From Candidatus Nitrosopumilus sp. (GTDB lineage Archaea; Thermoproteota; Nitrososphaeria; Nitrososphaerales; Nitrosopumilaceae), in contig VMDM01000010.1 in the NCBI GenBank assembly GCA_008080815.1, positions 1-64,000 on the forward strand: 64,000 nt of DNA, read 5' to 3'. Of this stretch, positions 1-64,000 are shown piece after piece (the first letter of the stretch is position 1; every line of letters starts with the position of its first letter). The notes below the pieces were generated by a model. That model was given only the letters and a program-made list of their open reading frames with translations, did no database searches and was not told the origin of the DNA. The position numbers and the translations under genes were made by a program.

Positions 1-52
1 GTGTTGGTTCTGGTGTTGGTTCTGGTGTTGGTTCTGGTGTTGGTTCTGGTGT
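1..52 (-). repeat. 12-bp tandem repeat encoding PEPT units in ftsY
   Basis: At least four near-perfect copies of the 12-bp unit gtgttggttctg lie at the window edge. In the ftsY frame they read Thr-Pro-Glu-Pro. The array continues beyond base 1, so its full copy number cannot be seen. It is a coding microsatellite-like repeat, not CRISPR. Confidence 0.9.
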
Positions 53-988
53 TGACGAAAAATCAGAAATTTTAACATCTTTGATGGAACCAAAGACATT
101 TTCAAGAAAAATTCGTTTATCAAATTTTTTTAGATCAGAATATTCCTGACCTATTCCAACATAGATTACTGGTGTCTCAGTTACAGATACTACAGATAAA
201 GCAGCTCCACCCCTGGCGTCTGCGTCACTCTTAGTAAGAATTGATGCATCAAATTTTACATGTTCAAAAAATTCTCTTGCTTGGTTAACAGTGTCATTTC
301 CTGCTAATGAATCACCAACAAAAATTTTGAAATCAGGATTTACTACTTTTGTAATTTTTCCAATTTGTTGCATGAGATTTTCACTTGTTTGCATTCTTCC
401 GGCAGTATCAATCAAAACACAATCAGTTTTGTGAGATTTTGCATACAATACAGCATCACGAGCTACTGCCGCAGGATCTGAATTGTAATTTTGTGCTACA
501 AGTTTTAGATTCAGTCTGTTGGTATGTTCACGTAACTGTTCGATTGCTCCTGCTCGAAAAGTATCTGCTGCAGCAACTACAATTGAGAATTTTTCCTGTT
601 GAAGAAGATATGCTAATTTTGCTAAAGATGTTGTTTTACCAGTTCCATTAATTCCAACAAATAAAATTAGAAATGGTTGTCCATCATTTTTTTTATTTTT
701 AATTTTTTCAATGAGATTAATCTCACCTGCATTATCAAACATTGAGGAGATTTTTGAGATTAAACTATCCTTCACAAATTTTTCAATTTCATTTTTTTCA
801 ACTTTAGTTCCAATTAATTTTTTTTTAAGGTCCTCTTTGATAGAATCAATTACTTCAGTAGCAACGTCTGATTCTAAAAGAGAAATTTCTAATTCAAAAA
901 GAATATCTTCAATATCTTTATCGTTTAATTCTTTTTCACTGAAACTCTTTGCAGCATTTGAAAAAGCACTACGAAGTTTATCAAACAT
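1..988 (-). CDS. ftsY: Signal recognition particle receptor FtsY (C-terminal end outside window)
   Basis: SRP-docking GTPase that delivers ribosome-SRP complexes to the Sec translocon at the membrane. The minus-strand frame opens with ATG at 988 and is open to base 1, so the stop lies outside the window. An acidic helical N domain (about residues 1-95) precedes the G domain: P-loop GINGTGKT at about 112-119, then DTFRAGA, DTAGR and TKSDAD. The NG domain ends near residue 300. After it comes an unusual Pro-Glu-Pro-Thr repeat tail, encoded by 12-bp repeats at the window edge. The start is 7 bp after the prefoldin alpha stop, so the two genes are probably co-transcribed. The family call is certain; the tail length is unknown. 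Confidence 0.95.
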   Translation of the reverse strand, partial: MFDKLRSAFSNAAKSFSEKELNDKDIEDILFELEISLLESDVATEVIDSIKEDLKKKLIGTKVEKNEIEKFVKDSLISKISSMFDNAGEINLIEKIKNKKNDGQPFLILFVGINGTGKTTSLAKLAYLLQQEKFSIVVAAADTFRAGAIEQLREHTNRLNLKLVAQNYNSDPAAVARDAVLYAKSHKTDCVLIDTAGRMQTSENLMQQIGKITKVVNPDFKIFVGDSLAGNDTVNQAREFFEHVKFDASILTKSDADARGGAALSVVSVTETPVIYVGIGQEYSDLKKFDKRIFLENVFGSIKDVKISDFSSTPEPTPEPTPEPTPEPT

Positions 989-995
989 AATGTTT

Positions 996-1430
996 TCACG
1001 AATTATTTGAATTCATTGAGGATTGCATTTCCTGCATCATATTATTAATTTGAGATCTTCCCTGTTCTAATCTACCAGCTGCATCTTGTTTTTTTGCAGA
1101 TGTATCTTGTAATGCGATTTCAATTTCTTTTATTCTTTCTTCAAGATAATTAATTGCTGATGAAAAATCTTTTTCAATTGCTACCCCGGCTCCAATATTC
1201 AAAACAATTTTTTTATTTGAACTAGTTTTTGTTGGTAAAAATGTACCCATTCCTATTGGAACAAGAGTTTCTGCATCAGGATTTTTTTGAATTGATTGGA
1301 TTGATTCAATTGCAGCTATTGTTTCTCTATAGACATTAAGAAATGTTGCCTCTCTCTGAGATAGATCACTGAAATAAGTCTCTAGCATTTGCATTTGTTG
1401 CATTAATTGTTCAGCTTGTTCCTGACTCAT
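996..1430 (-). CDS. pfdA: Prefoldin subunit alpha
   Basis: Alpha subunit of the hexameric archaeal prefoldin (alpha2 beta4), which holds nascent or unfolded proteins and passes them to the thermosome. The 144-residue length is normal. Two helical coiled-coil arms (about residues 1-45 and 90-140) flank a beta-hairpin core containing LVPIGMGTF and the IGAGVAIEK stretch typical of the alpha class. A Met/Gln/Ser/Asn-rich tail ends the protein. ATG start. It lies directly upstream of ftsY on the same strand. Confidence 0.95.
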   Translation of the reverse strand: MSQEQAEQLMQQMQMLETYFSDLSQREATFLNVYRETIAAIESIQSIQKNPDAETLVPIGMGTFLPTKTSSNKKIVLNIGAGVAIEKDFSSAINYLEERIKEIEIALQDTSAKKQDAAGRLEQGRSQINNMMQEMQSSMNSNNS

Positions 1431-1505
1431 TTATGAGAACCTTCATTCTGAAGCTTATAAATTCATAGTAAGGAAGAAAAGAAAATAAAAAATAAAGAAT
1501 AATCT

Positions 1506-2126
1506 TTATTTTGCTTTTGAAAATCTATTTTCTACCTCATCCCAGTTTACTACATTCCACCATGCGGCAATGTAATCTGGTCTTTTGTTTTGGTAGTTTA
1601 GATAGTATGCATGTTCCCAAACATCACATCCTAGTAGAGGGGTTAATCCTTCAGTTCTAGGACTGGTTTGATTTGGCATTGATTTGTATTCAACTTTTCC
1701 AGATGATGGATTGAACACTAACCAACCCCATCCACTGCCTTGAATGACAGCGGTTGTGGATGAAAATTTTTCTTTAAATTCAGAAAAGCTTCCAAATGAG
1801 GAATTAATTGCATCTGCAATTGATCCACCTGGTTCTCCACCACCGTTTGGTTTCATGTTATTCCAAAATAACCTATGATTGTCATATCCTCCACCATTGA
1901 AGTTGATTGCTCCTCTTTGGGATTCAGGAACAGAATTGATATTTGAAAGAATTTCAACAATATCTTTGTCTTGAATTTCAGATGGACAGTTTTCTAAAGC
2001 TGCGTTTAGTTTGTCTGTGTATGTCTGATGATGTTTTGTATGATGAATCTCCATTGTTCGAGCATCAAGGTGTGGTTCTAATGCATCATATGCATAGGGT
2101 ATTTCAGGTAGACTGTATTTTACCAT
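1506..2126 (-). CDS. sodA: Superoxide dismutase, Fe/Mn family
   Basis: Cytoplasmic enzyme that dismutes superoxide to oxygen and hydrogen peroxide. At 206 aa it is full length. The N-terminal helical hairpin carries HHTKHHQTY (about residues 28-36) with the first metal His; NHRLFW supplies the second; the C-terminal [11 protein letters not shown] motif supplies the Asp and last His. Sequence alone does not decide iron versus manganese. The gene is monocistronic, with an ATG at 2126 close to the divergent subtilase promoter. It fits an aerobic ammonia oxidiser. Confidence 0.96.
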
Positions 2127-2199
2127 GAATCAACATTAAACTGATTCAATTTATTGTTTTTCAGGTAATCGTTATACTTTACATGAATTAACGAAGTCC

Positions 2200-4212
2200 A
2201 TGAACATAATTTCAATTGGTATTGTTGGATTCATGATTTTATTTATCGGGATTTTAATAATTCCTCAAAATGAAAATGATTTTCATACATATTTAGACAG
2301 AAGCATCCCATTTATCGGAAATGAAATTTCACAATCTGAAGGAATTTTTGGAAAGGACATTAAGATTGCTGTAATTGATACTGGTGTAGATTTTAATCAT
2401 CCAGATTTGTTTGGATGGGGTCCAGAAGGAAAAGTAATTGGGGGATATAATTTCATAAATCCCAATGAACCTCCAGTTGATACTAATGGGCATGGAACAC
2501 TAGTTGCTGGAATAGTGGCTGCTGACGGTAATGTTAAAGGTGTTGCACCTAAAGCAAAAATTTTGGCATACAAGGTCTCTGATGATGGAGAAGGAGTTGC
2601 ATCAGATTTGATCATCAAAGCTATTCAGAAAGCTGTTGAAGATGATGCAGATATAATCAATATTAGTTTGGGGGTAAATAAAACAAATACCTTAATCGAT
2701 AACGCAGTAAGAGATGCAATAAATTCTGGCGTGATAGTTGTAACTGCTGCAGGAAATGACGGACCCAAATCTGAATCTATTGGTAGTCCAGGGAAAAGTT
2801 TTAGCGCAATCACTGTTGGTGCAACATACAATGACCTTTCATCAAGTTTAGTTGCAACATTAGAAATTGGTGAAGAACAATATACAGTAATTCCCATGAC
2901 AGGTAACAAAAAATTAGAAAAACCAATTTCAGGAAAAATAATTTTTGGAGGATATGGTAAAGAAAATGAATTAGAAAAAATTGATGTAAATGATTCAATA
3001 CTAATTGTTGAAAGAGGTAGTGACATTGAAGGAGAATTATTATATTTTTCAACAAAAGAAACGAATGCAGCAAATGCTGGTGCAAGAGGATTAATTGTGT
3101 TTAACAATATTGATGGAGTGTTTTTTGGTGAATTAATTCATGAATTTATTGATGAGGGATATTCACCTAGAATACCAGTTGTGTCAATAGATAGAGACGA
3201 TGGATTAAAGATAATAAATTCTCAATTAAATGAAGATGCAAGTTTACATTTATTTTTTAATCCAGACTTTTTAGCACATTTTAGTTCTAGAGGTCCAGTT
3301 TCTCCATTTTACATAAAACCCAATCTTGTTGCACCAGGAGCATACATCAATTCAACACACATCAATGGAGGATACAACTTTACAAGTGGGACAAGTTTTG
3401 CAGCACCTCACGTTAGTGGGGCAATAGCATTAATGAAGGAAAAATATCCAGAGTTAACCAATAATCAAATTGAATCAATTATTCTTACCTCTGTTGAGCC
3501 TGTAAGAGATGCCTATGGAAATGAATTTTCAGTTGATGAGGTGGGTTCCGGAAGATTGAATGTCAATAAAGCGCTTGATGCAAATTTGATTTTTACACCA
3601 CCGAGTTTTATTCTTAATTTTTCAAATGAAAAATTAGAAATTAATAAAGTAATTGAAATCACTACAATAAAGAAAAATTATGAAAAACTAAATATCGAAT
3701 TCATTGGACCGAAATTTATAAAATTTTCAAGTCAACTTGATGGAGAAAATTTAGTTTTAACTTTCTCAAGTGAAGAAAATAATTTTGGAGAATATGATGG
3801 ACGAATTTTAATTAATGATGAAAAATCCAAATATACAATTCCATTTCTTATTCACTTTACATCATCAACTGTGGATGTAAAACAAGAAAATGACAAATTG
3901 ATTTTTGAGATAATAGAACCAAGTGATTGGAGTTTTGCAAAAATGACAATTACTAATCAAAATTCTGGAAAAACAGAGACAGTCACAGCAACACCTGATA
4001 AAACAATTATTTATGATTTAATGGAAAATGGAGAATATTTCATTGAATCAAAAATTAGATTTAATGAAAATTCTACAACCACATTTAATGTCATAAAGGT
4101 AAATGGAATTTCTGAAAAAAAATCTGAGTTTGATATCATTAGTAGGGAAATAATTTTGATCCTATTAGGAATTTCAATAATTGGAATTGTTGGAATTGTA
4201 AAGCGAAATTAA
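2200..4212 (+). CDS. Membrane-anchored subtilisin-like serine protease (S8) with PA domain
   Basis: Probable extracytoplasmic protease held in the membrane. An N-terminal hydrophobic segment (about residues 3-21) is a signal or anchor. The S8 catalytic triad is complete: Asp60 in AVIDTGVDF, His98 in NGHGTLVAG and Ser399 in SGTSFAAPH, with the oxyanion Asn186 in AAGNDGP. A protease-associated (PA)-type insert occupies about residues 235-345 ([11 protein letters not shown]). Behind the catalytic domain lie beta-rich, probably Ig-like modules (about 465-645). The protein ends in a transmembrane helix (about 650-667) and KRN. Its end overlaps pckA by 4 bp in convergent orientation. The substrate is unknown; S-layer or secreted-protein turnover is a guess. 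Confidence 0.9.
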
Positions 4213-5816
4213 TTATTAACAGGTTTAGGTCCTGCAGAAATAATCTCTTCAGAGACATTTTCAAACTTTTTGAAATTCTCTACAAACATTTGAGCAAGTT
4301 TTTTTGCAGATAAATCATAAGAGTCTTTATCAGTCCAGGTATTTCGAGGATCAAGAATTTCATCTGGAACTCCATCTACTTCTGAAGGAATATCCAAATT
4401 AAACAAATCATTATGATTGTATTTGACTATATTCAATGCTCCAGTCAAAGCAGCAGTAACCATCGCCCTACTGTATTTTATCTGAACCCTTTTGCCTACA
4501 CCATATGGTCCACCAGACCATCCGGTATTGATAAGATAAACTACAGTGTTATGTTGGTTGATTTTTTCACCCAATAATTTTGCATAAACAGAGGCAGGTC
4601 TAGGCATGAATGGTGCTCCAAAACATTGTGAGAAAACGGATTTTGGTTCTTTAATTCCTCGTTCAGTTCCAGCCAGTTTACTTGTATAACCAGACATAAA
4701 GTGATACATTGCGGCTTCTTTTGTCAATCTTGAAATTGGTGGTAAAACACCCAGAGCATCAGCAGTTAGAAATATGATTACTTGAGGATTTCCACCAACA
4801 CTTGGAATTACAGCACCTGGAATAAATTCAAGTGGATATCCAACGCGAGTATTTTCTGTTAAAGAATTATCATCATAATCTGGAACGTTATTTTGTAATA
4901 CAACATTTTCCAATAATGCACCTGGTTTAATGGCATTCCAAATTTCAGGTTCTGCTTCTTGACTTAGGTTAATACATTTTGCATAACAACCACCTTCAAA
5001 ATTAAAAGTTCCATTTTCAGACCAGCCATGTTCATCATCACCAATTAATTTTCTATTTGGGTCTGCAGATAGTGTGGTTTTTCCAGTACCGGATAGACCA
5101 AAGAATAATGCAGTGTCACCTTTTTCACCAATATTTGCAGAACAATGCATTGGAAAAATTCCTTTGTCCGGAAGTAAGAAATTCATAACTCCAAACATGG
5201 ATTTTTTCATTTCTCCAGCATATTCAGTTCCACCAATTAAAACAATTTTTCTAGTCAAATCAATCAAAATGAAAACATCTGTTCGTGTACCGTCAATTTC
5301 TGGAACTGCGGTAAAGTCGTTGATACATAGTATAGTAAACTCTGGTTCATGTTTTTCTAATTCTTCAGTAGAAGGTTTAATGAACAAATTACTACAAAAC
5401 ATGCTTTGCCAAACGTGATCATTAATTACTCTAATTGGTAATCTGTTTTCTGCATCAGCTCCTACAAAGCCATCAAAAACAAAAAGTTCTTTATTATCTA
5501 CAAAATTTTTCATCTTTTCAAGTAATTTTTCAAATTTTCCTGAGGGGAACTGATGATTAATTTTACCCCAATCAATTGTATCATGAGTTTTATCATCATA
5601 TACAATAAAACGATCATCAGGAGAACGTCCAGTGTATTTTCCAGTGTTCACAGATAATGAACCTGTTGAATTTACTACACCTTCATTTCGCTGAACTGCC
5701 AAACTGACCATATCATCAACAGAGAGATTTCTATGAACTTTTGATGGATTTATTCCAAAATTTTTAATTTGAGAACTGAATTTTTCAGTGGCTAAGGTTC
5801 CAACAAATTCAGTCAA
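4209..5816 (-). CDS. pckA: Phosphoenolpyruvate carboxykinase (ATP)
   Basis: Converts oxaloacetate plus ATP to phosphoenolpyruvate, CO2 and ADP, the entry step of gluconeogenesis. This is the route from CO2-fixation products to sugars in these autotrophs. The 535 aa match the ATP-dependent family, with the kinase loop [14 protein letters not shown] followed by IGDDEHGW, and the N-terminal TGRSPDDRF motif that binds substrate. The start at 5816 is supported by a GGAGGA ribosome binding site a few bases upstream, so this mRNA has a leader. It is convergent with the subtilase and divergent from rpl32e. Confidence 0.97.
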
Positions 5817-5963
5817 TTTTTAGTCCTCCAAATGTGATCAATTTTGGAACGATTCTAATCAAGATATTTCGATCCGCCCCAAGTTTCCTTATTATCTCTT
5901 ACCCTGAGTACAAAAGAAAATAGTCTAGATACGTATTTATTCCAAAATTCAAGAAAGTTCTTG

Positions 5964-6368
5964 ATGCCTATCAATAAGGAAAAGCTTGCAAAAAGGAAAG
6001 AAATCAAAGAACATAATCCTGAATTTGTAAGACCTGAAAGTTGGAGATATGTTAGATTAGAAACAGGTTGGAGAAAACCAAAAGGAATTGATAATCATCA
6101 AAGAAAACAAAAGAGTAGAGGTCGTCCAGGATTAGTTAAAGTAGGATACGGAGGACCAAAAATTGCAAAAGGATTGCACCCATCAGGATTTACAGATAAT
6201 CTAGTTTACAATTTATCAGACTTGGAGAAATTAGATCCAAAAAAAGATGGAATCCGATTTGGACATAGTGTTGGAACAAGAAAAAGAAAAGAAATTGTGG
6301 CAAAAGCTGTTGAACACAAATTCAAAATCTTTAATGCGAGAGTGAGTGCAAGTGGTAGTAAATCTTAA
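5964..6368 (+). CDS. rpl32e: 50S ribosomal protein L32e
   Basis: Archaeal/eukaryotic large-subunit ribosomal protein, 134 aa. Recognised by the central SWRYVRLETGWRKPKGIDN and the basic RKQKSRGRPGLVKVGYG stretch. The ATG at 5964 is chosen; an in-frame TTG directly precedes it at 5961. An AT-rich TATA-like stretch near 5934-5942 sits about 25 bp upstream, so the message is nearly or completely leaderless. It overlaps rpl19e, forming a two-gene unit as in the archaeal L32e-L19e order. Confidence 0.95.
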   Translation: MPINKEKLAKRKEIKEHNPEFVRPESWRYVRLETGWRKPKGIDNHQRKQKSRGRPGLVKVGYGGPKIAKGLHPSGFTDNLVYNLSDLEKLDPKKDGIRFGHSVGTRKRKEIVAKAVEHKFKIFNARVSASGSKS

Positions 6369-6807
6369 AGCTAAAAAAAGACTCGTCTCCAGAGTTACTG
6401 GGGTAGGAGTTCACAGAATTAAATTTGATGCTGATCATTTAACTGATGTAGCAGATGCAATTACAAGAGAAAATATTAGAAGTCTAATTACAGCAAATTC
6501 CATCAAAATCAAATCATTTACTGGTACATCCAGAGGTAGAGCACAAACCAAAAAAGAACAGAAAAACAAAAGAGGTATCAAACAAGGTTCGAAACAGGGA
6601 AGAAAGGGTGCACGTGTTGGTAAAAAAGAAATCTATGTTGCCAAAGTACGCTCACTAAGAAGATTGCTCAAGATTGCAAAGGATAGAAAAGATATCACAA
6701 ATCCTGAATTTTGGTCATTATACAAAAAAGTTGGCGGAAACACAGTTAGAAACAAAGCTCATCTCAGACAGTTGATGGAAGAAGCAATAGCTAAAAGAAA
6801 GAATTAG
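6352..6807 (+). CDS. rpl19e: 50S ribosomal protein L19e
   Basis: Large-subunit ribosomal protein specific to archaea and eukaryotes, about 151 aa, very basic. It begins VVNLKAKKRLVSRV and carries the IRSLITANSIK and long Lys/Arg linker typical of the family. The start is uncertain: GTG codons at 6346 and 6352 are both in frame. I prefer 6352 because it gives the usual short N terminus. Either choice overlaps the end of rpl32e, implying translational coupling. Confidence 0.94.
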   Translation: MVVNLKAKKRLVSRVTGVGVHRIKFDADHLTDVADAITRENIRSLITANSIKIKSFTGTSRGRAQTKKEQKNKRGIKQGSKQGRKGARVGKKEIYVAKVRSLRRLLKIAKDRKDITNPEFWSLYKKVGGNTVRNKAHLRQLMEEAIAKRKN

Positions 6808-7103
6808 AATTTATGCAAGTGATTTTTTAAATCAATAATTTTTCCATCATCAATTTTAATACCCTCATTTTCAAGCATTGATTTTTTTATTTCCACACCA
6901 TAAGCATAGCCACCAACTTTACCATCAGACATCACAACGCGATGACATGGTACAATTCCAGGATATGGATTTTTATTCATAATTTTTCCAATAACTCGTT
7001 GTCCGTTTTTTAATCCAACTGCTTTTGCAAGTTCTCCATAGGAGGTAATTTCACCTTCCTTGACTTCAAGTAATTTTTTGTAAACAAGATTCTCAATATT
7101 CAA
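6804..7103 (-). CDS. ogt: Methylated-DNA-protein cysteine methyltransferase, minimal form
   Basis: O6-alkylguanine repair protein of the Ada/MGMT C-terminal fold. The protein has only 99 aa: the DNA-binding domain with helix-turn-helix (GEITSYGELAKAVG), an Arg (QRVIGK), and the PCHRVV motif with the acceptor Cys53. The N-terminal domain of full-length enzymes is missing. The Cys is retained, so it could transfer methyl groups; Cys-less relatives (alkyltransferase-like proteins) cannot. The start overlaps the dtdA stop by 4 bp, so the two are translated together. Confidence 0.88.
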   Translation of the reverse strand: MNIENLVYKKLLEVKEGEITSYGELAKAVGLKNGQRVIGKIMNKNPYPGIVPCHRVVMSDGKVGGYAYGVEIKKSMLENEGIKIDDGKIIDLKNHLHKF

Positions 7104-7876
7104 AGTTTAATCACTTCAAGTTTTGTTGAATTTAAAAAATTCATAATTTTTTGTTTATTAGAACCCAGTCCATTCCAATCCACCAGAGCAACTGTAGCAA
7201 TCTTATTTCTCTCCATGATGTGAGAAAATAATTTTTCATCGAGTTCATCAAGACCATGTTTTGGAATCACAGTGCCTAAAGCAAAATTTCCATCCAGTAA
7301 TTGTTTAGTAAATTTTGAAGGATAGTGATTACCTCCAAAACAGATTGCTACAGGATATTCTGGAATTTTAGAAGAAATTACTTCATGAACTAATTGGGCC
7401 ACATCTGAACAAAGTTTTTCATCAGTCCATTGTTTTGGAGTTGTACCGATTTCAATAAAGATTGTAGGTTTGTTTAGAGCAGTTGGCCCATGATGTGTAG
7501 CTTCAATGGTTATTTCAAAATCAGTAAAATTTTTTTCATTTTTCTTTAATGTCTGTAAATAGAATTTCTGTAATTGTGGGTGAGGGATTGCAACCTGTTT
7601 TGAATTTCCACCAAATTTAGCATCACCAAAATTACCCGTACTATGACATGTAAGAGCTAAAACTCCAGATTCTGCAGCATGTTTAGATAAAAAGACATAA
7701 CCATCATAATCATATTTTTCATGTATCCAATCAGCAGAAATTGCAGGAGTGGTAATTATGAGGAGATCATAAAACTCACCCCTAAATAACTCACTATCTT
7801 TGGTCATATTTTTTGAGAGAAATTTTGCCATGTTAAAGCCAGCAGGATCTTCTTGGTAGGCGATTAATAGCTCCAT
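7100..7876 (-). CDS. dtdA: D-aminoacyl-tRNA deacylase, archaeal type
   Basis: Hydrolyses D-amino acids from mischarged tRNA (GEK1/DTD2 family), a proofreading enzyme of archaea and plants. The domain runs from MELLIAYQEDPAG through LALTCHSTGNFG, ATHHGPT, FIEIGTTPKQW and CFGGNHYPSKFT to the GLDELDE region. The His-rich motifs probably bind zinc. The frame extends upstream to 7999, but those residues (Trp/Phe-rich, no family similarity) overlap secE on the other strand. The ATG at 7876 gives 258 aa, the expected size. It is followed by ogt with a 4-bp overlap. Confidence 0.9.
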   Translation of the reverse strand: MELLIAYQEDPAGFNMAKFLSKNMTKDSELFRGEFYDLLIITTPAISADWIHEKYDYDGYVFLSKHAAESGVLALTCHSTGNFGDAKFGGNSKQVAIPHPQLQKFYLQTLKKNEKNFTDFEITIEATHHGPTALNKPTIFIEIGTTPKQWTDEKLCSDVAQLVHEVISSKIPEYPVAICFGGNHYPSKFTKQLLDGNFALGTVIPKHGLDELDEKLFSHIMERNKIATVALVDWNGLGSNKQKIMNFLNSTKLEVIKL

Positions 7877-7915
7877 GAGATAAGAGATATAAGGACACCT
7901 TATTAATTTCCACCA

Positions 7916-8089
7916 ATGAACCCAAAGCAAACTTTGAAGGATATGGCAAACACCATCAAAATGGCAAAAAAGCCTGACAAAGATGAGTATCAACAACATT
8001 TGAGATTAGTTCTATTAGGAATTGTCGGTGTAGGTGCCATAGGTTTTACGATTCAGTTTGTATTTTCGGTTGTAACTTTTGGAAGGTAA
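7916..8089 (+). CDS. secE: Protein translocase subunit SecE/Sec61 gamma
   Basis: Small essential subunit of the SecYEG channel. The 57-aa protein has an amphipathic N-terminal part (KDMANTIKMAKKPDKDEY) and one transmembrane helix near the C terminus (about residues 30-54), the archaeal single-span form. ATG at 7916, stop at 8087-8089, one base before the nusG start. The order secE-nusG-L11 is conserved in archaea and bacteria, which supports the call for such a short gene. Confidence 0.92.
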   Translation: MNPKQTLKDMANTIKMAKKPDKDEYQQHLRLVLLGIVGVGAIGFTIQFVFSVVTFGR

Positions 8090-8090
8090 T

Positions 8091-8585
8091 ATGTCACAAA
8101 CTACAGATTCACACTTATACGCAGTAAAGACCACTGGAGGTCAAGAAAAAGTTGTAATGAGATATCTTGAAGCTAAAGTAAATGCAAATCAACTAAATGT
8201 TCAATCAGTACTTTGGATAAGTGATCTTAAGGGATATGTAATAATTGAAGCAGTTAATCCAAATGATGCTTTTTTGGCAATTCAAAGACCGCTAGATAAC
8301 ACTAGTGGTTTAGGAGGAGGAAAACTTAGAGGTGTAAGAGATATGGTAAGAGGAGAATTAGAATTCAAAGATATTGAAGGATACCTTGTAAAGAAATCAA
8401 CTGTATCGACATTACAAGTTGATAATGTCGTAGAAATTACCGGAGGACCATTTAAAGGAATGAAGGCCACCATTACTCGTATTGACGCAGATAAAGAAGA
8501 AGCAACAGTAGTTTTACTCGATGCATCATATCAATTGCCAGTTACAGTTGACGCAAACTACTTGAAACTATCATCAGAGGGTTAG
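8091..8585 (+). CDS. spt5: Transcription elongation factor Spt5 (NusG)
   Basis: Binds the RNA polymerase clamp and, with Spt4, increases processivity. About 164 aa: an N-terminal NGN domain (HLYAVKTTGGQEKVV... to about residue 95) and a C-terminal KOW domain (VDNVVEITGGPFKGMKATI). The ATG at 8091 is chosen. An upstream in-frame TTG at 8079 lies inside secE and would add four residues. It lies between secE and rpl11 in the classical order. Confidence 0.96.
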   Translation: MSQTTDSHLYAVKTTGGQEKVVMRYLEAKVNANQLNVQSVLWISDLKGYVIIEAVNPNDAFLAIQRPLDNTSGLGGGKLRGVRDMVRGELEFKDIEGYLVKKSTVSTLQVDNVVEITGGPFKGMKATITRIDADKEEATVVLLDASYQLPVTVDANYLKLSSEG

Positions 8586-8619
8586 GAAGGATTAAATTTT
8601 CAAAAATTAGGCGATAATT

Positions 8620-9099
8620 ATGGGAGAACAAAAAGTTTCATCTTTAGTAACAGGCGGTGCAGCATCTGCAGGACCACCATTAGGACCAGCATTAGGACCA
8701 TTAGGAGTAAACATCATGGAAGTAATTAATTCCATCAATGAGAAAACTAAAGATTTTGAAGGAATGAAAGTTCCAGTCACAGTAATTGTAAACAGCGATA
8801 CTAAAAAATACGAAATAGAAATTGGCATTCCATCAGCTGCTGCATTGATTATGAAAGAGGCAGGAATTCAAAAGGGTTCAGGTACATCAGGTACAGAATG
8901 GGTTGGAGATATTTCTATGGATTCAATTGTTAAAGTAGCAAATACAAAGTTAGAGAAATCATATGCATCATCATTAAAATCAGTTGCAAAGACCATCATA
9001 GGTACATGTGTTGCATTAGGTGTTAAAGTAGAAGGAAAAACACCCAAAGAAATTACTGCTGAAATTAATGATGGAAAATGGGATTCTAAATTCCAATAA
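8620..9099 (+). CDS. rpl11: 50S ribosomal protein L11
   Basis: Component of the GTPase-associated centre of the large subunit. 159 aa. The N-terminal domain carries the signature GGAASAGPPLGPALGPLGVN; the C-terminal rRNA-binding domain contains KTIIGTCVALGVKVEGKTPKE. ATG start preceded by an AT-rich spacer after spt5. Rpl1 and rpl10 lie about 1.5 kb downstream, separated by small minus-strand genes and an Lrp-type regulator. Confidence 0.97.
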   Translation: MGEQKVSSLVTGGAASAGPPLGPALGPLGVNIMEVINSINEKTKDFEGMKVPVTVIVNSDTKKYEIEIGIPSAAALIMKEAGIQKGSGTSGTEWVGDISMDSIVKVANTKLEKSYASSLKSVAKTIIGTCVALGVKVEGKTPKEITAEINDGKWDSKFQ

Positions 9100-9102
9100 A
9101 TT

Positions 9103-9210
9103 TTACTTGTGACAGCTGCACATACAATTATCTAAATCACATCTATGAATAATACAGTCTTTACATCTTTTACTTCTACCATTTTTTACTCTTAATCTTT
9201 CAATATCCAT
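9103..9210 (-). CDS. Small cysteine-rich protein (35 aa), probable metal binder
   Basis: The frame from ATG at 9210 encodes 35 aa. After a basic N terminus (RLRVKNGRSKR) it contains CKDC at residues 16-19, Cys24, and a closing CMCSCH at residues 29-34. Six Cys and two His in 20 residues suggest a zinc or iron-sulfur knuckle. It starts a run of tiny minus-strand frames (9103-9970) between rpl11 and the Lrp-type regulator. I do not recognise a family. The support is composition and an intact frame, not homology. Confidence 0.5.
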   Translation of the reverse strand: MDIERLRVKNGRSKRCKDCIIHRCDLDNCMCSCHK

Positions 9211-9234
9211 AATGATTTGTAATTGAAGATGTAT

Positions 9235-9375
9235 CTAAACATCATTACCAGTTACAACCCATTCAAGTGCTCGTAAAACACCCTGATAGTATTTCATGGC
9301 ATCCATTGATTGAGAATTAACTAGTCGATTTTCGATATCTTTTCGAAATTCTAAAACTTCGGATTCAGTTTTCAT
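9235..9375 (-). CDS. Hypothetical 46-aa protein
   Basis: ATG at 9375, stop at 9235-9237. The product is predicted to be almost entirely helical and charged (EVLEFRKDIENRLV, then SMDAMKYYQGVLRALEWV), with no cysteine and no transmembrane segment. Codon use resembles neighbouring genes and the frame fills the space between two other small genes. Function unknown; the helical pattern could suit a small protein-protein adaptor. Confidence 0.5.
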   Translation of the reverse strand: MKTESEVLEFRKDIENRLVNSQSMDAMKYYQGVLRALEWVVTGNDV

Positions 9376-9411
9376 AAATTGGTTTAATTAAATTCAAATT
9401 AAATTGTACTG

Positions 9412-9657
9412 TTATGGTGATTTAGTATTTAATTTCCATTGATTCTTTTGATATTCAGTTCCAAAGGTTTCAATTGATTTTGTGATACAGTTATTTCTCT
9501 CATTGCCTTCAGGGAATAATTTATCACAATCATCTAATGAAATTCGCAAATTTCTTTGATCCCTTTCAGTTGAATATTCCTCATAATCAGAATTTGCCAA
9601 AATTGCAATAACAATACCAATTGCAATTACAATGGAGAAGGGAATAATTGGACGCAT
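9412..9657 (-). CDS. Hypothetical membrane-anchored protein (81 aa)
   Basis: One N-terminal hydrophobic helix (about residues 4-21) is followed by a polar domain of about 58 residues. The two Cys in DDCDKLFPEGNERNNC could form a disulfide outside the cell. The helix may be an uncleaved signal anchor. No family recognised. ATG start at 9657; it is one of five consecutive small minus-strand genes. Confidence 0.65.
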   Translation of the reverse strand: MRPIIPFSIVIAIGIVIAILANSDYEEYSTERDQRNLRISLDDCDKLFPEGNERNNCITKSIETFGTEYQKNQWKLNTKSP

Positions 9658-9702
9658 GATTTTTCTGTAAAATTTGTGAAAAATATAATCTATTTTAAAT
9701 TT

Positions 9703-9813
9703 CTAATCAAAAGGATTTCCAATCATTCCATTTCCCAACATCACAGTTAATCCAATCACAGTTCCAGCAATACTAAAAATTGCACCTAGTACTAAAGCAT
9801 CTTTTTTATCCAT
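9703..9813 (-). CDS. Small single-span membrane protein (36 aa)
   Basis: The frame from ATG at 9813 encodes MDKKDALVLG, one hydrophobic glycine-rich helix (about residues 7-30) and a short polar end. The layout (charged N terminus, one helix, Gly and small residues on one face) is that of a small membrane subunit or peptide. No family recognised. It lies between the 81-aa and 34-aa frames on the same strand. Confidence 0.5.
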   Translation of the reverse strand: MDKKDALVLGAIFSIAGTVIGLTVMLGNGMIGNPFD

Positions 9814-9865
9814 AATAATCAAAAAAATGTCGAACTTATGAATTTATTATTCAAGAATGAAAAAT

Positions 9866-9970
9866 TTAGATAGATTTTTCAGATTTCTCTTGTGCAGTAT
9901 CAATTCCATAGATATCTTTTCTTTTTTTATTGGATAATTCACAATAGAAAATTTGATTATCTTGACTCAT
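9866..9970 (-). CDS. Possible 34-aa small protein
   Basis: ATG at 9970, stop at 9866-9868. The peptide is hydrophilic with one Cys (FYCELSNKKRKDIYG). Evidence is weak: an intact short frame in line with other small genes and spaced like them. It may be part of the untranslated region upstream of the small-gene run. Confidence 0.3.
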   Translation of the reverse strand: MSQDNQIFYCELSNKKRKDIYGIDTAQEKSEKSI

Positions 9971-10009
9971 AGTTCATCAAGAGTATTTACAATATTAATA
10001 TCTGTGGTT

Positions 10010-10468
10010 CTAAAGATTGTTTAGATATACAGGATCCTTGTTGGTCTTTTGTAATTCAACAAATGTTTCAGTATTTTGAATTCCTTCAATTTTACCTATT
10101 TTTTCAATCACTACAGAATGTAAAGATTCAAGATTTTTCGAATATACTTGAATGATAATATCAAATCTTCCTGTAACTTCAGAAATAGATACCACCTCAG
10201 GAGTTTCCATGAAGGATTTATGAATAGAATCCTTAAACTTTGGATCACGGTTTATTCCAACATTTGCCTTGACACCGATTCCTAATAATGAATGATCAAT
10301 ATCTACAGTGAATTTTTTTATTAATTTCTTTTTTGAGAGACGTTTTATTCTGCTGTAGAGAACTGATGCATTAATCCCTAGTTTTTTTGATAAGATCGGT
10401 ACAGATATTGATGCATCCTTTGTTAGTTCAAACAATAACTGCATATCTAATTCATCAAACTTGTGCAA
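10010..10468 (-). CDS. Lrp/AsnC family transcriptional regulator
   Basis: DNA-binding regulator with the feast/famine architecture: N-terminal winged helix (about residues 5-60: LDMQLLFELTKDASISVPILSKKLGI, then VLYSRIKRL) and C-terminal RAM ligand-binding domain (VSISEVTGRFDIIIQVYS...). The frame reaches an ATG at 10537, but those residues do not resemble the family. A TTG at 10468 gives about 152 aa, the usual size, and a TATA-like aatatatg lies at 10496-10503. TATA-like sequence near 10560 keeps the longer form possible. It is divergent from rpl1. Confidence 0.88.
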   Translation of the reverse strand: MHKFDELDMQLLFELTKDASISVPILSKKLGINASVLYSRIKRLSKKKLIKKFTVDIDHSLLGIGVKANVGINRDPKFKDSIHKSFMETPEVVSISEVTGRFDIIIQVYSKNLESLHSVVIEKIGKIEGIQNTETFVELQKTNKDPVYLNNL

Positions 10469-10580
10469 TAATATCAAAAAAAATGCCGGAGTTTGAATAT
10501 ATGTAGGTTTTGTGAAATTTTTCAACCTAATTTTCAAAAAAAAATGCCAAAAAATGAAATTTTTTTAAAATAAAAAGCGA

Positions 10581-10619
10581 GATTGTAACCTACCTCTAAA
10601 CGATTTTAAGTAGGCAATC
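10581..10619. promoter_or_regulatory. Inverted repeat between the lrp-type gene and rpl1
   Basis: GATTG-taa-CCTAC (10581-10593) is the inverted complement of GTAGG-CAATC (10610-10619), ten paired positions with a 3-base interruption on one side and a 16-base spacer. The dyad overlaps the expected rpl1 TATA region (ttttaagt, 10604-10611). It is placed where an operator would block rpl1 transcription, or could act as an RNA hairpin if transcription starts earlier. Confidence 0.5.
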
Positions 10620-10635
10620 AAGAGAAATTTTCGTA

Positions 10636-11298
10636 ATGATTACAGAGACAGAATTAACGACTATGGTAAAAGGTGCCAAAGAGGCAACAAAACCCAAAAA
10701 ATTCAAACAATCTGTAGAGTTAATTCTTAATTTCAAAGATATTGATGTAAAGAAAGGTTTTGCATTAAACGAAGTTGTTGAACTACCAAAAACAAGTTCT
10801 CCCGCTTCAGTATGTGTAATGGCAACAGGAGATATGAGTCAAAAAGCCAAAGCTGCAAAAGCCGATTCAGTTGTAGGTACTGAAGAATTAGATAAATTTG
10901 CAACAAACAAAAGGGAATCAAGAAAATTCATTAACAAATATGATTTCTTTTTGGCAGATACACAAGTTATGCCAGTAGTCGGTAAAACTTTAGGTCAACT
11001 ATTAGGTCCTAGAGGAAAGATGCCAACACCAGTTCCATTTAATGCACCAATTGAATCATTTCTATCAAGATTTAGATCTTCTATCAAAGTAAGAACCAGA
11101 GCATCACTATCAGTATCATGCAAAATTGGTGACGAATCAATGGAAGATTCAGACTTGGCAGTAAATGCATTAGCAGTGATCAATGCAGTAGAAAAAAAAT
11201 TACCAAACGGAGAAAAAAATATGAAAAAAATTATGATTAAAACTACAATGGGAAAACCAGTTAAACAAACTCAAGAGGTTAAGAAGAAACATGCATGA
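10636..11298 (+). CDS. rpl1: 50S ribosomal protein L1
   Basis: Forms the L1 stalk of the large subunit. 220 aa with the two-domain layout: N-terminal part with KFKQSVELILNFKDIDVKKG, inserted domain II (about residues 65-150), and the signature VGKTLGQLLGPRGKMPTPVP. ATG at 10636. The TATA-like box at 10604-10611 puts the transcript start within a few bases of the ATG. It overlaps rpl10 by 8 bp. Confidence 0.96.
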   Translation: MITETELTTMVKGAKEATKPKKFKQSVELILNFKDIDVKKGFALNEVVELPKTSSPASVCVMATGDMSQKAKAAKADSVVGTEELDKFATNKRESRKFINKYDFFLADTQVMPVVGKTLGQLLGPRGKMPTPVPFNAPIESFLSRFRSSIKVRTRASLSVSCKIGDESMEDSDLAVNALAVINAVEKKLPNGEKNMKKIMIKTTMGKPVKQTQEVKKKHA

Positions 11299-12157
11299 AA
11301 ATAGAACAACCTATCCAAAAAAGAAAAGTCAAATGTATCAGCAATTACAAGAATTGCCAAAACAATATCAAACTGTTGCATTAATTCAAATGTCTAAAGT
11401 TCGTTCATCACAAATTTTACCATTAAGAAAAACTTTCAAAGATGAAGTTCTATTTTTTAGTATTAAAGATAAAGTTGCTAAAATTTCTTTAAAGAGTTTA
11501 GAAATTCCTGGAATTAAAGAAATTGCTGATGAATTGAAAGGTCAATGCATGTTGTTATTTACAAACATGTCACCATTTAAGCTCAATGTCCTATTAGCTA
11601 AAAATAAAGTAATGATGGCTGCTAGAGGTGGAGATATTGCCAGTATTGATGTAATAGTTCCTGCAAAAAATACAGGAATTGCCCCAGGTCCAATGCTCAC
11701 AGAATTCAAAGAAGCAGGAATCCCAACAAAAATTGATCAAGGAACTATCTGGATTTCCAAGGATACAACACCAGTAAAGAAAGGAGATGCAATTAATGAA
11801 AAATTAGCATCAATTTTAGGTAAATTAGACATCAAGCCAGTAGAGGCAGGAATTACACTCTATACAGCTCTAGAAGAGGGTCTCAAATATGCCCAAGATG
11901 AGATGATTATCGATATTGAGAAAATTAGAAACGAATTCTCACAGGCTCACCAAGAAGCAGTGTCATTATCAATTGAGGCAGCATACATTACATCTGACAA
12001 CATATCACAAATTCTCTCCAAAGCGGCTCAATATGCACGCTCATTATCTGTTGAATCAGGATTTATGACAGATGAAACTAAAGAGCAAATTTTACAGAAA
12101 GCAGATGCTCAAGCAAGATCAGTTGCAGGACAAGCAAAAGGCTACACTCCTGCTTAA
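11291..12157 (+). CDS. rpl10: 50S ribosomal protein L10 (P0)
   Basis: Stalk base that binds P1 dimers and recruits translation factors. 288 aa. The N-terminal RNA-binding domain (YQTVALIQMSKVRSSQILPLRK) and the archaeal insertion (about 105-180, IAPGPMLTEFKEAGIPTKI) are clear. Helices for P1 binding follow (SQAHQEAVSLSIEAAY, then repeated AQYARSLSVESGF and AQARSV units). The acidic P1-like tail that ends many archaeal P0 proteins is absent; the protein stops at KGYTPA. Start overlaps rpl1. Confidence 0.95.
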   Translation: MHENRTTYPKKKSQMYQQLQELPKQYQTVALIQMSKVRSSQILPLRKTFKDEVLFFSIKDKVAKISLKSLEIPGIKEIADELKGQCMLLFTNMSPFKLNVLLAKNKVMMAARGGDIASIDVIVPAKNTGIAPGPMLTEFKEAGIPTKIDQGTIWISKDTTPVKKGDAINEKLASILGKLDIKPVEAGITLYTALEEGLKYAQDEMIIDIEKIRNEFSQAHQEAVSLSIEAAYITSDNISQILSKAAQYARSLSVESGFMTDETKEQILQKADAQARSVAGQAKGYTPA

Positions 12158-12786
12158 GAAGATTTTACTCTAGGCAAATTCCAATTATACTTTATAGCAA
12201 GTAATCTTATTCCTGTAGAAATAACAATTCCAATTACTGATGCAATTTGAATGTCCATTCCTAATGACAAAACGACATAAAAAACAAGTATTCCAACCAC
12301 ACTTGCCACAGCATAAACTTCTTTTACAAATACAATAGGTATCTCTCTTACAAAAACATCACGTAAGATTCCCCCTCCAATTGCAGTAATAACTCCTCCA
12401 AAAACAATTGGTAAAAAATTCAAACCTACAATTGAAAATGCAATTGATGCTCCAATAATTGAGAAAACACCCAATCCAATTGCGTCAAAAATTAACCACG
12501 TAGTTACATGTTTTTTTAATTTAGGATACAAGAAAAATAAAACAACTCCAACAGTCACAGTGAGACAAATGTAAATTGGATCTGAAAATGCAATTGGAAA
12601 TTTTCCAAAAATTACATCTCTAATTATTCCTCCAGCAACTCCAACCACAGAAGATAAAACAAGAATTCCAAAAATATCAGCATTGTGAGATATTGCTTTG
12701 GATGCACCCGTAAACGCAAATGCAACAGTTCCCAAATAATCTAAAACGCTGATAAATTTATCAATTTCAAATGAAAAATCTACCAT
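12154..12786 (-). CDS. UPF0126/TRIC-like membrane protein
   Basis: Integral membrane protein of the YicG/UPF0126 family, related to trimeric intracellular cation channels. 210 aa with about seven hydrophobic helices arranged as two repeats. Each repeat carries the glycine motif followed by RD: VAGGIIRDVIFGKFP (about residues 50-65) and IGGGILRDVFVREIP (about 137-151). Bacterial relatives have been linked to glycine or cation transport; substrate here unknown. It overlaps the end of rpl10 by 4 bp in convergent orientation. Confidence 0.87.
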   Translation of the reverse strand: MVDFSFEIDKFISVLDYLGTVAFAFTGASKAISHNADIFGILVLSSVVGVAGGIIRDVIFGKFPIAFSDPIYICLTVTVGVVLFFLYPKLKKHVTTWLIFDAIGLGVFSIIGASIAFSIVGLNFLPIVFGGVITAIGGGILRDVFVREIPIVFVKEVYAVASVVGILVFYVVLSLGMDIQIASVIGIVISTGIRLLAIKYNWNLPRVKSS

Positions 12787-12853
12787 CTATTGATGAGATA
12801 TCAACATAGTATTAAAATTTGAAAAATAAAATTAAAATGAATAAAAAATTGTT

Positions 12854-13153
12854 TTAGCCAAATAAGGAAGACAATCCTTCCATGGCTGCTTCTTCATTTT
12901 TAGGTTCTTCTTTCTTTTCTTCTGCTGCTGGTGCGTCTGCTGCGGCTCCGGCTGCTGCGGGTGCGGCTGCAACTGCAACAGGTGCGGCTTTGACTGCCTC
13001 ATCAATATTAACATCAGCTAAGGCTGCGACTAGTGCTTTAACTTGAGCTTCATTTACATCTGCACCAGATGCTTTAACAACTGATGAGATATTTGCTTCG
13101 TTAACTTCCTTGTCTAGCTTGTGTAGAAGTAAAGCAGCGTAAACATATTCCAT
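12854..13153 (-). CDS. rpl12: 50S ribosomal protein P1 (L12)
   Basis: Acidic stalk protein that dimerises on P0 and contacts elongation factors. 99 aa. The N-terminal helical dimerisation domain ([22 protein letters not shown]), Ala-rich hinge (about 60-78) and charged tail ending EGLSSLFG fit the archaeal family. In many archaea it follows rpl10 on the same strand. Here it is on the opposite strand, beyond the UPF0126 gene. Confidence 0.96.
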
Positions 13154-13199
13154 TGTATCGTGACTTTTTTACCCGATAATATAAAACTACTGTGAGAAA

Positions 13200-13709
13200 C
13201 TAGAAGAGTATCTTTAAACTTCTGCAAACAGAATACAATGTACGTTTAAGATTTTTATCAGTTAGGGTATCCATTCTATTTCTCAATACACGTTTTGCTT
13301 CATCTCGTTCAGAACCATCAGGAAGAGATAAAACATTGTTAATAAATTCGGGAAGAGATTCTCTAATCCAACCATCTATTGTAGTGTATATTTTTGGAGG
13401 AATAAGATCGCATTTATCAGAATCAAGATCTAAAACACCGGTAAAATTTTCATGTTCGACCCTATAGACTAAAGCAAGTACAACATTGTCAGGATTAGGA
13501 TGCATCAAAATTTCACGAGAACGTTCTCCAGTTTTTCCCTGCGAAATTTTATTTTTTAATCCAACAGGGTTTACGATTATTCCATTAATGCCTACTTTCT
13601 TACCTTCAACTCCTGTGACAACACCAAAAATAAAATCATTAAATTCACCATTTTTTTTAACTGAAAAAACATGTACTCCTTCTTTCAAATCAGGTTTTTT
13701 TCCGAACAT
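13200..13709 (-). CDS. Conserved-looking hypothetical protein (169 aa)
   Basis: Soluble protein without signal or membrane segments. The N-terminal half looks beta-rich (HVFSVKKNGEFNDFIFGVVTGVEGKKVGINGIIVNPVG). The middle has VLALVYRVEHENFTGVLDL, and the C-terminal third is helical and basic (DEAKRVLRNRMDTLTDKNLKRTL). I cannot place it in a family. Neighbours are rpl12 and a dehydrogenase on the same strand with separate spacing, so context does not give a role. ATG at 13709. Confidence 0.75.
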   Translation of the reverse strand: MFGKKPDLKEGVHVFSVKKNGEFNDFIFGVVTGVEGKKVGINGIIVNPVGLKNKISQGKTGERSREILMHPNPDNVVLALVYRVEHENFTGVLDLDSDKCDLIPPKIYTTIDGWIRESLPEFINNVLSLPDGSERDEAKRVLRNRMDTLTDKNLKRTLYSVCRSLKILF

Positions 13710-13780
13710 GTATAGTGATTTGTGAGTTGTGTATTTAATGTATTATTTCTACAAGCAAAAAATGAAATTTTAAAAGCACA

Positions 13781-14731
13781 CTATGGTTTTAGAAAAACTT
13801 TCAAAACTCCTGCTTTTTTAGCATGTTCAAAGGCTTCAGAGAAATTCTCCAAAGGGAAAACGGAATCAACCATGTAATTTACTGAAATTACTCCTGAAGC
13901 AAGTGAATCAATTGCGGGTTTAAACAAACCACATCTAGAGCCTACTAGAGTAATTTCATTGACTATTGTGGGTGTAAGATCAAGATTCTCTTTAGAAGCA
14001 ATTGTGGATTTTAAGATTACAGTTCCTCTTGGTTTAACTAATTTCATAGTATCAGAAAAACCAGAATTACTTCCAGTGGCTTCAACAACAAGATCAAAAA
14101 TTTGAAAATGGGATTTATCAATTGAAGTTTTTGTGTCAATACCAAATGATTCTAACATCTCCAATTTTTTTTGATGATGACCAAAACATGTAATGTTATG
14201 ACAAAATAATTTTAAGACTTGACAAATCAATTGGGCTAGTCTTCCATCACCTACGACAGCAATTTTCCAATCAGATTGTAAATTGATTTGTTCTTTAATT
14301 TCAAATGCAGCAGCTAGTGGTTCAATAAATACTGCTTGTTCATCTGAAACAGAATCTGGAATAATATGTAAATTTTTTTCAGGTAAAGATAGAAACTGAG
14401 CAAATGCACCATTTCTTTTTAGAATTCCTAAAACTGTCCGATTTGGACAATGTCTTTCCATACCTCTTTTACAACTATCACAAATCATGCAACCAGCATT
14501 AATCTCGCCTACAACCCTTTTTCCAATCAGATTTTTATTTTGAGATTTTTCTACAACTCCAACAAATTCATGACCCAAAATTCCCTCATATTGCATGTAT
14601 CCATCTAAAATTTCTAAATCAGTTCCACATATTCCAGCTAAACTAACACGAATTAATGATTCATCAGGTCCAGGGTCAGGATAATTAGGATCAAAAATCA
14701 TCTTTTTCCCATCAAAATATGCTGCCTCCAT
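13781..14731 (-). CDS. Zinc-dependent alcohol dehydrogenase-like (MDR) oxidoreductase
   Basis: Medium-chain dehydrogenase/reductase, 316 aa. The catalytic zinc site is intact (Cys35 in GICGTDLE, GHE at 53-55). The structural zinc site has four Cys (C81, C84, C87, C95). The Rossmann domain begins near residue 160 with VVGDGRLAQL. The protein resembles polyol or sugar dehydrogenases of the threonine/sorbitol dehydrogenase branch; the substrate cannot be read from sequence. It is divergent from alaS, with a separate TATA-like element (around 14753-14760). Confidence 0.88.
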   Translation of the reverse strand: MEAAYFDGKKMIFDPNYPDPGPDESLIRVSLAGICGTDLEILDGYMQYEGILGHEFVGVVEKSQNKNLIGKRVVGEINAGCMICDSCKRGMERHCPNRTVLGILKRNGAFAQFLSLPEKNLHIIPDSVSDEQAVFIEPLAAAFEIKEQINLQSDWKIAVVGDGRLAQLICQVLKLFCHNITCFGHHQKKLEMLESFGIDTKTSIDKSHFQIFDLVVEATGSNSGFSDTMKLVKPRGTVILKSTIASKENLDLTPTIVNEITLVGSRCGLFKPAIDSLASGVISVNYMVDSVFPLENFSEAFEHAKKAGVLKVFLKP

Positions 14732-14800
14732 GATAGTATTGAAAAATTAATCCAATTTTAATCGACAGTTCTTAATATCGGGAAATGTCAGGCATCAACA

Positions 14801-17470
14801 TTGGACAAAAAAGAAATTCTAAAAGAATTTTCCGCAGATCCTGACAAATACTATAACGTAAAACTATTCCAAGAAAAGGGATTTGTAAGAAAATCATGTG
14901 CCAAATGTGGGAGATTTTTTTGGACTCTTAATGCAGACAGAGACCTATGTCCAGATGACGGTTTAGACACTTATTCTTTCATTGGAGAACCACCAACAAC
15001 CAAGAGATTTGATTACACAAATTCATGGAAGCAGGTAGAAGAGTTTTTCACAAGAAATAACCACTCATCAGTTAGTCGTTACCCTGTTGTTTGTCGTTGG
15101 CGAGATGATTTGTATTTCACAATTGCATCAATTGTGGACTTTCAAAGAGTAATGGGTTCTAAGGTAGTCTTTGAATTTCCTGCAAATCCGTTAGTTGTTC
15201 CTCAAACTTGTTTGAGGTTTAAGGATTTGGAGAATGTCGGGGTAACTGGAAGACACTTTTCATCATTTTGTATGATTGGACAACATAGTGTTCCTGATTT
15301 GGGTGGATACTGGAAAGATGAATGTGTAGATTTGGATTATAGATTACTTACAGAGCAATTCGGTATTAACAAAGAGGAAGTTGTATTTGTTGAAGATGTA
15401 TGGGCAGGAGGTGGTTCTTTTGGTCCATCATTAGAATATTTTGTTCGAGGATTAGAGCTTGGAAACGCCGTCTTCACTGAATTCCAAGGAGAGTTAGGAA
15501 AGCATACAACTCTTGACCAACGTGTTATTGACATGGGTGCAGGACTAGAGAGATTTGCATGGATAACAATGGGAACTCCTACTGCCTACGATTGCTGCTT
15601 TGGTCCAATTAATCAAAAGTTATTTGATACAATTGGAATTGATTCTGATTCAGATGTATTACGCAAATACTTTACAGAGATTGCTAAAGAGATTGATCAT
15701 TACGATGACCTTAACCAAGTCAGAAGACTCGCAGTGAAAAATGCTGGAATTTCTGATGAGCAAGTCCAAAAGATGATTACACCACTAGAGGGAATGTATC
15801 TAATTGCAGATCATTTGAGAACTCTAATCTTTGCAATTACTGATGGTGCGTTACCCAGTAATGTTGGCGGAGGATACAATCTAAGAATGATGTTACGTAG
15901 AATTAATGCTACAGTTTCAAAATTAAATTTGAAATTAGATATTGATGAACTGATTGATTTGCATATAGATTATCTCAAGGACACATATCCAGAACTTGAT
16001 GAGAAAAGAGATGATGTTAAATCAATTTTGAAATTAGAATCAACAAGATATGAAGAATCCAAAGTGCATATGAAGAAAAAAGCTGATAAAATCAAAGAGA
16101 AAGGAATTCCATCAGTAGATGAACTAATTACATTTTATGAATCAGATGGAATAACACCAGAGTATCTTAAAGAAGTAAATGCAATTCAAGAGATACCTTC
16201 ATCATTTTATAGCAAATTATCTGATTTACATCAATCCGATAAGAAAAAAGTAATTGCACAATTACCATTAGATGGAATTCCTGAAACTGAACCATTATTT
16301 TATCAGGACGACCCTATGGAGTTTGAAGCAAAAGTTCTCAAAGTGATTGATGATATGATAATACTGGATAGAACTTCATTTTACGCACGAGGTGGAGGAC
16401 AAGAACCTGACCACGGCACCATCGGAGGTTTCAATGTCTTGGATGTAGACAAGCATGCGAACATTATTGTACACAAGCTTGAAGGAGGAGTTCCAAAAGA
16501 AGGAGATATTGTTTCATGTAAAGTCAATGAGATACGTCGCTCTAACATTACCAAAAATCACACCAGTACTCACATTCTAAATGCATCATCTCGAAAAGTC
16601 TTGGGTTCATGGATTTGGCAACATTCTGCATTCAAAGATGATGACCATGCTAGGTTGGACATCACACATCACTCATCACTTTCTGATGATGAAGTGAAAA
16701 AGATTGAAGATACTGCAAATGAAATGGTAAAGAAAAATCTTAACGTCAATATTGATTACTATGATAGAGGTACTGCTGAACAAACTTATGGGTTTAGAAT
16801 TTACCAGGGAGGTGTTGTACCAGTTAAAGCTGTCAGAATTGTGTCCATTGAAGACATGGACGTTGAAGCATGTGGGGGAACACATGTAAAAAAGACTGGA
16901 GATATTGAATTAATCAAAATCACAAAGACAAAAAGAATTCAAGATGGTGTGGTTCGTTTAGAGTTTGTATCAGGACCAACCGCATTTGAATATGAAAAAC
17001 AACAAGAAGCAGAATTAAAACGAAAAGCTGAAGAAGCTGTTGCCAAAGAACATCTAGAAAAACAGCGTGAAGAAAATAAAGCCAAAGCAAGAGAAAAAAT
17101 TCCTATCTTGATAGATAAAATTTTAGCTGGAGAATCAGTAGAGGGAGACGGAATTTTTACTAGAGGAAAGTTATGTTTTACGTCAAATCCAGATTATGAT
17201 GATTTCTTTCACCAGAACCTTGGAAAAAAGTTGGTTGCTAAAGACCCAACTGCAGCATTTTGTGGAATCTTCGAAGCAGGTCCAACAGTACGTGTTTTGG
17301 TGTATGCAGGAGAGCAATCAGGTATTGATTCTGGTCAAATTGCCAAGGAGATAGCCTCAATTTTAGGAGGTTCAGGTGGAGGCGATGCCAAATTTGCTCA
17401 AGGTGGAGGAAAAGACACATCTAAAAAAGACGATGCTATAGCCAAAGCAAAATTAATGATTCTTGGGTGA
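14801..17470 (+). CDS. alaS: Alanyl-tRNA synthetase
   Basis: Charges tRNA-Ala. 889 aa, the archaeal form. It has an N-terminal extension with CAKCGRFFWTLNADRDLC, the class II catalytic core (RFDYTNSWKQVEEFF, then GGGSFGPSLEYF), and an editing domain with HTSTHILNAS and CGGTH zinc motifs (about 590 and 690). A coiled-coil and DHHA1 C-terminal domain end in GGSGGGDAKFAQGGG. The start is TTG at 14801, because no in-frame ATG is nearby. A TATA-like cttaatatc at about 14771-14779 puts the transcript 5' end at this codon. It overlaps the upstream-extended leuS frame. Confidence 0.97.
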   Translation: MDKKEILKEFSADPDKYYNVKLFQEKGFVRKSCAKCGRFFWTLNADRDLCPDDGLDTYSFIGEPPTTKRFDYTNSWKQVEEFFTRNNHSSVSRYPVVCRWRDDLYFTIASIVDFQRVMGSKVVFEFPANPLVVPQTCLRFKDLENVGVTGRHFSSFCMIGQHSVPDLGGYWKDECVDLDYRLLTEQFGINKEEVVFVEDVWAGGGSFGPSLEYFVRGLELGNAVFTEFQGELGKHTTLDQRVIDMGAGLERFAWITMGTPTAYDCCFGPINQKLFDTIGIDSDSDVLRKYFTEIAKEIDHYDDLNQVRRLAVKNAGISDEQVQKMITPLEGMYLIADHLRTLIFAITDGALPSNVGGGYNLRMMLRRINATVSKLNLKLDIDELIDLHIDYLKDTYPELDEKRDDVKSILKLESTRYEESKVHMKKKADKIKEKGIPSVDELITFYESDGITPEYLKEVNAIQEIPSSFYSKLSDLHQSDKKKVIAQLPLDGIPETEPLFYQDDPMEFEAKVLKVIDDMIILDRTSFYARGGGQEPDHGTIGGFNVLDVDKHANIIVHKLEGGVPKEGDIVSCKVNEIRRSNITKNHTSTHILNASSRKVLGSWIWQHSAFKDDDHARLDITHHSSLSDDEVKKIEDTANEMVKKNLNVNIDYYDRGTAEQTYGFRIYQGGVVPVKAVRIVSIEDMDVEACGGTHVKKTGDIELIKITKTKRIQDGVVRLEFVSGPTAFEYEKQQEAELKRKAEEAVAKEHLEKQREENKAKAREKIPILIDKILAGESVEGDGIFTRGKLCFTSNPDYDDFFHQNLGKKLVAKDPTAAFCGIFEAGPTVRVLVYAGEQSGIDSGQIAKEIASILGGSGGGDAKFAQGGGKDTSKKDDAIAKAKLMILG

Positions 17471-17474
17471 TACA

Positions 17475-20342
17475 ATGACGTTAAACTGGACAGAAATAGA
17501 AAACAAATGGAGAAATAAATGGCAAGAAAGCAAAGACTTTGAAACTAATCCAAATGATAAACCAAAAAAATTCATTACTGTAGCTTATCCATATCCAAAC
17601 TCTCCCCAACATATTGGACATGGTAGAACATACACGCTAGCTGATGTTCATGCAAGATTTAATCGAATGAAAGGATACAATGTATTATTTCCAATGGGAT
17701 TTCATTATACTGGAACTCCAGTACTTGGAATGGCAAAAAGAATTGAAGCAGGAGAAAAAGAAATACTAGATGGTTTAAGAAATATTTACCATGTTCCTGA
17801 AGATGCAATCAAGACATTTGTTGAACCAATAAAGATTGCAGATTATTTTCATGAAGAAATTAAATCAGGAATGATAGAGATGGGTTATTCCATTGATTGG
17901 AGAAGAGAATTCACCACAATTGTTCCAGGTTATCAGAAATTTATTGAATGGCAGATTACAACTCTAAAAGAAAGAGGCAGAATCATTCAAGGTAGTCATC
18001 CAGTTGGTTGGTGTCCAGTTGATCAAAATCCAGTATCACAACACGACACAATGGGAGATGTTGAACCAAAGATAGATGACAAAAATTTCTTGATTAAATT
18101 CAAGCTTGGTGATTCAATATTTCCAATTACAACATTACGCCCTGAAACCATCTTCGGTATAACAAATCTCTGGGTCAATCCAAATACAATTTACAAAAAA
18201 GCAATTGTTGACGGACAAGAATGGATTTTATCTGAAGAGTGTGCAAAGAAAATTTCTTTCTTTGAGAAAAATGTAGAGATTACTGGAGAGGTCCCAGGAA
18301 AAGAGATCATTGGAAAAACGGCAACAAATCACGATGGAAGAGAAATTCCAGTATTGCCTGCTGAATTTGTAGAACCTAGCATGGGAACAGGACTGGTAAT
18401 GTCAGTTCCTGCCCACGCTCCGAAAGACTATCAGGCACTGATGGATTTGAAGGCAAACGGACACGAATTAGCCTCAAAATTAGAACCTATTCCAATAATT
18501 GTGACCGAAGGCTATGGACCCATTCCAGCCAAAGAGATTTGTGAAAAGATGGGAGTTTCAGACCAGTCTGATGAAAAGCTAGAAGAAGCCACTAAGGAAT
18601 TATATCTCAAAGAGTTTACTGACGGTAAGTTAAACGAGAAATGTTTAGAGTTTAATGGGGAAAAGGTACAGTTTGGAAGAGATAAGATTCGTTCTTGGTT
18701 GCAAGAAAATGGACATTTAGAAAAGTTCCCAGTATTAGAGAATGCACCTGTTAGATGTCGTTGTGGAGCTGAATGTGTTGTCAAAGTATTGAACAATCAA
18801 TGGTTTTTGAATTATGGAGATGAAGAATGGAAAGAATTAGCAAGAAATTGTTTAGATGAAATGAATATTTTACCAAACAATATCAAGACTGAATTTGTTG
18901 AAGTAATTGATTGGCTCCATGAACGAGCTTGTGCAAGACAACAGGGATTAGGAACTAAACTACCTTGGGACAATGATTGGATTGTAGAGTCTTTATCAGA
19001 CAGTGTAATCTACATGGCATATTACACCATTTCACGATTCGTAAATGATGGAACAGTAAGTCCAGAGAATCTTTCAAGAGAGTTCTTTGATTATATTTTG
19101 TTAGATAAAGGAGATATTGTCAAAGTTGCAAACACATCAAAACTTTCTGAGGACATAATTAACACAATTAAAAAGGAATTTTCATACTTTTATCCAGTTG
19201 ATTCACGTCATTCTGGACGTGATCTTGTTCAGAACCACTTGTCATTTTTTGTTCTTAATCATGTTGCAATATTTGAAAAGAATTTGTGGCCACAAGAAAT
19301 TGTTGTTAATGGAAGTGTGATGATGAATGGAGCTAAAATGTCTAAAAGTATGGGAAATATCATTCCGTTACGCTCAGCAATCAAAGAACATGGAGCAGAT
19401 CCAATTAGATTGGCAATAATTTCATCAGCTGAGTTACTCCAAGATGCAGATTTTAACATGGATTCAGTTTCAGGAATTCAGAACAAATTAGAATCATTGT
19501 TAGAGACATGTTCTGGTCTAAAAAATATAGAAATAGATCAATTGCAGGCAGAAGATGTTTGGATTCTATCTAAAACCCAGAATAAAATTGCTGAAATCAC
19601 AGAAGCTTTGGAAAAGATGAGATTACGTGAAGCATTACATGACATATTATTTACATTTGAATCTGATTTGAGTTGGTATTCAAAAAGAGCCGGAGCAAAA
19701 GGAAGGAAAAACATTTCAGGAATTTTACATCAAATCAATTCAATCAGGGTTGCCATGTTGTCTCCATTTGCACCTCATGTAGCAGAAGAAATGTGGGAGA
19801 AACTAGGAAATACAGAAATGGTTTCAAAATCACAATGGCCAAAATTTTCTATTGACAAGATAGATGCATCTTCCATTCAATCTGAAGAATTACTCAAAAA
19901 CACAATAGAGGATATTTCAAATATAATCAGGGTCACAAAGATTTCACCAAAGAAAGTTGTAATCTATGTAAATTCAGATGAAGTAAAATCCAAGATTTAT
20001 CGTAAGATTCTCAGCATCATGGTAAGCGGGCAAAACAACATGGGAGTTGTAATGAAAGAATTAATTGCAGATCCAAAAACAACTGATGCCAAAAAAATGC
20101 CAGACTTTGTTCAAAAAACCATCAAGGATTTACACTCAGAGTCTGAAGAAATAAAGAAGATGAAACTAGATGTTGAAAATTTTGATGAGAAAAAATTCTT
20201 GAAATCAGAACTTTCAGATATTGGAAAAAAAGAATTCGGTGTAGATATCGAAGTATATTCAGAGAATGATTCTGACATTTATGATCCAAAAGGAAAATCA
20301 AAACATGCAAGACCATTCAAACCTGCAATATTGATAGAGTAA
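17475..20342 (+). CDS. leuS: Leucyl-tRNA synthetase
   Basis: Charges tRNA-Leu. About 955 aa, archaeal type. The HIGH-class motif is PNSPQHIGHGRTY near residue 50. The CP1 editing domain (about 200-440) contains TTLRPETIFG. The KMSKS loop NGAKMSKSMGN lies near residue 625, followed by the anticodon-binding domain and a C-terminal extension ending GKSKHARPFKPAILIE. The ATG at 17475 is chosen; a TTG at 17463 inside the alaS end is also in frame. It forms an operon with alaS (4-bp gap). Confidence 0.97.
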   Translation: MTLNWTEIENKWRNKWQESKDFETNPNDKPKKFITVAYPYPNSPQHIGHGRTYTLADVHARFNRMKGYNVLFPMGFHYTGTPVLGMAKRIEAGEKEILDGLRNIYHVPEDAIKTFVEPIKIADYFHEEIKSGMIEMGYSIDWRREFTTIVPGYQKFIEWQITTLKERGRIIQGSHPVGWCPVDQNPVSQHDTMGDVEPKIDDKNFLIKFKLGDSIFPITTLRPETIFGITNLWVNPNTIYKKAIVDGQEWILSEECAKKISFFEKNVEITGEVPGKEIIGKTATNHDGREIPVLPAEFVEPSMGTGLVMSVPAHAPKDYQALMDLKANGHELASKLEPIPIIVTEGYGPIPAKEICEKMGVSDQSDEKLEEATKELYLKEFTDGKLNEKCLEFNGEKVQFGRDKIRSWLQENGHLEKFPVLENAPVRCRCGAECVVKVLNNQWFLNYGDEEWKELARNCLDEMNILPNNIKTEFVEVIDWLHERACARQQGLGTKLPWDNDWIVESLSDSVIYMAYYTISRFVNDGTVSPENLSREFFDYILLDKGDIVKVANTSKLSEDIINTIKKEFSYFYPVDSRHSGRDLVQNHLSFFVLNHVAIFEKNLWPQEIVVNGSVMMNGAKMSKSMGNIIPLRSAIKEHGADPIRLAIISSAELLQDADFNMDSVSGIQNKLESLLETCSGLKNIEIDQLQAEDVWILSKTQNKIAEITEALEKMRLREALHDILFTFESDLSWYSKRAGAKGRKNISGILHQINSIRVAMLSPFAPHVAEEMWEKLGNTEMVSKSQWPKFSIDKIDASSIQSEELLKNTIEDISNIIRVTKISPKKVVIYVNSDEVKSKIYRKILSIMVSGQNNMGVVMKELIADPKTTDAKKMPDFVQKTIKDLHSESEEIKKMKLDVENFDEKKFLKSELSDIGKKEFGVDIEVYSENDSDIYDPKGKSKHARPFKPAILIE

Positions 20343-20345
20343 AAA

Positions 20346-20552
20346 TCAATCAGAATCAGACTTGATTTCTCTATTAAAATCTACAATTACTTCAATGTTC
20401 TTAATGCATTTATGACAGATAACTCCATCACTGGGTAATTTTTTGATAATATCATTATTTTGAAATTCTGAATCATATGTTGCACCTATTACAATTTTAT
20501 TTGTCCAGACTTCAAAATCTTCTTTTTTTGTACCACATACAAAACAATTCAT
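20346..20552 (-). CDS. Small zinc-ribbon-like protein (68 aa)
   Basis: Two CxxC knuckles, CFVC at residues 3-6 and CHKC near residues 46-49, with about 40 residues between them, suggest one treble-clef or zinc-ribbon fold. A charged C-terminal tail follows. No known family recognised. It ends 3 bp after leuS (convergent) and is the first of three small minus-strand genes with paired cysteines. Confidence 0.7.
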   Translation of the reverse strand: MNCFVCGTKKEDFEVWTNKIVIGATYDSEFQNNDIIKKLPSDGVICHKCIKNIEVIVDFNREIKSDSD

Positions 20553-20589
20553 AAAAAAGTCTTGAGTACAACAAATATAATTTTTAAAA

Positions 20590-20805
20590 TTAAATCAATA
20601 TTCCATTCTTATCTTTAGTATCAGATTCCACTAATGCTTTCATTTGAGAAGTATTTGAACAACTTTTTCGAAAACCAATGTTATGTTGAAGAATTCTAAC
20701 CATACCATATCTTTTACTAGAATTTTCTTCTTTAGGATGTTTTGTCAATATCAATGCTTTAGCTTTTTTATTACAGACATTACAATAGACAAATATTTCT
20801 TCCAT
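20590..20805 (-). CDS. Small cysteine-pair protein (71 aa)
   Basis: Begins MEEIFVYCNVCNKKAKAL with one CxxC pair; a later single Cys lies in FRKSCSNTSQM. The ATG at 20805 is preferred over the one at 20826 because the intervening residues (MIKLIYC) add nothing conserved-looking. A half zinc site could be completed by dimerisation. Function unknown. Confidence 0.6.
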   Translation of the reverse strand: MEEIFVYCNVCNKKAKALILTKHPKEENSSKRYGMVRILQHNIGFRKSCSNTSQMKALVESDTKDKNGILI

Positions 20806-20838
20806 ACAATAAATTAATTTTATCAATAAAATTTCTTT

Positions 20839-21141
20839 CTATATATTAGAATCTAGTTTTTGTAATTCCATTTTAATTAAATTCATTTTTTTGTCTAGTT
20901 GTTCCAGATTTTTAGTCAATCTTCTATTGGTTTCATTGTTTGAATTTTTATCGAAATTGGGTAAAGAATCTTGATGCTCCTGAAGTTTTGTAATTCTTTG
21001 TTCCGTGATTTGGAGCTCTCTTAGCAAACTCAGTTTTAATTCCATACAATCATTACAGATTTCCGTATTGGGTTCTTTTGAAAATAATTTTGAACAGTTT
21101 TTACAAATAAAATCCATATCAAATTTTGTAATTTTAAACAT
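20839..21141 (-). CDS. Zinc-knuckle protein with coiled coil (100 aa)
   Basis: Residues 13-32 contain CKNC and CNDC separated by 12 residues, a compact zinc-binding unit. The rest is a predicted coiled coil (about 35-98: LLRELQITEQRITKLQEHQ, then LEQLDKKMNLIKMELQKL). The ATG at 21141 sits about 25 bp from a TATA-like aaattataag (plus-strand 21161-21170 read on minus), supporting a leaderless start. An internal ATG at 21117 is the alternative. The layout suits a scaffold or nucleic-acid adaptor; function unknown. Confidence 0.68.
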   Translation of the reverse strand: MFKITKFDMDFICKNCSKLFSKEPNTEICNDCMELKLSLLRELQITEQRITKLQEHQDSLPNFDKNSNNETNRRLTKNLEQLDKKMNLIKMELQKLDSNI

Positions 21142-21239
21142 AAAGTTGTTATCTCATGTTCTTATAATTTCATTAAAACAAAAATTTTACAAAAAAGGAG
21201 TGTTAATATCATGGTTCTTGAATCGTTGATTTGATAATA

Positions 21240-21389
21240 ATGTCTCATAATGATGAGATTAACGAAGAGTTTGAAGAATCACTTGATCAAAGATTCATGA
21301 ATCTTTATCCAGATTATGATTATTCAAACAAAAATAAATCCGTAGAAAAGGATGTTAGAAAAAGAAAGAAAATGGGTACCATGTACTAA
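21240..21389 (+). CDS. Hypothetical 49-aa charged protein
   Basis: ATG at 21240, stop at 21387-21389. Acidic first half (NDEINEEFEESLDQRFMNLYPDYDY) and basic second half (KNKSVEKDVRKRKK). The frame is intact, has typical codon use and is the only coding possibility here. No family recognised. Confidence 0.5.
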   Translation: MSHNDEINEEFEESLDQRFMNLYPDYDYSNKNKSVEKDVRKRKKMGTMY

Positions 21390-21419
21390 TTTTCTATATT
21401 TTTATTCTCAAGATTTAAT

Positions 21420-22022
21420 TCAAAATGAATTTTCAAATGCAACTTCATCTAATGGAAGTTGTCCACCTCTACTCATTGGTTCTCCGATTCGCTTTCCAAT
21501 CACTACCATTAATGCGATGATGTGATTTTCTGGGAGTTTAATTATCTCTGCTAATTTTTCATAATCAAAACCTATCATGGGACAGGAATCTAAATTCATA
21601 TGTTTTGCAGCCAACATTATACTTTGAGCAGCAATACTACAAGAACGAATTGCTTCATCTCTAATATTTTGAGGATTGTTAGAGTACTTGACTTCAAGAG
21701 ATTTTTTTACTAGTTCTCGTCTTTCTGGTGGATGATGCATCCAATATCTAGTGGGATCTTTATTCCAAGCATCTAAATCTGCACACAATACAATTACAAG
21801 AGAACCATCTTTTGGTTGAGGTTGATCTTTGGCAGCAATTGAAATTTTATTTTTAATCTCCTGCTCAGTAGTAAAAATAAATCTCCAATTTTGTTGATTG
21901 TAACTTGTTGGTGAAAGAATTACGTGTTCTAGTAAAGTTTTGATTTCATCAGTGCTCATTTTATGAGAAGGATCAAATTTTTTAACTGCACGTCTAGTTT
22001 TTAGTGCTTCAAAAACATCCAT
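21420..22022 (-). CDS. Nitroreductase-family flavoprotein
   Basis: FMN-dependent NAD(P)H oxidoreductase fold, 200 aa. The N terminus MDVFEALKTRRAVKKFDP carries the Arg-Arg pair that contacts FMN. LLEHVILSPTSYNQQNWRFIF is the conserved FMN-binding helix and Asn-rich turn. The C terminus has IGKRIGEPMSRGGQLPLDE. Substrates of this family range from nitroaromatics to quinones, so the physiological substrate is unknown. ATG at 22022. Confidence 0.88.
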   Translation of the reverse strand: MDVFEALKTRRAVKKFDPSHKMSTDEIKTLLEHVILSPTSYNQQNWRFIFTTEQEIKNKISIAAKDQPQPKDGSLVIVLCADLDAWNKDPTRYWMHHPPERRELVKKSLEVKYSNNPQNIRDEAIRSCSIAAQSIMLAAKHMNLDSCPMIGFDYEKLAEIIKLPENHIIALMVVIGKRIGEPMSRGGQLPLDEVAFENSF

Positions 22023-22068
22023 GTTTTTTCCAGAGTCATACCAAATTTAATGTAAATGAAAAGACACC

Positions 22069-22210
22069 TGAGATTAAGGCTCAAACCTCAATGGCGTAGA
22101 GCGACATCTCTGCTTAAGGTCGATACCAAGGGTAATCGACGACAGCAACTTAAGATCTGAAACGTTAGTAACAGATGACAGTTTGTCTTTCCATTGACAT
22201 TTGGCGCCAA
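22069..22210. ncRNA. Candidate structured noncoding RNA (strand unresolved)
   Basis: A stretch visibly richer in G and C than its surroundings, with no good reading frame, folds on paper into a closed multi-branched structure. TCAATGG (22088-22094) pairs with CCATTGA (22191-22197). Inside lie a six-pair hairpin 22096-22101/22108-22113 (one G-U); CTTAAG 22113-22118/22149-22154 stacked on GTCGAT 22119-22124/22135-22140; ATCTG 22155-22159/22172-22176; and GACA 22177-22180/22184-22187. A short TGAG/CTCA hairpin (22069-22083) and the palindrome TTGGCGCCAA (22201-22210) flank it. It does not match tRNA, and I do not see RNase P or SRP RNA signatures. The helices are my own pairing by eye. Confidence 0.55.
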
Positions 22211-22270
22211 TATTATTTAACTAGTGGTATTTTGAATAACTAGTGCTAAAAAATTTATCTCCAGATAGTC

Positions 22271-22278
22271 TATTTATT
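22271..22278 (+). promoter_or_regulatory. TATA box of the flavoprotein gene at 22303
   Basis: TATTTATT lies 28 bp (centre) upstream of the TTG at 22303, the distance expected when the transcript starts at or just before the start codon. This supports the non-ATG start. Confidence 0.55.
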
Positions 22279-22302
22279 ACACTGAAATGAATTCAAAATG
22301 CT

Positions 22303-23316
22303 TTGAAAATTGCAGTAATGGGAATGGGTGTTGCCGGTTCTTACCTCATGGCGAGACTAAAGGACTCTGAACACGAAGTTGTAGGTTATGAATTAAATCC
22401 GCAAGAAAGACATGACTCTATTTGTGCATGGGGAACTATCAAACCAATTTTATCAGAATATTGTAAAAAAACAGGTAGAGATTTTAATGATTTTCTAATT
22501 CATGATGGAAAAAATATGCATGTGAAGATGAATGACGGAGTAAAATTTGATATCGGATTACATGGACTCTGTACTTACAATAAAATTGGATTGATCAAAG
22601 ATTTTATCAAAGATTCAAAAATTATCTATGGAAAACCACCTTCTTTAGAAGAACTAGAAAAAGAATATGACATGATTGTTGATTGTACAGGATTTCATAG
22701 AGTCTATTTACCAAAATTAAAAGAAGATTTCTTTTTACCTACTTATGAATACAAAGTTGAATATGAAGACAAGGTACCATATGATGATTTTTACATAGAG
22801 CCATTTCCAGGAATGTCTGGATATTTTTGGTATTTCCCATTAGGTGAAAAATGGGCACATATTGGTGCAGGTGACTACAATAAACAACATATCAAAGCTA
22901 CCGATGAATTTCTAAAAAAACATGGAGGTAAAGTAGTGAAAACCAAAGGTAGACCAATCCGATTAGCAACACCAGACAGATGCAAACCATATTACTCAGG
23001 TAAAGTTGTAGGTGTAGGAGAATCAATTGGCACTGTATATGCTTTGCTTGGTGAAGGAATTATCCCATCCATGCAATGTGTTGAATTATTCATTGAAAAT
23101 ATGCATGATTTCAAAGCTTATGAAAAAGCAGTTGAAGAACATTACAAAGTGTATGCTAAGGTTTTCAATTTTGTAAGAGCTAAAATTAAAAAAGATTTCA
23201 ATTTCCTCAAATCACTTCCTGACTTTTTTGCAATATTCAGATACATGAAAAAGAATGAAGATAGGTTTGGAATGGATATCAAAATTGCAGATTTGCTTAA
23301 AGTGGCAAAAGCTTAA
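22303..23316 (+). CDS. Geranylgeranyl reductase-like FAD-dependent oxidoreductase
   Basis: Flavoprotein with an N-terminal Rossmann dinucleotide site (MGMGVAGSYL, glycines 7, 9 and 12) followed by ERHDSICAWGT. A central GMSGYFWYFPLGEKWAHIGAGDY resembles the substrate domain of geranylgeranyl reductases, and GKVVGVGESIGTVYALLGEGI is the second FAD-contact region. Family members saturate the isoprenoid chains of archaeal lipids or reduce related prenyl compounds. 337 aa; a shorter, divergent relative of GGR, so lipid reduction is inferred. TTG start; the only nearby upstream ATG is out of frame and soon stopped. Confidence 0.8.
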   Translation: MKIAVMGMGVAGSYLMARLKDSEHEVVGYELNPQERHDSICAWGTIKPILSEYCKKTGRDFNDFLIHDGKNMHVKMNDGVKFDIGLHGLCTYNKIGLIKDFIKDSKIIYGKPPSLEELEKEYDMIVDCTGFHRVYLPKLKEDFFLPTYEYKVEYEDKVPYDDFYIEPFPGMSGYFWYFPLGEKWAHIGAGDYNKQHIKATDEFLKKHGGKVVKTKGRPIRLATPDRCKPYYSGKVVGVGESIGTVYALLGEGIIPSMQCVELFIENMHDFKAYEKAVEEHYKVYAKVFNFVRAKIKKDFNFLKSLPDFFAIFRYMKKNEDRFGMDIKIADLLKVAKA

Positions 23317-24017
23317 GAGAAATTTACTGAACCAAAACCTTCTCTATTTGTTCTTGTTGAAGCCATATTATATTGATAAATAATTTCTGAATATTCCTGA
23401 AACTCTTTTTTCATTTCATCAGTATAGTCTGAAAGATAAAAACCAGGACAATCACCAGTAAATTGGTATGTTGCATGGATTCTAGGCTTTCCTTTTTCAT
23501 TTTCTAACCATGTTGAGAATGGATATAGGTAGCACACACCAGGTCTATCCGGATGCATTGAGCAACCTCCCTCATCATTCAAAAATCTACATTTTATGTG
23601 AGTTCCATCTTCAGATTCATTTTCATCAATTTTTCGTTTTAAATTTATTGTAGTCATGGTTGTCATTTGGCCAGATGGACCTGGTTCATTGTAAGTTACA
23701 GTAAGTGTTTCGTTTTTAATAAAATCAGAAGTTTTTTGATATTTGAGACCTTTTCCAATTGTAATTAAATCATCAGAAGTTAATGGTAATCGACCTTGAC
23801 GCTCACAACAATTATGACAATCAGGCCAAAAACATTTCCAGAGAATGAATTTTTTTTCAGAATTTAGATAAGGTAAGTGAAAAATTACATCTTTAATTTT
23901 GATTTGTTTATCTGAAACATCAGAAATTTTTCCAAGCATGAAATTTTCTAAAATTGGATCAATGCTCCAATTCTTTTTTAACAGAGTAAGAGATTCTTCA
24001 ATTTCATTAAATGACAA
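23313..24017 (-). CDS. YkgJ-family cysteine-cluster protein
   Basis: Contains the CxxxxCxxCC cluster (C62, C67, C70, C71) and a second set (C143, C152, C162, the latter in PDRPGVCYLYPF). This is the layout of the YkgJ/Fe-S cysteine-cluster family, thought to bind a metal or iron-sulfur cluster. 234 aa, no membrane segment. The function of the family is not established. It overlaps the end of the flavoprotein gene by 4 bp (convergent). Confidence 0.85.
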   Translation of the reverse strand: MSFNEIEESLTLLKKNWSIDPILENFMLGKISDVSDKQIKIKDVIFHLPYLNSEKKFILWKCFWPDCHNCCERQGRLPLTSDDLITIGKGLKYQKTSDFIKNETLTVTYNEPGPSGQMTTMTTINLKRKIDENESEDGTHIKCRFLNDEGGCSMHPDRPGVCYLYPFSTWLENEKGKPRIHATYQFTGDCPGFYLSDYTDEMKKEFQEYSEIIYQYNMASTRTNREGFGSVNFS

Positions 24018-24048
24018 TAAATTATAACATGATTTGCATATGTTATTA

Positions 24049-24369
24049 ATGTTGAGTGAAAAGGGAAAATACGCTTCAGCTACACAAAATAGAAGATTTG
24101 TGTGGTCAGAAATTGTGTGGCCATTGATTTTAGAAATTAATGATGTGTCATTTACTTTGAAACAATTTCAAGAAAAAAGAGATAAAATATGTGAAGAAAA
24201 TAATTTATCGATTAATGTTCCATCTAGGGGACTAGCATCTTTAATTCAAAAAGGAATTTTACTTAAAGAAGGAAATTTGTATTCAATACATTATAGATTA
24301 ATTCCCTATATGAGAGTGAAGACCACTTGTGATTACGCAACAGTGATTCATGAAGTTAGACAAAAATAA
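24049..24369 (+). CDS. Hypothetical protein, possible winged helix (about 106 aa)
   Basis: Helical-looking protein: residues FTLKQFQEKRDKICEENN and SRGLASLIQKGILLKEGNLYSIHY look like a helix-turn-helix followed by a wing, as in small DNA-binding regulators. ATG codons at 24040 and 24049 and a TTG at 24034 are all in frame. The TATA-like aaattata (24019-24026) best fits a leaderless start at 24049. The regulator role is inference from pattern only. Confidence 0.6.
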   Translation: MLSEKGKYASATQNRRFVWSEIVWPLILEINDVSFTLKQFQEKRDKICEENNLSINVPSRGLASLIQKGILLKEGNLYSIHYRLIPYMRVKTTCDYATVIHEVRQK

Positions 24370-24414
24370 TTTCAACAAATGAATATATTCTAAAGAATTT
24401 CAATTTTTAAAAGT

Positions 24415-24501
24415 AGCCCGATAGTCTAGCGGTCAAGGATTCTGCCCTCTGGATCATAGAGTGGATAGGCGGAGACGGCAGTTCGAATCTGCCTCGGGCT
24501 A
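24415..24501 (+). tRNA. tRNA-Gln (CTG) with intron
   Basis: Acceptor stem AGCCCGA pairs with TCGGGCT; discriminator A at 24501. The T arm is GGCAG-TTCGAAT-CTGCC. The anticodon stem CTGCC (24442-24446) pairs with GGCGG (24468-24472, one G-U). The anticodon CTG is at 24449-24451. A 14-base intron (24453-24466) interrupts the loop at the canonical archaeal position between bases 37 and 38. The CCA end is not encoded. A TATA-like aatatatt near 24381-24388 may be its promoter. Confidence 0.93.
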
Positions 24502-24519
24502 TCAAAAATTAAAATAAAC

Positions 24520-25119
24520 TTATCTAGATGCTTGTGCGATTCTTTCAAGTTCATTCTTCTTCTTTACAGAAGGAGCATTTGGGTCATTTGCGGCTGCAAG
24601 CATTATTTGTTCAGCCATGTGTTCCTCAATGGGTTTTGGATTTGAAAAAGTTGATTCTTTAATCGCATCTGAAATGAATTTCAAAGCTAAATCAACTCGT
24701 CTAATTGGAGCAACATCAACTGAAACATGATAAACAGTACCACCATAAACAATTCTAGTTGTATCTTCGTTTGGAGCAGAATTTTCAACTGCTCTAACTA
24801 ACAATTCTACAGGATTCTGTCCAGTTTTTAATGCCATGATATCAAATGATGTTTTTACAAGATTAAGAACTCTGGCTTTTTTTCCAGTCATTCTACCAGT
24901 GTTTTTAGCATATTTTTTACCAAAGTGCATTGTTTTGTTTACTAATCTTTCAACAATGTTTACATCGGCTTTATTGAATCTCTTCAAGGCAGATCTACCA
25001 TATGTGTAAGGAAGAATTTGCTTTCTAAGTGAAATTGCAGTTTTTAATCCAGGGTCTTTGATTTCAATATTAGATAAATCCCATTTTCTAAACAATAGTA
25101 AATTTTTAGTTTCAGCCAT
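24520..25119 (-). CDS. rps7: 30S ribosomal protein S7
   Basis: Small-subunit head protein that nucleates 16S rRNA assembly and lines the exit site. About 199 aa, with RVNKTMHFGKKYAKNTGRMTG-like core, ALKTGQNPVELLVRAVENSAPNEDT and the C-terminal SVKKKNELERIAQASR. The frame extends to 25152, but the ATG at 25119 has an AAGGAG ribosome binding site just upstream and gives the expected N terminus. Last gene of the rpoH-rps7 operon. Confidence 0.97.
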   Translation of the reverse strand: MAETKNLLLFRKWDLSNIEIKDPGLKTAISLRKQILPYTYGRSALKRFNKADVNIVERLVNKTMHFGKKYAKNTGRMTGKKARVLNLVKTSFDIMALKTGQNPVELLVRAVENSAPNEDTTRIVYGGTVYHVSVDVAPIRRVDLALKFISDAIKESTFSNPKPIEEHMAEQIMLAAANDPNAPSVKKKNELERIAQASR

Positions 25120-25123
25120 TTTG

Positions 25124-25561
25124 TTATCTCCTTGGTTTTTCTTTCTTGCCAATAACTAGTTCATGTAATGAAGTTCCATTAACTTTGAAAACTTTGAATC
25201 TAACACCAGGAATATCACCCATTGCACCACCTTGTGTTGCACCCATTCCTTGAATGTGTACTTCATCATGTTCATCAATAAAGTTCATTGCACCGTCTCT
25301 TGGCAAGAAGGCAGTAACAGTTTTTCCATTTTTTATTAGTTGTACTCTAACACATTTTCTAATTGCAGAGTTTGGCTGTTTTGCAGCAACGCCAACTTTT
25401 TCTAAAACAATGCCTTTGGCTTGAGGTGAACCTCCTAGTGGGTCTGCTTTTTTGTCAATTCCTAATTTTCTTCTTTTGTATGTAGAAATTGCCCATCTCT
25501 GTCTCTTTTTTTTAGTTGTTAGAACTCTACCTGCAAATAAGCCTAAAGGTGATTTTCTCAT
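25124..25561 (-). CDS. rps12: 30S ribosomal protein S12
   Basis: Decoding-centre protein. 145 aa, archaeal length. [30 protein letters not shown] is the invariant family segment; the end is KKEKPRR. ATG preceded by a GGAG-type site within the nusA stop region. Rps7 follows after 4 bp. Confidence 0.98.
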
Positions 25562-25564
25562 TTT

Positions 25565-26029
25565 CTATATCTCCATTGTTTGTCTTTCAGGACTATTAAT
25601 CAATACACTAGTTATATCAAAATATCGTTTTGCCAGCATTCTAGCCTTCTCAGCATTACGTCCTTCTCTACCCACAACAATACCTTTCTTTCTAGGATCA
25701 ACTAGAACAATGGCTTGTTTTGTACCATCAGCACGAGTATTAATCTTAACTTCAGATATTAATTTTGAATTCAATAAACCAGACAAGAATTTTGCTGGAT
25801 CCTCATCATATTCAACAAGTTCGACATTTCGTTTAACAATATTTTGTAATGATTTAATGTGCATTCCACCTTTACCAATAGCCAATCCCATTTTACCTGT
25901 ATTTACAACAAAAATTACTCTATCTTGTTTTTCATCTTCAACACAATCTCTAGCAGTTGCACCAGTAACATTTTGAAACAAAGACATCATTCTCATTTGA
26001 TCAGTTGTTAGTTTGATAGATTGTGTCAT
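25565..26029 (-). CDS. nusA: Archaeal transcription factor NusA
   Basis: Short archaeal NusA (154 aa) containing only the two KH RNA-binding domains. The loops are GKGGMHIKS (about residue 52) and GREGRNAEKARML (about 119). Bacterial NusA's N-terminal polymerase-binding and S1 domains are absent, as usual in archaea. Position between L30e and S12 is the conserved archaeal arrangement. Confidence 0.95.
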   Translation of the reverse strand: MTQSIKLTTDQMRMMSLFQNVTGATARDCVEDEKQDRVIFVVNTGKMGLAIGKGGMHIKSLQNIVKRNVELVEYDEDPAKFLSGLLNSKLISEVKINTRADGTKQAIVLVDPRKKGIVVGREGRNAEKARMLAKRYFDITSVLINSPERQTMEI

Positions 26030-26093
26030 AGTGATTCTTTATCTCCAGTCAAAAAGTCTCTCATTTAAATCTAAGATGAATAATTGAATCATT

Positions 26094-26408
26094 TTAATTC
26101 TCAGTTTCGGTATCCTTTAAGATTGATTTGATGTTAGCATCATCAATGGATTTGAATGAAATAGAGGACATTCTAAATTGTAAGCCGCATAATTTTCCCA
26201 GTGCGACTGAAGTTCCTTGAAAGTTGACTAGAGGGATTTTTTCGTTTTTTGCATCGGTTTCAATTTTTTCATAAATTTGTTTTTCAACAGACTGAGACAA
26301 TACAATTAGTTTTGAATTTTTGACTGATTGTAATACTTGTTTAGAACCCATGATTAGAGTTCCTTCTTTTCTTGCATCTTTTAGATTTTTTTCAAGTATT
26401 TTGCTCAT
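26094..26408 (-). CDS. rpl30e: 50S ribosomal protein L30e
   Basis: L7Ae/L30e/S12e superfamily RNA-binding protein, 104 aa. Recognised by LKDARKEGTLIMGSKQVLQSVKNSKLIVLSQ-type N terminus and the VALGKLCGLQFRMSSIS turn. Conserved position upstream of nusA in archaeal operons; here it is separated from rpoA by LSm and an S-layer-like gene. Confidence 0.93.
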   Translation of the reverse strand: MSKILEKNLKDARKEGTLIMGSKQVLQSVKNSKLIVLSQSVEKQIYEKIETDAKNEKIPLVNFQGTSVALGKLCGLQFRMSSISFKSIDDANIKSILKDTETEN

Positions 26409-26483
26409 GTATATCTAAATCGATCCTCTATAGAGGGCTTTATAGGTTTATTGAAAATCACATTCAAAAATAATGAATGAATT

Positions 26484-27659
26484 TCATTCAACTAAAACTA
26501 TGTTTATACTTGAATCAGATAAGGGCAAGAAATCATTAAATGAATTCCAAACAAAAGATTCAATTTGATACTTTCCAGGATTCTCAGGAATCCATGATTG
26601 AGATAAATCAAGTTTTTGGAATCCTGAAAGTTCTCCCTGAATCCAAGAAATTGATTCAACATAATCCATGGAATTTTTTACTTGAAAAATGTAAATAAAA
26701 TTTTGATTAAACTCTTGCTTATTTTCTATTTGTCCAACAATTTGGATTTGTTGATTAGAGGTTATGGATTTAAGTGGAGAACCTAAATTATTTACCAGTT
26801 GTACAGGATTTGAAGAAATTCGATTAATTGGTGCCGTAGGATTTTCAATTATTGCAGTATCTATAATTTCAATATTATCAGATATTGAAAATGGATTAGG
26901 CAGGGTGTAATCATCATATTTTACATAAATTTTATCTCCAATTTGAGAATGCAATTGATTTCCTGATGAAGAATTTTCAGTAAGTTGAATTGAATAATAA
27001 AATCTTGCAGAATTTTCATCAGTTTCAATTGCATCTAAAAGTAATCCTCCATTATCAGAATCAGAAAAAACTGTAAATGATATTCTATCTATTGATTCAG
27101 GATTCAAATTCATATCAGCATCTATAATTTTTATTTCAATTAAATCATCAAAGTAAAAATTTTTTTTAGAAAATTCAATTGTACCTTTGTTCCAATTAAT
27201 AGGGACTGATTCAACCAATACCACACCATCAGCAAACTCAAATGAAACCGAAATACTCGTATCTCTTTCAGTTTGTAAAAATCCATCTGTGGGTCCACTT
27301 CCACGTGTAGATGGATTTGTATCACTGATTCCATCACCATCAACATCATGTGAAAATCCAGTTAGAATTATTTCTCCAGTGAAAACACCACTAGATGTAT
27401 CCGTTTCAGTAAACTTGTAATTTTCCAAAGTATGACTTCTGCTTGAAATTTTTATTGAATGGGATTCAGAATTGCCAATTGAATCTATTTGATTTTTATT
27501 TGAATTCCAACTTGGTGCAATAATTTTCATTTTAATTTTATCAGTCCAAGAATAAACAGGTTTGTCAAAAAATATGGGGGCATATGGTTCATCAAAGATT
27601 GGAATCTCTTGACCAAATGCAAAAGGAAGTAAGGCAGATATTAAAAGTAAATCTAACAC
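26484..27659 (-). CDS. Secreted S-layer-like protein (thaumarchaeal type)
   Basis: 391 aa with a short hydrophobic signal (LDLLLISALLPFAFG) and GTG start at 27659, the only usable start after the LSm stop. The body has at least two beta-rich modules. The first carries KPVYSWTDKIKMKIIAPSWN, IKISSRSHTLENYKF, TSSGVFTGEIILTGFSHDVDGDG, and GSGPTDGFLQTERD. The second carries DADMNLNPESIDRISFTVFSDSDNGG. These closely resemble repeats of the large Nitrosopumilus surface-layer protein, from memory of that family. No C-terminal anchor is seen. It may be a minor surface component. Its place inside a transcription/translation operon is unusual. Confidence 0.8.
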   Translation of the reverse strand: MLDLLLISALLPFAFGQEIPIFDEPYAPIFFDKPVYSWTDKIKMKIIAPSWNSNKNQIDSIGNSESHSIKISSRSHTLENYKFTETDTSSGVFTGEIILTGFSHDVDGDGISDTNPSTRGSGPTDGFLQTERDTSISVSFEFADGVVLVESVPINWNKGTIEFSKKNFYFDDLIEIKIIDADMNLNPESIDRISFTVFSDSDNGGLLLDAIETDENSARFYYSIQLTENSSSGNQLHSQIGDKIYVKYDDYTLPNPFSISDNIEIIDTAIIENPTAPINRISSNPVQLVNNLGSPLKSITSNQQIQIVGQIENKQEFNQNFIYIFQVKNSMDYVESISWIQGELSGFQKLDLSQSWIPENPGKYQIESFVWNSFNDFLPLSDSSINIVLVE

Positions 27660-27691
27660 AATGATTTGTAGTAATTTATTGAATTTATGAC

Positions 27692-27922
27692 TTAGGACTC
27701 TTCATCAGGAAGAGAAATTGCCAAGATGTTATCCCCACGCAATAGTGTTTTACCGATTTTGATTTTATTTTCATCGGTAATATCTTCAGCATTTTCCAAA
27801 GTCAAATTCATATGAATATCAAAATCTTCCAGTACGCCTGTAATAGTTTTGTTATTTCTCAATCGAAGTAAGACAGTTTTTCCTTTGTTATTTGCCATCA
27901 AATTGTTTATTTCATCAGCCAT
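27692..27922 (-). CDS. Sm-like RNA-binding protein (LSm/SmAP)
   Basis: 76-aa Sm-fold protein forming ring oligomers that bind U-rich RNA. Sm1 motif: GKTVLLRLRNNKTITGVLEDFDIHMNLTLENA; Sm2 motif: LLRGDNILAISL. Located directly after rpoA, with 13 bp between. Exact role unknown; archaeal LSm proteins act in RNA metabolism and tRNA processing. Confidence 0.95.
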   Translation of the reverse strand: MADEINNLMANNKGKTVLLRLRNNKTITGVLEDFDIHMNLTLENAEDITDENKIKIGKTLLRGDNILAISLPDEES

Positions 27923-27935
27923 TATTTTTCACGAT

Positions 27936-30900
27936 TTATTTTTTCTTTGAAACTTGCATGTACAAGTCAACAGTACCACTTCCAATTGGAATGTTACTAC
28001 CAACAATTACATTTTCTGTGATTCCCTTTAGTTGTTCTATTTCACCACCTAAAGCTGCGTGTGCAATAGTTGGGACAGTAATTTCAAATGCTGCTCTTGC
28101 TAAAACACTATCTTTAGTTCCAGCAATTCCGTGTCTTCCAATTTGTTGCATGTAACCACGAGAACACATCAAGTCAGCGACTAACATAATGTATCTATTA
28201 TCAACTTCAAGACCTTGATCTTCTAGAGTACCTTTTAATTCATTTATCAATGCATTTCTTGCAGCTTCAATACCTAAGGTACCTGCAATCTCAAAGACAT
28301 TGTTTGTTCGAACATTTGTCTTATCAATTCCTTTTACTTCTAAAACTTTAGCAATGTTTGAACCAGTTGTTTGAATCACCCATTCATCATCTTTTTGAAC
28401 TAGTGTAACACGTTCAATATCAGGTACACCTTTTACAGTTGTGTTAAGAACTTTGTTTCTAATTGCAATTACAGTTGCAGTATCAGATTCTTCAGTAAGG
28501 TTTAGAGTTAGTAATTCACCAGTGGTTTCAATTTTGAATTTTTTATTAGAAGACAATGCTGCCTCTACATCACCAATTGTACAGCCACGTTCTCTCAATC
28601 TATTTTCACTGATTACTAGTTTGATTTGTGTAGAATAATCAGTTTCATTATCTGCTAATAATGCTGAAACTTTGGTTTGCAAAACATTTCTTGCAACATC
28701 AATTGCTTTTTCTCTTGATTTCTTTGATTCTTCATCAAGATAGATATCCATTGTTGGAGTAACAGGTTTCTTTCTTGCATCAACGAGTTCAATTAATCTT
28801 GGAAGACCCAAAGTAACGTTTCTCTCTTTGATACCTGCAAAGTGGAATGTTCTCAAGGTCATTTGAGTACCTGGCTCACCAATAGATTGAGCAGTGATGA
28901 TTCCTACAGCTTGTCCTGGTTCAACTTTTGCCTTGTTGTATAACAGTAAACCTTTCTTGCATACTGCTTCTACTCCTTCTTTAGATAAGTTTGAATCAAG
29001 TAGAGCTTCTGAAACCATTTTTGTCAATCTAGGATTGAATGTTTTTGTGTACTTCTTTGCCAGAGTTTCAATTTCATCTTTTGTTGCTTTCTTTCCAGAA
29101 TCAACAATTGTTTGGGATTCAATTAATCTACTTGGGTTAAATGCTTCACCATGATCACTCTTTTGGACATCAATTCCATCTTCACCATACAAGAACTGAA
29201 CAATGTGACCGTGTGGATCCCTCACAGTTCCATCATATTCTAATCTAATGTGTTCTAATGCGTTGATTAATCTACGCTGCATGTAACCACTCTGCTGAGT
29301 TCTAACTGCAGTATCAACAAGACCTTCTCTACCACCCATTGCGTGGAAGAAGAATTCAAGTGCAGATAATCCATCTCTGTAATTGGATTTTACAAATCCG
29401 TGTGCATCAGGATTTTTATCATGTTCTGGATAGTGAGTTAATGCTCTGTTATTGTAACCATCATGTAATCTATTTCCTCTTCTTGATTGTTGACCAAGTG
29501 CACCAGCCATCTGTCCAACATTTAATGATGAACCTCTAGCACCAGTTGTAGCCATAATTTTTCCTGCATTATCTGCAGGAAGTGAGTCATTAGCAGTAGA
29601 ACCAGCTTTGTCTCTTGCTTTTCCTAGTTCATTTACAATGTATGCTTCAAGAGCTTCTTCAGGTCTCATACCCCTTGTAAGTTTTAGAGTACCTTTTTCA
29701 AATTGATCAGTTAAATCGTCAACAATTGAGTATGTCTCACCAATATCGTTTAGAATTTGTTCTTTATCTTTATCAGCAACAATCAAGTCACCATAACCAT
29801 AACTAAATCCATAGTGAGTAATGAATTGTTTGACCATTACCAAGATTGAATTCAAGAAACTTTTTCCAACTGCATTACCATAATCTTTTGCAATTCTATG
29901 TAACACACTTTCAGGCTCCTCTGCACCAATTGATGATTTATCAATTACACCAGAGATTAATTCACCATTTTTAATAACAACGTCTTTTTGTTGACCTTTT
30001 GTTCCCTTTGACCATTTTGATGTAATGACATAGTTGAAATCTTTTGGAAGGAATAGTGAAAATAATTGTTTTCCAGTGTATGCAGCACCATCTTTAGTTT
30101 TGGTTGCAGGTTTTGGTAATGGACCATTATATCCACCCAACATTGCAAGATTAGAAAATTCTTGAACAGTAAGAGTAGTTCCATCTTTTGTTAAAAGATA
30201 AGCACCAGTGACAAAGTCTCTTAATGCTCCAATGATAGGACCACCATATCTTGGAGAGATTAATTGATCTTGAACTCTCATAAGTAGAATTGCTTCTGCT
30301 CTTGCCTCTTCACTTTGTGGTACATGCAAATTCATTTCATCGCCATCAAAGTCTGCGTTGTATGGAGGACATACTGAAGGATGTAATCTGAAAGTCTTTC
30401 CTGGAAGTACTCTAACATAGTGAGCCATAATAGACATTTGGTGAAGTGATGGTTGTCTGTTAAACATGACAATATCACCATCAGCTAAATGTCTTTCAAC
30501 AAGATAACCTATCTCAATTGTTTCAGCAATAGTTGAACGGTCTTCTACAAAGTCTAATCTAATTTTTACACCATCTGGTCTTACTATGTAATTGACACCA
30601 GGGAATTTTTCAGGACCATTTATGATTAATTTTCTCATTCTTTCAATGTTCCATTCAGTAACAATTTCAGGAATTGTTAACTTCATAGCTACAGTTTCTG
30701 GAACTCCCACTTCTGACAAATCTAAGTTAGGATCAGGTGAAATAACAGTTCTACTAGAAAAGTCTACTCTCTTTCCAGATAATGAACCTCTAAATCTTCC
30801 TTCTTTACCTTTTAGTCTTTGTGTAAGTGTTTTTAGTGGACGTCCAGAACGGTGATGAGCTTGAGGAATTCCAGATACCTCATTATCAAAATATGTTGTT

Positions 30901-31727
30901 GTATGATATTGAAGTAAATCAACTAAGTCTTGAACAATTAATGGAGGAGTTCCTGCATCTTTACTTTCTTTGAGTCTTTGATTCACTCTGATAATGTCAA
31001 CCATTTTGTGTGTCAAATCATCTTCAGAACGAATTCCGGTTTCTAAGATAATGGAAGGTCTTACAGTAACTGGAGGTACAGGAAATGCTTGTAGAATGAA
31101 CCACTCTGGTCTAGCTGTAACTGGATCATAAGATAATAGTTGAAGATCATCATCAGTAATTTGTGAAAATCTTTCTCTAATTGTAATTGGCAATAAACGA
31201 TGTTCACCAATCTCAGTTTTTTCTACAAAGATGGTTGGTTTTGTGAAAATTAATTCGTATTGTGTTTTTCCGCAATGAGGACATTCTTTTGCTTTTTTTG
31301 CTTTCTCAATAATCTGTTCAGGAATTCTTTTTTGAGAGATTACAGTATATGCTGCTTGTCTTTGTTTAATATTTCTAAAGATTTCCAAATCCTCTTGAGG
31401 AACTTTAATTCTTGCACATGAACGACATGTTGATTGTAATAATTTGTGAATGTTATCAATAAATGCAATATGCAAAACAGGCTCTGCTAATTCTAAATGA
31501 CCAAAATGACCAGGACATCTAGCAGCTGTATTTCCACATGTAAGACATTTTTGACCTGGTTCAAGTGTTCCCAAACGTCCATCCATTAAACCTCCTTGTA
31601 CAGGCATTCCATCTTCATCATATGTTTCTGGTGCAGTAATTTCAGCAACAGAATATTTTCTAATTTCAGTTGGAGACCAAACTGAGAAACGAATTCCATC
31701 AATTGCTTTAATTGCTTGAACAGACAT
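27936..31727 (-). CDS. rpoA: RNA polymerase subunit A, undivided (A' + A'')
   Basis: Largest polymerase subunit, carrying half the active centre. 1263 aa. N-terminal zinc site CLTCGNTAARCPGHFGH, clamp zinc CRSC, and the Mg-binding NADFDGDEMNLHVP near residue 460. The A'' part follows without break (PGQAVGIITAQSIGEPGTQMT, about residue 930). In most other archaea A' and A'' are separate genes; the fused form is a known thaumarchaeal trait. AAGGAG site before the ATG at 31727. Its first base overlaps the last base of the rpoB stop. Confidence 0.98.
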   Translation of the reverse strand: MSVQAIKAIDGIRFSVWSPTEIRKYSVAEITAPETYDEDGMPVQGGLMDGRLGTLEPGQKCLTCGNTAARCPGHFGHLELAEPVLHIAFIDNIHKLLQSTCRSCARIKVPQEDLEIFRNIKQRQAAYTVISQKRIPEQIIEKAKKAKECPHCGKTQYELIFTKPTIFVEKTEIGEHRLLPITIRERFSQITDDDLQLLSYDPVTARPEWFILQAFPVPPVTVRPSIILETGIRSEDDLTHKMVDIIRVNQRLKESKDAGTPPLIVQDLVDLLQYHTTTYFDNEVSGIPQAHHRSGRPLKTLTQRLKGKEGRFRGSLSGKRVDFSSRTVISPDPNLDLSEVGVPETVAMKLTIPEIVTEWNIERMRKLIINGPEKFPGVNYIVRPDGVKIRLDFVEDRSTIAETIEIGYLVERHLADGDIVMFNRQPSLHQMSIMAHYVRVLPGKTFRLHPSVCPPYNADFDGDEMNLHVPQSEEARAEAILLMRVQDQLISPRYGGPIIGALRDFVTGAYLLTKDGTTLTVQEFSNLAMLGGYNGPLPKPATKTKDGAAYTGKQLFSLFLPKDFNYVITSKWSKGTKGQQKDVVIKNGELISGVIDKSSIGAEEPESVLHRIAKDYGNAVGKSFLNSILVMVKQFITHYGFSYGYGDLIVADKDKEQILNDIGETYSIVDDLTDQFEKGTLKLTRGMRPEEALEAYIVNELGKARDKAGSTANDSLPADNAGKIMATTGARGSSLNVGQMAGALGQQSRRGNRLHDGYNNRALTHYPEHDKNPDAHGFVKSNYRDGLSALEFFFHAMGGREGLVDTAVRTQQSGYMQRRLINALEHIRLEYDGTVRDPHGHIVQFLYGEDGIDVQKSDHGEAFNPSRLIESQTIVDSGKKATKDEIETLAKKYTKTFNPRLTKMVSEALLDSNLSKEGVEAVCKKGLLLYNKAKVEPGQAVGIITAQSIGEPGTQMTLRTFHFAGIKERNVTLGLPRLIELVDARKKPVTPTMDIYLDEESKKSREKAIDVARNVLQTKVSALLADNETDYSTQIKLVISENRLRERGCTIGDVEAALSSNKKFKIETTGELLTLNLTEESDTATVIAIRNKVLNTTVKGVPDIERVTLVQKDDEWVIQTTGSNIAKVLEVKGIDKTNVRTNNVFEIAGTLGIEAARNALINELKGTLEDQGLEVDNRYIMLVADLMCSRGYMQQIGRHGIAGTKDSVLARAAFEITVPTIAHAALGGEIEQLKGITENVIVGSNIPIGSGTVDLYMQVSKKK

Positions 31728-34700
31728 TATAGTTTCTCCTTTATCAAAAGTCTAGGTGCGACATTTAGACTTTGCATTTCTTGTAATAATAATTTGAAAG
31801 CATATGCAACAGATACTGAGGAAACTTTGGCTTTATCACCACATACTCTGCAAACATATTTTCTTTGTTTCACATCATGATAAGCTACCAAACCACATCT
31901 CTCACATACAAAGATGTCAGATTTGTCAGATTCATCAAGCAATCTATCTTTTAGAATCATTGATGCACCATATGCAATTAAACAATCACGTTCCATCTCA
32001 CCAAATCTTAAACCACCACCTCTTGCTCTTCCTTCAGTTGGTTGTTTTGTTAGCATTTGGACTTGACCTCTTGCTCTTGCATGAATCTTGTCTGCAACCA
32101 TGTGGTGTAATTTTTGATAGTAAACAACTCCAATGAAGACTTCAACTGGGAATGATTTTCCAGTTCTTCCATCATACATTATTTCTTTACCAGAATATTG
32201 GAATCCATGTGCATCCATTGCTTGTTTTACTTCATCCATTTTTTCACCAACAAATGCTGAACCATCAAATCTCTGACCTCTTAGGGCAGCAGCTTTTCCA
32301 CAAATTGATTCCATCATCATTCCAACAGTCATTCTAGATGGGAAAGCATGTGGGTTAATCAATACATCTGGGGACATTCCACTTGCAGTGTAAGGTAAAT
32401 CTTCAGCTTTTGCTAAAATTCCCAAAACACCTTTTTGTCCATGTCTTGATGCAAACTTGTCACCAATTTCTGGAATTCTCATATCTCTAACTCTAATTTT
32501 ATACATTTTTCCACCTTCGTTGGATTGGGTCATTACAACAGTATCAACAACACCATTTTCTGATGGTCTTACACCAATTGAAGTGTCTCTTCTGTATGGT
32601 CCAGATGATTCAAACTCTCTATATTCTTCCATGAATCTAGGAGGACTGGTTTTTCCAATCAAAATATCACCGCCTTTAACTGGTGCTTCAGATGCAACAA
32701 CTCCATCTTCTTCCAATAATCTGTATGCACGTTCACCTTTGAAACCACGAATGTTGTCTTCAGCATTTGGAATTTCAAATGTGTCTCTCATTCCACCAGG
32801 ATATTGTTTTGCTTCAGCATCATAAATTCTAAAGAAAAATGTTCTTCCCAATCCTCTATCTACAGATGCTTTACTTAGAACAATTGCATCTTCAATGTTG
32901 TAACCGTCAAATGGCAAAACTGCTACAACACAATTTTGTCCTGCAGGTCTATCCTCAAGACCTAGTAATTTCATTGCTTTAGTGTTTACAATTGGAACTT
33001 GTGGATATAACATAAAGTGTTGTCTGACATATGTACTGGTGTTCATCATTGGTGTTGAAAATCCAAGACTCTGTTTTGCCATTGCAGATTCGTATGTATT
33101 TCTTGGAGATTGGTTGTGTTCAGGATATGGAATGATTGATGCACCTGCTCCAAGGATTGCTGGAGGAAATACTTCGAGATGAGTTCTCTTCTTGGTGTCT
33201 TTTTCATCTAAGGTAACGTAACAATTTTCTTCTTCATTTGCATCAATTAATTCTAAAACACCCATTCTCAAAAGATCATTCCAAGATATGAGTTTCTTGG
33301 AAATTTTATCTAGCAAATCACTTGTCAAAAGTGGTTTGTTATCTTTGATAATTATCAAAGGTCTTAGAACACGACCTGCATTACAATTTACATAAATTCT
33401 CTTTGTAGAGCCCTCAATTTCTGAGGTATGAAATGATATTCCAACATGTGGATGAATTTTTGAGTTTCTTCTCAATTCTCTGAGTGACTCTGCTAATTGC
33501 TCACCATCAGAATAGAATCCAATCAATCTACCGTCAACGAAAATTCTTGCACCATCTTTTTTGATATCTTCTTTTGCATCAAAGAAATGAACAGTACCTA
33601 GTTCGTATAATTTTTCAACAATTTCTTCAGAAGCTACTGTCTCAGAAATAATTCCAGATAATGCAATATTTTTTACCAAACCACAGTTTGAACCCTCAGG
33701 AGTTTCACTTGGACAAATTCTTCCAAAGTGAGTAGCATGAAGATCTCTTGCTTCAAAGTTTGGTTGAGTTCTACTAAGAGGAGATTGAATTCTTCTCAAG
33801 TGACTAATTGTAGAAAGATAATTTGTTCTATCAAGAAGTTGAGTAACTCCAACTCTTCCACGACCCCAGTTTCCAGTTGCTATTGCATTATTGAGTTTAT
33901 CAGAAATTATTCCAGGTCTAATTGCAGCAGCTACTGCGTTAATTCCACGTTTTTGACCAGATCTCTCTAGTTGATATTTCATATCACGAACCAAATTTCT
34001 AAATGCTGTACGGAACAAATCAGCTAACATCTGACCGGCAAATTTGATTACTTTATTTCCATAGTGGTCTTTATCGTCAGGTTTAATCCATCCCAATTTT
34101 AGTTCAATTAACTTACAAGTTGCTTCACCCAAAAATTGTGCCTTTTCTTTTCTATTTTCTGGATGCTTTCCTAAATGAGGTAATAGACCCCAATCCAATA
34201 GTGTCTCTGCACGTTTGATTTGAAATTCTTCAAGCATTCCAGGTGCGATTCTTTTACTGATATAGACAATAGCATCTTTGGCAGTTGGCACATCACTTGC
34301 TTTCTCAAAAGAACCTTCCAATTCATCTTGAATGTTATCTACCAAAGAAACTGCTGCTGCAATTTCTCTATCAGATTCTAGTCCAAGAGATCTCATCAAA
34401 GTGATTACTGGAATATCAACAGGTGAACCAGGAATTCTGGCAACAATTAATCCATCATTTTTCATTACTAATTCTAATTTTGCTCTATAGCCTACAATTG
34501 AAGAATAAACTTTTGCTTTGTGTACAATATTTCCACCTACATTTTCTTTATCAACAATAATTTTATTGTAAGAAAGATCTTCTAATCCAACGATTACACG
34601 TTCTGAACCATTAATGATAAAATATCCACCAGGATCATTTGGATCCTCACCATGTTCAATTAATTTTTGAGTGGAAAAGTTGTGTAAGATACAAGACATA

Positions 34701-35074
34701 GACTTTGCCATTACTGGAATATCTCCAATATGGACAAATCTTGATTCCAAAATTTTTCCATCTTCAACAACACTAGCTTCCATCATAACAGGAGCAGAAT
34801 AAGATACATTTCTCAATCGTGCTTCTGCAGGAGTTATGTGAGTAATTGAACCATCTAGTTCCATCATTCTTGGTTGTTGGAGTTTTACTTTTCCAAGTTG
34901 AATTTTGTAAGGATACTCTGCATTTTCAATATCAATTTGACCTACTTCGTTGATTATACTTTGTAGTCCACGTTCTAAAAATTCATCAAATGATTTTAGG
35001 TGCATTCTAGCAATACCTTCTCGTTTTAGAATATCCTGAATTACAGGCCAGCGTTTAGTTGAAGGATCTGCCAT
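31727..35074 (-). CDS. rpoB: RNA polymerase subunit B (undivided)
   Basis: Second largest polymerase subunit, 1115 aa, not split into B' and B''. Contains the fork and lobe region (GLVKNIALSG, ETPEGSNCGL), GYNIEDAIVLSK, KFASRHGQKGVLG, and the C-terminal clamp zinc ribbon CERCGLVAYH...CRVCGDK. The ATG at 35074 shares a base with the rpoH stop and the stop shares one with the rpoA start, so translation is coupled along rpoH-rpoB-rpoA. Confidence 0.98.
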   Translation of the reverse strand: MADPSTKRWPVIQDILKREGIARMHLKSFDEFLERGLQSIINEVGQIDIENAEYPYKIQLGKVKLQQPRMMELDGSITHITPAEARLRNVSYSAPVMMEASVVEDGKILESRFVHIGDIPVMAKSMSCILHNFSTQKLIEHGEDPNDPGGYFIINGSERVIVGLEDLSYNKIIVDKENVGGNIVHKAKVYSSIVGYRAKLELVMKNDGLIVARIPGSPVDIPVITLMRSLGLESDREIAAAVSLVDNIQDELEGSFEKASDVPTAKDAIVYISKRIAPGMLEEFQIKRAETLLDWGLLPHLGKHPENRKEKAQFLGEATCKLIELKLGWIKPDDKDHYGNKVIKFAGQMLADLFRTAFRNLVRDMKYQLERSGQKRGINAVAAAIRPGIISDKLNNAIATGNWGRGRVGVTQLLDRTNYLSTISHLRRIQSPLSRTQPNFEARDLHATHFGRICPSETPEGSNCGLVKNIALSGIISETVASEEIVEKLYELGTVHFFDAKEDIKKDGARIFVDGRLIGFYSDGEQLAESLRELRRNSKIHPHVGISFHTSEIEGSTKRIYVNCNAGRVLRPLIIIKDNKPLLTSDLLDKISKKLISWNDLLRMGVLELIDANEEENCYVTLDEKDTKKRTHLEVFPPAILGAGASIIPYPEHNQSPRNTYESAMAKQSLGFSTPMMNTSTYVRQHFMLYPQVPIVNTKAMKLLGLEDRPAGQNCVVAVLPFDGYNIEDAIVLSKASVDRGLGRTFFFRIYDAEAKQYPGGMRDTFEIPNAEDNIRGFKGERAYRLLEEDGVVASEAPVKGGDILIGKTSPPRFMEEYREFESSGPYRRDTSIGVRPSENGVVDTVVMTQSNEGGKMYKIRVRDMRIPEIGDKFASRHGQKGVLGILAKAEDLPYTASGMSPDVLINPHAFPSRMTVGMMMESICGKAAALRGQRFDGSAFVGEKMDEVKQAMDAHGFQYSGKEIMYDGRTGKSFPVEVFIGVVYYQKLHHMVADKIHARARGQVQMLTKQPTEGRARGGGLRFGEMERDCLIAYGASMILKDRLLDESDKSDIFVCERCGLVAYHDVKQRKYVCRVCGDKAKVSSVSVAYAFKLLLQEMQSLNVAPRLLIKEKL

Positions 35075-35325
35075 TATACTTCCACCACGTATCTATAGTA
35101 AAGACTCTCTCCTGATGTAGGACTTTTTCTGGTAATTTTTATCATATCTCCTGGTTTTACACCAAGTCCAAGTATTGCAGGGTCGTTAACGAAAATCAAT
35201 GGAAGTTCAGTTGGTTTACAGTTGTATTTACCTAGTACTTCTTCAGCTTCTTTTTTTGTCATAATTTCATGTTTTGGAACATAGATGTGATCTGGTACTA
35301 GAACTTGATTTTTTTTCGTTGCCAT
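35074..35325 (-). CDS. rpoH: RNA polymerase subunit H (RPB5-like)
   Basis: 83-aa subunit equal to the C-terminal domain of eukaryotic RPB5: LVPDHIYVPKHEIMTKKEAEEVL, then LPLIFVNDPAI, KPGDMIKITRKSPTSGESLYYRYVV. First gene of the polymerase operon, conserved before rpoB in archaea. Confidence 0.97.
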   Translation of the reverse strand: MATKKNQVLVPDHIYVPKHEIMTKKEAEEVLGKYNCKPTELPLIFVNDPAILGLGVKPGDMIKITRKSPTSGESLYYRYVVEV

Positions 35326-35399
35326 CTAAAAACCCCCATATCTAACATTAAATGTAATTGTAAATAATGCACACAAACTGTCAAAAACTCACGTCGAGG

Positions 35400-35412
35400 T
35401 TAATATATATCT
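35400..35412. promoter_or_regulatory. Strong symmetric TATA element upstream of rpoH and the PEFG cluster
   Basis: TTAATATATATCTA-type sequence is readable on both strands. On the minus strand it would start transcription near 35380, giving the rpoH operon a leader of about 55 nt. On the plus strand it would start near 35432, upstream of the second TATA-like element (tttaaaac near 35470-35477) that fits the gene at 35505. Direction unproven. Confidence 0.4.
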
Positions 35413-35504
35413 AATCTGAATTTCGGCAAAAACAGATTTTGTTTTATTGTTAGGTCAATGAAAATTTCTTTAAAACTAAATAGTAAAAATTTGATGAGAT
35501 ATAC

Positions 35505-36344
35505 ATGAAAGCATACTTTGCAGTTTTTGCCTTAACTTTAGCATTAGTTGCTAGTTTTGGCATGACTCCAGTTTTTGGTCAAGTAAGCTCTATTTCTGTT
35601 ACTACAGATAAAACATCATACCAAGATGGAGACATCATTGTAGTTTCAGGACAAGTCAGAGATCTTTTATCAGGAACTCCAGTTAGCATGATTGTAAAAG
35701 CTCCAAATGGAAACTTGGTATCTATTGCTCAAGTCAACGTTAATGGAGATAGAACATACTCTACACAAATCACTGCGGGAGGGTCACTAATGAAAGAGAC
35801 TGGAAATTATAGTATTACTGTCCAATATGGAAACGAAAGTAGATCTGCTGAAACCAGTTTTGAGTTTGGTGGTTCAATAACTCCTAGCAATGAAGCTACA
35901 GGAATAAAATCCGCCATTACTGACAAAACAGTCACCATTGAAGGAATAGATGATGTAATTGGTTATGAGATTACAGGTGGCAAATTATTAGGAATCACTC
36001 CAGATATTGATGCCAAATCTCTAGTCATTGCTATAGATGCCACAGAGGATGGACAAATCACACTAGTAATTCCTCGTTCAATACTTGATTCAAAGATGAA
36101 TGGTGAAGATGATTCATTCTTTGTACTAGTTGATGGTGAAGAAGTAGACTTTGAAGAAAACTCAACCAGTTCAGACAGGACTGTTATTGTCAAATTCAGA
36201 GCAGGTGCAGAAGAGATCGAAATCATTGGAACCTATGTAATTCCAGAGTTTGGTGCAATCGCAGCTATGATTTTAGCAGTAGCAATTATCTCAATAATTG
36301 CAGTATCTGCAAGATCAAAACTAAGCATTATGCCAAGATACTAA
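35505..36344 (+). CDS. Secreted PEFG-CTERM protein 1
   Basis: 279 aa. A cleavable signal peptide (about 1-25, ending TPVFG-Q) is followed by a beta-sandwich module (about 28-110: TSYQDGDIIVVSGQVRD, NLVSIAQVNV, AGGSLMKETGNYSITVQYG). A second domain (about 130-235) follows. The C terminus is the sorting tag VIPEFG, a hydrophobic helix and Arg-Ser-Lys. PEFG-CTERM tags are known in thaumarchaea and are thought to be processed by an archaeosortase, which would attach the protein to the membrane or surface. First of four tandem paralogues. Confidence 0.88.
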   Translation: MKAYFAVFALTLALVASFGMTPVFGQVSSISVTTDKTSYQDGDIIVVSGQVRDLLSGTPVSMIVKAPNGNLVSIAQVNVNGDRTYSTQITAGGSLMKETGNYSITVQYGNESRSAETSFEFGGSITPSNEATGIKSAITDKTVTIEGIDDVIGYEITGGKLLGITPDIDAKSLVIAIDATEDGQITLVIPRSILDSKMNGEDDSFFVLVDGEEVDFEENSTSSDRTVIVKFRAGAEEIEIIGTYVIPEFGAIAAMILAVAIISIIAVSARSKLSIMPRY

Positions 36345-36382
36345 AATTACATCTTTTTTCTATTTTTAAATATACATAAATA
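36228..36382 (+). repeat. PEFG 3' cassette, copy 1
   Basis: This segment encodes the end of PEFG protein 1 (from GTYVIPEFG), its stop, a T-rich terminator-like run and the TATA region of the next gene. By eye, 36243-36382 is identical to 37170-37309 (140 bp), and 36228-36367 is identical to 38103-38242 (140 bp). Confidence 0.9.
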
Positions 36383-36407
36383 CCAAGGGTACTTGGAAAG
36401 AATTAGG

Positions 36408-37271
36408 ATGAATTTTAAACATTCTAGAACTTCAATGGCAATAGCCCTTTTGGCAGTGTCATTAATTTCAATGACATCAATTCAGCAAGATGCCTTTGCT
36501 ACAACACAAGGAATGAGTATGACTGCAACAGCAGCCAGTGGCTCAGATACAATTACTATCGAAGGACAAACCGTATCAAAAATTACGGACATCACCTTTA
36601 GAGTAACATCACCAAGTGGAAATAACGTAGTAGCAGTTGCACAAGTTTCACCTGAAACAGATGGAGCATTTAGTACAGAATTCAAAGTAGGTCCAACATG
36701 GTCTGAAGATGGATTTTATACAATTAGTGCAATGCAAAGCATAGGAGGTAATTCCTTGTATAGTTTGAAAGTACTAGTTGAGGTTACAAATGGAATGACA
36801 GAAGAGACTTCTGTTACAGAATCCAATTTGACAAATGATAACGAGAAACCAGTTGTCAGCAACAATGTAACAAGAGATGCAGGAATTCAAATCAATGCTG
36901 AAGCTGAACAAGGATCAGACACAATTGTAATCAATGGAAGTACAGATAGAATTAGCATGGATGTAACAATTACAGTACATGCTCCAAATGGAAATGTAGT
37001 ATCAATCGACCAAGTATCACCAATGAGTGATGGCGAATTTACATCAACCATTACCGTAGGAGGACCATTATGGTCACAAGATGGTATCTATACTGTAACA
37101 GCCCAACAATTCAAAGATTCTAAATATACTGCCTCAACCGAAGTTGAAATAAAAGACGGCAGAGTAGTGCCAGAGTTTGGTGCAATCGCAGCTATGATTT
37201 TAGCAGTAGCAATTATCTCAATAATTGCAGTATCTGCAAGATCAAAACTAAGCATTATGCCAAGATACTAA
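36408..37271 (+). CDS. Secreted PEFG-CTERM protein 2 (two Ig-like modules)
   Basis: About 287 aa from ATG 36408; an in-frame TTG at 36393 is less likely. Signal peptide about 1-32 ending DAFA. Two copies of the same beta module follow: about 40-125 (ITFRVTSPSGNNVVAVAQVSP, TWSEDGFYTISA) and about 165-250 (VTITVHAPNGNVVSIDQVSP, GPLWSQDGIYTVTAQ). The C-terminal tag is VPEFG plus helix. The TATA box TTTAAATA at 36365-36372 lies inside the repeated cassette of the upstream gene, 39 bp from the ATG. Confidence 0.87.
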   Translation: MNFKHSRTSMAIALLAVSLISMTSIQQDAFATTQGMSMTATAASGSDTITIEGQTVSKITDITFRVTSPSGNNVVAVAQVSPETDGAFSTEFKVGPTWSEDGFYTISAMQSIGGNSLYSLKVLVEVTNGMTEETSVTESNLTNDNEKPVVSNNVTRDAGIQINAEAEQGSDTIVINGSTDRISMDVTITVHAPNGNVVSIDQVSPMSDGEFTSTITVGGPLWSQDGIYTVTAQQFKDSKYTASTEVEIKDGRVVPEFGAIAAMILAVAIISIIAVSARSKLSIMPRY

Positions 37272-37309
37272 AATTACATCTTTTTTCTATTTTTAAATAT
37301 ACATAAATA
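37170..37309 (+). repeat. PEFG 3' cassette, copy 2
   Basis: 140 bp identical, as read by eye, to 36243-36382. It spans the sorting-signal codons, stop, T-rich terminator-like sequence and TATA box (TTTAAATA, 37292-37299) used by the next gene, again 39-40 bp from its ATG. Confidence 0.9.
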
Positions 37310-37334
37310 GAGACCGCATTAATTTTTCAGCAAG

Positions 37335-38219
37335 ATGAACAATCGTACGACGTTCGCATTACTTGCCTTTTTGACTGCAGTCGGTACATTATCAGCATCA
37401 ACAGCTTTTGCTGAATCAGAACTTCCAAACGGATGTGTTGGATGTACAATGAATGAAGCAAAACAAGCAGCAGCAGAATTGTTGCAGCATGACCTCCCAG
37501 TATCTGTAATGACAGATAAAACCGGATACGGTCATGATGAAATGATAATGGTATATGGGCAAGTCGCTAATGTAGCATCTGGATTTCCAGTAACTATTAC
37601 TGTTGTAAGTCCTCTAAACTCTATTGTTACAATAGATCAACTCGAAGTAGCAGATGATGGTAGTTTTGAGACATCACTTAGTACAGCAGGAAGTTTATGG
37701 AAATACGATGGAACCTACATCATTAAAGCAAACTATGGTAACGACAGAAATGCTCAAGCCAAAGTTGAATTAACTGGTGGAGTTGCATATGAAACAATTG
37801 AGAGAGTTGAAGTTAGCAACACTCAATGTGGAACAAACCAAATTAATGCAGATGGCAATTGTATTCCATTTAGCATTTCAGGCGGTGAAGTTACAAGTGC
37901 AACAATCAATACAAAAGACAATTCAATTGTCGTCAACATTGACTCACAAGATGATGGAACTATCACATTAAGTCCATCCAACTCCATAATCAAAGGAGTA
38001 TTCATGGTACTAGTTGATGGTGAACAATCAGATGATGTTGAAATTGATTCAAATTCAATCAAAGTAATGTTCCCAGCTGGAACTGAACAGATTGAAGTTA
38101 TAGGAACCTATGTAATTCCAGAGTTTGGTGCAATCGCAGCTATGATTTTAGCAGTAGCAATTATCTCAATAATTGCAGTATCTGCAAGATCAAAACTAAG
38201 CATTATGCCAAGATACTAA
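37335..38219 (+). CDS. Secreted PEFG-CTERM protein 3
   Basis: 294 aa. Signal peptide about 1-25 (ending STAFA-E). A mature N terminus with Cys pair (GCVGCTMNEA) follows; then the common module (about 55-140: YGHDEMIMVYGQVANV, NSIVTIDQLEVA, GSLWKYDGTYIIKANYG). A second region carries two Cys (TQCGTNQINADGNCIPF). A C-terminal domain resembling that of protein 1 and the VIPEFG tag end the protein. The CxxC near the mature N terminus is not found in the other three paralogues. Confidence 0.87.
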   Translation: MNNRTTFALLAFLTAVGTLSASTAFAESELPNGCVGCTMNEAKQAAAELLQHDLPVSVMTDKTGYGHDEMIMVYGQVANVASGFPVTITVVSPLNSIVTIDQLEVADDGSFETSLSTAGSLWKYDGTYIIKANYGNDRNAQAKVELTGGVAYETIERVEVSNTQCGTNQINADGNCIPFSISGGEVTSATINTKDNSIVVNIDSQDDGTITLSPSNSIIKGVFMVLVDGEQSDDVEIDSNSIKVMFPAGTEQIEVIGTYVIPEFGAIAAMILAVAIISIIAVSARSKLSIMPRY

Positions 38220-38242
38220 AATTACATCTTTTTTCTATTTTT
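38103..38242 (+). repeat. PEFG 3' cassette, copy 3
   Basis: 140 bp identical, as read by eye, to 36228-36367. Identity stops inside the T-run (5 shared T), before the TATA segment present in copies 1 and 2. The fourth paralogue downstream therefore has a different promoter region. Confidence 0.9.
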
Positions 38243-38299
38243 TCATTTTAGTTAGTATTTCATAGTAAAAGAGATATACGAATATTTCATCATTGAATT

Positions 38300-39106
38300 A
38301 TGGATTACAAATTTTTATTTTCATTGATTATCATATCAACAATATCCGTATCTAGTGCATATTCACAAGAACCATTCATAACAATTTTCACAAATAACGA
38401 GGTTTTCCAAGAAGGAGACACGATTGTAATTTCAGGAAAAGTTCAGACAGTGATAGGAGATACACCAATAACTTTACAGGTATTTCGTGGAGACAACCTA
38501 GTTGAAATTGCACAAATCAATGTAGCACAAGATGGTAGTTATTCTCACACAATAATTGCTGAAGGACCATTATGGAGGAATAGTGGAGAATACATAGCAA
38601 GAGCACTATACGGAGAAGGAAATTTAGTTGAAGTGAACTTTAGTTTTTTGGAGAGTGAAGGAATTAGTCAAGTCACAGATATTTTTGAAGTAGATGCAGG
38701 AAATCAAGGCACATTTGATATACCTTATTCAATAAACGGCGGAAGTTTAGAAAAGATTGAAATCGATGAAGGAATTTTAGGATTAAGAATTCAAATAGAC
38801 TCCAAAACTGCAGGAACAATTACTTTAGAATTGCCAAGAGAGTTTGTTGGTGCAGAAAAACAGAATGGAGCAGATGAAGTATTCATAATTTTGATAGATA
38901 ATTTACAAGTAGACTATGAGGAATTAGAATCAAGTAGTGATTTAAGAAAAATATCATTTGTATTTGAAAAAGGAGATTCAGAAATTCAAATAATTGGAAC
39001 ATATGTCATTCCAGAATTTGGACAAATTGCTTTGGTGATTCTAACAAGTGGAATAATTTTGAGTCTAGTAGCAGTTAGAAGTAAAATGAAAATTATCTAT
39101 TCATAG
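38300..39106 (+). CDS. Secreted PEFG-CTERM protein 4 (diverged tail)
   Basis: 268 aa. Signal peptide about 1-22 (SSAYS-Q), the common module (about 28-112: VFQEGDTIVISGKVQTV, NLVEIAQINVAQDGSY, GPLWRNSGEYIARALYG), then the domain shared with proteins 1 and 3 (SINGGSLEKIEI...FIILIDNLQVDYEEL). The tag is VIPEFGQIALVIL, a helix and RSKMKIIYS. Protein and DNA of the tail differ from the other three, so this copy has escaped homogenisation. It ends 1 bp before larE (convergent). Confidence 0.86.
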   Translation: MDYKFLFSLIIISTISVSSAYSQEPFITIFTNNEVFQEGDTIVISGKVQTVIGDTPITLQVFRGDNLVEIAQINVAQDGSYSHTIIAEGPLWRNSGEYIARALYGEGNLVEVNFSFLESEGISQVTDIFEVDAGNQGTFDIPYSINGGSLEKIEIDEGILGLRIQIDSKTAGTITLELPREFVGAEKQNGADEVFIILIDNLQVDYEELESSSDLRKISFVFEKGDSEIQIIGTYVIPEFGQIALVILTSGIILSLVAVRSKMKIIYS

Positions 39107-39107
39107 A

Positions 39108-39899
39108 TTATGAGATAAGATTGATTTTACCAGGCAAGTATCCTTGTTCATCTATAGTTACAGATGTAAAACCAATCAATTTTAATTTCTCAGATAATTG
39201 ATTTTTCAAATTATTCAAAATAGGAATATGTTTTTTCTCAACTTCAATTTTTGCAGAACCTGCGATGTCTCTAACTCGAACATGGTTAATTTGAGTTATT
39301 TGTTTAACAAAAATTTCACCCATTTCAATTCGAATTAATTTCTCAGCTGTAACTCTCTGACCCCAAGGAATTCTTGAAGCCAAACAGGAATTTGAGGGTC
39401 TGTCATGAACAGACAAACCAACACTTTTGGCAACATGGCGAACAGTGGATTTTGAGAATTGGGTCTCAACCAAGGGACTTCGAATCCCATATTGTTTGAG
39501 AGCTTCAATACCAGGTCGATAGTCACCCAAATCATCAAGATTGGTACCATCAACAATCATTTTTACTTGATTCTCACGAGCAAATTTTTGTAAATGTTCA
39601 CCCAGCTCAATCCTACAATGAAAACAACGATTTGAATCATTTTTAACAAAATCTTCATTTTCGAGTTCATTGTAATCTAACAAAAAATGAGATATTCCAA
39701 TTTCTTTGCAAATATTATTTGCAGTTTCTAGTTCTTCTTTAGATAGAGTTTTGTAATCAGCAGTAACGGCAATGGCATTAGAACCTAATTGCTTGAATGC
39801 AGCATATGCTACAAGAGCACTATCTACTCCACCAGATAAAGCAATTATCACACTACCTTTATCGGCAAACCAATTTTGAAGAACTGACAAACTAGACAT
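39108..39899 (-). CDS. larE: LarE-like ATP-dependent sulfur transferase
   Basis: PP-loop protein of nickel-pincer nucleotide cofactor synthesis. In characterised LarE the enzyme adenylylates the pyridinium dicarboxylate intermediate and donates sulfur from its own cysteine. 263 aa; PP-loop SGGVDS at 22-27; CFHC at 92-95; SCLASRIPWG with Cys172, in the position of the sacrificial cysteine region. The start overlaps the larC stop (TAATG), so they are coupled. GMP-synthase or tRNA-thiolase paralogues are excluded by the neighbouring larC. Confidence 0.88.
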   Translation of the reverse strand: MSSLSVLQNWFADKGSVIIALSGGVDSALVAYAAFKQLGSNAIAVTADYKTLSKEELETANNICKEIGISHFLLDYNELENEDFVKNDSNRCFHCRIELGEHLQKFARENQVKMIVDGTNLDDLGDYRPGIEALKQYGIRSPLVETQFSKSTVRHVAKSVGLSVHDRPSNSCLASRIPWGQRVTAEKLIRIEMGEIFVKQITQINHVRVRDIAGSAKIEVEKKHIPILNNLKNQLSEKLKLIGFTSVTIDEQGYLPGKINLIS

Positions 39900-41119
39900 T
39901 ATTCATCACTCTTTTCAATTTCTCTTCGGATAATTGATTCAGTCTCTTTGATGGATTTTTTAATTTTTGATGAAATTACTTTAAGATCGTCAAACTCAAT
40001 TTTGAAATCAGTTTTTTCTTTAAATGAGGATTTTTTGTAACGGATTGTGAATGACTGTGAATCTATATTCAAAGTAATAGTATGTTCACTCCTAGGAACA
40101 ATGAATCTGTTTGATTGCATAACTCGAATTCCTAATGTCCCAGTTTCAAGAATCAATGTATCAATTATTTCATCCATATTTTGTTCATCACAGATTACAG
40201 AAACAAGATTTGTTGGTCTTCCCTTTTTTGTAATTCCATGGTAAATCGATACGTCTCTTGCACCTTTCTCCATAATTTTTTCAATTAAATTTCCCAAAAT
40301 CTCTCCAGAAATATCATCAACATTAGTTTCTAGTATTTGTACAGTGTCAGAGTTTAGATTATTTGAAATACCTCTAACTAATTTTAAAACATTAGAAAAT
40401 TTATCAAAATTTTTTTCTCCTGCACCATATCCAACAGAATTAATTTTTAATCCAGGATAGTAATTCATTGAAGAATTAGTAAGATTTACCAGCATACAGG
40501 CACCAGTGGGAGTCGTCAATTCAGTATCAGCATCACTTCCTTTAATTTTTAAAAATGAATTTTTAAAGATCTCAAGAATTGCACTTGCAGGATTGGACAT
40601 AGTTCCATGTGAAAAAGTGACTTCACCACCACCAATACAAATAGGCATACAAATGATTTTTTCATCAAATAATTGTAAATCATCAAGCGCAATGGCAACC
40701 CCGACAATATCGATTAAGGTATCAATACTTGCTGCTTCATGAAAATGAACTGAATCAATAGTGGTTCCATGAATCTTAGATTCAGAGAGAATTAATGTGT
40801 CAATTGAGGATTCTGCAAAGGATTTTGCTTTATCAGATAATTGTAAACTTTTAGTTGATTCATTTATTGCATTTTTAATTTCTAGACCTTTTCTATCTGA
40901 AAAATTTTCTTCCAATTCTAGAATTAATCTAGTTGCTTCAATTCCATGTTTTTTGATTTTTTCAAAATCAATTTTTTTGATTTTTGAATTTGGAAGAAAT
41001 TTTTCAGAGGATTTTATACCATCAATTATTTTATTTTTATTTGCACCCAAATCAACTAAAGAAGATAAAAGCATGTCTCCAGAAATTCCTGCAATTTGTG
41101 GATCTATTACCAGAACCAT
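39899..41119 (-). CDS. larC: LarC, nickel insertion protein of the nickel-pincer cofactor
   Basis: CTP-dependent cyclometallase that inserts nickel into the pincer nucleotide (established for Lactiplantibacillus LarC). 406 aa as one uninterrupted frame, where the lactobacillus gene needs a frameshift. Features: IDPQIAGISGDMLLSSL at the N terminus, VHFHEAASIDTLIDIVG, LTTPTGACML, and ETNVDDISGEILG opening the C-terminal domain. The ATG at 41119 is preferred to the upstream 41173: a TATA-like tttatatg (about 41141-41149 on minus) sits about 26 bp away, and the shorter product matches the family N terminus. Confidence 0.9.
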   Translation of the reverse strand: MVLVIDPQIAGISGDMLLSSLVDLGANKNKIIDGIKSSEKFLPNSKIKKIDFEKIKKHGIEATRLILELEENFSDRKGLEIKNAINESTKSLQLSDKAKSFAESSIDTLILSESKIHGTTIDSVHFHEAASIDTLIDIVGVAIALDDLQLFDEKIICMPICIGGGEVTFSHGTMSNPASAILEIFKNSFLKIKGSDADTELTTPTGACMLVNLTNSSMNYYPGLKINSVGYGAGEKNFDKFSNVLKLVRGISNNLNSDTVQILETNVDDISGEILGNLIEKIMEKGARDVSIYHGITKKGRPTNLVSVICDEQNMDEIIDTLILETGTLGIRVMQSNRFIVPRSEHTITLNIDSQSFTIRYKKSSFKEKTDFKIEFDDLKVISSKIKKSIKETESIIRREIEKSDE

Positions 41120-41206
41120 GGAATATGAATCTCTAAAATGCATATAAATTCGTCTGATCGCAAAAAATTTCATTAGATTTAATTATTCAAAATTAAGAGA
41201 ATTTTC

Positions 41207-42121
41207 ATGATTACTATAATTGGTTCTGGAAAAGTAGGTGGAGATGCAGCACTTTTCTCAGCATTAAAAAAATTGGATGATCAAATTTTACTTTTAGATG
41301 TTGCTGAAGGTTTACCTCAAGGTGAAGCAATGGATATCAATCACATGTTATCTGAACAAGGAATCGATGTTGAAGTCAAAGGTTCAAATAATTTTGAAGA
41401 TATGAGAGGTTCAAATGCAGTAGTAGTTGTAGCAGGTTCTGGTAGAAAACCAGGAATGACCAGAATGGATCTTCTGAAAATTAATGCATCCATTGTAAAG
41501 AGTGTAGTAGAGAATATCAAAAAATATGCAGACAATTCAATGATTATTCCAGTAACCAATCCATTAGATCCAATGGCTTACATTACTTACAAAGTATCTG
41601 GATTTGATAAAAGTAGAGTTTTTGGAATGGGTGGAATGCTAGATTTATCTAGATTCAGACAATTCATTCATGAAGCTACTGGACATTCTAGAGATTCAAT
41701 CAGAGCTCTAGTGATTGGAGAACATGGTGAAAATATGTTGCCATTGCCAAGATTCTCTTCAGTATCAGGAATTCCATTAACATCATTACTTCCAAAAGAA
41801 AAATTAGATGAGCTTGTTGTAAATACAAAACAAGTTGCAGCAAAAGTAATTGAATTAAAAGGAGCAACTGTTCATGCTCCAGGAAATGCAATTTCTGCCA
41901 TTTTAGAATCAGTGGTAAGAGATAGAAAACAAGTAATTCCAGTAGCAACTTATCTTGATGGAGAATATGGAGTCTCAGATGTAACATTGGGCGTTCCAGC
42001 AATAATTGGTAAAAAGGGAGTCGAAAAGATAATAGAGTTAGATCTTAATGACGAAGAGAAACAAGGATTCGCAAAAGCTGTAGACAGTGTAAAAAGTGCA
42101 GTCTCTGGAATTGAGATCTAA
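41207..42121 (+). CDS. mdh: Malate dehydrogenase (LDH/MDH superfamily)
   Basis: NAD-dependent oxidation of malate to oxaloacetate. 304 aa. Rossmann motif [10 protein letters not shown] (6-11). Asp31 at the end of strand 2 favours NAD over NADP. Arg80 and Arg86 in [12 protein letters not shown] mark malate rather than lactate specificity. Asn118 in VTNPLD, Arg149 and catalytic His173 (GEHGENM) are present. It is divergent from larC and upstream of larB, so it lies between nickel-pincer genes. In the reductive direction it would serve the CO2-fixation and anaplerotic cycle. Confidence 0.94.
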
Positions 42122-42154
42122 GCCTTTTTTTATTCATTAAAACTAACAGATTCA

Positions 42155-42934
42155 TTGGAAGTTGAAGAAATTTTAAAATCATTAAAGAATCAAAAAATTT
42201 CAGTTAAAGATGCAAAGAAACTATTGTCACTTTATTCAATTGAAGAGATTGAAGGTATTGCAAAAATAGATATCAATAGAAGAAAAAGAAGAGGAATTCC
42301 GGAAATAATTTTTGCAGAGACCAAACAACTCGAAGATATAAAGAAAATCATCAAAAAATGTTTAGAAAAATCTAATTCAGTTATTGTTTCAAGATTGAAA
42401 AAGGAAGATTACCCAAAAATCAAATTGTTTGGAAAAAAATTAGGAGTAAAAATGGAATTGGGGAAAAATTCCACAACAATTCTATTTTACAAAAAACCGA
42501 TTAAGTCACTAGGTGGTAAAATTGGCATCATTACTGCAGGTACCTCAGATATCGGAGTTGCTGAAGAATCAAGACTAGTATGCACATCAATGAATTGTAA
42601 ATGTATTACTAGTTATGATGTTGGAGTTGCAGGAATTCAACGAATATTTCCAATTTTAAAAAACATGGTCAAAGAGGATGTAGACTGTATAATTGTGGCA
42701 GCTGGAATGGAAGGAGCATTAGCTACTCTGGTTTCAACATTGGTAGATATTCCAATAATTGGAATTCCTACTTCAGTAGGATACGGATATGGTGAAAAAG
42801 GAATTGCTGCATTAGCTTCTATGCTTCAGAGTTGCTCTTTGGGATTATCTGTGGTAAATATTGATAATGGAATTGCTGCAGGTAGCATTGCGGCAAATAT
42901 AGCAAATAGAGCAATTAACAAAAATTTAGACTAG
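42155..42934 (+). CDS. larB: LarB, nicotinic acid adenine dinucleotide carboxylase/hydrolase
   Basis: First step of nickel-pincer cofactor synthesis: carboxylates and hydrolyses nicotinate adenine dinucleotide. 259 aa. An N-terminal helical part includes DINRRKRRGIPEIIFAETK. The C-terminal PurE-like domain (about 125-255) has GIITAGTSDIGVAEE, ITSYDVGVAGIQR, VAAGMEGALATLV and IGIPTSVGYG. TTG start at 42155, 33 bp after mdh. With larE and larC nearby, the whole biosynthetic set is in one 4-kb interval; no larA is in the window. Confidence 0.9.
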   Translation: MEVEEILKSLKNQKISVKDAKKLLSLYSIEEIEGIAKIDINRRKRRGIPEIIFAETKQLEDIKKIIKKCLEKSNSVIVSRLKKEDYPKIKLFGKKLGVKMELGKNSTTILFYKKPIKSLGGKIGIITAGTSDIGVAEESRLVCTSMNCKCITSYDVGVAGIQRIFPILKNMVKEDVDCIIVAAGMEGALATLVSTLVDIPIIGIPTSVGYGYGEKGIAALASMLQSCSLGLSVVNIDNGIAAGSIAANIANRAINKNLD

Positions 42935-42970
42935 AATAATGATTTTAATTCAAACTCAACTCGCAAATCA

Positions 42971-42978
42971 TATATAAG
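42971..42978 (+). promoter_or_regulatory. TATA box of the radical SAM gene
   Basis: TATATAAG centred 26-27 bp before the TTG at 43001, the exact spacing for a leaderless transcript starting on its TTG start codon. Confidence 0.65.
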
Positions 42979-43000
42979 ATAATTTAAGGACTTCATTTAG

Positions 43001-44581
43001 TTGTCTGGAAAACGCGTTGTATTAACTGCAGATAGAAGTTTAATGACAAATTATAGAGGTAATTTTCTTTATGGGTTTATTGCCTGTGGACCATATGAGG
43101 TCTTACCAGAATGGGTTTTTGACAAGGTTTTCTGTCCATCTGTGGAAACAGACCCAGTTACTGGAGAAGCCAAAGTAGCACAAATTGGATTAAGAAGAAT
43201 TGAAAGTTCATTGATTCAAGGAGGTTACAAGAGAGAGGACGTATTTATCGGACATCCAGATATGTTACACAAATCAATTGGTCCAGATACCAAAGTAGTT
43301 GGAATAAATGTAATGGACCCTTTAGGAATGGCTCCAGTTACAACCACAATGTCACCTGAAAAACTATCCTATGTAGCAATGAAATTTAAAAAAATGTGTG
43401 CAAGTATAATTCAATTAAAAAAGAAATATGATTTCAAAGTTGTTGTTGGCGGAAATGGTGCATGGGAGTTAGCAAAATCAGACAGAATGAAAATCCATGG
43501 TATCGATACAGTAGTTGTTGGTGAAGCAGATGAATTGGCAGTAGATTTGTTTCAAGATTTGGAAAAGAATGATGCACCAGAACTAATGCATTGCTTTGTA
43601 AGAAACCTTGAGAATATTCCAATTATTGAAGGACCATCAATTAATTCACTGATTGAGGCAATGAGAGGTTGTGGTAGAGGATGTGATTTTTGTGATGTAA
43701 ATAAAAGATCAAAGAAAGATTTACCAATTGACAGATTAAAACATGAAGCAAAAATTAACTTAGATTATGGATTTGATTCAATTTGGTTACATTCCGATGA
43801 GATGTTACTTTATGGATGTGATAACAGAGATTTTGTTCCAAACAGAGATGCAATTACAGATTTGTGGAAATCACTAAAAGGTTTAGGTGCAAACTTTATT
43901 GGAACAACACATATGACATTTTCTGCAGTTGCAGCAGATCCAACTTTAATGGAACAAATTTCTAGAATTAATGGTCAAGATAAATCAGGCAGATGGCTTG
44001 CCACAAATCTTGGAATTGAAACAGTTGCTCCAGATATGGTTAAGAAACATCTTGGAGTCAAAACCAGACCATTCTCTACAGAAGAATGGGGAAGTGTTGT
44101 CAGAGAAGGTGCAAAAATTCTTAATGACAATCATTGGTTCCCAGCAGCAACCATCATTATTGGATGGCCAGATGAAACCCCAGATGATATTCAATATACA
44201 ATTGATATGATGAGTGACTTTAGAGCAATGGACTTTAGAGGATTAGTTGCACCATTATTGTATCAGGACTTTAGTGAGAAAAATTCAATGCACTTTGGAA
44301 ATCTTAACGAGGCACAGTTTACACTATTTTGGAAATGTTGGGAAAATAATCTAAGAGTGATTAATGATATCATTCCTATCATTTTAAGAAATAAAACCTA
44401 TGGACCACCAATGAAAGTTTTCATGTATGGAATTTTGAAGGCAGGTACATGGGCAATAATGAGATATCTAACTGGTTTATGCAAAGATCTGTTCAATGGC
44501 AGAACACCAGATCAAATTATTGACAAATATGCCAGAAGTAGATCTGTTACTGCACCTAAAATTCAAACAAAGAAATTATAG
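43001..44581 (+). CDS. B12-binding radical SAM protein (possible GDGT ring synthase)
   Basis: 526 aa. An N-terminal cobalamin-binding-like Rossmann domain covers about residues 1-190 (DTKVVGINVMDP, FKVVVGGNGAWEL, DTVVVGEADELA). The radical SAM barrel has the cluster motif CGRGCDFC (Cys224, 228, 231) and LATNLGIETVAPDM. The C-terminal helical part contains YGILKAGTWAIMRYL. The thaumarchaeal GDGT ring synthases GrsA/GrsB, which place cyclopentane rings in tetraether lipids, belong to this broad family. Size and organism fit, but other B12-radical SAM roles are possible. TTG start, leaderless. Confidence 0.82.
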   Translation: MSGKRVVLTADRSLMTNYRGNFLYGFIACGPYEVLPEWVFDKVFCPSVETDPVTGEAKVAQIGLRRIESSLIQGGYKREDVFIGHPDMLHKSIGPDTKVVGINVMDPLGMAPVTTTMSPEKLSYVAMKFKKMCASIIQLKKKYDFKVVVGGNGAWELAKSDRMKIHGIDTVVVGEADELAVDLFQDLEKNDAPELMHCFVRNLENIPIIEGPSINSLIEAMRGCGRGCDFCDVNKRSKKDLPIDRLKHEAKINLDYGFDSIWLHSDEMLLYGCDNRDFVPNRDAITDLWKSLKGLGANFIGTTHMTFSAVAADPTLMEQISRINGQDKSGRWLATNLGIETVAPDMVKKHLGVKTRPFSTEEWGSVVREGAKILNDNHWFPAATIIIGWPDETPDDIQYTIDMMSDFRAMDFRGLVAPLLYQDFSEKNSMHFGNLNEAQFTLFWKCWENNLRVINDIIPIILRNKTYGPPMKVFMYGILKAGTWAIMRYLTGLCKDLFNGRTPDQIIDKYARSRSVTAPKIQTKKL

Positions 44582-44899
44582 ATTTTTTAGTGCTTCATCA
44601 GCAATTGTATTTCTCTTGGGAGTAATTGAAATGAAATATGCTTTATCAGCTCTTTCAATACTTTCAACTTTTTTGTATGATTTTGAAAATACATCAAATT
44701 CATAAATTCCTGGTTCCAGAGAACCCTTTGCATACAGCATAAGATATGTTTCTCCAGTTGAAGGACTAAGAGGAATAAAAGACATGACAAAATCTTTGTA
44801 TGAATTTATCGGCATTGTGTTCTTCATAGGAGGTGCTGCTGAAGCTAAATACATAAAGAAATCTTCTACAGATTCAAACTCTTCGTATTCAATATGCAT
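44576..44899 (-). CDS. Hypothetical protein (107 aa)
   Basis: Acidic soluble protein (MHIEYEEFESVEDFFMYLASAAPPMKN) with a beta-rich centre (GETYLMLYAKGSLEPGIYEFDVFSKSYKKV) and basic end. No signal or Cys. I do not recognise the family. It overlaps the end of the radical SAM gene by 6 bp (convergent). Confidence 0.7.
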   Translation of the reverse strand: MHIEYEEFESVEDFFMYLASAAPPMKNTMPINSYKDFVMSFIPLSPSTGETYLMLYAKGSLEPGIYEFDVFSKSYKKVESIERADKAYFISITPKRNTIADEALKNL

Positions 44900-44944
44900 A
44901 ATTTATTAAAATTATTTACAGTATAATAAGTTAGAGAAAAAATA

Positions 44945-45928
<984 letters not shown>

Positions 45929-46035
45929 GTACAACAAAACTCATGCGTGTGAGTATTTATGTATTAAATCAAACAAAAATTGACTTTTTCATGCTACAAG
46001 AGTAACATATTTTGACCAAATTTTGCCATAAAACC

Positions 46036-46072
46036 TTTGAATTTTTTTCAAATATGGATTGTTTTTAACAAT
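46036..46072 (+). promoter_or_regulatory. Two adjacent small hairpins before the CDF exporter
   Basis: TTTGAA (46036-46041) pairs with TTCAAA (46047-46052). ATTGTT (46058-46063) pairs with AACAAT (46067-46072). They lie just upstream of a GAGGAG ribosome binding site (46080-46085) of the CDF gene. AT-rich stems of six pairs arise easily by chance in this genome, so a regulatory role is only possible. Confidence 0.3.
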
Positions 46073-46090
46073 GGAATTTGAGGAGAATTT

Positions 46091-47446
46091 ATGCTAACCA
46101 GCAGAAGTAAAGTTTTACAAATTTCTCTCATTTCCATATTTTCCGCATTTATTGTAGAAATGGTATTTGGATTATTATCAAATAGTTTAGCACTCATCAC
46201 AGACAGTATCCATGCATTGTTAGATTGTGTTGTCACAATGGTTTTACTACTTGCCGCACGAATGGCAATAAAACCTCCAGATGCAGAGCACACTTACGGT
46301 CATGGAAAAATTGAATCATTAGGAGGATTGATTGGAGGAATTGCAATCTTTCTAATTGCTTGTTTTTTCATCTATGAGTCAATTAACAGAATTCAAAGTC
46401 CACCACCAGACATACTTCCAGGCATGTATGCAATTATTGGTGGAGGATATACAATTGGAATTGATGTTTTTAGAATTATCATTTTAAGAAAATCGATTGT
46501 TAAAATTGGAGGGACTACTTTAAAAGCTGATTTCTATCATGCGTTTTTGGATTTAGGTTCAACTCTTGTTGCAATTATTGGAATAATTATTGTTACATAT
46601 GGATTCTATTATGGAGACTTTATTGCAGCATTAATTTTAGGAATTCTTCTAGTTGGACTCAGTATAAAATTAATTTACAAAACTGCACAAGATCTTACAG
46701 ATATTATTGCACCAAATCTTGTAAATGAAGTAAGAGATATTGTCAATTCAACAAATGGAGTGATTAGTGCTGATTCAATTTTAATGAGGAAATCAGGTGA
46801 TACGATTTTTGCAGACATAACAATTTCATTAAGAGCAGATACAAGTTTTGATAAAGCACATGAGATCAGTAACAAAGTAGAAGATAACATAAAAAATAAA
46901 ATTTCAGACTCTAAAATTACAATACATTTTGAGCCAAACTGGAAAGATGTTCCATTAGATTCAAAGATTCTAGATATTGTAAAAAACTTGGACGGTGTCA
47001 AGGGTGTCCACAACATAGGTACACATAAGACAAAAAACAAAACATTTGCAAATTTACATGTAATGGTAGACAGAAAAATTGATTTAAAGACAGCTCATGA
47101 AATTTCAGATAAAATTGAAAAAGTTATTCACGATAAGATTCCCGAAATTGAACACTCTACTATTCATTTAGAACCATTTATAGAAATTCCAAAAAAGTTC
47201 AATTCTGAGAACAAAAAAACTGAAGAAAAAATTAATGAGATTTTAATCAAATATAATCAAATTAAAAAAATTGGGAGAATTATCTCTTTGAATTTTGAAA
47301 ATATTCAAAAAATTGATATTGATTGTTCTTTTGATGGGAATTTATCAATTGAAACTGTTCATGATTTGACATCAGAAATAGAACAATTGATTAGAAATGA
47401 AATTACTAATGCAGTAATTACAATTCATCCTGAACCAGCTAGATGA
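46091..47446 (+). CDS. Cation diffusion facilitator with three C-terminal domains
   Basis: Proton-coupled exporter of Zn, Fe, Mn or similar divalent metals. Six transmembrane helices cover about residues 10-205. Metal site: Asp38, His41 and Asp45 (DSIHALLD) with Asp147, His150 and Asp154 (DFYHAFLD). Most family members have about 300 aa and one cytoplasmic dimerisation domain. This 451-aa protein has three in tandem, ending in ITIHFEP (about 296), STIHLEP (about 368) and ITIHPEP (about 446). ATG with a GAGGAG ribosome site. It overlaps the convergent ZIP gene by 8 bp. Confidence 0.92.
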   Translation: MLTSRSKVLQISLISIFSAFIVEMVFGLLSNSLALITDSIHALLDCVVTMVLLLAARMAIKPPDAEHTYGHGKIESLGGLIGGIAIFLIACFFIYESINRIQSPPPDILPGMYAIIGGGYTIGIDVFRIIILRKSIVKIGGTTLKADFYHAFLDLGSTLVAIIGIIIVTYGFYYGDFIAALILGILLVGLSIKLIYKTAQDLTDIIAPNLVNEVRDIVNSTNGVISADSILMRKSGDTIFADITISLRADTSFDKAHEISNKVEDNIKNKISDSKITIHFEPNWKDVPLDSKILDIVKNLDGVKGVHNIGTHKTKNKTFANLHVMVDRKIDLKTAHEISDKIEKVIHDKIPEIEHSTIHLEPFIEIPKKFNSENKKTEEKINEILIKYNQIKKIGRIISLNFENIQKIDIDCSFDGNLSIETVHDLTSEIEQLIRNEITNAVITIHPEPAR

Positions 47447-48614
47447 CAATACTGGTAATGTACATAATGAAAATTCCAACAATGAATCCTGAAATTATTG
47501 ATGCGTTTGAAAGTGTCTTTTGGTTTTCATCATAAATCCATTTTAACAACACTACCAAAACCTGAAAAATTGCTCCTGCTCCAATTGCTAGAAAAATTAT
47601 GATTGAGAAAGGAGAATATTGAAATCCTCCAATCCAAGTTCCAAAAATTGCAGGAACACCTGCAATAAGACCCAAACAAAATAGCATTCCAATCATCATT
47701 TTTCCTCGGGACATAAGCGAGGCAATTGCAATTCCTTCGGTAGTGTTATGTAATGCAAATCCAACAATTAGAAATGAAGTAAAGGCAATTGAGCCCAAAC
47801 CCACTGAAGCCCCAATAGCCAAACCTTCACCAAAATTGTGTAATCCAATTCCAATGGAAATCATCAATGCTACAGCAACATTTCTAGAAAGAGTGGTTTT
47901 TGTAGAGTTTTTTGCAAGTTTATCTCCAGCATAATATAACCCAAGAAAAGAGAGTGCAATTACTGTAAAAATTAAAAGATTACCATTAAAAATTTGAGAT
48001 AGATTTTCATTAGAAATCTCAATTGCTTCATCAATTGCATCAATTGCTAAAAATAGTAACAAACCTGCAGTTAATGCTAAAAAGAAATGAAAACTTTGTT
48101 TTTTAATTTTTTTAATAAATGGATACCATAACAGCCCAATCATAACGGGGATCACTCCAACATAAATTCCAATTATGGCAAATAACAAAGCATTATCCGT
48201 ATTAAATGAAATTTCATAGGTTGCAGATTCAATAATTTTTTCAAATCTCAGTCCATCATCAAGAGTAATTCCTATTGAATATGGTTCAGAGACATTCCAT
48301 TCATAAGGAATTCTGACAGTGGCTGTCTCAAATCTTTGAAGATAACCATCAGGTTCCACCGCTGCAGGTTGAATTCGGTCATTAACATCAGCCATGACAA
48401 TTGTAACTGGCATAGGACCGGTATTTCTTACAACTGCCTGAATTTCTGAATCAATAAAGATGACTTTTTCAATTGAAATTTCAGGTAACGGAACTCCTAA
48501 TTCAAGCATTTCAGATCCAGGTCCGAAGATAAAAGACACCATTAAGATTACAAATACAAATGGGATTAATCCACTTAGAATAATTTTTTTTCTAGATGTT
48601 GTGTTATTTTCCAA
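47439..48614 (-). CDS. ZIP-family metal transporter with extracytoplasmic domain
   Basis: Likely importer of Zn2+ or Fe2+. 391 aa: an N-terminal membrane helix (about 10-30), a roughly 100-residue beta domain outside the membrane (about 35-135, VQAVVRNTGPMPVTIVMADVN style), and eight or so hydrophobic helices. The two ZIP metal motifs are IGLHNFGEGLAIG and ALHNTTEGIAIA. The beta domain is an unusual addition. It starts 2 bp after the multicopper oxidase stop, so the two are one operon. Confidence 0.9.
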   Translation of the reverse strand: MENNTTSRKKIILSGLIPFVFVILMVSFIFGPGSEMLELGVPLPEISIEKVIFIDSEIQAVVRNTGPMPVTIVMADVNDRIQPAAVEPDGYLQRFETATVRIPYEWNVSEPYSIGITLDDGLRFEKIIESATYEISFNTDNALLFAIIGIYVGVIPVMIGLLWYPFIKKIKKQSFHFFLALTAGLLLFLAIDAIDEAIEISNENLSQIFNGNLLIFTVIALSFLGLYYAGDKLAKNSTKTTLSRNVAVALMISIGIGLHNFGEGLAIGASVGLGSIAFTSFLIVGFALHNTTEGIAIASLMSRGKMMIGMLFCLGLIAGVPAIFGTWIGGFQYSPFSIIIFLAIGAGAIFQVLVVLLKWIYDENQKTLSNASIISGFIVGIFIMYITSIVI

Positions 48615-48616
48615 AA

Positions 48617-49651
48617 TTATTCTTCTCCGTTAGGATTATCATTTACCAAAAATACGCCAACCCAACCTTTTTCTGAAAATTCTACCTTATGAGCATGAAA
48701 AAGATACTTGCCAGGAAAATCATATTCAAATTCCATTATTCCTCGTTCAGTTTGTGAAAAAGTAATCATGTCGGTAAAAAATGATGGAACTAAATCAGTA
48801 CCTGTAGGATAATACTTGAATAAATTTCCATGAAGATGAAAATTATTGATTGGATCAAACTCGACCATATTTACAACATAAATTCGAATTAATTCATTTG
48901 TGTTAATTTGAATTGGATGGTGTTGATAATAAAATGGAATTGTGTTTGCAGCATATAGATTATTTTCAGTATCAAAATCAGTATCAAATCCATTTAGTAC
49001 CATTACCATTTCATCAGCTTTTTCTCGACCTTCTTTTGGATCTACAATGAAAACACCATAAAGTCCATGAATGATGTGTTCCTCTAATGGCATTACATGA
49101 CAATGATAAGGATGAACACCCACAGGTCCTGCCTCAAATTCATAAACAAATTTTCCACCATTGCCACCTACAGGCTCAAAAACTCCATCCATCCCAGCTG
49201 GATGAGTACCATGAAAATGAATCGTATGTTCTTTTGAACCATTATTGATGAATTGTATTCTAACAATATCTCCTTCAGTTGCTCTAATAGTAGGTCCCGG
49301 AACTGTGCCGTTAAAAGTCCAAACATTGTAAAAAATTCCAGGAGAAATTTCTTGAATTTTATTATCCTCAGCAATAATTGTGTAATCTCTTATTGTTTTT
49401 CCTTCAGAATTTACTGAAATTTTTCCATATTCAAAATTTCTTAGAAATTCATCAGGATCAAATTCAACTTCAGATACAGAATAAATTGGATCTAAAATTT
49501 GGCCACTAGTCTCAATAATTGCTCCAGAGTGAGTTTGGAAAACTTTACGCTCGGTTTGTGCTTCTAAAAAATTAGGTGAAAGAAAAATCACTCCCATTAT
49601 GAGACTTAGAGATAATATGACCAACATAGAGGTTGAACGTGATAAAATCAA
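48617..49651 (-). CDS. Two-domain multicopper oxidase
   Basis: Secreted copper oxidase, 344 aa, signal peptide about 1-31. Domain 1 (about 105-210) has TIHFHGTH and YHCHVMPLEEHIIHG: His142, Cys184 and His192 as the type 1 site, with Leu197 in the axial Met place. Domain 2 (about 215-340) has NNFHLHG and YLFHAHK but no Cys. Four His-X-His motifs make the trinuclear centre. Only domain 1 keeps a type 1 copper. Such enzymes in ammonia oxidisers have been discussed for metal oxidation and for nitrogen-oxide chemistry; pairing with ZIP favours metal oxidation. TTG start, leaderless. Confidence 0.9.
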   Translation of the reverse strand: MILSRSTSMLVILSLSLIMGVIFLSPNFLEAQTERKVFQTHSGAIIETSGQILDPIYSVSEVEFDPDEFLRNFEYGKISVNSEGKTIRDYTIIAEDNKIQEISPGIFYNVWTFNGTVPGPTIRATEGDIVRIQFINNGSKEHTIHFHGTHPAGMDGVFEPVGGNGGKFVYEFEAGPVGVHPYHCHVMPLEEHIIHGLYGVFIVDPKEGREKADEMVMVLNGFDTDFDTENNLYAANTIPFYYQHHPIQINTNELIRIYVVNMVEFDPINNFHLHGNLFKYYPTGTDLVPSFFTDMITFSQTERGIMEFEYDFPGKYLFHAHKVEFSEKGWVGVFLVNDNPNGEE

Positions 49652-49684
49652 TACACGGGAAATCCTATTTTGATAATTTAAATT

Positions 49685-49698
49685 TAACCTAAGCTAAC
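49685..49698. promoter_or_regulatory. Possible DtxR-type metalloregulator site at the oxidase promoter
   Basis: TTAACCTAAGCTAA is partly palindromic (10 of 14 positions) and resembles the TTAGGTTAGCCTAACCTAA class of DtxR/IdeR operators. It adjoins the TATA-like aaatttaaattatc (about 49673-49686, minus) of the oxidase-ZIP operon. A direct repeat CTAACTT occurs at 49694-49700 and 49713-49719. Assignment by resemblance only. Confidence 0.3.
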
Positions 49699-49763
49699 TT
49701 TTTTAGTCCATACTAACTTTCTAAAAAAATTAGATTTAAACACCAGACATTAATTGTAGAAAC

Positions 49764-50264
49764 ATGGAAAAAGCAGGAATTGTTTTGGTGATTTCCATTT
49801 CACTAATAATCATAGGAATGGTTTTGATAGTTTTGGGAAACGATGTGATTTTAGAAGATGTAATTCAGGATAATGGTCTAGTAAACTCTGAAAAAGAGTT
49901 GATAATTACCAGTAATTTGGATGCAGAGAAATATCAACTAGGTGTTTATGCAATTCAAATTCCAAAGTTTGAAGACAAATTATTTTTCTTTAAAGTAGTT
50001 GATCCATCAGATAATCAAATTATTTCAAAAAGCCTTCAACAAGAGACTACTGAAGAGGAGTTTGAAATAAAAATTTCAGGAGATTACAAATTAATAGTTT
50101 CTAGCAATTCAGATGATGAGACTCAAATTTTTGCAGCTATTGGACCAATGCCCGACCCTGCCAAGAAATCTCTAAGTTTTATCTCAGTATATCTTTTGAT
50201 CACTGGAATGATCTTGTTGGTAATAGCAGCAGTATTGAGAATTAAGAGAAAAAAATCAGTTTAG
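49764..50264 (+). CDS. Hypothetical two-span membrane protein (166 aa)
   Basis: N-terminal helix (about 5-25) and C-terminal helix (about 138-158, ending RIKRKKSV) enclose a roughly 105-residue beta-rich domain that should face outside. The domain (KYQLGVYAIQIPKFEDKLFFFKVVDPSDNQII, then GDYKLIVSSNS) looks like a small sandwich fold. It is divergent from the multicopper oxidase and may share its regulation. No family recognised. Confidence 0.72.
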   Translation: MEKAGIVLVISISLIIIGMVLIVLGNDVILEDVIQDNGLVNSEKELIITSNLDAEKYQLGVYAIQIPKFEDKLFFFKVVDPSDNQIISKSLQQETTEEEFEIKISGDYKLIVSSNSDDETQIFAAIGPMPDPAKKSLSFISVYLLITGMILLVIAAVLRIKRKKSV

Positions 50265-50567
50265 ATAAGTATCGAGTTTTTCTAATCCAGATACGGCAGC
50301 ATCAAAATTTTGATTATCTTCCACAATTGTTGTGAGTTTTTCTGCATTTGCAGATAGAATTGATTTTTCACCATTAGTTTGTTTTTTGACAAAATCATGT
50401 TCAATCAGATATGACAATCTTTCAATTACTTCGACTTCGGAAATGGAAGTTTCGTTGGCCAAAAATGAGCATTGTTTTTCTCCATCTTCTAAATGTGCGA
50501 GAATTGATGATGTAATGGGATCAAACATGCAATCTATGATTTTTTCCCGATCATAAGATGTACTCAT
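50256..50567 (-). CDS. Winged-helix transcriptional regulator (ArsR-like)
   Basis: 103 aa. FDPITSSILAHLEDGEKQCSFLANETSISEVEVIERLSYLIEHDFVKKQ has the layout of an ArsR-type winged helix: helix, recognition helix, and wing. A Cys in the second helix (KQCSFLA) and one near the N terminus (IDCMFD) could bind metal or sense redox. It overlaps the upstream gene's end by 9 bp (convergent), close to the metal island. Target unknown. Confidence 0.72.
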   Translation of the reverse strand: MSTSYDREKIIDCMFDPITSSILAHLEDGEKQCSFLANETSISEVEVIERLSYLIEHDFVKKQTNGEKSILSANAEKLTTIVEDNQNFDAAVSGLEKLDTYLN

Positions 50568-50647
50568 GAATAAAGTGAATTGATATTGATTTTTAAAACT
50601 TTAGAATTTTGCTTAAAATTTAAAATCAGTGTTTATCTTTTGAAAAT

Positions 50648-50800
50648 ATGCAAAAACTATGCCATAATGATCCCAATGGTAAAGGAGAACATTGTTTTTG
50701 CATTGAAATTGACGGTAAAACAGGCGTCAAAAAATGTTGCCAATGTAATCAATGGAATGTTGAAGGTAATGATTGGACAAGTATTGAAGACTTTAGATAA
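50648..50800 (+). CDS. Small Cys/His-rich protein (50 aa)
   Basis: ATG at 50648, stop at 50798-50800. Contains Cys5-His6, His15-Cys16-Phe-Cys18, and Cys30-Cys31-Gln-Cys33, then a Trp-rich acidic end (NQWNVEGNDWTSIEDF). The spacing suits a zinc ribbon. A longer overlapping frame (50580-50828) lacks any such pattern and is rejected. No family recognised. Confidence 0.6.
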   Translation: MQKLCHNDPNGKGEHCFCIEIDGKTGVKKCCQCNQWNVEGNDWTSIEDFR

Positions 50801-50891
50801 GTCGCTAGGAATTTTTGTTCGGAATTGAAAAAATCCCATTAAATCATCTCTAGCATGGTTTTTATCGGGGTTTCTAAGAATTTTTGAATAC

Positions 50892-51443
50892 TTGAGTACG
50901 CAAGAATATAGACATATTGTGAGAATTTTGGGAAATGATATCCCAGGTGAGAGAAAGATGGTAGTAGGTCTCACTCAAATTAAGGGAATTGGATTTAACT
51001 TTGCAACATCTATTTTGGATATTTTGAAAATCAATCCTAACTCAAACATCGGTAATCTCACAGACGATAATGTACAGGCAATTGAGAAAATAATTTCTGA
51101 TCCTCTAGGTTCCAACATTCCAAGATGGTTCATTAATAGAAGAAAAGATTTTGAAACAGGCAAGGATTTGCATTTACTTACTTCAGATATTCCATTTACA
51201 TTAAGAAATGATATTGAACGTGAAAGAGTTACTGCCAGTTGGAGAGGTTATCGTCATCTCAGTGGATTAAAAGTAAGAGGACAAAGAACAAGAGTTGCAG
51301 GAAGAAAAGGTGGAGCAGTAGGTGTTGCAAAAGGTGGAATGGCAGCACCTGCAAAGAAATCATCATCAGATGGTCCAGCAGCTCCAGTTGCACCAGCAGC
51401 TCCATCAGCAGCACCTAAACCAGCAGAAGGAGAAAAAAAATAG
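50892..51443 (+). CDS. rps13: 30S ribosomal protein S13
   Basis: Small-subunit head protein. 183 aa; [26 protein letters not shown] and [18 protein letters not shown] are diagnostic. A C-terminal Ala/Pro-rich extension (about 150-183) goes beyond the usual end. The start is TTG at 50892. Rps4 follows after 9 bp; rps11 and rpoD, which often follow in archaea, are not here. Confidence 0.95.
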
Positions 51444-51452
51444 GTGAATTAG

Positions 51453-52028
51453 ATGGGAGATCCAAAATATCCTCGTAGAGTTTGGAGAAAACCAAAGAGA
51501 CCACTCAATTATGATTTGAAAATGGAAGAGTTGAAAACACTCGGAACATTTGGTTTGAGAACTAAAAGAGAATTATGGAAAGCACATACAGAATTGTCTA
51601 GAGTTAGACATCAAGCAAGATCACTACTTGCATTGAGACAAGAAGTAAGAGCAGAAAAAGAACCAATATTACTAAAATCACTAAATAGAATTGGGTTAAT
51701 TTCAGGAGATGCAACATTAGATGATGTCTTGAACTTAACTGCAAATGATTTACTTTCAAGAAGATTACAAACAATAGTTTCAAATAAATTCAATTTCAAA
51801 ACACCATACCAAGCAAGACAAGCAGTGATTCATGGACATATCATGATTGGAGATAGAAGAGTGAATATTCCATCATATGTTGTCACAACCGACGAAGAAA
51901 ATCTAGTAAAGTTTTCACCTGAATCAAAAATTCCAGCAATGTTAGAGAAATCAAAAGATAGTCAAGAAAAAGTAGAAGTTACTGAAAGTGCTGAGGCTAC
52001 TGAAAGTGCTGAGGCTACTGAAAATTAA
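51453..52028 (+). CDS. rps4: 30S ribosomal protein S4
   Basis: Primary 16S rRNA-binding protein, 191 aa. MGDPKYPRRVWRKPKRP is the archaeal N terminus; the S4 domain is RRLQTIVSNKFNFKTPYQARQAVIHGHIMIGDRRVNIPSYVV. An acidic tail ends in ESAEATESAEATEN, encoded by a perfect 18-bp direct repeat (51981-52016). Confidence 0.96.
   Translation: MGDPKYPRRVWRKPKRPLNYDLKMEELKTLGTFGLRTKRELWKAHTELSRVRHQARSLLALRQEVRAEKEPILLKSLNRIGLISGDATLDDVLNLTANDLLSRRLQTIVSNKFNFKTPYQARQAVIHGHIMIGDRRVNIPSYVVTTDEENLVKFSPESKIPAMLEKSKDSQEKVEVTESAEATESAEATEN
51981..52016 (+). repeat. 18-bp tandem duplication in the rps4 tail
   Basis: Two perfect copies of an 18-bp unit (51981-51998 and 51999-52016), each encoding Thr-Glu-Ser-Ala-Glu-Ala, followed by the first bases of a third copy. 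In-frame, so it only lengthens the acidic tail. Confidence 0.9.
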
Positions 52029-52077
52029 TTAAAATAACAATAAATTTATCAACTGATTTTATCGAATAGAAAAAGTC

Positions 52078-53835
52078 ATGTGTTCAATAATAGGATATCT
52101 CGGAGATGAGACGGCATCTCAAATTATTGTTAAGGCACTCAAAAGGATGGAATATCGAGGTTATGATAGTGTTGGAGTAGCCACAGAAGTTGAAAATAAA
52201 ATTGAATTAAAAAAAGGAGTTGGAAAAGTAAGTGAAGTAAATTCCAAGGTTCAATTAGATTCTCTACCAGGAAAAATAGGGATTGGACATACTAGATGGG
52301 CCACACACGGTAAAGTAACTGATTCTAATGCCCATCCTCATCCTAGCAATTCAAAAAAAATTGCCATTGTACATAATGGAATAATTGAAAATTTTACAGA
52401 ATTAAAAGAAGATTTAATCAAGCAAGGGTACAATTTTAGCAGCGATACGGATAGTGAAGTAATTGCAAACCTATTGCAAAAAAATTATGAAATTTCAAAT
52501 AATGTTAAAGAATCAATGATGAGAACTACATCACAATTAAAAGGACATTTTGCATTTGTTGCGATGTTTGATAATGGAGAATTAGCGGCTGCAAAATTCC
52601 ATGAACCATTAATTTTGGGATTGGGAAAAAATGACTATTTTTTGACTAGTGATGTTTTAGGATTTATTGAATTTACAGATAATGCGATTTATCTTGAAAA
52701 TGGAACATTTGTTATTTTAGAAAAAAACAAATTTGAAATTTTTGATTTTGAAGGTAAAAAAATAAAGAATGAGATCACAAAGGTATCAAAAGAGTTTGCT
52801 GATTCATACAAAGGCGATTATGCACATTTTACATTAAAAGAAATTTTTGAACAACCTTCCACAATTTTAAAATCAAGTGAAAAATTTGATGAGGAAATTA
52901 CCAAAATAGCAAAATTCCTCAATACAGATAAATCAATTTACATTACAGGGAGTGGTTCAAGTTATAATTCTGCATTAATAGCTAAACAAATCTTTTCAAA
53001 ATATGGAAAAATTAAGATGGAGCCAATAATTTCTAGTGAATTACAATTTTCTCCAGACAGTATTGACGATAATTCAATTTTGATTGCAATTTCACAAAGT
53101 GGTGAAAGTGCTGATGTTTTAGATGCAGTAAAAATTGCAAAAGAAAAAAATTGCAAAATTTTTTCAATAGTTAATTTATCAACATCTACGTTAGTAAGAG
53201 AATCAGATATTTCAGTGGGAATGAATTGTGGTCCGGAGATTGGAGTTGCAGCCACTAAAAGCTTTACATCACAATTAGTAATTTTAAATAAAATATTACA
53301 GAAATCGGTTATTGATTACCAAATAAATTTTAAAAAAATTTCAGACAATATATCAGAAATTTTAGAAAATACAAAACAAATCCAAAAAATTGCATCAGAA
53401 TTAAAAGATATTTCAGATATCTACGTGCTTGGTAGAGGGCTTAATTTTCCAATAGCCTCAGAAGCGGCATTAAAACTCAAAGAATTGACATACATTCATG
53501 CAGAGGGAATTCCAGGAGGAGAGTTAAAACATGGTCCACTTGCGCTAATGGATTCAAATGTTTATGTAATTATTATCAATCCTAGTGATTCTACTTACAC
53601 AGATACTCTAACCAGTGCTAGAGAAATTAAAGCTAGAGGTGCAAAAATTATTGGGATTTCAGATATTCAAAGTGATATCTATGATCATTGGATACAGATT
53701 CCAAAAACTGATGAAGTATCATATCCAATTACCGAAATAATTCCCATCCAGTTATTAGCATATTATGCTGCTGTTGAAAAGGAAACAGATCCTGATTATC
53801 CTAGAAATCTTGCAAAATCAGTTACTGTGAAATAA
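52078..53835 (+). CDS. glmS: Glutamine-fructose-6-phosphate aminotransferase
   Basis: Makes glucosamine-6-phosphate from fructose-6-phosphate and glutamine, the first step to UDP-GlcNAc for glycosylation. 585 aa. N-terminal Ntn amidotransferase with Cys2 (MCSIIGYLG), GHTRWATHG and HNGIIEN. Two SIS sugar-isomerase domains (about 265-400 and 435-570) carry GSGSSYNSALIAKQ, SQSGESADVLDA and LGRGLNFPIASEAALKLKE. The C terminus is RNLAKSVTVK. Overlaps cobT by 14 bp (convergent). Confidence 0.96.
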   Translation: MCSIIGYLGDETASQIIVKALKRMEYRGYDSVGVATEVENKIELKKGVGKVSEVNSKVQLDSLPGKIGIGHTRWATHGKVTDSNAHPHPSNSKKIAIVHNGIIENFTELKEDLIKQGYNFSSDTDSEVIANLLQKNYEISNNVKESMMRTTSQLKGHFAFVAMFDNGELAAAKFHEPLILGLGKNDYFLTSDVLGFIEFTDNAIYLENGTFVILEKNKFEIFDFEGKKIKNEITKVSKEFADSYKGDYAHFTLKEIFEQPSTILKSSEKFDEEITKIAKFLNTDKSIYITGSGSSYNSALIAKQIFSKYGKIKMEPIISSELQFSPDSIDDNSILIAISQSGESADVLDAVKIAKEKNCKIFSIVNLSTSTLVRESDISVGMNCGPEIGVAATKSFTSQLVILNKILQKSVIDYQINFKKISDNISEILENTKQIQKIASELKDISDIYVLGRGLNFPIASEAALKLKELTYIHAEGIPGGELKHGPLALMDSNVYVIIINPSDSTYTDTLTSAREIKARGAKIIGISDIQSDIYDHWIQIPKTDEVSYPITEIIPIQLLAYYAAVEKETDPDYPRNLAKSVTVK

Positions 53836-54886
53836 AAAATCGCTGGTATTGATTTTCAAGTAATTGTAAAAATTTCTCTTTGTTAATTGATGATTTAACA
53901 GTGGAGGCGATTGCAGTACCGCCGGCTCCCACTCCCTCTTTACCATATCCTTCTGAATAGGCTTTAAGACCATCAAATTTTGAATTTTCTAAATCAAGAT
54001 CAATCGAGATTAGTGGAATATCTCCAATTTCAGAAATTATTTTTGGTAGATTTGCACTTGAATCATTTGTTACATAAGATGTTGTTCCAATTGCAGTATT
54101 ATCTTCATTGAATCCTATTTTTGATGCAAATGCAAGAACTGCAGCCATTTGAGTTCCTCCACACAACATTACTTTAGAAACACTTGACGCTGCACTAAGC
54201 ATTCCTGCAACAAAAGGAATCATAGGATCACCTACTTTCCCTATTATTGAATATGGGTGTTCAGAATCAATTCTTTTTAATGCAGATTCAACAATTTTTT
54301 CTTTTAATTCTCGTGGGTTATTTGGCATTGATGAGCTTACGTTTGCATCATAACCAAAAGCCCTTAATGCAGCAAGAGCAGTTGTAGTTCCACCAGGAAT
54401 ACTCTCCCCAATCAACAGACAGTCAGTCAATGATGATAAAGTCATACCCAAAATTCTCCCATATTCAACAGCATGAGTGACAATAGAATCGCTCAGCGCA
54501 TTTTGATGTTCAATGTTGTTACCAGAGGGTAAGCCGGACTCAATAAAAGGTAATTTTGGAGTAATGTTACTTCCCGCATTTATTGTCATATGAGGAATGC
54601 TAGAACTTTCTAAGGCAGTTTTGGTAATTATTGCAGGTGTTGGTTTTCCGTCAGGAGTCATGGGTATTTGTTCAATAGTTTTACAATTTCCATAGTAAAG
54701 AAATTCCGCATCTGCAGGAGGTGTAAATTTCATTGATTCTGAATTTGGTCCAGCAATAGTAATCCCAGGAATTTCACATGTTTTTGTATATGACATTACA
54801 AATGCAAACAAAGTTTTATCGTTCTTAATGGAGTCTAAAAAATTATTTGCTCTTTGTTTATCGCCAAAGATATCAAAATTGTTCAT
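53822..54886 (-). CDS. cobT: Nicotinate-nucleotide-dependent phosphoribosyltransferase CobT (archaeal)
   Basis: Activates the lower-ligand base for cobamide (vitamin B12) assembly. 354 aa of the archaeal CobT family. GLPSGNNIEHQNALSDSIVTHAVEYGRILGM, LIGESIPGGTTTALAALRAFG, and the C-terminal EGYGKEGVGAGGTAIAS (catalytic Glu region) are visible. Thaumarchaea are known cobalamin makers, and the B12-binding radical SAM enzyme at 43001 is a possible consumer. Start 1 bp from the metallo-hydrolase stop. Confidence 0.9.
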   Translation of the reverse strand: MNNFDIFGDKQRANNFLDSIKNDKTLFAFVMSYTKTCEIPGITIAGPNSESMKFTPPADAEFLYYGNCKTIEQIPMTPDGKPTPAIITKTALESSSIPHMTINAGSNITPKLPFIESGLPSGNNIEHQNALSDSIVTHAVEYGRILGMTLSSLTDCLLIGESIPGGTTTALAALRAFGYDANVSSSMPNNPRELKEKIVESALKRIDSEHPYSIIGKVGDPMIPFVAGMLSAASSVSKVMLCGGTQMAAVLAFASKIGFNEDNTAIGTTSYVTNDSSANLPKIISEIGDIPLISIDLDLENSKFDGLKAYSEGYGKEGVGAGGTAIASTVKSSINKEKFLQLLENQYQRFFISQ

Positions 54887-54887
54887 C

Positions 54888-55496
54888 TTATCTCATCATT
54901 TCAAGAAATTGTTCTTCAGTTCTTTTTTGCATTACAAAGTTGGTAAGTTTCTCTTTTCCGATGGTAGATGTTTCTGTTGAACCATAATTGTGTCCTGGAT
55001 ACATTATTAATTCATCATCTAATTTGTAGATAACATCAAAGAGGCTGTGAAATAATTCTTTTGGGTCACCTCCAGGCAAATCTATTCTTCCACAATTTCC
55101 AACAAACAATGTATCGCCTGAAAATATTTTTCCATCTCCCAATAGGCAAATACTATCTTTGGAGTGTCCAGGAGTATGAAGAACTTTGAGTTTAGAAGAA
55201 CCAAATTCAATGAAATCACCATCTTTAACTGAGATGTCATGTTTCAAATCAGATAATTCATGTTGTATGATAGGAGCCTTTGTTGATTCACTCATGGATT
55301 CATTTCCAATTGTATGGTCAAAATGATGATGAGTATTTACAATATATTTTATTTTTAGATTATTTTCTTTGATGATTAATTCTAATTCAATTAAATCCCA
55401 AGAAGGATCAATTATTATTGATTGAGATGTTTCTTCATCAACTACAATATAGGTAAAATTTTGCATGTTACCAACTGCAACTTGAAAAACTTTCAA
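54888..55496 (-). CDS. Metallo-beta-lactamase-fold hydrolase (glyoxalase II-like)
   Basis: Dinuclear-metal hydrolase, 202 aa. Metal motifs: THHHFDHTIGN, HTPGHSKDS, SGDTLFVGNCGRIDLPGG and PGHNYGSTE. These resemble glyoxalase II and persulfide dioxygenase relatives, so the substrate may be a thioester or persulfide. It overlaps nnrE by 4 bp and precedes cobT by 1 bp: one minus-strand unit. Confidence 0.88.
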   Translation of the reverse strand: MKVFQVAVGNMQNFTYIVVDEETSQSIIIDPSWDLIELELIIKENNLKIKYIVNTHHHFDHTIGNESMSESTKAPIIQHELSDLKHDISVKDGDFIEFGSSKLKVLHTPGHSKDSICLLGDGKIFSGDTLFVGNCGRIDLPGGDPKELFHSLFDVIYKLDDELIMYPGHNYGSTETSTIGKEKLTNFVMQKRTEEQFLEMMR

Positions 55497-56140
55497 AGTA
55501 TTCCAATCTCCGCTTCTGGAGGAATGCCTATTTTTTCATCAAATAATTCTCCAGTAAGATCTTTTCTTGTAGGGATTCCTCTCTTCATCTTATGAAAAGT
55601 TACAGTCATGTTAGATTTTACACAACTATTTGCAATTTCACCCGTGTCAGGATTCATTCCAGATGGAACATCAACAGAAAATTTGAAACAATCAGATTCA
55701 TTAATGAATTTTATAGCACTTGCATAAGGTTCACGAATATCATTTTTTATTCCGGTTCCTAGAATTGCATCTATAATTATATCAGGATTAAAGTCGTATG
55801 AAGGATTAGAACCAGATATCAATTTTACAGAGGGCATTTTTTCAAGTAGAGTCCAATTCCAAGTACTTTCTTCAGTTTTTATTTTTTCAGGCTCACCCAA
55901 TAATACAACAGTTACATCACTGCCATAGCCTGCAAGATGTCTTGCCATAACTAAACCATCACCACCATTATTACCCATACCAACAAAAATCAGAATTTTT
56001 TTTGATTCAATATTTTCAAATTTTGTTATCAATCTTCTAACAGAAGCTGCACCAGCATTTTCCATCATGAATTTTTTTAAAAAACCCATTTCATGACCTT
56101 TGTTTTCAATATTGTACATTTGTTCAACAGATATTTCCAT
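55493..56140 (-). CDS. nnrE: NAD(P)HX epimerase domain protein
   Basis: Epimerises damaged, hydrated NAD(P)H so it can be repaired. About 215 aa containing only the YjeF-N domain: EISVEQMYNIE, VGMGNNGGDGLVMARHLAGYG, DIIIDAILGTG and SVDVPSGMNPDTG. The partner dehydratase (NnrD) domain, fused in many organisms, is absent and should be encoded elsewhere. ATG at 56140 is chosen (TATA-like cttatttt about 26 bp upstream); ATG at 56152 is also in frame. Confidence 0.9.
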   Translation of the reverse strand: MEISVEQMYNIENKGHEMGFLKKFMMENAGAASVRRLITKFENIESKKILIFVGMGNNGGDGLVMARHLAGYGSDVTVVLLGEPEKIKTEESTWNWTLLEKMPSVKLISGSNPSYDFNPDIIIDAILGTGIKNDIREPYASAIKFINESDCFKFSVDVPSGMNPDTGEIANSCVKSNMTVTFHKMKRGIPTRKDLTGELFDEKIGIPPEAEIGIL

Positions 56141-56210
56141 AAATTGTAACATAATATGTCCAAAATAAGAGCTTTGGCAAACGACTTTATCCTAGTTTTG
56201 AACGATTACA

Positions 56211-56819
56211 TTGTTGAATGAAGTTAAAAAATCATTAAATGATATTTCTAAAAAACTTGTTAAGATTCAGGATGCAAGAGAATTTTTGCTGAAAAATTCA
56301 AGAGAAGTCATAGTTTTGTGTAGTAAAGCAATCATTCTTGCTCATAGTGGGAAAAATGATGAAGCAAAAAAAATTCTAAAAAATGCGGAAAATTTACTTA
56401 AAAAATACCGAACTAAATTATCTCCAGAAATTTCCAGATATCTAATAACTGCAGAACAAGAATTTGTTGAGGCATCTTGCTTTATTTCAATAATTGAAAA
56501 AAAACCAATTCCATCTGAAAAGAAAATGAATGTTATGTCTGAATCATATGTTTTGGGTTTAATGGATTGCATTGGAGAATTGAAAAGAACCGTGTTTGAT
56601 AAAATTAGAGTAGGACAAGTAGATGAAGCAATTAGAATTTTTGAAATTATGGAAGAGTTATACATGAATCTTTATCCATTTTCGCTTTATGATAAAGTAG
56701 TAAAAGAAGCTAGGAAAAAGATGGATGTTGCCCGAATTTTAGTTGAAGATGTAAGAGTGTCAATTACTGAAGAAAAACGAAGATCTGAACTTTTAAGGAC
56801 AATTGAAAAATTAAAGTAA
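56211..56819 (+). CDS. Translin family protein
   Basis: All-helical, 202 aa. REFLLKNSREVIVLCSKAIILAHSG, ITAEQEFVEASCF, ESYVLGLMDCIGELKR and the YPFSLYDKVVKEARKKMDVARILVEDVR segment fit the translin/TRAX superfamily. Those proteins form octameric RNA- or DNA-binding rings; some archaeal ones act as RNases with the TRAX-type Glu/Asp site. A biochemical role here is inferred. TTG start (56211 or 56214), TATA-like ctttatcc about 26 bp before. Confidence 0.82.
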   Translation: MLNEVKKSLNDISKKLVKIQDAREFLLKNSREVIVLCSKAIILAHSGKNDEAKKILKNAENLLKKYRTKLSPEISRYLITAEQEFVEASCFISIIEKKPIPSEKKMNVMSESYVLGLMDCIGELKRTVFDKIRVGQVDEAIRIFEIMEELYMNLYPFSLYDKVVKEARKKMDVARILVEDVRVSITEEKRRSELLRTIEKLK

Positions 56820-56826
56820 TTTTGTA

Positions 56827-56911
56827 TGCGGGTGATGGGATTTGAACCCATGAACTCCTAAGAGACTAGCCCCTCAAGCTAGCGCCTTTGACCAGGCTGG
56901 GCGACACCCGC
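56827..56911 (-). tRNA. tRNA-Leu (GAG)
   Basis: Read on minus: acceptor GCGGGTG pairs with CACCCGC, discriminator A. The anticodon stem CTAGC/GCTAG encloses loop TTGAGGG with anticodon GAG. A long variable arm (class II) and T arm TGGGTTCAAATCCCA are present. It decodes CUC and CUU. No intron; CCA not encoded. It shares a TATA-like element with rpoN. Confidence 0.93.
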
Positions 56912-56933
56912 AAAAAAATTTTCTTGCATGGTT

Positions 56934-56941
56934 TTTATAAT
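56934..56941. promoter_or_regulatory. Shared TATA element between tRNA-Leu and rpoN
   Basis: TTTATAAT on plus reads ATTATAAA on minus. Its centre is 24-25 bp before the rpoN ATG (56962) and 26-27 bp from the 5' base of tRNA-Leu (56911). Both distances are right for transcription starting at those bases, so one box could serve two opposite transcripts. Confidence 0.5.
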
Positions 56942-56961
56942 CCTTGATTAGTTTTTTTCAT

Positions 56962-57198
56962 ATGTTAATTCCTGTAAGATGTTTTACATGCGGTAACTTG
57001 ATTGCTGACAAATTTGACGATTATCAAAATAAAATTAAGGCAGGAGAAGATCCAGAAAAATCTCTGGATGCTGTAGGAATTGAACGATACTGTTGTAGAA
57101 GAATGTTATTGACAACTGTTGAAACAATCCAACAAGTAATTCCATTTTATGAAGCAATTCAGAGAAGAAAACAAGAAGTTCAATCTGAGTTAGACTAA
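56962..57198 (+). CDS. rpoN: RNA polymerase subunit N
   Basis: Zinc-binding polymerase assembly subunit (RPB10-like). 78 aa: MLIPVRCFTCGNLIADKF with the CxxC and the CCRRM motif later (GIERYCCRRMLLTTVE). The start at 56962 is chosen over upstream 56944 because MLIPVRC is the universal N terminus and it lies at the predicted transcript start. First gene of the rpoN-eno-rps2-mvk-ipk-idi operon. Confidence 0.96.
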   Translation: MLIPVRCFTCGNLIADKFDDYQNKIKAGEDPEKSLDAVGIERYCCRRMLLTTVETIQQVIPFYEAIQRRKQEVQSELD

Positions 57199-57199
57199 T

Positions 57200-58438
57200 T
57201 TGGCCAAAATTTCTTCTATTGAAGGACGTATCTTATACAATAGTCGTGGCAGTAAAACAATTGAAGTTGACATAATTTCTGATGAAAAATTTCTTGGTAG
57301 AGTGTGCGCTCCATCAGGTGCTAGTGTTGGAAAATATGAAGCAGTTAGTTTTAAAAATGGAAAACCAGAAGAGAGTTTGAAAATACTAAAAGAAAATTCC
57401 TCAAAATTTATTGGGTTAGAATCATCAGATTTAGAAACAATTCATAAAACACTAAATGAATTAGATCAAACTAATAACTACTCAGGAATAGGAGGAGCAT
57501 TAGCTTTTGCAGTAACCATTGCGGCAGTGGAATCAGCTTCAAAAGCTGAAAGTAGACCTTTATTTTCAATTTTATCAAATGAAAAATCATTCAAGTTTCC
57601 ATTTCCTCTTGGCAATATTTTGGGTGGTGGTGCACATGCAGGACCAGGCACACCAGATATCCAAGAAATTCTAATTTGTGCCAATGGTTCAAAAACAATT
57701 GAAGATGCAATTGCAACAAATCTTTCAGTGCATAAAGAATTAAGAAAAGTTTTGGAAAAAGAAGATCCAAATTTTACAAATGGTAGAGGAGATGAAGGTG
57801 GTTGGGCGCCAAAATTAGAAAATCATAAGGCTTTAGAGTTGTCTGCAAAAGCAATAGAAAATTTAGGTTATACATTAGGTAAAGAAGTTTCGTTAGGTGT
57901 TGACTTTGCATCATCAACTCAATGGAATGAGGAGAAGAAAAAATACATTTACGACAGAGCAGGATTTGAAAATTCATCAGAAGAACAAATTGATTTTGCA
58001 TCAGAGATAATTGACAAATACAAATTGATTTATGCAGAAGATGCGGTCCATGAGGAAGCTTTTGAAGACATGTCTGAATTGACAGCAAAATTTCCCAATA
58101 CTTTGATTACAGGAGATGATCTCACAGTTACAAACAAGAACATACTTCAAAAAGCAATTAATTCAAAATCATGTAACGCTGCAATTTTAAAAGTCAACCA
58201 AGCAGGAAGTTTATTTGATGCACTAGAATTTGCAGAATTAGCTAATCAAAATCATATAAGATTAATCACATCTCATAGATCTGGTGAATCTACAGATTCC
58301 CAAATTTCTCATATAGGATTAGCTACCAAATCTAAAATGCTCAAAGTAGGCATTGTAGGAGGCGAAAGAGTAGCAAAACTAAACGAACTTTTACGTTTAA
58401 CAGAGCATGATTTAATATGCGGTATGGCAGAGTTGTAA
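57200..58438 (+). CDS. eno: Enolase
   Basis: Interconverts 2-phosphoglycerate and phosphoenolpyruvate, next to PEP carboxykinase in gluconeogenesis. 412 aa. SRGSKTIEVDI, GPSGASVGKYE-like loop, GGAHAGPGTPDIQEILI and GDDLTVTN with LKVNQAGSL and TSHRSGESTDS mark the active site; Asp and Glu metal ligands are present. TTG start 1 bp after rpoN. Usual archaeal neighbourhood (rpoN-eno-rps2). Confidence 0.96.
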   Translation: MAKISSIEGRILYNSRGSKTIEVDIISDEKFLGRVCAPSGASVGKYEAVSFKNGKPEESLKILKENSSKFIGLESSDLETIHKTLNELDQTNNYSGIGGALAFAVTIAAVESASKAESRPLFSILSNEKSFKFPFPLGNILGGGAHAGPGTPDIQEILICANGSKTIEDAIATNLSVHKELRKVLEKEDPNFTNGRGDEGGWAPKLENHKALELSAKAIENLGYTLGKEVSLGVDFASSTQWNEEKKKYIYDRAGFENSSEEQIDFASEIIDKYKLIYAEDAVHEEAFEDMSELTAKFPNTLITGDDLTVTNKNILQKAINSKSCNAAILKVNQAGSLFDALEFAELANQNHIRLITSHRSGESTDSQISHIGLATKSKMLKVGIVGGERVAKLNELLRLTEHDLICGMAEL

Positions 58439-58445
58439 AATCGGC

Positions 58446-59069
58446 ATGAGTCAACAAACTGAAGCATCAGACATTAAAAAGAAAGTCCTAGCCACAGGAA
58501 TTAGAGTAGGAACACAAGTTAAGACCACATTTATGAAACCATTCATCACTAAAGCTAGTCCAGAGGGTCTTTACATGTTAGATCTAGACATCACATTAGA
58601 TCGTATCAAAACAGCTGCTAAATTCATCAATAGATTAGGTGCTGAAAATTTAATCGTCTGTTCTGGAAGACAATATGCTGAAACGCCTGTTGAAAAGTTT
58701 TGTGAGGAATTAGGTGCAAAACCTCTGTTAGGCAGATTTATGCCAGGTACATTAACTAATCCATCATTACCATATTACATTGAACCAAAAATTGTTTTAA
58801 TTTCTGATCCACAAATTGATGAACAAGCAATTATCGAAGCAACTAATGCAGGTATTCCTGTTATCGGAATTTCAAATACAGATAACCTAACAACAAATGT
58901 AGATCTTGTCATTCCTGCAAATAACAGAGGAAGAAAAGCTTTAGCAACAGTATATTGGTTATTAGTTCGTCAAGTGCTTATAGAGAGAGGACAACTAAAA
59001 GAAGAAGATTCAATGACTAGTGACATTGATGATTATGAAACAAAACTAAGCGATGATGAAATCGAATAA
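58446..59069 (+). CDS. rps2: 30S ribosomal protein S2
   Basis: Small-subunit body protein, 207 aa. GTQVKTTFMKPFITKASPEGL, NLIVCSGRQYAETPVEKF, RFMPGTLTNPSLPYYIEPKIVLISDP and NNRGRKALATVYWLLVRQVL are family segments. Acidic C terminus. ATG 7 bp after eno. Confidence 0.97.
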   Translation: MSQQTEASDIKKKVLATGIRVGTQVKTTFMKPFITKASPEGLYMLDLDITLDRIKTAAKFINRLGAENLIVCSGRQYAETPVEKFCEELGAKPLLGRFMPGTLTNPSLPYYIEPKIVLISDPQIDEQAIIEATNAGIPVIGISNTDNLTTNVDLVIPANNRGRKALATVYWLLVRQVLIERGQLKEEDSMTSDIDDYETKLSDDEIE

Positions 59070-59094
59070 ATAATTCGGAAATAATATTTACTTA

Positions 59095-60036
59095 TTGCAA
59101 TCAATAGCTTCTGCACCAGGCAAAGTGATTTTGTTTGGAGAACATTTTGTAGTATACGGAGTAAAAGCAATCCTAGCCACAATTAACAAAAGAGTTACAG
59201 TTACTACTGAATTTATTGACGATGAAGTTGTAATTATCGAATCAGATATTGGCAGATTAGAAATTAAATCAGGAACAAAAATTGATGAAATTCAATCTCC
59301 ATTAAAACCATTTTACCACATTGCAAATTTTTTCTTAAAAGATTCAGATAAAGGTTTAAAGATCAAAATTCAGTCAGATATTCCAGTTGGTGTAGGACTA
59401 GGTTCATCTTCAGCATGTTGTGTTGCAGCATCAGCTTCAATTTCAAAATTATTTAATGAAAATAATATTGAAAAAATTTTAGAATTAGCAATTGATGCTG
59501 AGAGAACAATATATGCAAATACATCAGGAGCAGATTGCACAGCAATCATTCATGGAGGAGTAATGGTTTATGATAGAAAGGCAGGATTTGAAAGAATAGA
59601 AAGTGTACCAGATATTGATTTAGTCATTATTAATTCAAAAATAGAGCATTCAACTGAAATCATTGTAGATAAAGTTCAAAAATTTAAAAAATTGAATGAA
59701 TCAAGTTTTAAAAAATTATGTTCTGATGAAGAGAAATTGATTTTTGATGCACTAGAATTGTTGAAAAATAATAAAATTCAAGAATTAGGTAAAATTGTAA
59801 AGATAAATCACGCCTATTTAAAAAAAATTGGAGTATCCAATACAAAATTAGAATCAATCGTAGATTTGGCTAATCGAATTTCTTATGGAGCAAAGATCAC
59901 CGGAGCAGGAGGAGGAGGTTGCATATATTCCATAATCGATAAAGCAAATGAAAAACAAATTATTCAAGAATTTAAAGAAAATAATTACGAATGTTTTCCA
60001 GTAAAGATTGAATCTAAAGGGCTCAACACTTTATAA
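59095..60036 (+). CDS. mvk: Mevalonate kinase
   Basis: Phosphorylates mevalonate, entering archaeal isoprenoid synthesis. 313 aa GHMP kinase: SIASAPGKVILFGEHFVVYG, the ATP loop PVGVGLGSSSACCVAAS, TSGADCTAIIHGG and GAKITGAGGGGC. TTG start at 59095. A TATA-like aataaataa (59065-59073) overlapping the rps2 stop lies about 26 bp upstream, so it may also have its own leaderless promoter. Confidence 0.95.
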   Translation: MQSIASAPGKVILFGEHFVVYGVKAILATINKRVTVTTEFIDDEVVIIESDIGRLEIKSGTKIDEIQSPLKPFYHIANFFLKDSDKGLKIKIQSDIPVGVGLGSSSACCVAASASISKLFNENNIEKILELAIDAERTIYANTSGADCTAIIHGGVMVYDRKAGFERIESVPDIDLVIINSKIEHSTEIIVDKVQKFKKLNESSFKKLCSDEEKLIFDALELLKNNKIQELGKIVKINHAYLKKIGVSNTKLESIVDLANRISYGAKITGAGGGGCIYSIIDKANEKQIIQEFKENNYECFPVKIESKGLNTL

Positions 60037-60058
60037 CTAAAACATAACGCAAAAAATT

Positions 60059-60811
60059 ATGATATTAATTAAATTGGGTGGTTCAATAATCACAAACAAG
60101 GAAAAACCCCTATCCCCAAGAAAAACAACAATTGAAAAAATATCTAAAAATTTAAGAAAAATATCTGAACCAATTATTGTTGTTCATGGTGGAGGCTCTT
60201 ATGGACACTATTGGTCCGTAAAATACGATATGCACACAAAAGAAAAAAAATATGATGCAAATGGTGTTTCAATTGTAAAAAACTCGATGATAGATTTGAA
60301 TAAATTAATTTTAAATTCATTTCAGTCTAATAAACTGAATCCATATTGTTTACCACCGACGGATTTTATGATGGGTAATAAACCAATTATTAAAAAAATT
60401 AAAGAGATTAAGAAAATTGCACAGTCTGAATTAACACCAGTTACTTATGGTGATGCATTATGGTTTGGATCTAATAAAACATACATTTTATCAGGAGACA
60501 AAATAATGACACATCTCGCAAAAATCTTGAAACCAAGATTATGTATTTTTGCATTAAATGAGGATGGATTGTATTCAGATCTCAAGTCAAAAAAATTAAT
60601 CAAAGTCATAGACAATCAAAAAGTGAAAATTTCAGAAAATAAAATGGATGTGACTGGAGGTATGACAAGAAAAGTAGAAGAAGCTAAGAAAATTTCAAAT
60701 TTCGGAGTCAATGTGTTTTTTGTAAACGGGAATAAACCAGAAAGAATTGTGAAAGCGGTTAAAAATAGGGAGTTTCAAGGCACGTTGTTTAGAGGTAAAA
60801 AAAATGGTTGA
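60059..60811 (+). CDS. ipk: Isopentenyl phosphate kinase
   Basis: Makes isopentenyl diphosphate from isopentenyl phosphate, the last step of the archaeal mevalonate pathway variant. 250 aa amino-acid-kinase fold. LIKLGGSIITNKEKPLSPRK; GGGSYGHYW with the catalytic His50; TPVTYGDALW; ILSGDKIMTHLAKIL; DVTGGMTRKVEEA. Overlaps idi by 8 bp. Confidence 0.94.
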   Translation: MILIKLGGSIITNKEKPLSPRKTTIEKISKNLRKISEPIIVVHGGGSYGHYWSVKYDMHTKEKKYDANGVSIVKNSMIDLNKLILNSFQSNKLNPYCLPPTDFMMGNKPIIKKIKEIKKIAQSELTPVTYGDALWFGSNKTYILSGDKIMTHLAKILKPRLCIFALNEDGLYSDLKSKKLIKVIDNQKVKISENKMDVTGGMTRKVEEAKKISNFGVNVFFVNGNKPERIVKAVKNREFQGTLFRGKKNG

Positions 60812-61454
60812 AGAATTTGTAATTTTAGTTGATTCAAATGACAAACCAATTGGTAGAGAAGAAAAAGTGAAATGTCATCTTCCCAATGGAAAATTACACA
60901 GAGCATTTACAGCACTAATTTTTGACAATGATGGAAATTTAATGCTCACAAAAAGGGCTAAAGAAAAAATGCTTTGGCCAGGAGATTGGGACGGTACATT
61001 TGCAAGCCACCCAAGAGAATCAGAGACATATGTTTCATCAGCAGAAAGAAGAATGCCAGAAGAACTTGGCATAGAAAGCAAAGTAGATTATCTTAACAAA
61101 TTTGAATATCACGTGTCATACAAGGACATCGGTTCTGAAAATGAAGTTTGCGGAACTTTGATGGGCATTATTGATCATACAACTGAGGTCAAAAAAATTG
61201 AAGGTGAGATTGATGAAATAAAGTGGATTTCATCAAAGAAATTACAAGAAGAAATGAAAAATACTCCAGAGATTTTTTGTCCATGGATGTTGATTGCACT
61301 AGTATTGTTAGATAAATCTAAAAAAGAAACTTTAGAAAAATATCAAAAAACATTATTTAGTTGGATTAATGATGAGATGAAAGAAAATCTTCTAGAAGCA
61401 ATTTCAAAACATCTTCCCGATAATCAATGGAGGTTAGTTAATGAAACAATCTAA
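60804..61454 (+). CDS. idi: Isopentenyl-diphosphate isomerase, type 1 (Nudix)
   Basis: Interconverts isopentenyl and dimethylallyl diphosphate. 216 aa. The catalytic Cys lies in TFASHPRE-type surroundings by family, but that position reads Ser, with Cys in DKPIGREEKVKCHLPNG and EVCGTLMG. The Nudix helix is ERRMPEELGI. Most archaea use the unrelated flavin type 2 enzyme; type 1 is the form in thaumarchaea. ATG overlaps ipk, stop overlaps the prenyl synthase. Confidence 0.9.
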   Translation: MVEEFVILVDSNDKPIGREEKVKCHLPNGKLHRAFTALIFDNDGNLMLTKRAKEKMLWPGDWDGTFASHPRESETYVSSAERRMPEELGIESKVDYLNKFEYHVSYKDIGSENEVCGTLMGIIDHTTEVKKIEGEIDEIKWISSKKLQEEMKNTPEIFCPWMLIALVLLDKSKKETLEKYQKTLFSWINDEMKENLLEAISKHLPDNQWRLVNETI

Positions 61455-62421
61455 AACAATGGAAAAAAATGCCAATAAAGTAAATAAATTTCTTAATTCA
61501 AAATTGAAGGGCAATCCCAAGAAACTTTATGATGCTGCAGGTCACCTAATCGTAAATGGAGGTAAAAGACTCAGACCATTTATGGTGATGAAAAGTTGTG
61601 AGATTCTAGGTGGAAATGCATCTAATGCAATGTATCCTGCAAGTGCAGTAGAAATGGTGCATAATTTTACTTTAGTACATGATGACATTATGGACAATGA
61701 TGAAATGAGACATGGAGTACCAACTGTACACAAGAAATTTGGTATGCCGATTGCAATTTTAGCTGGAGACGTATTATTTTCAAAGGCTTTTCAAATTATT
61801 TCAAATTCAAATTTACCTCCAAAAGAAATATCTGAGTTAGTTTCTAGATTATCCAAAGCATGTGTTGAAGTTTGTGAAGGTCAATTATTAGACATCAAAA
61901 TGGCAGAAGAAAAGAGAATCCCAACAAAAAGAGAATACATTACAATGATAGGAAAAAAGACTGCTGCTCTGTTTGATGTTTCATGTGCAATGGGTGCGAT
62001 TTCTGCCAAGAAATCTGCAAAAGATGTAAAGAATTTATCTGAATTTGGGAAAAACCTGGGAATTGCATTTCAAATTACTGATGATTTAATCGGAGTTATG
62101 GGAGATCCAAAAATTACTAAAAAACCAGTAGGTAATGATTTAAGAGAAGGTAAAAAATCACTTCCAATTTTAATGGCAATTAGTCAATCAACTGGAAAGG
62201 ATAGGAAAATAATACTGAAAGCTTTTGGAAATCCAAAAATTACTAAAAATGAACTAGAAGAAGCTGTAAATATTATACGTAAATTAGGAATTGAAGATAA
62301 GGTTAGAACACAAGCTCTAGCATATGCCTCAAAAGCAGAAAAATCATTATTCACATATTCTGGAAAAGCAAAAAATGAACTCTTATCATTACTAGAGTTT
62401 GTTGTCAAAAGAAGTGTCTAA
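61441..62421 (+). CDS. idsA: Polyprenyl diphosphate synthase (GGPP/FPP synthase type)
   Basis: Chain-elongating prenyltransferase supplying C15-C20 chains for membrane lipids. 326 aa. GGKRLRPFMVMKS; first Asp-rich motif DDIMD at 81-85; GQLLDIKMAEE; second Asp-rich region QITDDLIGVMGD; GNDLREGKKSLP. The residues before the first motif (FTLVH) suggest a GGPP-length product, but this is inferred. Start overlaps idi by 14 bp; gltX follows. Confidence 0.94.
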   Translation: MKQSKTMEKNANKVNKFLNSKLKGNPKKLYDAAGHLIVNGGKRLRPFMVMKSCEILGGNASNAMYPASAVEMVHNFTLVHDDIMDNDEMRHGVPTVHKKFGMPIAILAGDVLFSKAFQIISNSNLPPKEISELVSRLSKACVEVCEGQLLDIKMAEEKRIPTKREYITMIGKKTAALFDVSCAMGAISAKKSAKDVKNLSEFGKNLGIAFQITDDLIGVMGDPKITKKPVGNDLREGKKSLPILMAISQSTGKDRKIILKAFGNPKITKNELEEAVNIIRKLGIEDKVRTQALAYASKAEKSLFTYSGKAKNELLSLLEFVVKRSV

Positions 62422-62436
62422 TAATTACGAGTCATC

Positions 62437-64000
62437 ATGGATGAAAATTTAAGAAAAGAAATTAGAAAAATGGCATTACAAAATGCATATGAGCATGGAG
62501 GCCAGACCAGGGATAAAATAATTCTAGGTAAAATTTTAGGAGTTAAAGCAGAGTTAAGAAATCAGATTAAAGACATTTCACCAATAATTACAGAAATAGT
62601 GGACAGTGTTAATGGATTAGATTCAGAATTACAAAAAAAAGAGATAGAAAATGAATTTCCAGAAATTTTAATCCCCAAAGAAAAAATTGAGGAACGTGAA
62701 GGACTTCCAGAATTAAAGAATGCCATTCAAGGAAAAGTAGTAACACGATTTCCACCTGAACCAAATGGTTATCCACATATTGGACATGCAAAAGCTGCAA
62801 TAATTAATTCAGAATATGCCAAGATGTATGGAGGTAAATTCATTCTTAGAATGGACGATACCAATCCGGAAGCTGAAAGAATGGAGTATCATGCAGCAAT
62901 AAAAGTGGGCCTAGAATGGTTAGGAATAAAATTTGATCAAGTTAAAAGTACATCAGACGATATGAAAATTTTTTATGAAAAAGCAATTGAATTGATTGAT
63001 TCTGATAGAGCTTACATCTGTACATGTAAGAGAGAAGACATTAGTAAAAATCGAAGAGAAAGAATTGCTTGTAAATGTAGTAAAAAAGATATCAAAGATA
63101 ATCAAAAAAATTGGGAAAAAATGAGGGAGAAATTCAAACCAGGAGAAGCTATTGTACGATTTAGAGGAAATATGGAAGATGATAATGCAGTTATGCGAGA
63201 TCCAGTATTGCTAAGAATAATTGAAGAAAAACACTACACTCAAGGCGATAAATATAGAATTTGGCCTAGTTATGATTTCGCGGTTGCAATTGAAGATAGT
63301 ATTGATGGAGTAACACATGCATTTCGTTCAAAAGAATTTGAATTAAGAAGAGAATTAATTGATGCATTGTTAGATGCATTAAAAATGAGAAAACCCGACC
63401 AGGGATTTTTTTCACGACTAGAATTTAAGGGAATGCCAATATCAAAAAGAATAATCAAACCCCTCATTGAGGAAGGTAAGGTTTCATGGTATGATGATCC
63501 AAGATTGCCAACATTGGAAGCATTGAGAAGAAGAGGTATCAGACCAGAAGCTATTAGAAAATTCATTATGTCTTTAGGATTAACTAAAGCCAATACACTT
63601 GCACCATTTGATTCACTTGAAGCTTTCAATAGAAAAATTGTAGATTCAGAAAGCATACGATTATTCATGGTTGCAAATCCTAAAAAATTAGTAATCAAAA
63701 ATCTAACAAAAAAATCTGTAGAAATTTCTAATCATCCAGTAATCGACATGGGAAAAAGAACTATAGAAATTGACGAAAATTTTTACATTTCAAGCGATGA
63801 TCTGAAAGAAAATCCAATTGGTACAAAATTAAGGCTATTAGGAATAGGAAATATTTCAATTATTGAAAATAATTCAGAAGTTATTGCAGAATATATTGGA
63901 GATGAGGACCAATCTGAAATTCCAAAAATTCAGTGGGTACCAATACAAAATGCACATAAAATCAAAATGATAATTCCAGATATTCTTTTCAATGAAAATG
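62437..64000 (+). CDS. gltX: Glutamyl-tRNA synthetase (3' end outside window)
   Basis: Charges tRNA-Glu. ATG at 62437; the frame is open to base 64000 (about 521 codons visible). An archaeal N-terminal extension (about 1-95) precedes the class I core: PNGYPHIGHAKAA near residue 115, LRMDDTNPEAE, a zinc-like CTC...CKC cluster (about 195-215), DFAVAIEDSIDGVTHAFRSKEF and the KMSKS equivalent PISKRII near 335. The C-terminal beta-barrel domain is incomplete. Archaea lacking GlnRS use GatDE for tRNA-Gln, so this enzyme is probably discriminating. Last gene of the isoprenoid block. Confidence 0.96.
   Translation, partial: MDENLRKEIRKMALQNAYEHGGQTRDKIILGKILGVKAELRNQIKDISPIITEIVDSVNGLDSELQKKEIENEFPEILIPKEKIEEREGLPELKNAIQGKVVTRFPPEPNGYPHIGHAKAAIINSEYAKMYGGKFILRMDDTNPEAERMEYHAAIKVGLEWLGIKFDQVKSTSDDMKIFYEKAIELIDSDRAYICTCKREDISKNRRERIACKCSKKDIKDNQKNWEKMREKFKPGEAIVRFRGNMEDDNAVMRDPVLLRIIEEKHYTQGDKYRIWPSYDFAVAIEDSIDGVTHAFRSKEFELRRELIDALLDALKMRKPDQGFFSRLEFKGMPISKRIIKPLIEEGKVSWYDDPRLPTLEALRRRGIRPEAIRKFIMSLGLTKANTLAPFDSLEAFNRKIVDSESIRLFMVANPKKLVIKNLTKKSVEISNHPVIDMGKRTIEIDENFYISSDDLKENPIGTKLRLLGIGNISIIENNSEVIAEYIGDEDQSEIPKIQWVPIQNAHKIKMIIPDILFNEN

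What the first reader, a model, noticed from the sequence alone, without database searches (positions are those of the whole stretch)
22069..22210. Candidate structured RNA in an otherwise gene-free gap
A GC-rich island in an AT-rich 280-bp gap folds, by my own pairing, into one closing helix (22088-22094 with 22191-22197) enclosing four helices that are almost directly adjacent (22096-22113, 22113-22154, 22155-22176, 22177-22187). This packing is unlikely for random AT-rich DNA. No tRNA, RNase P or SRP signature was seen. Walker-era annotation of Nitrosopumilus reported a few unassigned ncRNAs, so it may be known but uncharacterised.
Basis: partly seen in the sequence, partly recalled or inferred. 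Interest (0 to 1): 0.75.

Follow-up and report, generated by a model that had tools for sequence, protein, structure and literature searches.

The report
New three-armed small RNA in Nitrosopumilus
The gap holds a real gene for a small non-coding RNA, read from the minus strand and built from three copies of one hairpin unit that also occurs as separate small RNA genes across the Nitrosopumilaceae, a family of abundant ammonia-oxidizing archaea, and that matches no catalogued RNA family.

Summary
On the minus strand (about 22194-22056) an 11-bp closing helix encloses three hairpins, each with the same asymmetric internal loop (UNUC-R / Y-CUUAA). The same gap in 46 other Nitrosopumilaceae contigs holds a homologue. 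In a structure-blind alignment 31 of 47 pairs change on both sides; 0 of 500 shuffles reach that. G-U outnumbers A-C 112 to 11 in the hairpins, a TATA-like element lies about 27 nt upstream and a U-rich tract follows, so the minus strand is very probably the one transcribed. A model of one hairpin finds 4-13 copies in each of 12 closed Nitrosopumilus genomes: three here, the others mostly single-hairpin genes with their own TATA box and often a shared upstream element. None was found outside the family in samples of the order and phylum, in Rfam 15, or in the open literature searched. The nearly invariant sites lie in the internal loop, so that is the probable functional site. Best guess at mechanism: trans-acting RNAs whose loops bind a common partner, most likely a protein, with the three-armed RNA as multivalent scaffold or decoy. 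The RNA gene is close to certain; the mechanism is inferred.

The parts
22056..22194 (-). three-armed small RNA gene (predicted transcript, about 139 nt)
   Evidence: MFE -45.2 kcal/mol, z -4.2, four-way junction; covariance model match 22051-22195 (-), 103 bits, E 6e-20 (the window is one of the 40 training sequences)
22184..22194 (-). closing helix, 5' arm (AUGGAAAGACA)
   Evidence: pairs with 22056-22066; 9 of 10 closing pairs modelled change on both sides across 47 homologues in a model-fitted alignment; 6 of 10 in the structure-blind alignment, which misplaces this helix
22056..22066 (-). closing helix, 3' arm (UGUCUUUUCAU), U-rich, merging into a T-rich putative termination tract
22147..22183 (-). 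hairpin module 1; internal loop 22177-22179 (GUC) opposite 22151-22154 (CUUA)
   Evidence: module model match 22146-22184, 41.0 bits
22112..22146 (-). hairpin module 2; internal loop 22141-22143 (GUC) opposite 22115-22118 (CUUA)
   Evidence: module model match 22110-22148, 41.4 bits
22070..22110 (-). hairpin module 3; internal loop 22103-22105 (GUC) opposite 22075-22078 (CUUA)
   Evidence: module model match 22070-22110, 38.9 bits
22213..22220 (-). TATA-like element (TTAAATAA) of the RNA gene, about 27 nt upstream of the RNA 5' end
   Evidence: sequence; same position in the homologues
22221..22246 (-). upstream promoter region, a degenerate form of the CTAGTAGAAATNATNAGTA element of relatives
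22043..22050 (-). separate TATA-like element (TTAAATTT) in front of the downstream nitroreductase gene
   Evidence: sequence, conserved in relatives that have that gene
21420..22022 (-). nitroreductase-family gene (neighbour, not part of the RNA; absent next to the RNA in several relatives)
   Evidence: PF00881, E 9.5e-27
22303..23316 (+). FAD oxidoreductase, geranylgeranyl-reductase-like; conserved divergent neighbour
   Evidence: PF04820/PF22578 weak matches; synteny

Best explanation
This is an independent small non-coding RNA gene of Nitrosopumilaceae, transcribed from the minus strand from its own TATA promoter and ending at a U-rich tract. SHOWN by comparison: its fold is a closing helix around three hairpins, each carrying the same internal loop (5' UNUC-R 3' / 5' Y-CUUAA 3'); the same hairpin also forms one-module and two-module elements elsewhere in the genomes, many of them behind a shared promoter-like element. 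INFERRED: that these are transcribed; that the internal loop is a binding site for one common partner, most likely a protein; that the genes are co-regulated and their RNAs act in trans, the three-armed RNA offering three sites at once as scaffold or decoy, in the manner (not by the ancestry) of CsrB/RsmZ RNAs. The identity of the partner and the process served are not known. The confidence given is for the whole statement with its mechanism; for the RNA gene, strand and fold alone it is about 0.95.
For: Same gap, same fold in 46 other Nitrosopumilaceae contigs. Covariation: 31 of 47 pairs with double changes on the MAFFT alignment, 0 of 500 shuffles, against 9-17 pairs when partners are slid; 39 of 47 on the model-fitted alignment. 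Strand: in the hairpins 112 G-U against 11 A-C cells (all helices 147 against 40). TATA-like element at a near-fixed distance upstream, U-rich or oligo-T tract after the element. Persists where the nitroreductase gene is absent (L043, L045). Module model: 4-13 copies in each of 12 closed Nitrosopumilus genomes, none in six other genomes of the order. Shared upstream element: 47 of 67 unique matches are followed by a module, and four more on inspection. The loop is nearly fixed while stems and apices vary: U 120/120, U 120/120, C 115/120; CUUAA 116-119 of 120 each. All 13 varying stem pairs of a 34-module set change on both sides.
Against: No transcript data were available. No binding partner is known. 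A fixed internal loop could instead serve RNA-RNA contact, a small ligand, or assembly. The neighbours of single-module genes share no theme. Some Nitrosopumilus genomes (for example G021, G030, G101, G005) show no match, so the RNA may not be indispensable. The promoter survey is biased because the loci were fetched for their modules.
Confidence: 0.45

Rival explanations
1. The hairpins are base-pairing regulatory RNAs: their loops or single-stranded parts pair with target mRNAs, and the internal loop only stabilises or tags them.
For: Single-module genes share a partly conserved apex (AAC-UAAYC-GUU), and small trans-acting RNAs commonly act by pairing.
Against: In the three-armed RNA the apex of modules 2 and 3 varies while the internal loop does not; little conserved sequence is unpaired.
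Confidence: 0.2
2. A dispersed mobile or repeat element that happens to be palindromic, without function as RNA.
For: Several copies per genome; modules recombine within the locus (module 2 lost in L075, module copies converted in L093 and L101).
Against: G-U against A-C bias points to selection on one RNA strand; several loci are conserved in place across species, the plastocyanin locus across genera; compensatory changes throughout; promoter-like element at a near-fixed distance.
Confidence: 0.07
3. A 5' leader or riboswitch of the nitroreductase gene on the same strand.
For: The RNA lies upstream of that gene on the same strand and ends about 34 nt before its start codon.
Against: The gene has its own TATA-like element after the RNA; the RNA persists where the gene is absent; the same module occurs in loci with unrelated neighbours in mixed orientation.
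Confidence: 0.05
4. The internal loop binds a small ligand or metal, or is a receptor for tertiary RNA contact, so that the RNAs sense, store or assemble rather than bind a protein.
For: The loop is small, asymmetric and nearly invariant, as in ligand-binding or tertiary-contact motifs.
Against: No conserved tetraloop partner and no linked gene function; the loop does not match the 11-nt GAAA receptor sequence.
Confidence: 0.2

Closest known systems
CsrB/CsrC, RsmX/Y/Z decoy RNAs of gammaproteobacteria (comparison from general knowledge)
   Same: Small trans-acting RNAs built of repeated hairpins with one invariant short motif; several co-regulated RNA genes per genome.
   Different: The invariant motif here is an asymmetric internal loop (UNUC/CUUAA), not GGA in hairpin loops; archaeal; no partner identified; closed by an outer helix into a four-way junction.
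Archaeal box H/ACA guide RNAs
   Same: One to three hairpins with an internal loop each.
   Different: The internal loop is 3/4 nt and nearly fixed in sequence rather than a variable guide pocket; in the hairpins read no ACA box follows the lower stem.
Archaeal box C/D RNAs and kink-turns
   Same: Short asymmetric internal loop between two helices.
   Different: No UGAUGA on the RNA strand in any of 40 homologues (34 have it on the opposite strand); no tandem G-A/A-G as a kink-turn needs.
11-nt GAAA tetraloop receptor (UAUGG/CCUAAG)
   Same: Superficial likeness of CCUAAG and YCUUAAG.
   Different: An extra U, no UAUGG opposite, no conserved GNRA loop.

Membership tests
Any Rfam 15 family | covariance model match at gathering score | tested here: not met
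   Gap: no match even at E up to 5; ten homologous and paralogous loci: only tRNAs and sub-threshold matches outside the RNA
tRNA / tmRNA | tRNA fold found by ARAGORN or Rfam | tested here: not met
Box C/D sRNA | box C (RUGAUGA) on the transcribed strand | tested here: not met
   UGAUGA in 0 of 40 on the RNA strand
Box H/ACA sRNA | ACA box just 3' of the lower stem, variable guide pocket | tested here: not met
   Internal loop 3/4 nt and nearly invariant; lower stems of single modules are followed by AAU-rich/T-rich sequence, not ACA (read by eye)
Kink-turn | tandem sheared G-A and A-G pairs after a 3-nt bulge | tested here: not met
   Loop sequence UNUC/CUUAA holds no such pairs
CsrB/RsmZ-type decoy RNA | repeated identical motif in several hairpins | tested here: met
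   Three modules with the same loop
CsrB/RsmZ-type decoy RNA | GGA motifs in hairpin loops bound by CsrA/RsmA | tested here: not met
   The conserved motif is UNUC/CUUAA in an internal loop and apices vary
CsrB/RsmZ-type decoy RNA | sequesters a regulatory protein | not testable with these tools
   Needs binding experiments
Protein-coding gene | conserved open reading frame | tested here: not met
   No ORF of 50 aa in the gap; homologues differ by indels not in threes
Cis-acting leader of the nitroreductase gene | constant linkage to the gene downstream on the same strand | tested here: not met
   RNA present without that gene in L043, L045 and others

The most novel reading that the evidence does not exclude
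An undescribed class of archaeal small RNAs, limited to Nitrosopumilaceae, built from one, two or three copies of a single hairpin with a nearly invariant UNUC/CUUAA internal loop, forming a co-regulated set that controls or assembles around one unknown partner in these dominant ocean nitrifiers.
Probability: 0.5. Interest if true: 0.8.

Novelty: new variant of a known kind. Interest (0 to 1): 0.66.

Why it matters
Nitrosopumilaceae are among the most abundant cells in the ocean and drive nitrification, yet little is known of their RNA-based regulation. This defines a conserved RNA gene with a predicted strand, ends and fold, a family of single-hairpin relatives behind a common promoter-like element, and one nearly invariant internal loop to mutate. 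That makes the partner and function directly testable, and the two covariance models would let the genes be annotated in most genomes of the genus.

Tried and rejected
Plain DNA similarity found few relatives, which would have suggested no conservation; synteny through the neighbouring gene solved this. The first MAFFT alignment misplaced the closing helix (62% paired); the model-fitted alignment corrects it (83%) but leans towards the structure, so both are reported. Suspected that the 35-45 bit extra matches were tRNAs; ARAGORN found none, and most proved to be single modules. Considered leader of the nitroreductase gene, riboswitch, C/D, H/ACA, kink-turn, tetraloop receptor, mobile element: see rivals and membership test. 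Looked for a functional theme among the neighbours of single modules: none. Literature searches gave nothing relevant; a Red Sea dRNA-Seq paper (PMC5069720) covers Thaumarchaeota, but its data sets could not be read.

Full report
WHAT IS THERE. The gap 22023-22302 lies between a nitroreductase-family gene on the minus strand (21420-22022) and a divergently read FAD oxidoreductase, weakly similar to geranylgeranyl reductases (22303-23316). It holds no ORF of 50 aa. That is suggestive only: on a composition-corrected scan several windows inside protein genes are more extreme. Rfam 15 has no match, even at E up to 5.

HOMOLOGUES. DNA similarity alone finds only fragments. Following the neighbouring oxidoreductase gene into 80 contigs shows that many Nitrosopumilus gaps of about 300 bp hold a related element. 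Read on the minus strand it has a closing helix and three hairpins, each with CUNUC-R on the 5' side and Y-CUUAAG on the 3' side. With the bounds taken from the relatives, the window's minus strand folds into a four-way junction at -45.2 kcal/mol, z -4.2; the plus strand gives -38.3.

COVARIATION. On a MAFFT alignment of 40 homologues that knows nothing of structure, RNAalifold predicts the three hairpins, with 21 of 30 pairs showing compensatory change. For the full structure 31 of 47 pairs change on both sides; no shuffle of 500 reaches that, and slid versions give 9-17. On the alignment fitted to the model, 39 of 47 do and the closing helix is 83% paired; this one leans towards the structure. 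The shuffles do not keep relatedness, but the slid versions do.

STRAND AND GENE. In the hairpins 112 cells are G-U and 11 are A-C; over all helices 147 and 40. Since A-C on this strand would be G-U on the other, the minus strand is the RNA. A TATA-like element lies at a near-fixed distance upstream in the homologues, and a U-rich or oligo-T tract follows. The RNA stays where the nitroreductase gene is missing (L043, L045), and that gene has its own TATA-like element. So it is most likely a gene of its own. No transcript data were at hand.

A FAMILY OF MODULE RNAs. A model of the whole RNA finds one strong match in most Nitrosopumilus genomes (84 of 95 have some match at E up to 0.1) and in a second genus, with weaker ones in further genera. 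Weaker second matches proved to be other loci: type II RNAs with two usual modules and a different middle hairpin (L150, L152, L153, L154), two-module RNAs (L148, L149), and single hairpins. A 41-position model of one module finds 4-13 copies in each of 12 closed Nitrosopumilus genomes and none in six other genomes of the order. In 222 genomes of the order and 299 of the phylum, which overlap in part, every listed genome with a match lies in the one family (Nitrosopumilaceae, by the names of the named contigs). Single modules mostly have TAAATA about 36 nt before the UNUC, which puts the expected start near the foot of the hairpin, and lie beside unrelated genes in mixed orientation. Many share the upstream element AAATNATNAGTA with the three-armed RNA; of 67 unique promoter-like matches in the held DNA 47 are followed by a module, and four more on inspection. 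The loci had been fetched for their modules, so this is biased, but other genes in the same DNA hardly show the element.

HOW IT PROBABLY WORKS. Across 120 modules of the three-armed RNA the loop is U 120/120, N, U 120/120, C 115/120, opposite C 116, U 119, U 116, A 119, A 118, while stems change by compensation and apices drift. So the internal loop is the likely functional site, repeated three times here. A common partner bound by that loop, probably a protein, with the three-armed RNA as a multivalent scaffold or decoy, fits best; base pairing, ligand binding and tertiary contact are not excluded. The partner and process are unknown.

COMPARISON. It works perhaps like CsrB/RsmZ RNAs but lacks their defining GGA loops. 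It is not a tRNA, C/D or H/ACA RNA, kink-turn or 11-nt receptor by the tests listed. Nothing in the open literature searched describes it; most subscription papers are not held, and the N. maritimus genome paper was not seen, so an earlier bare annotation of this locus remains possible.

Noticed in passing
L164, L169, L182, L202, L207, L221, L222 (centre of each locus): A single-module RNA gene lies divergent to a plastocyanin-like gene in several species and at least three genera, the most widely conserved single-module locus seen.
   Followed up: partly
L150, L152, L153, L154, L147, L156: Type II relatives of the RNA: first and third modules canonical, the middle hairpin replaced by another one (in most GAGACCAAA...UUGGAAUCAG).
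   Followed up: partly
L075:2764-2873, L093:2725-2873, L101:1109-1260: Signs of recombination between modules: module 2 missing in L075, near-identical modules 1 and 2 in L093, copied flank between modules in L101.
   Followed up: no
L161:3001-3184 and L215 near 2540: In two loci a single module is followed by a second conserved GC-rich hairpin (GCGGUUCAGRCCCKGAGGGGAAACYCAAGUCUGARC).
   Followed up: no
L075 (NZ_LFTY01000001.1): A 1.04 Mb scaffold titled Candidatus Rhodobacter lobularis encodes an 86% identical Nitrosopumilus protein and this RNA, so the record is probably mislabelled or a mixture of symbionts.
   Followed up: no
window 24414-24503 (+): ARAGORN calls a tRNA with an undefined identity and a four-base anticodon (ctgg), possibly a Ser/Leu-type or intron-bearing tRNA misread.
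   Followed up: no
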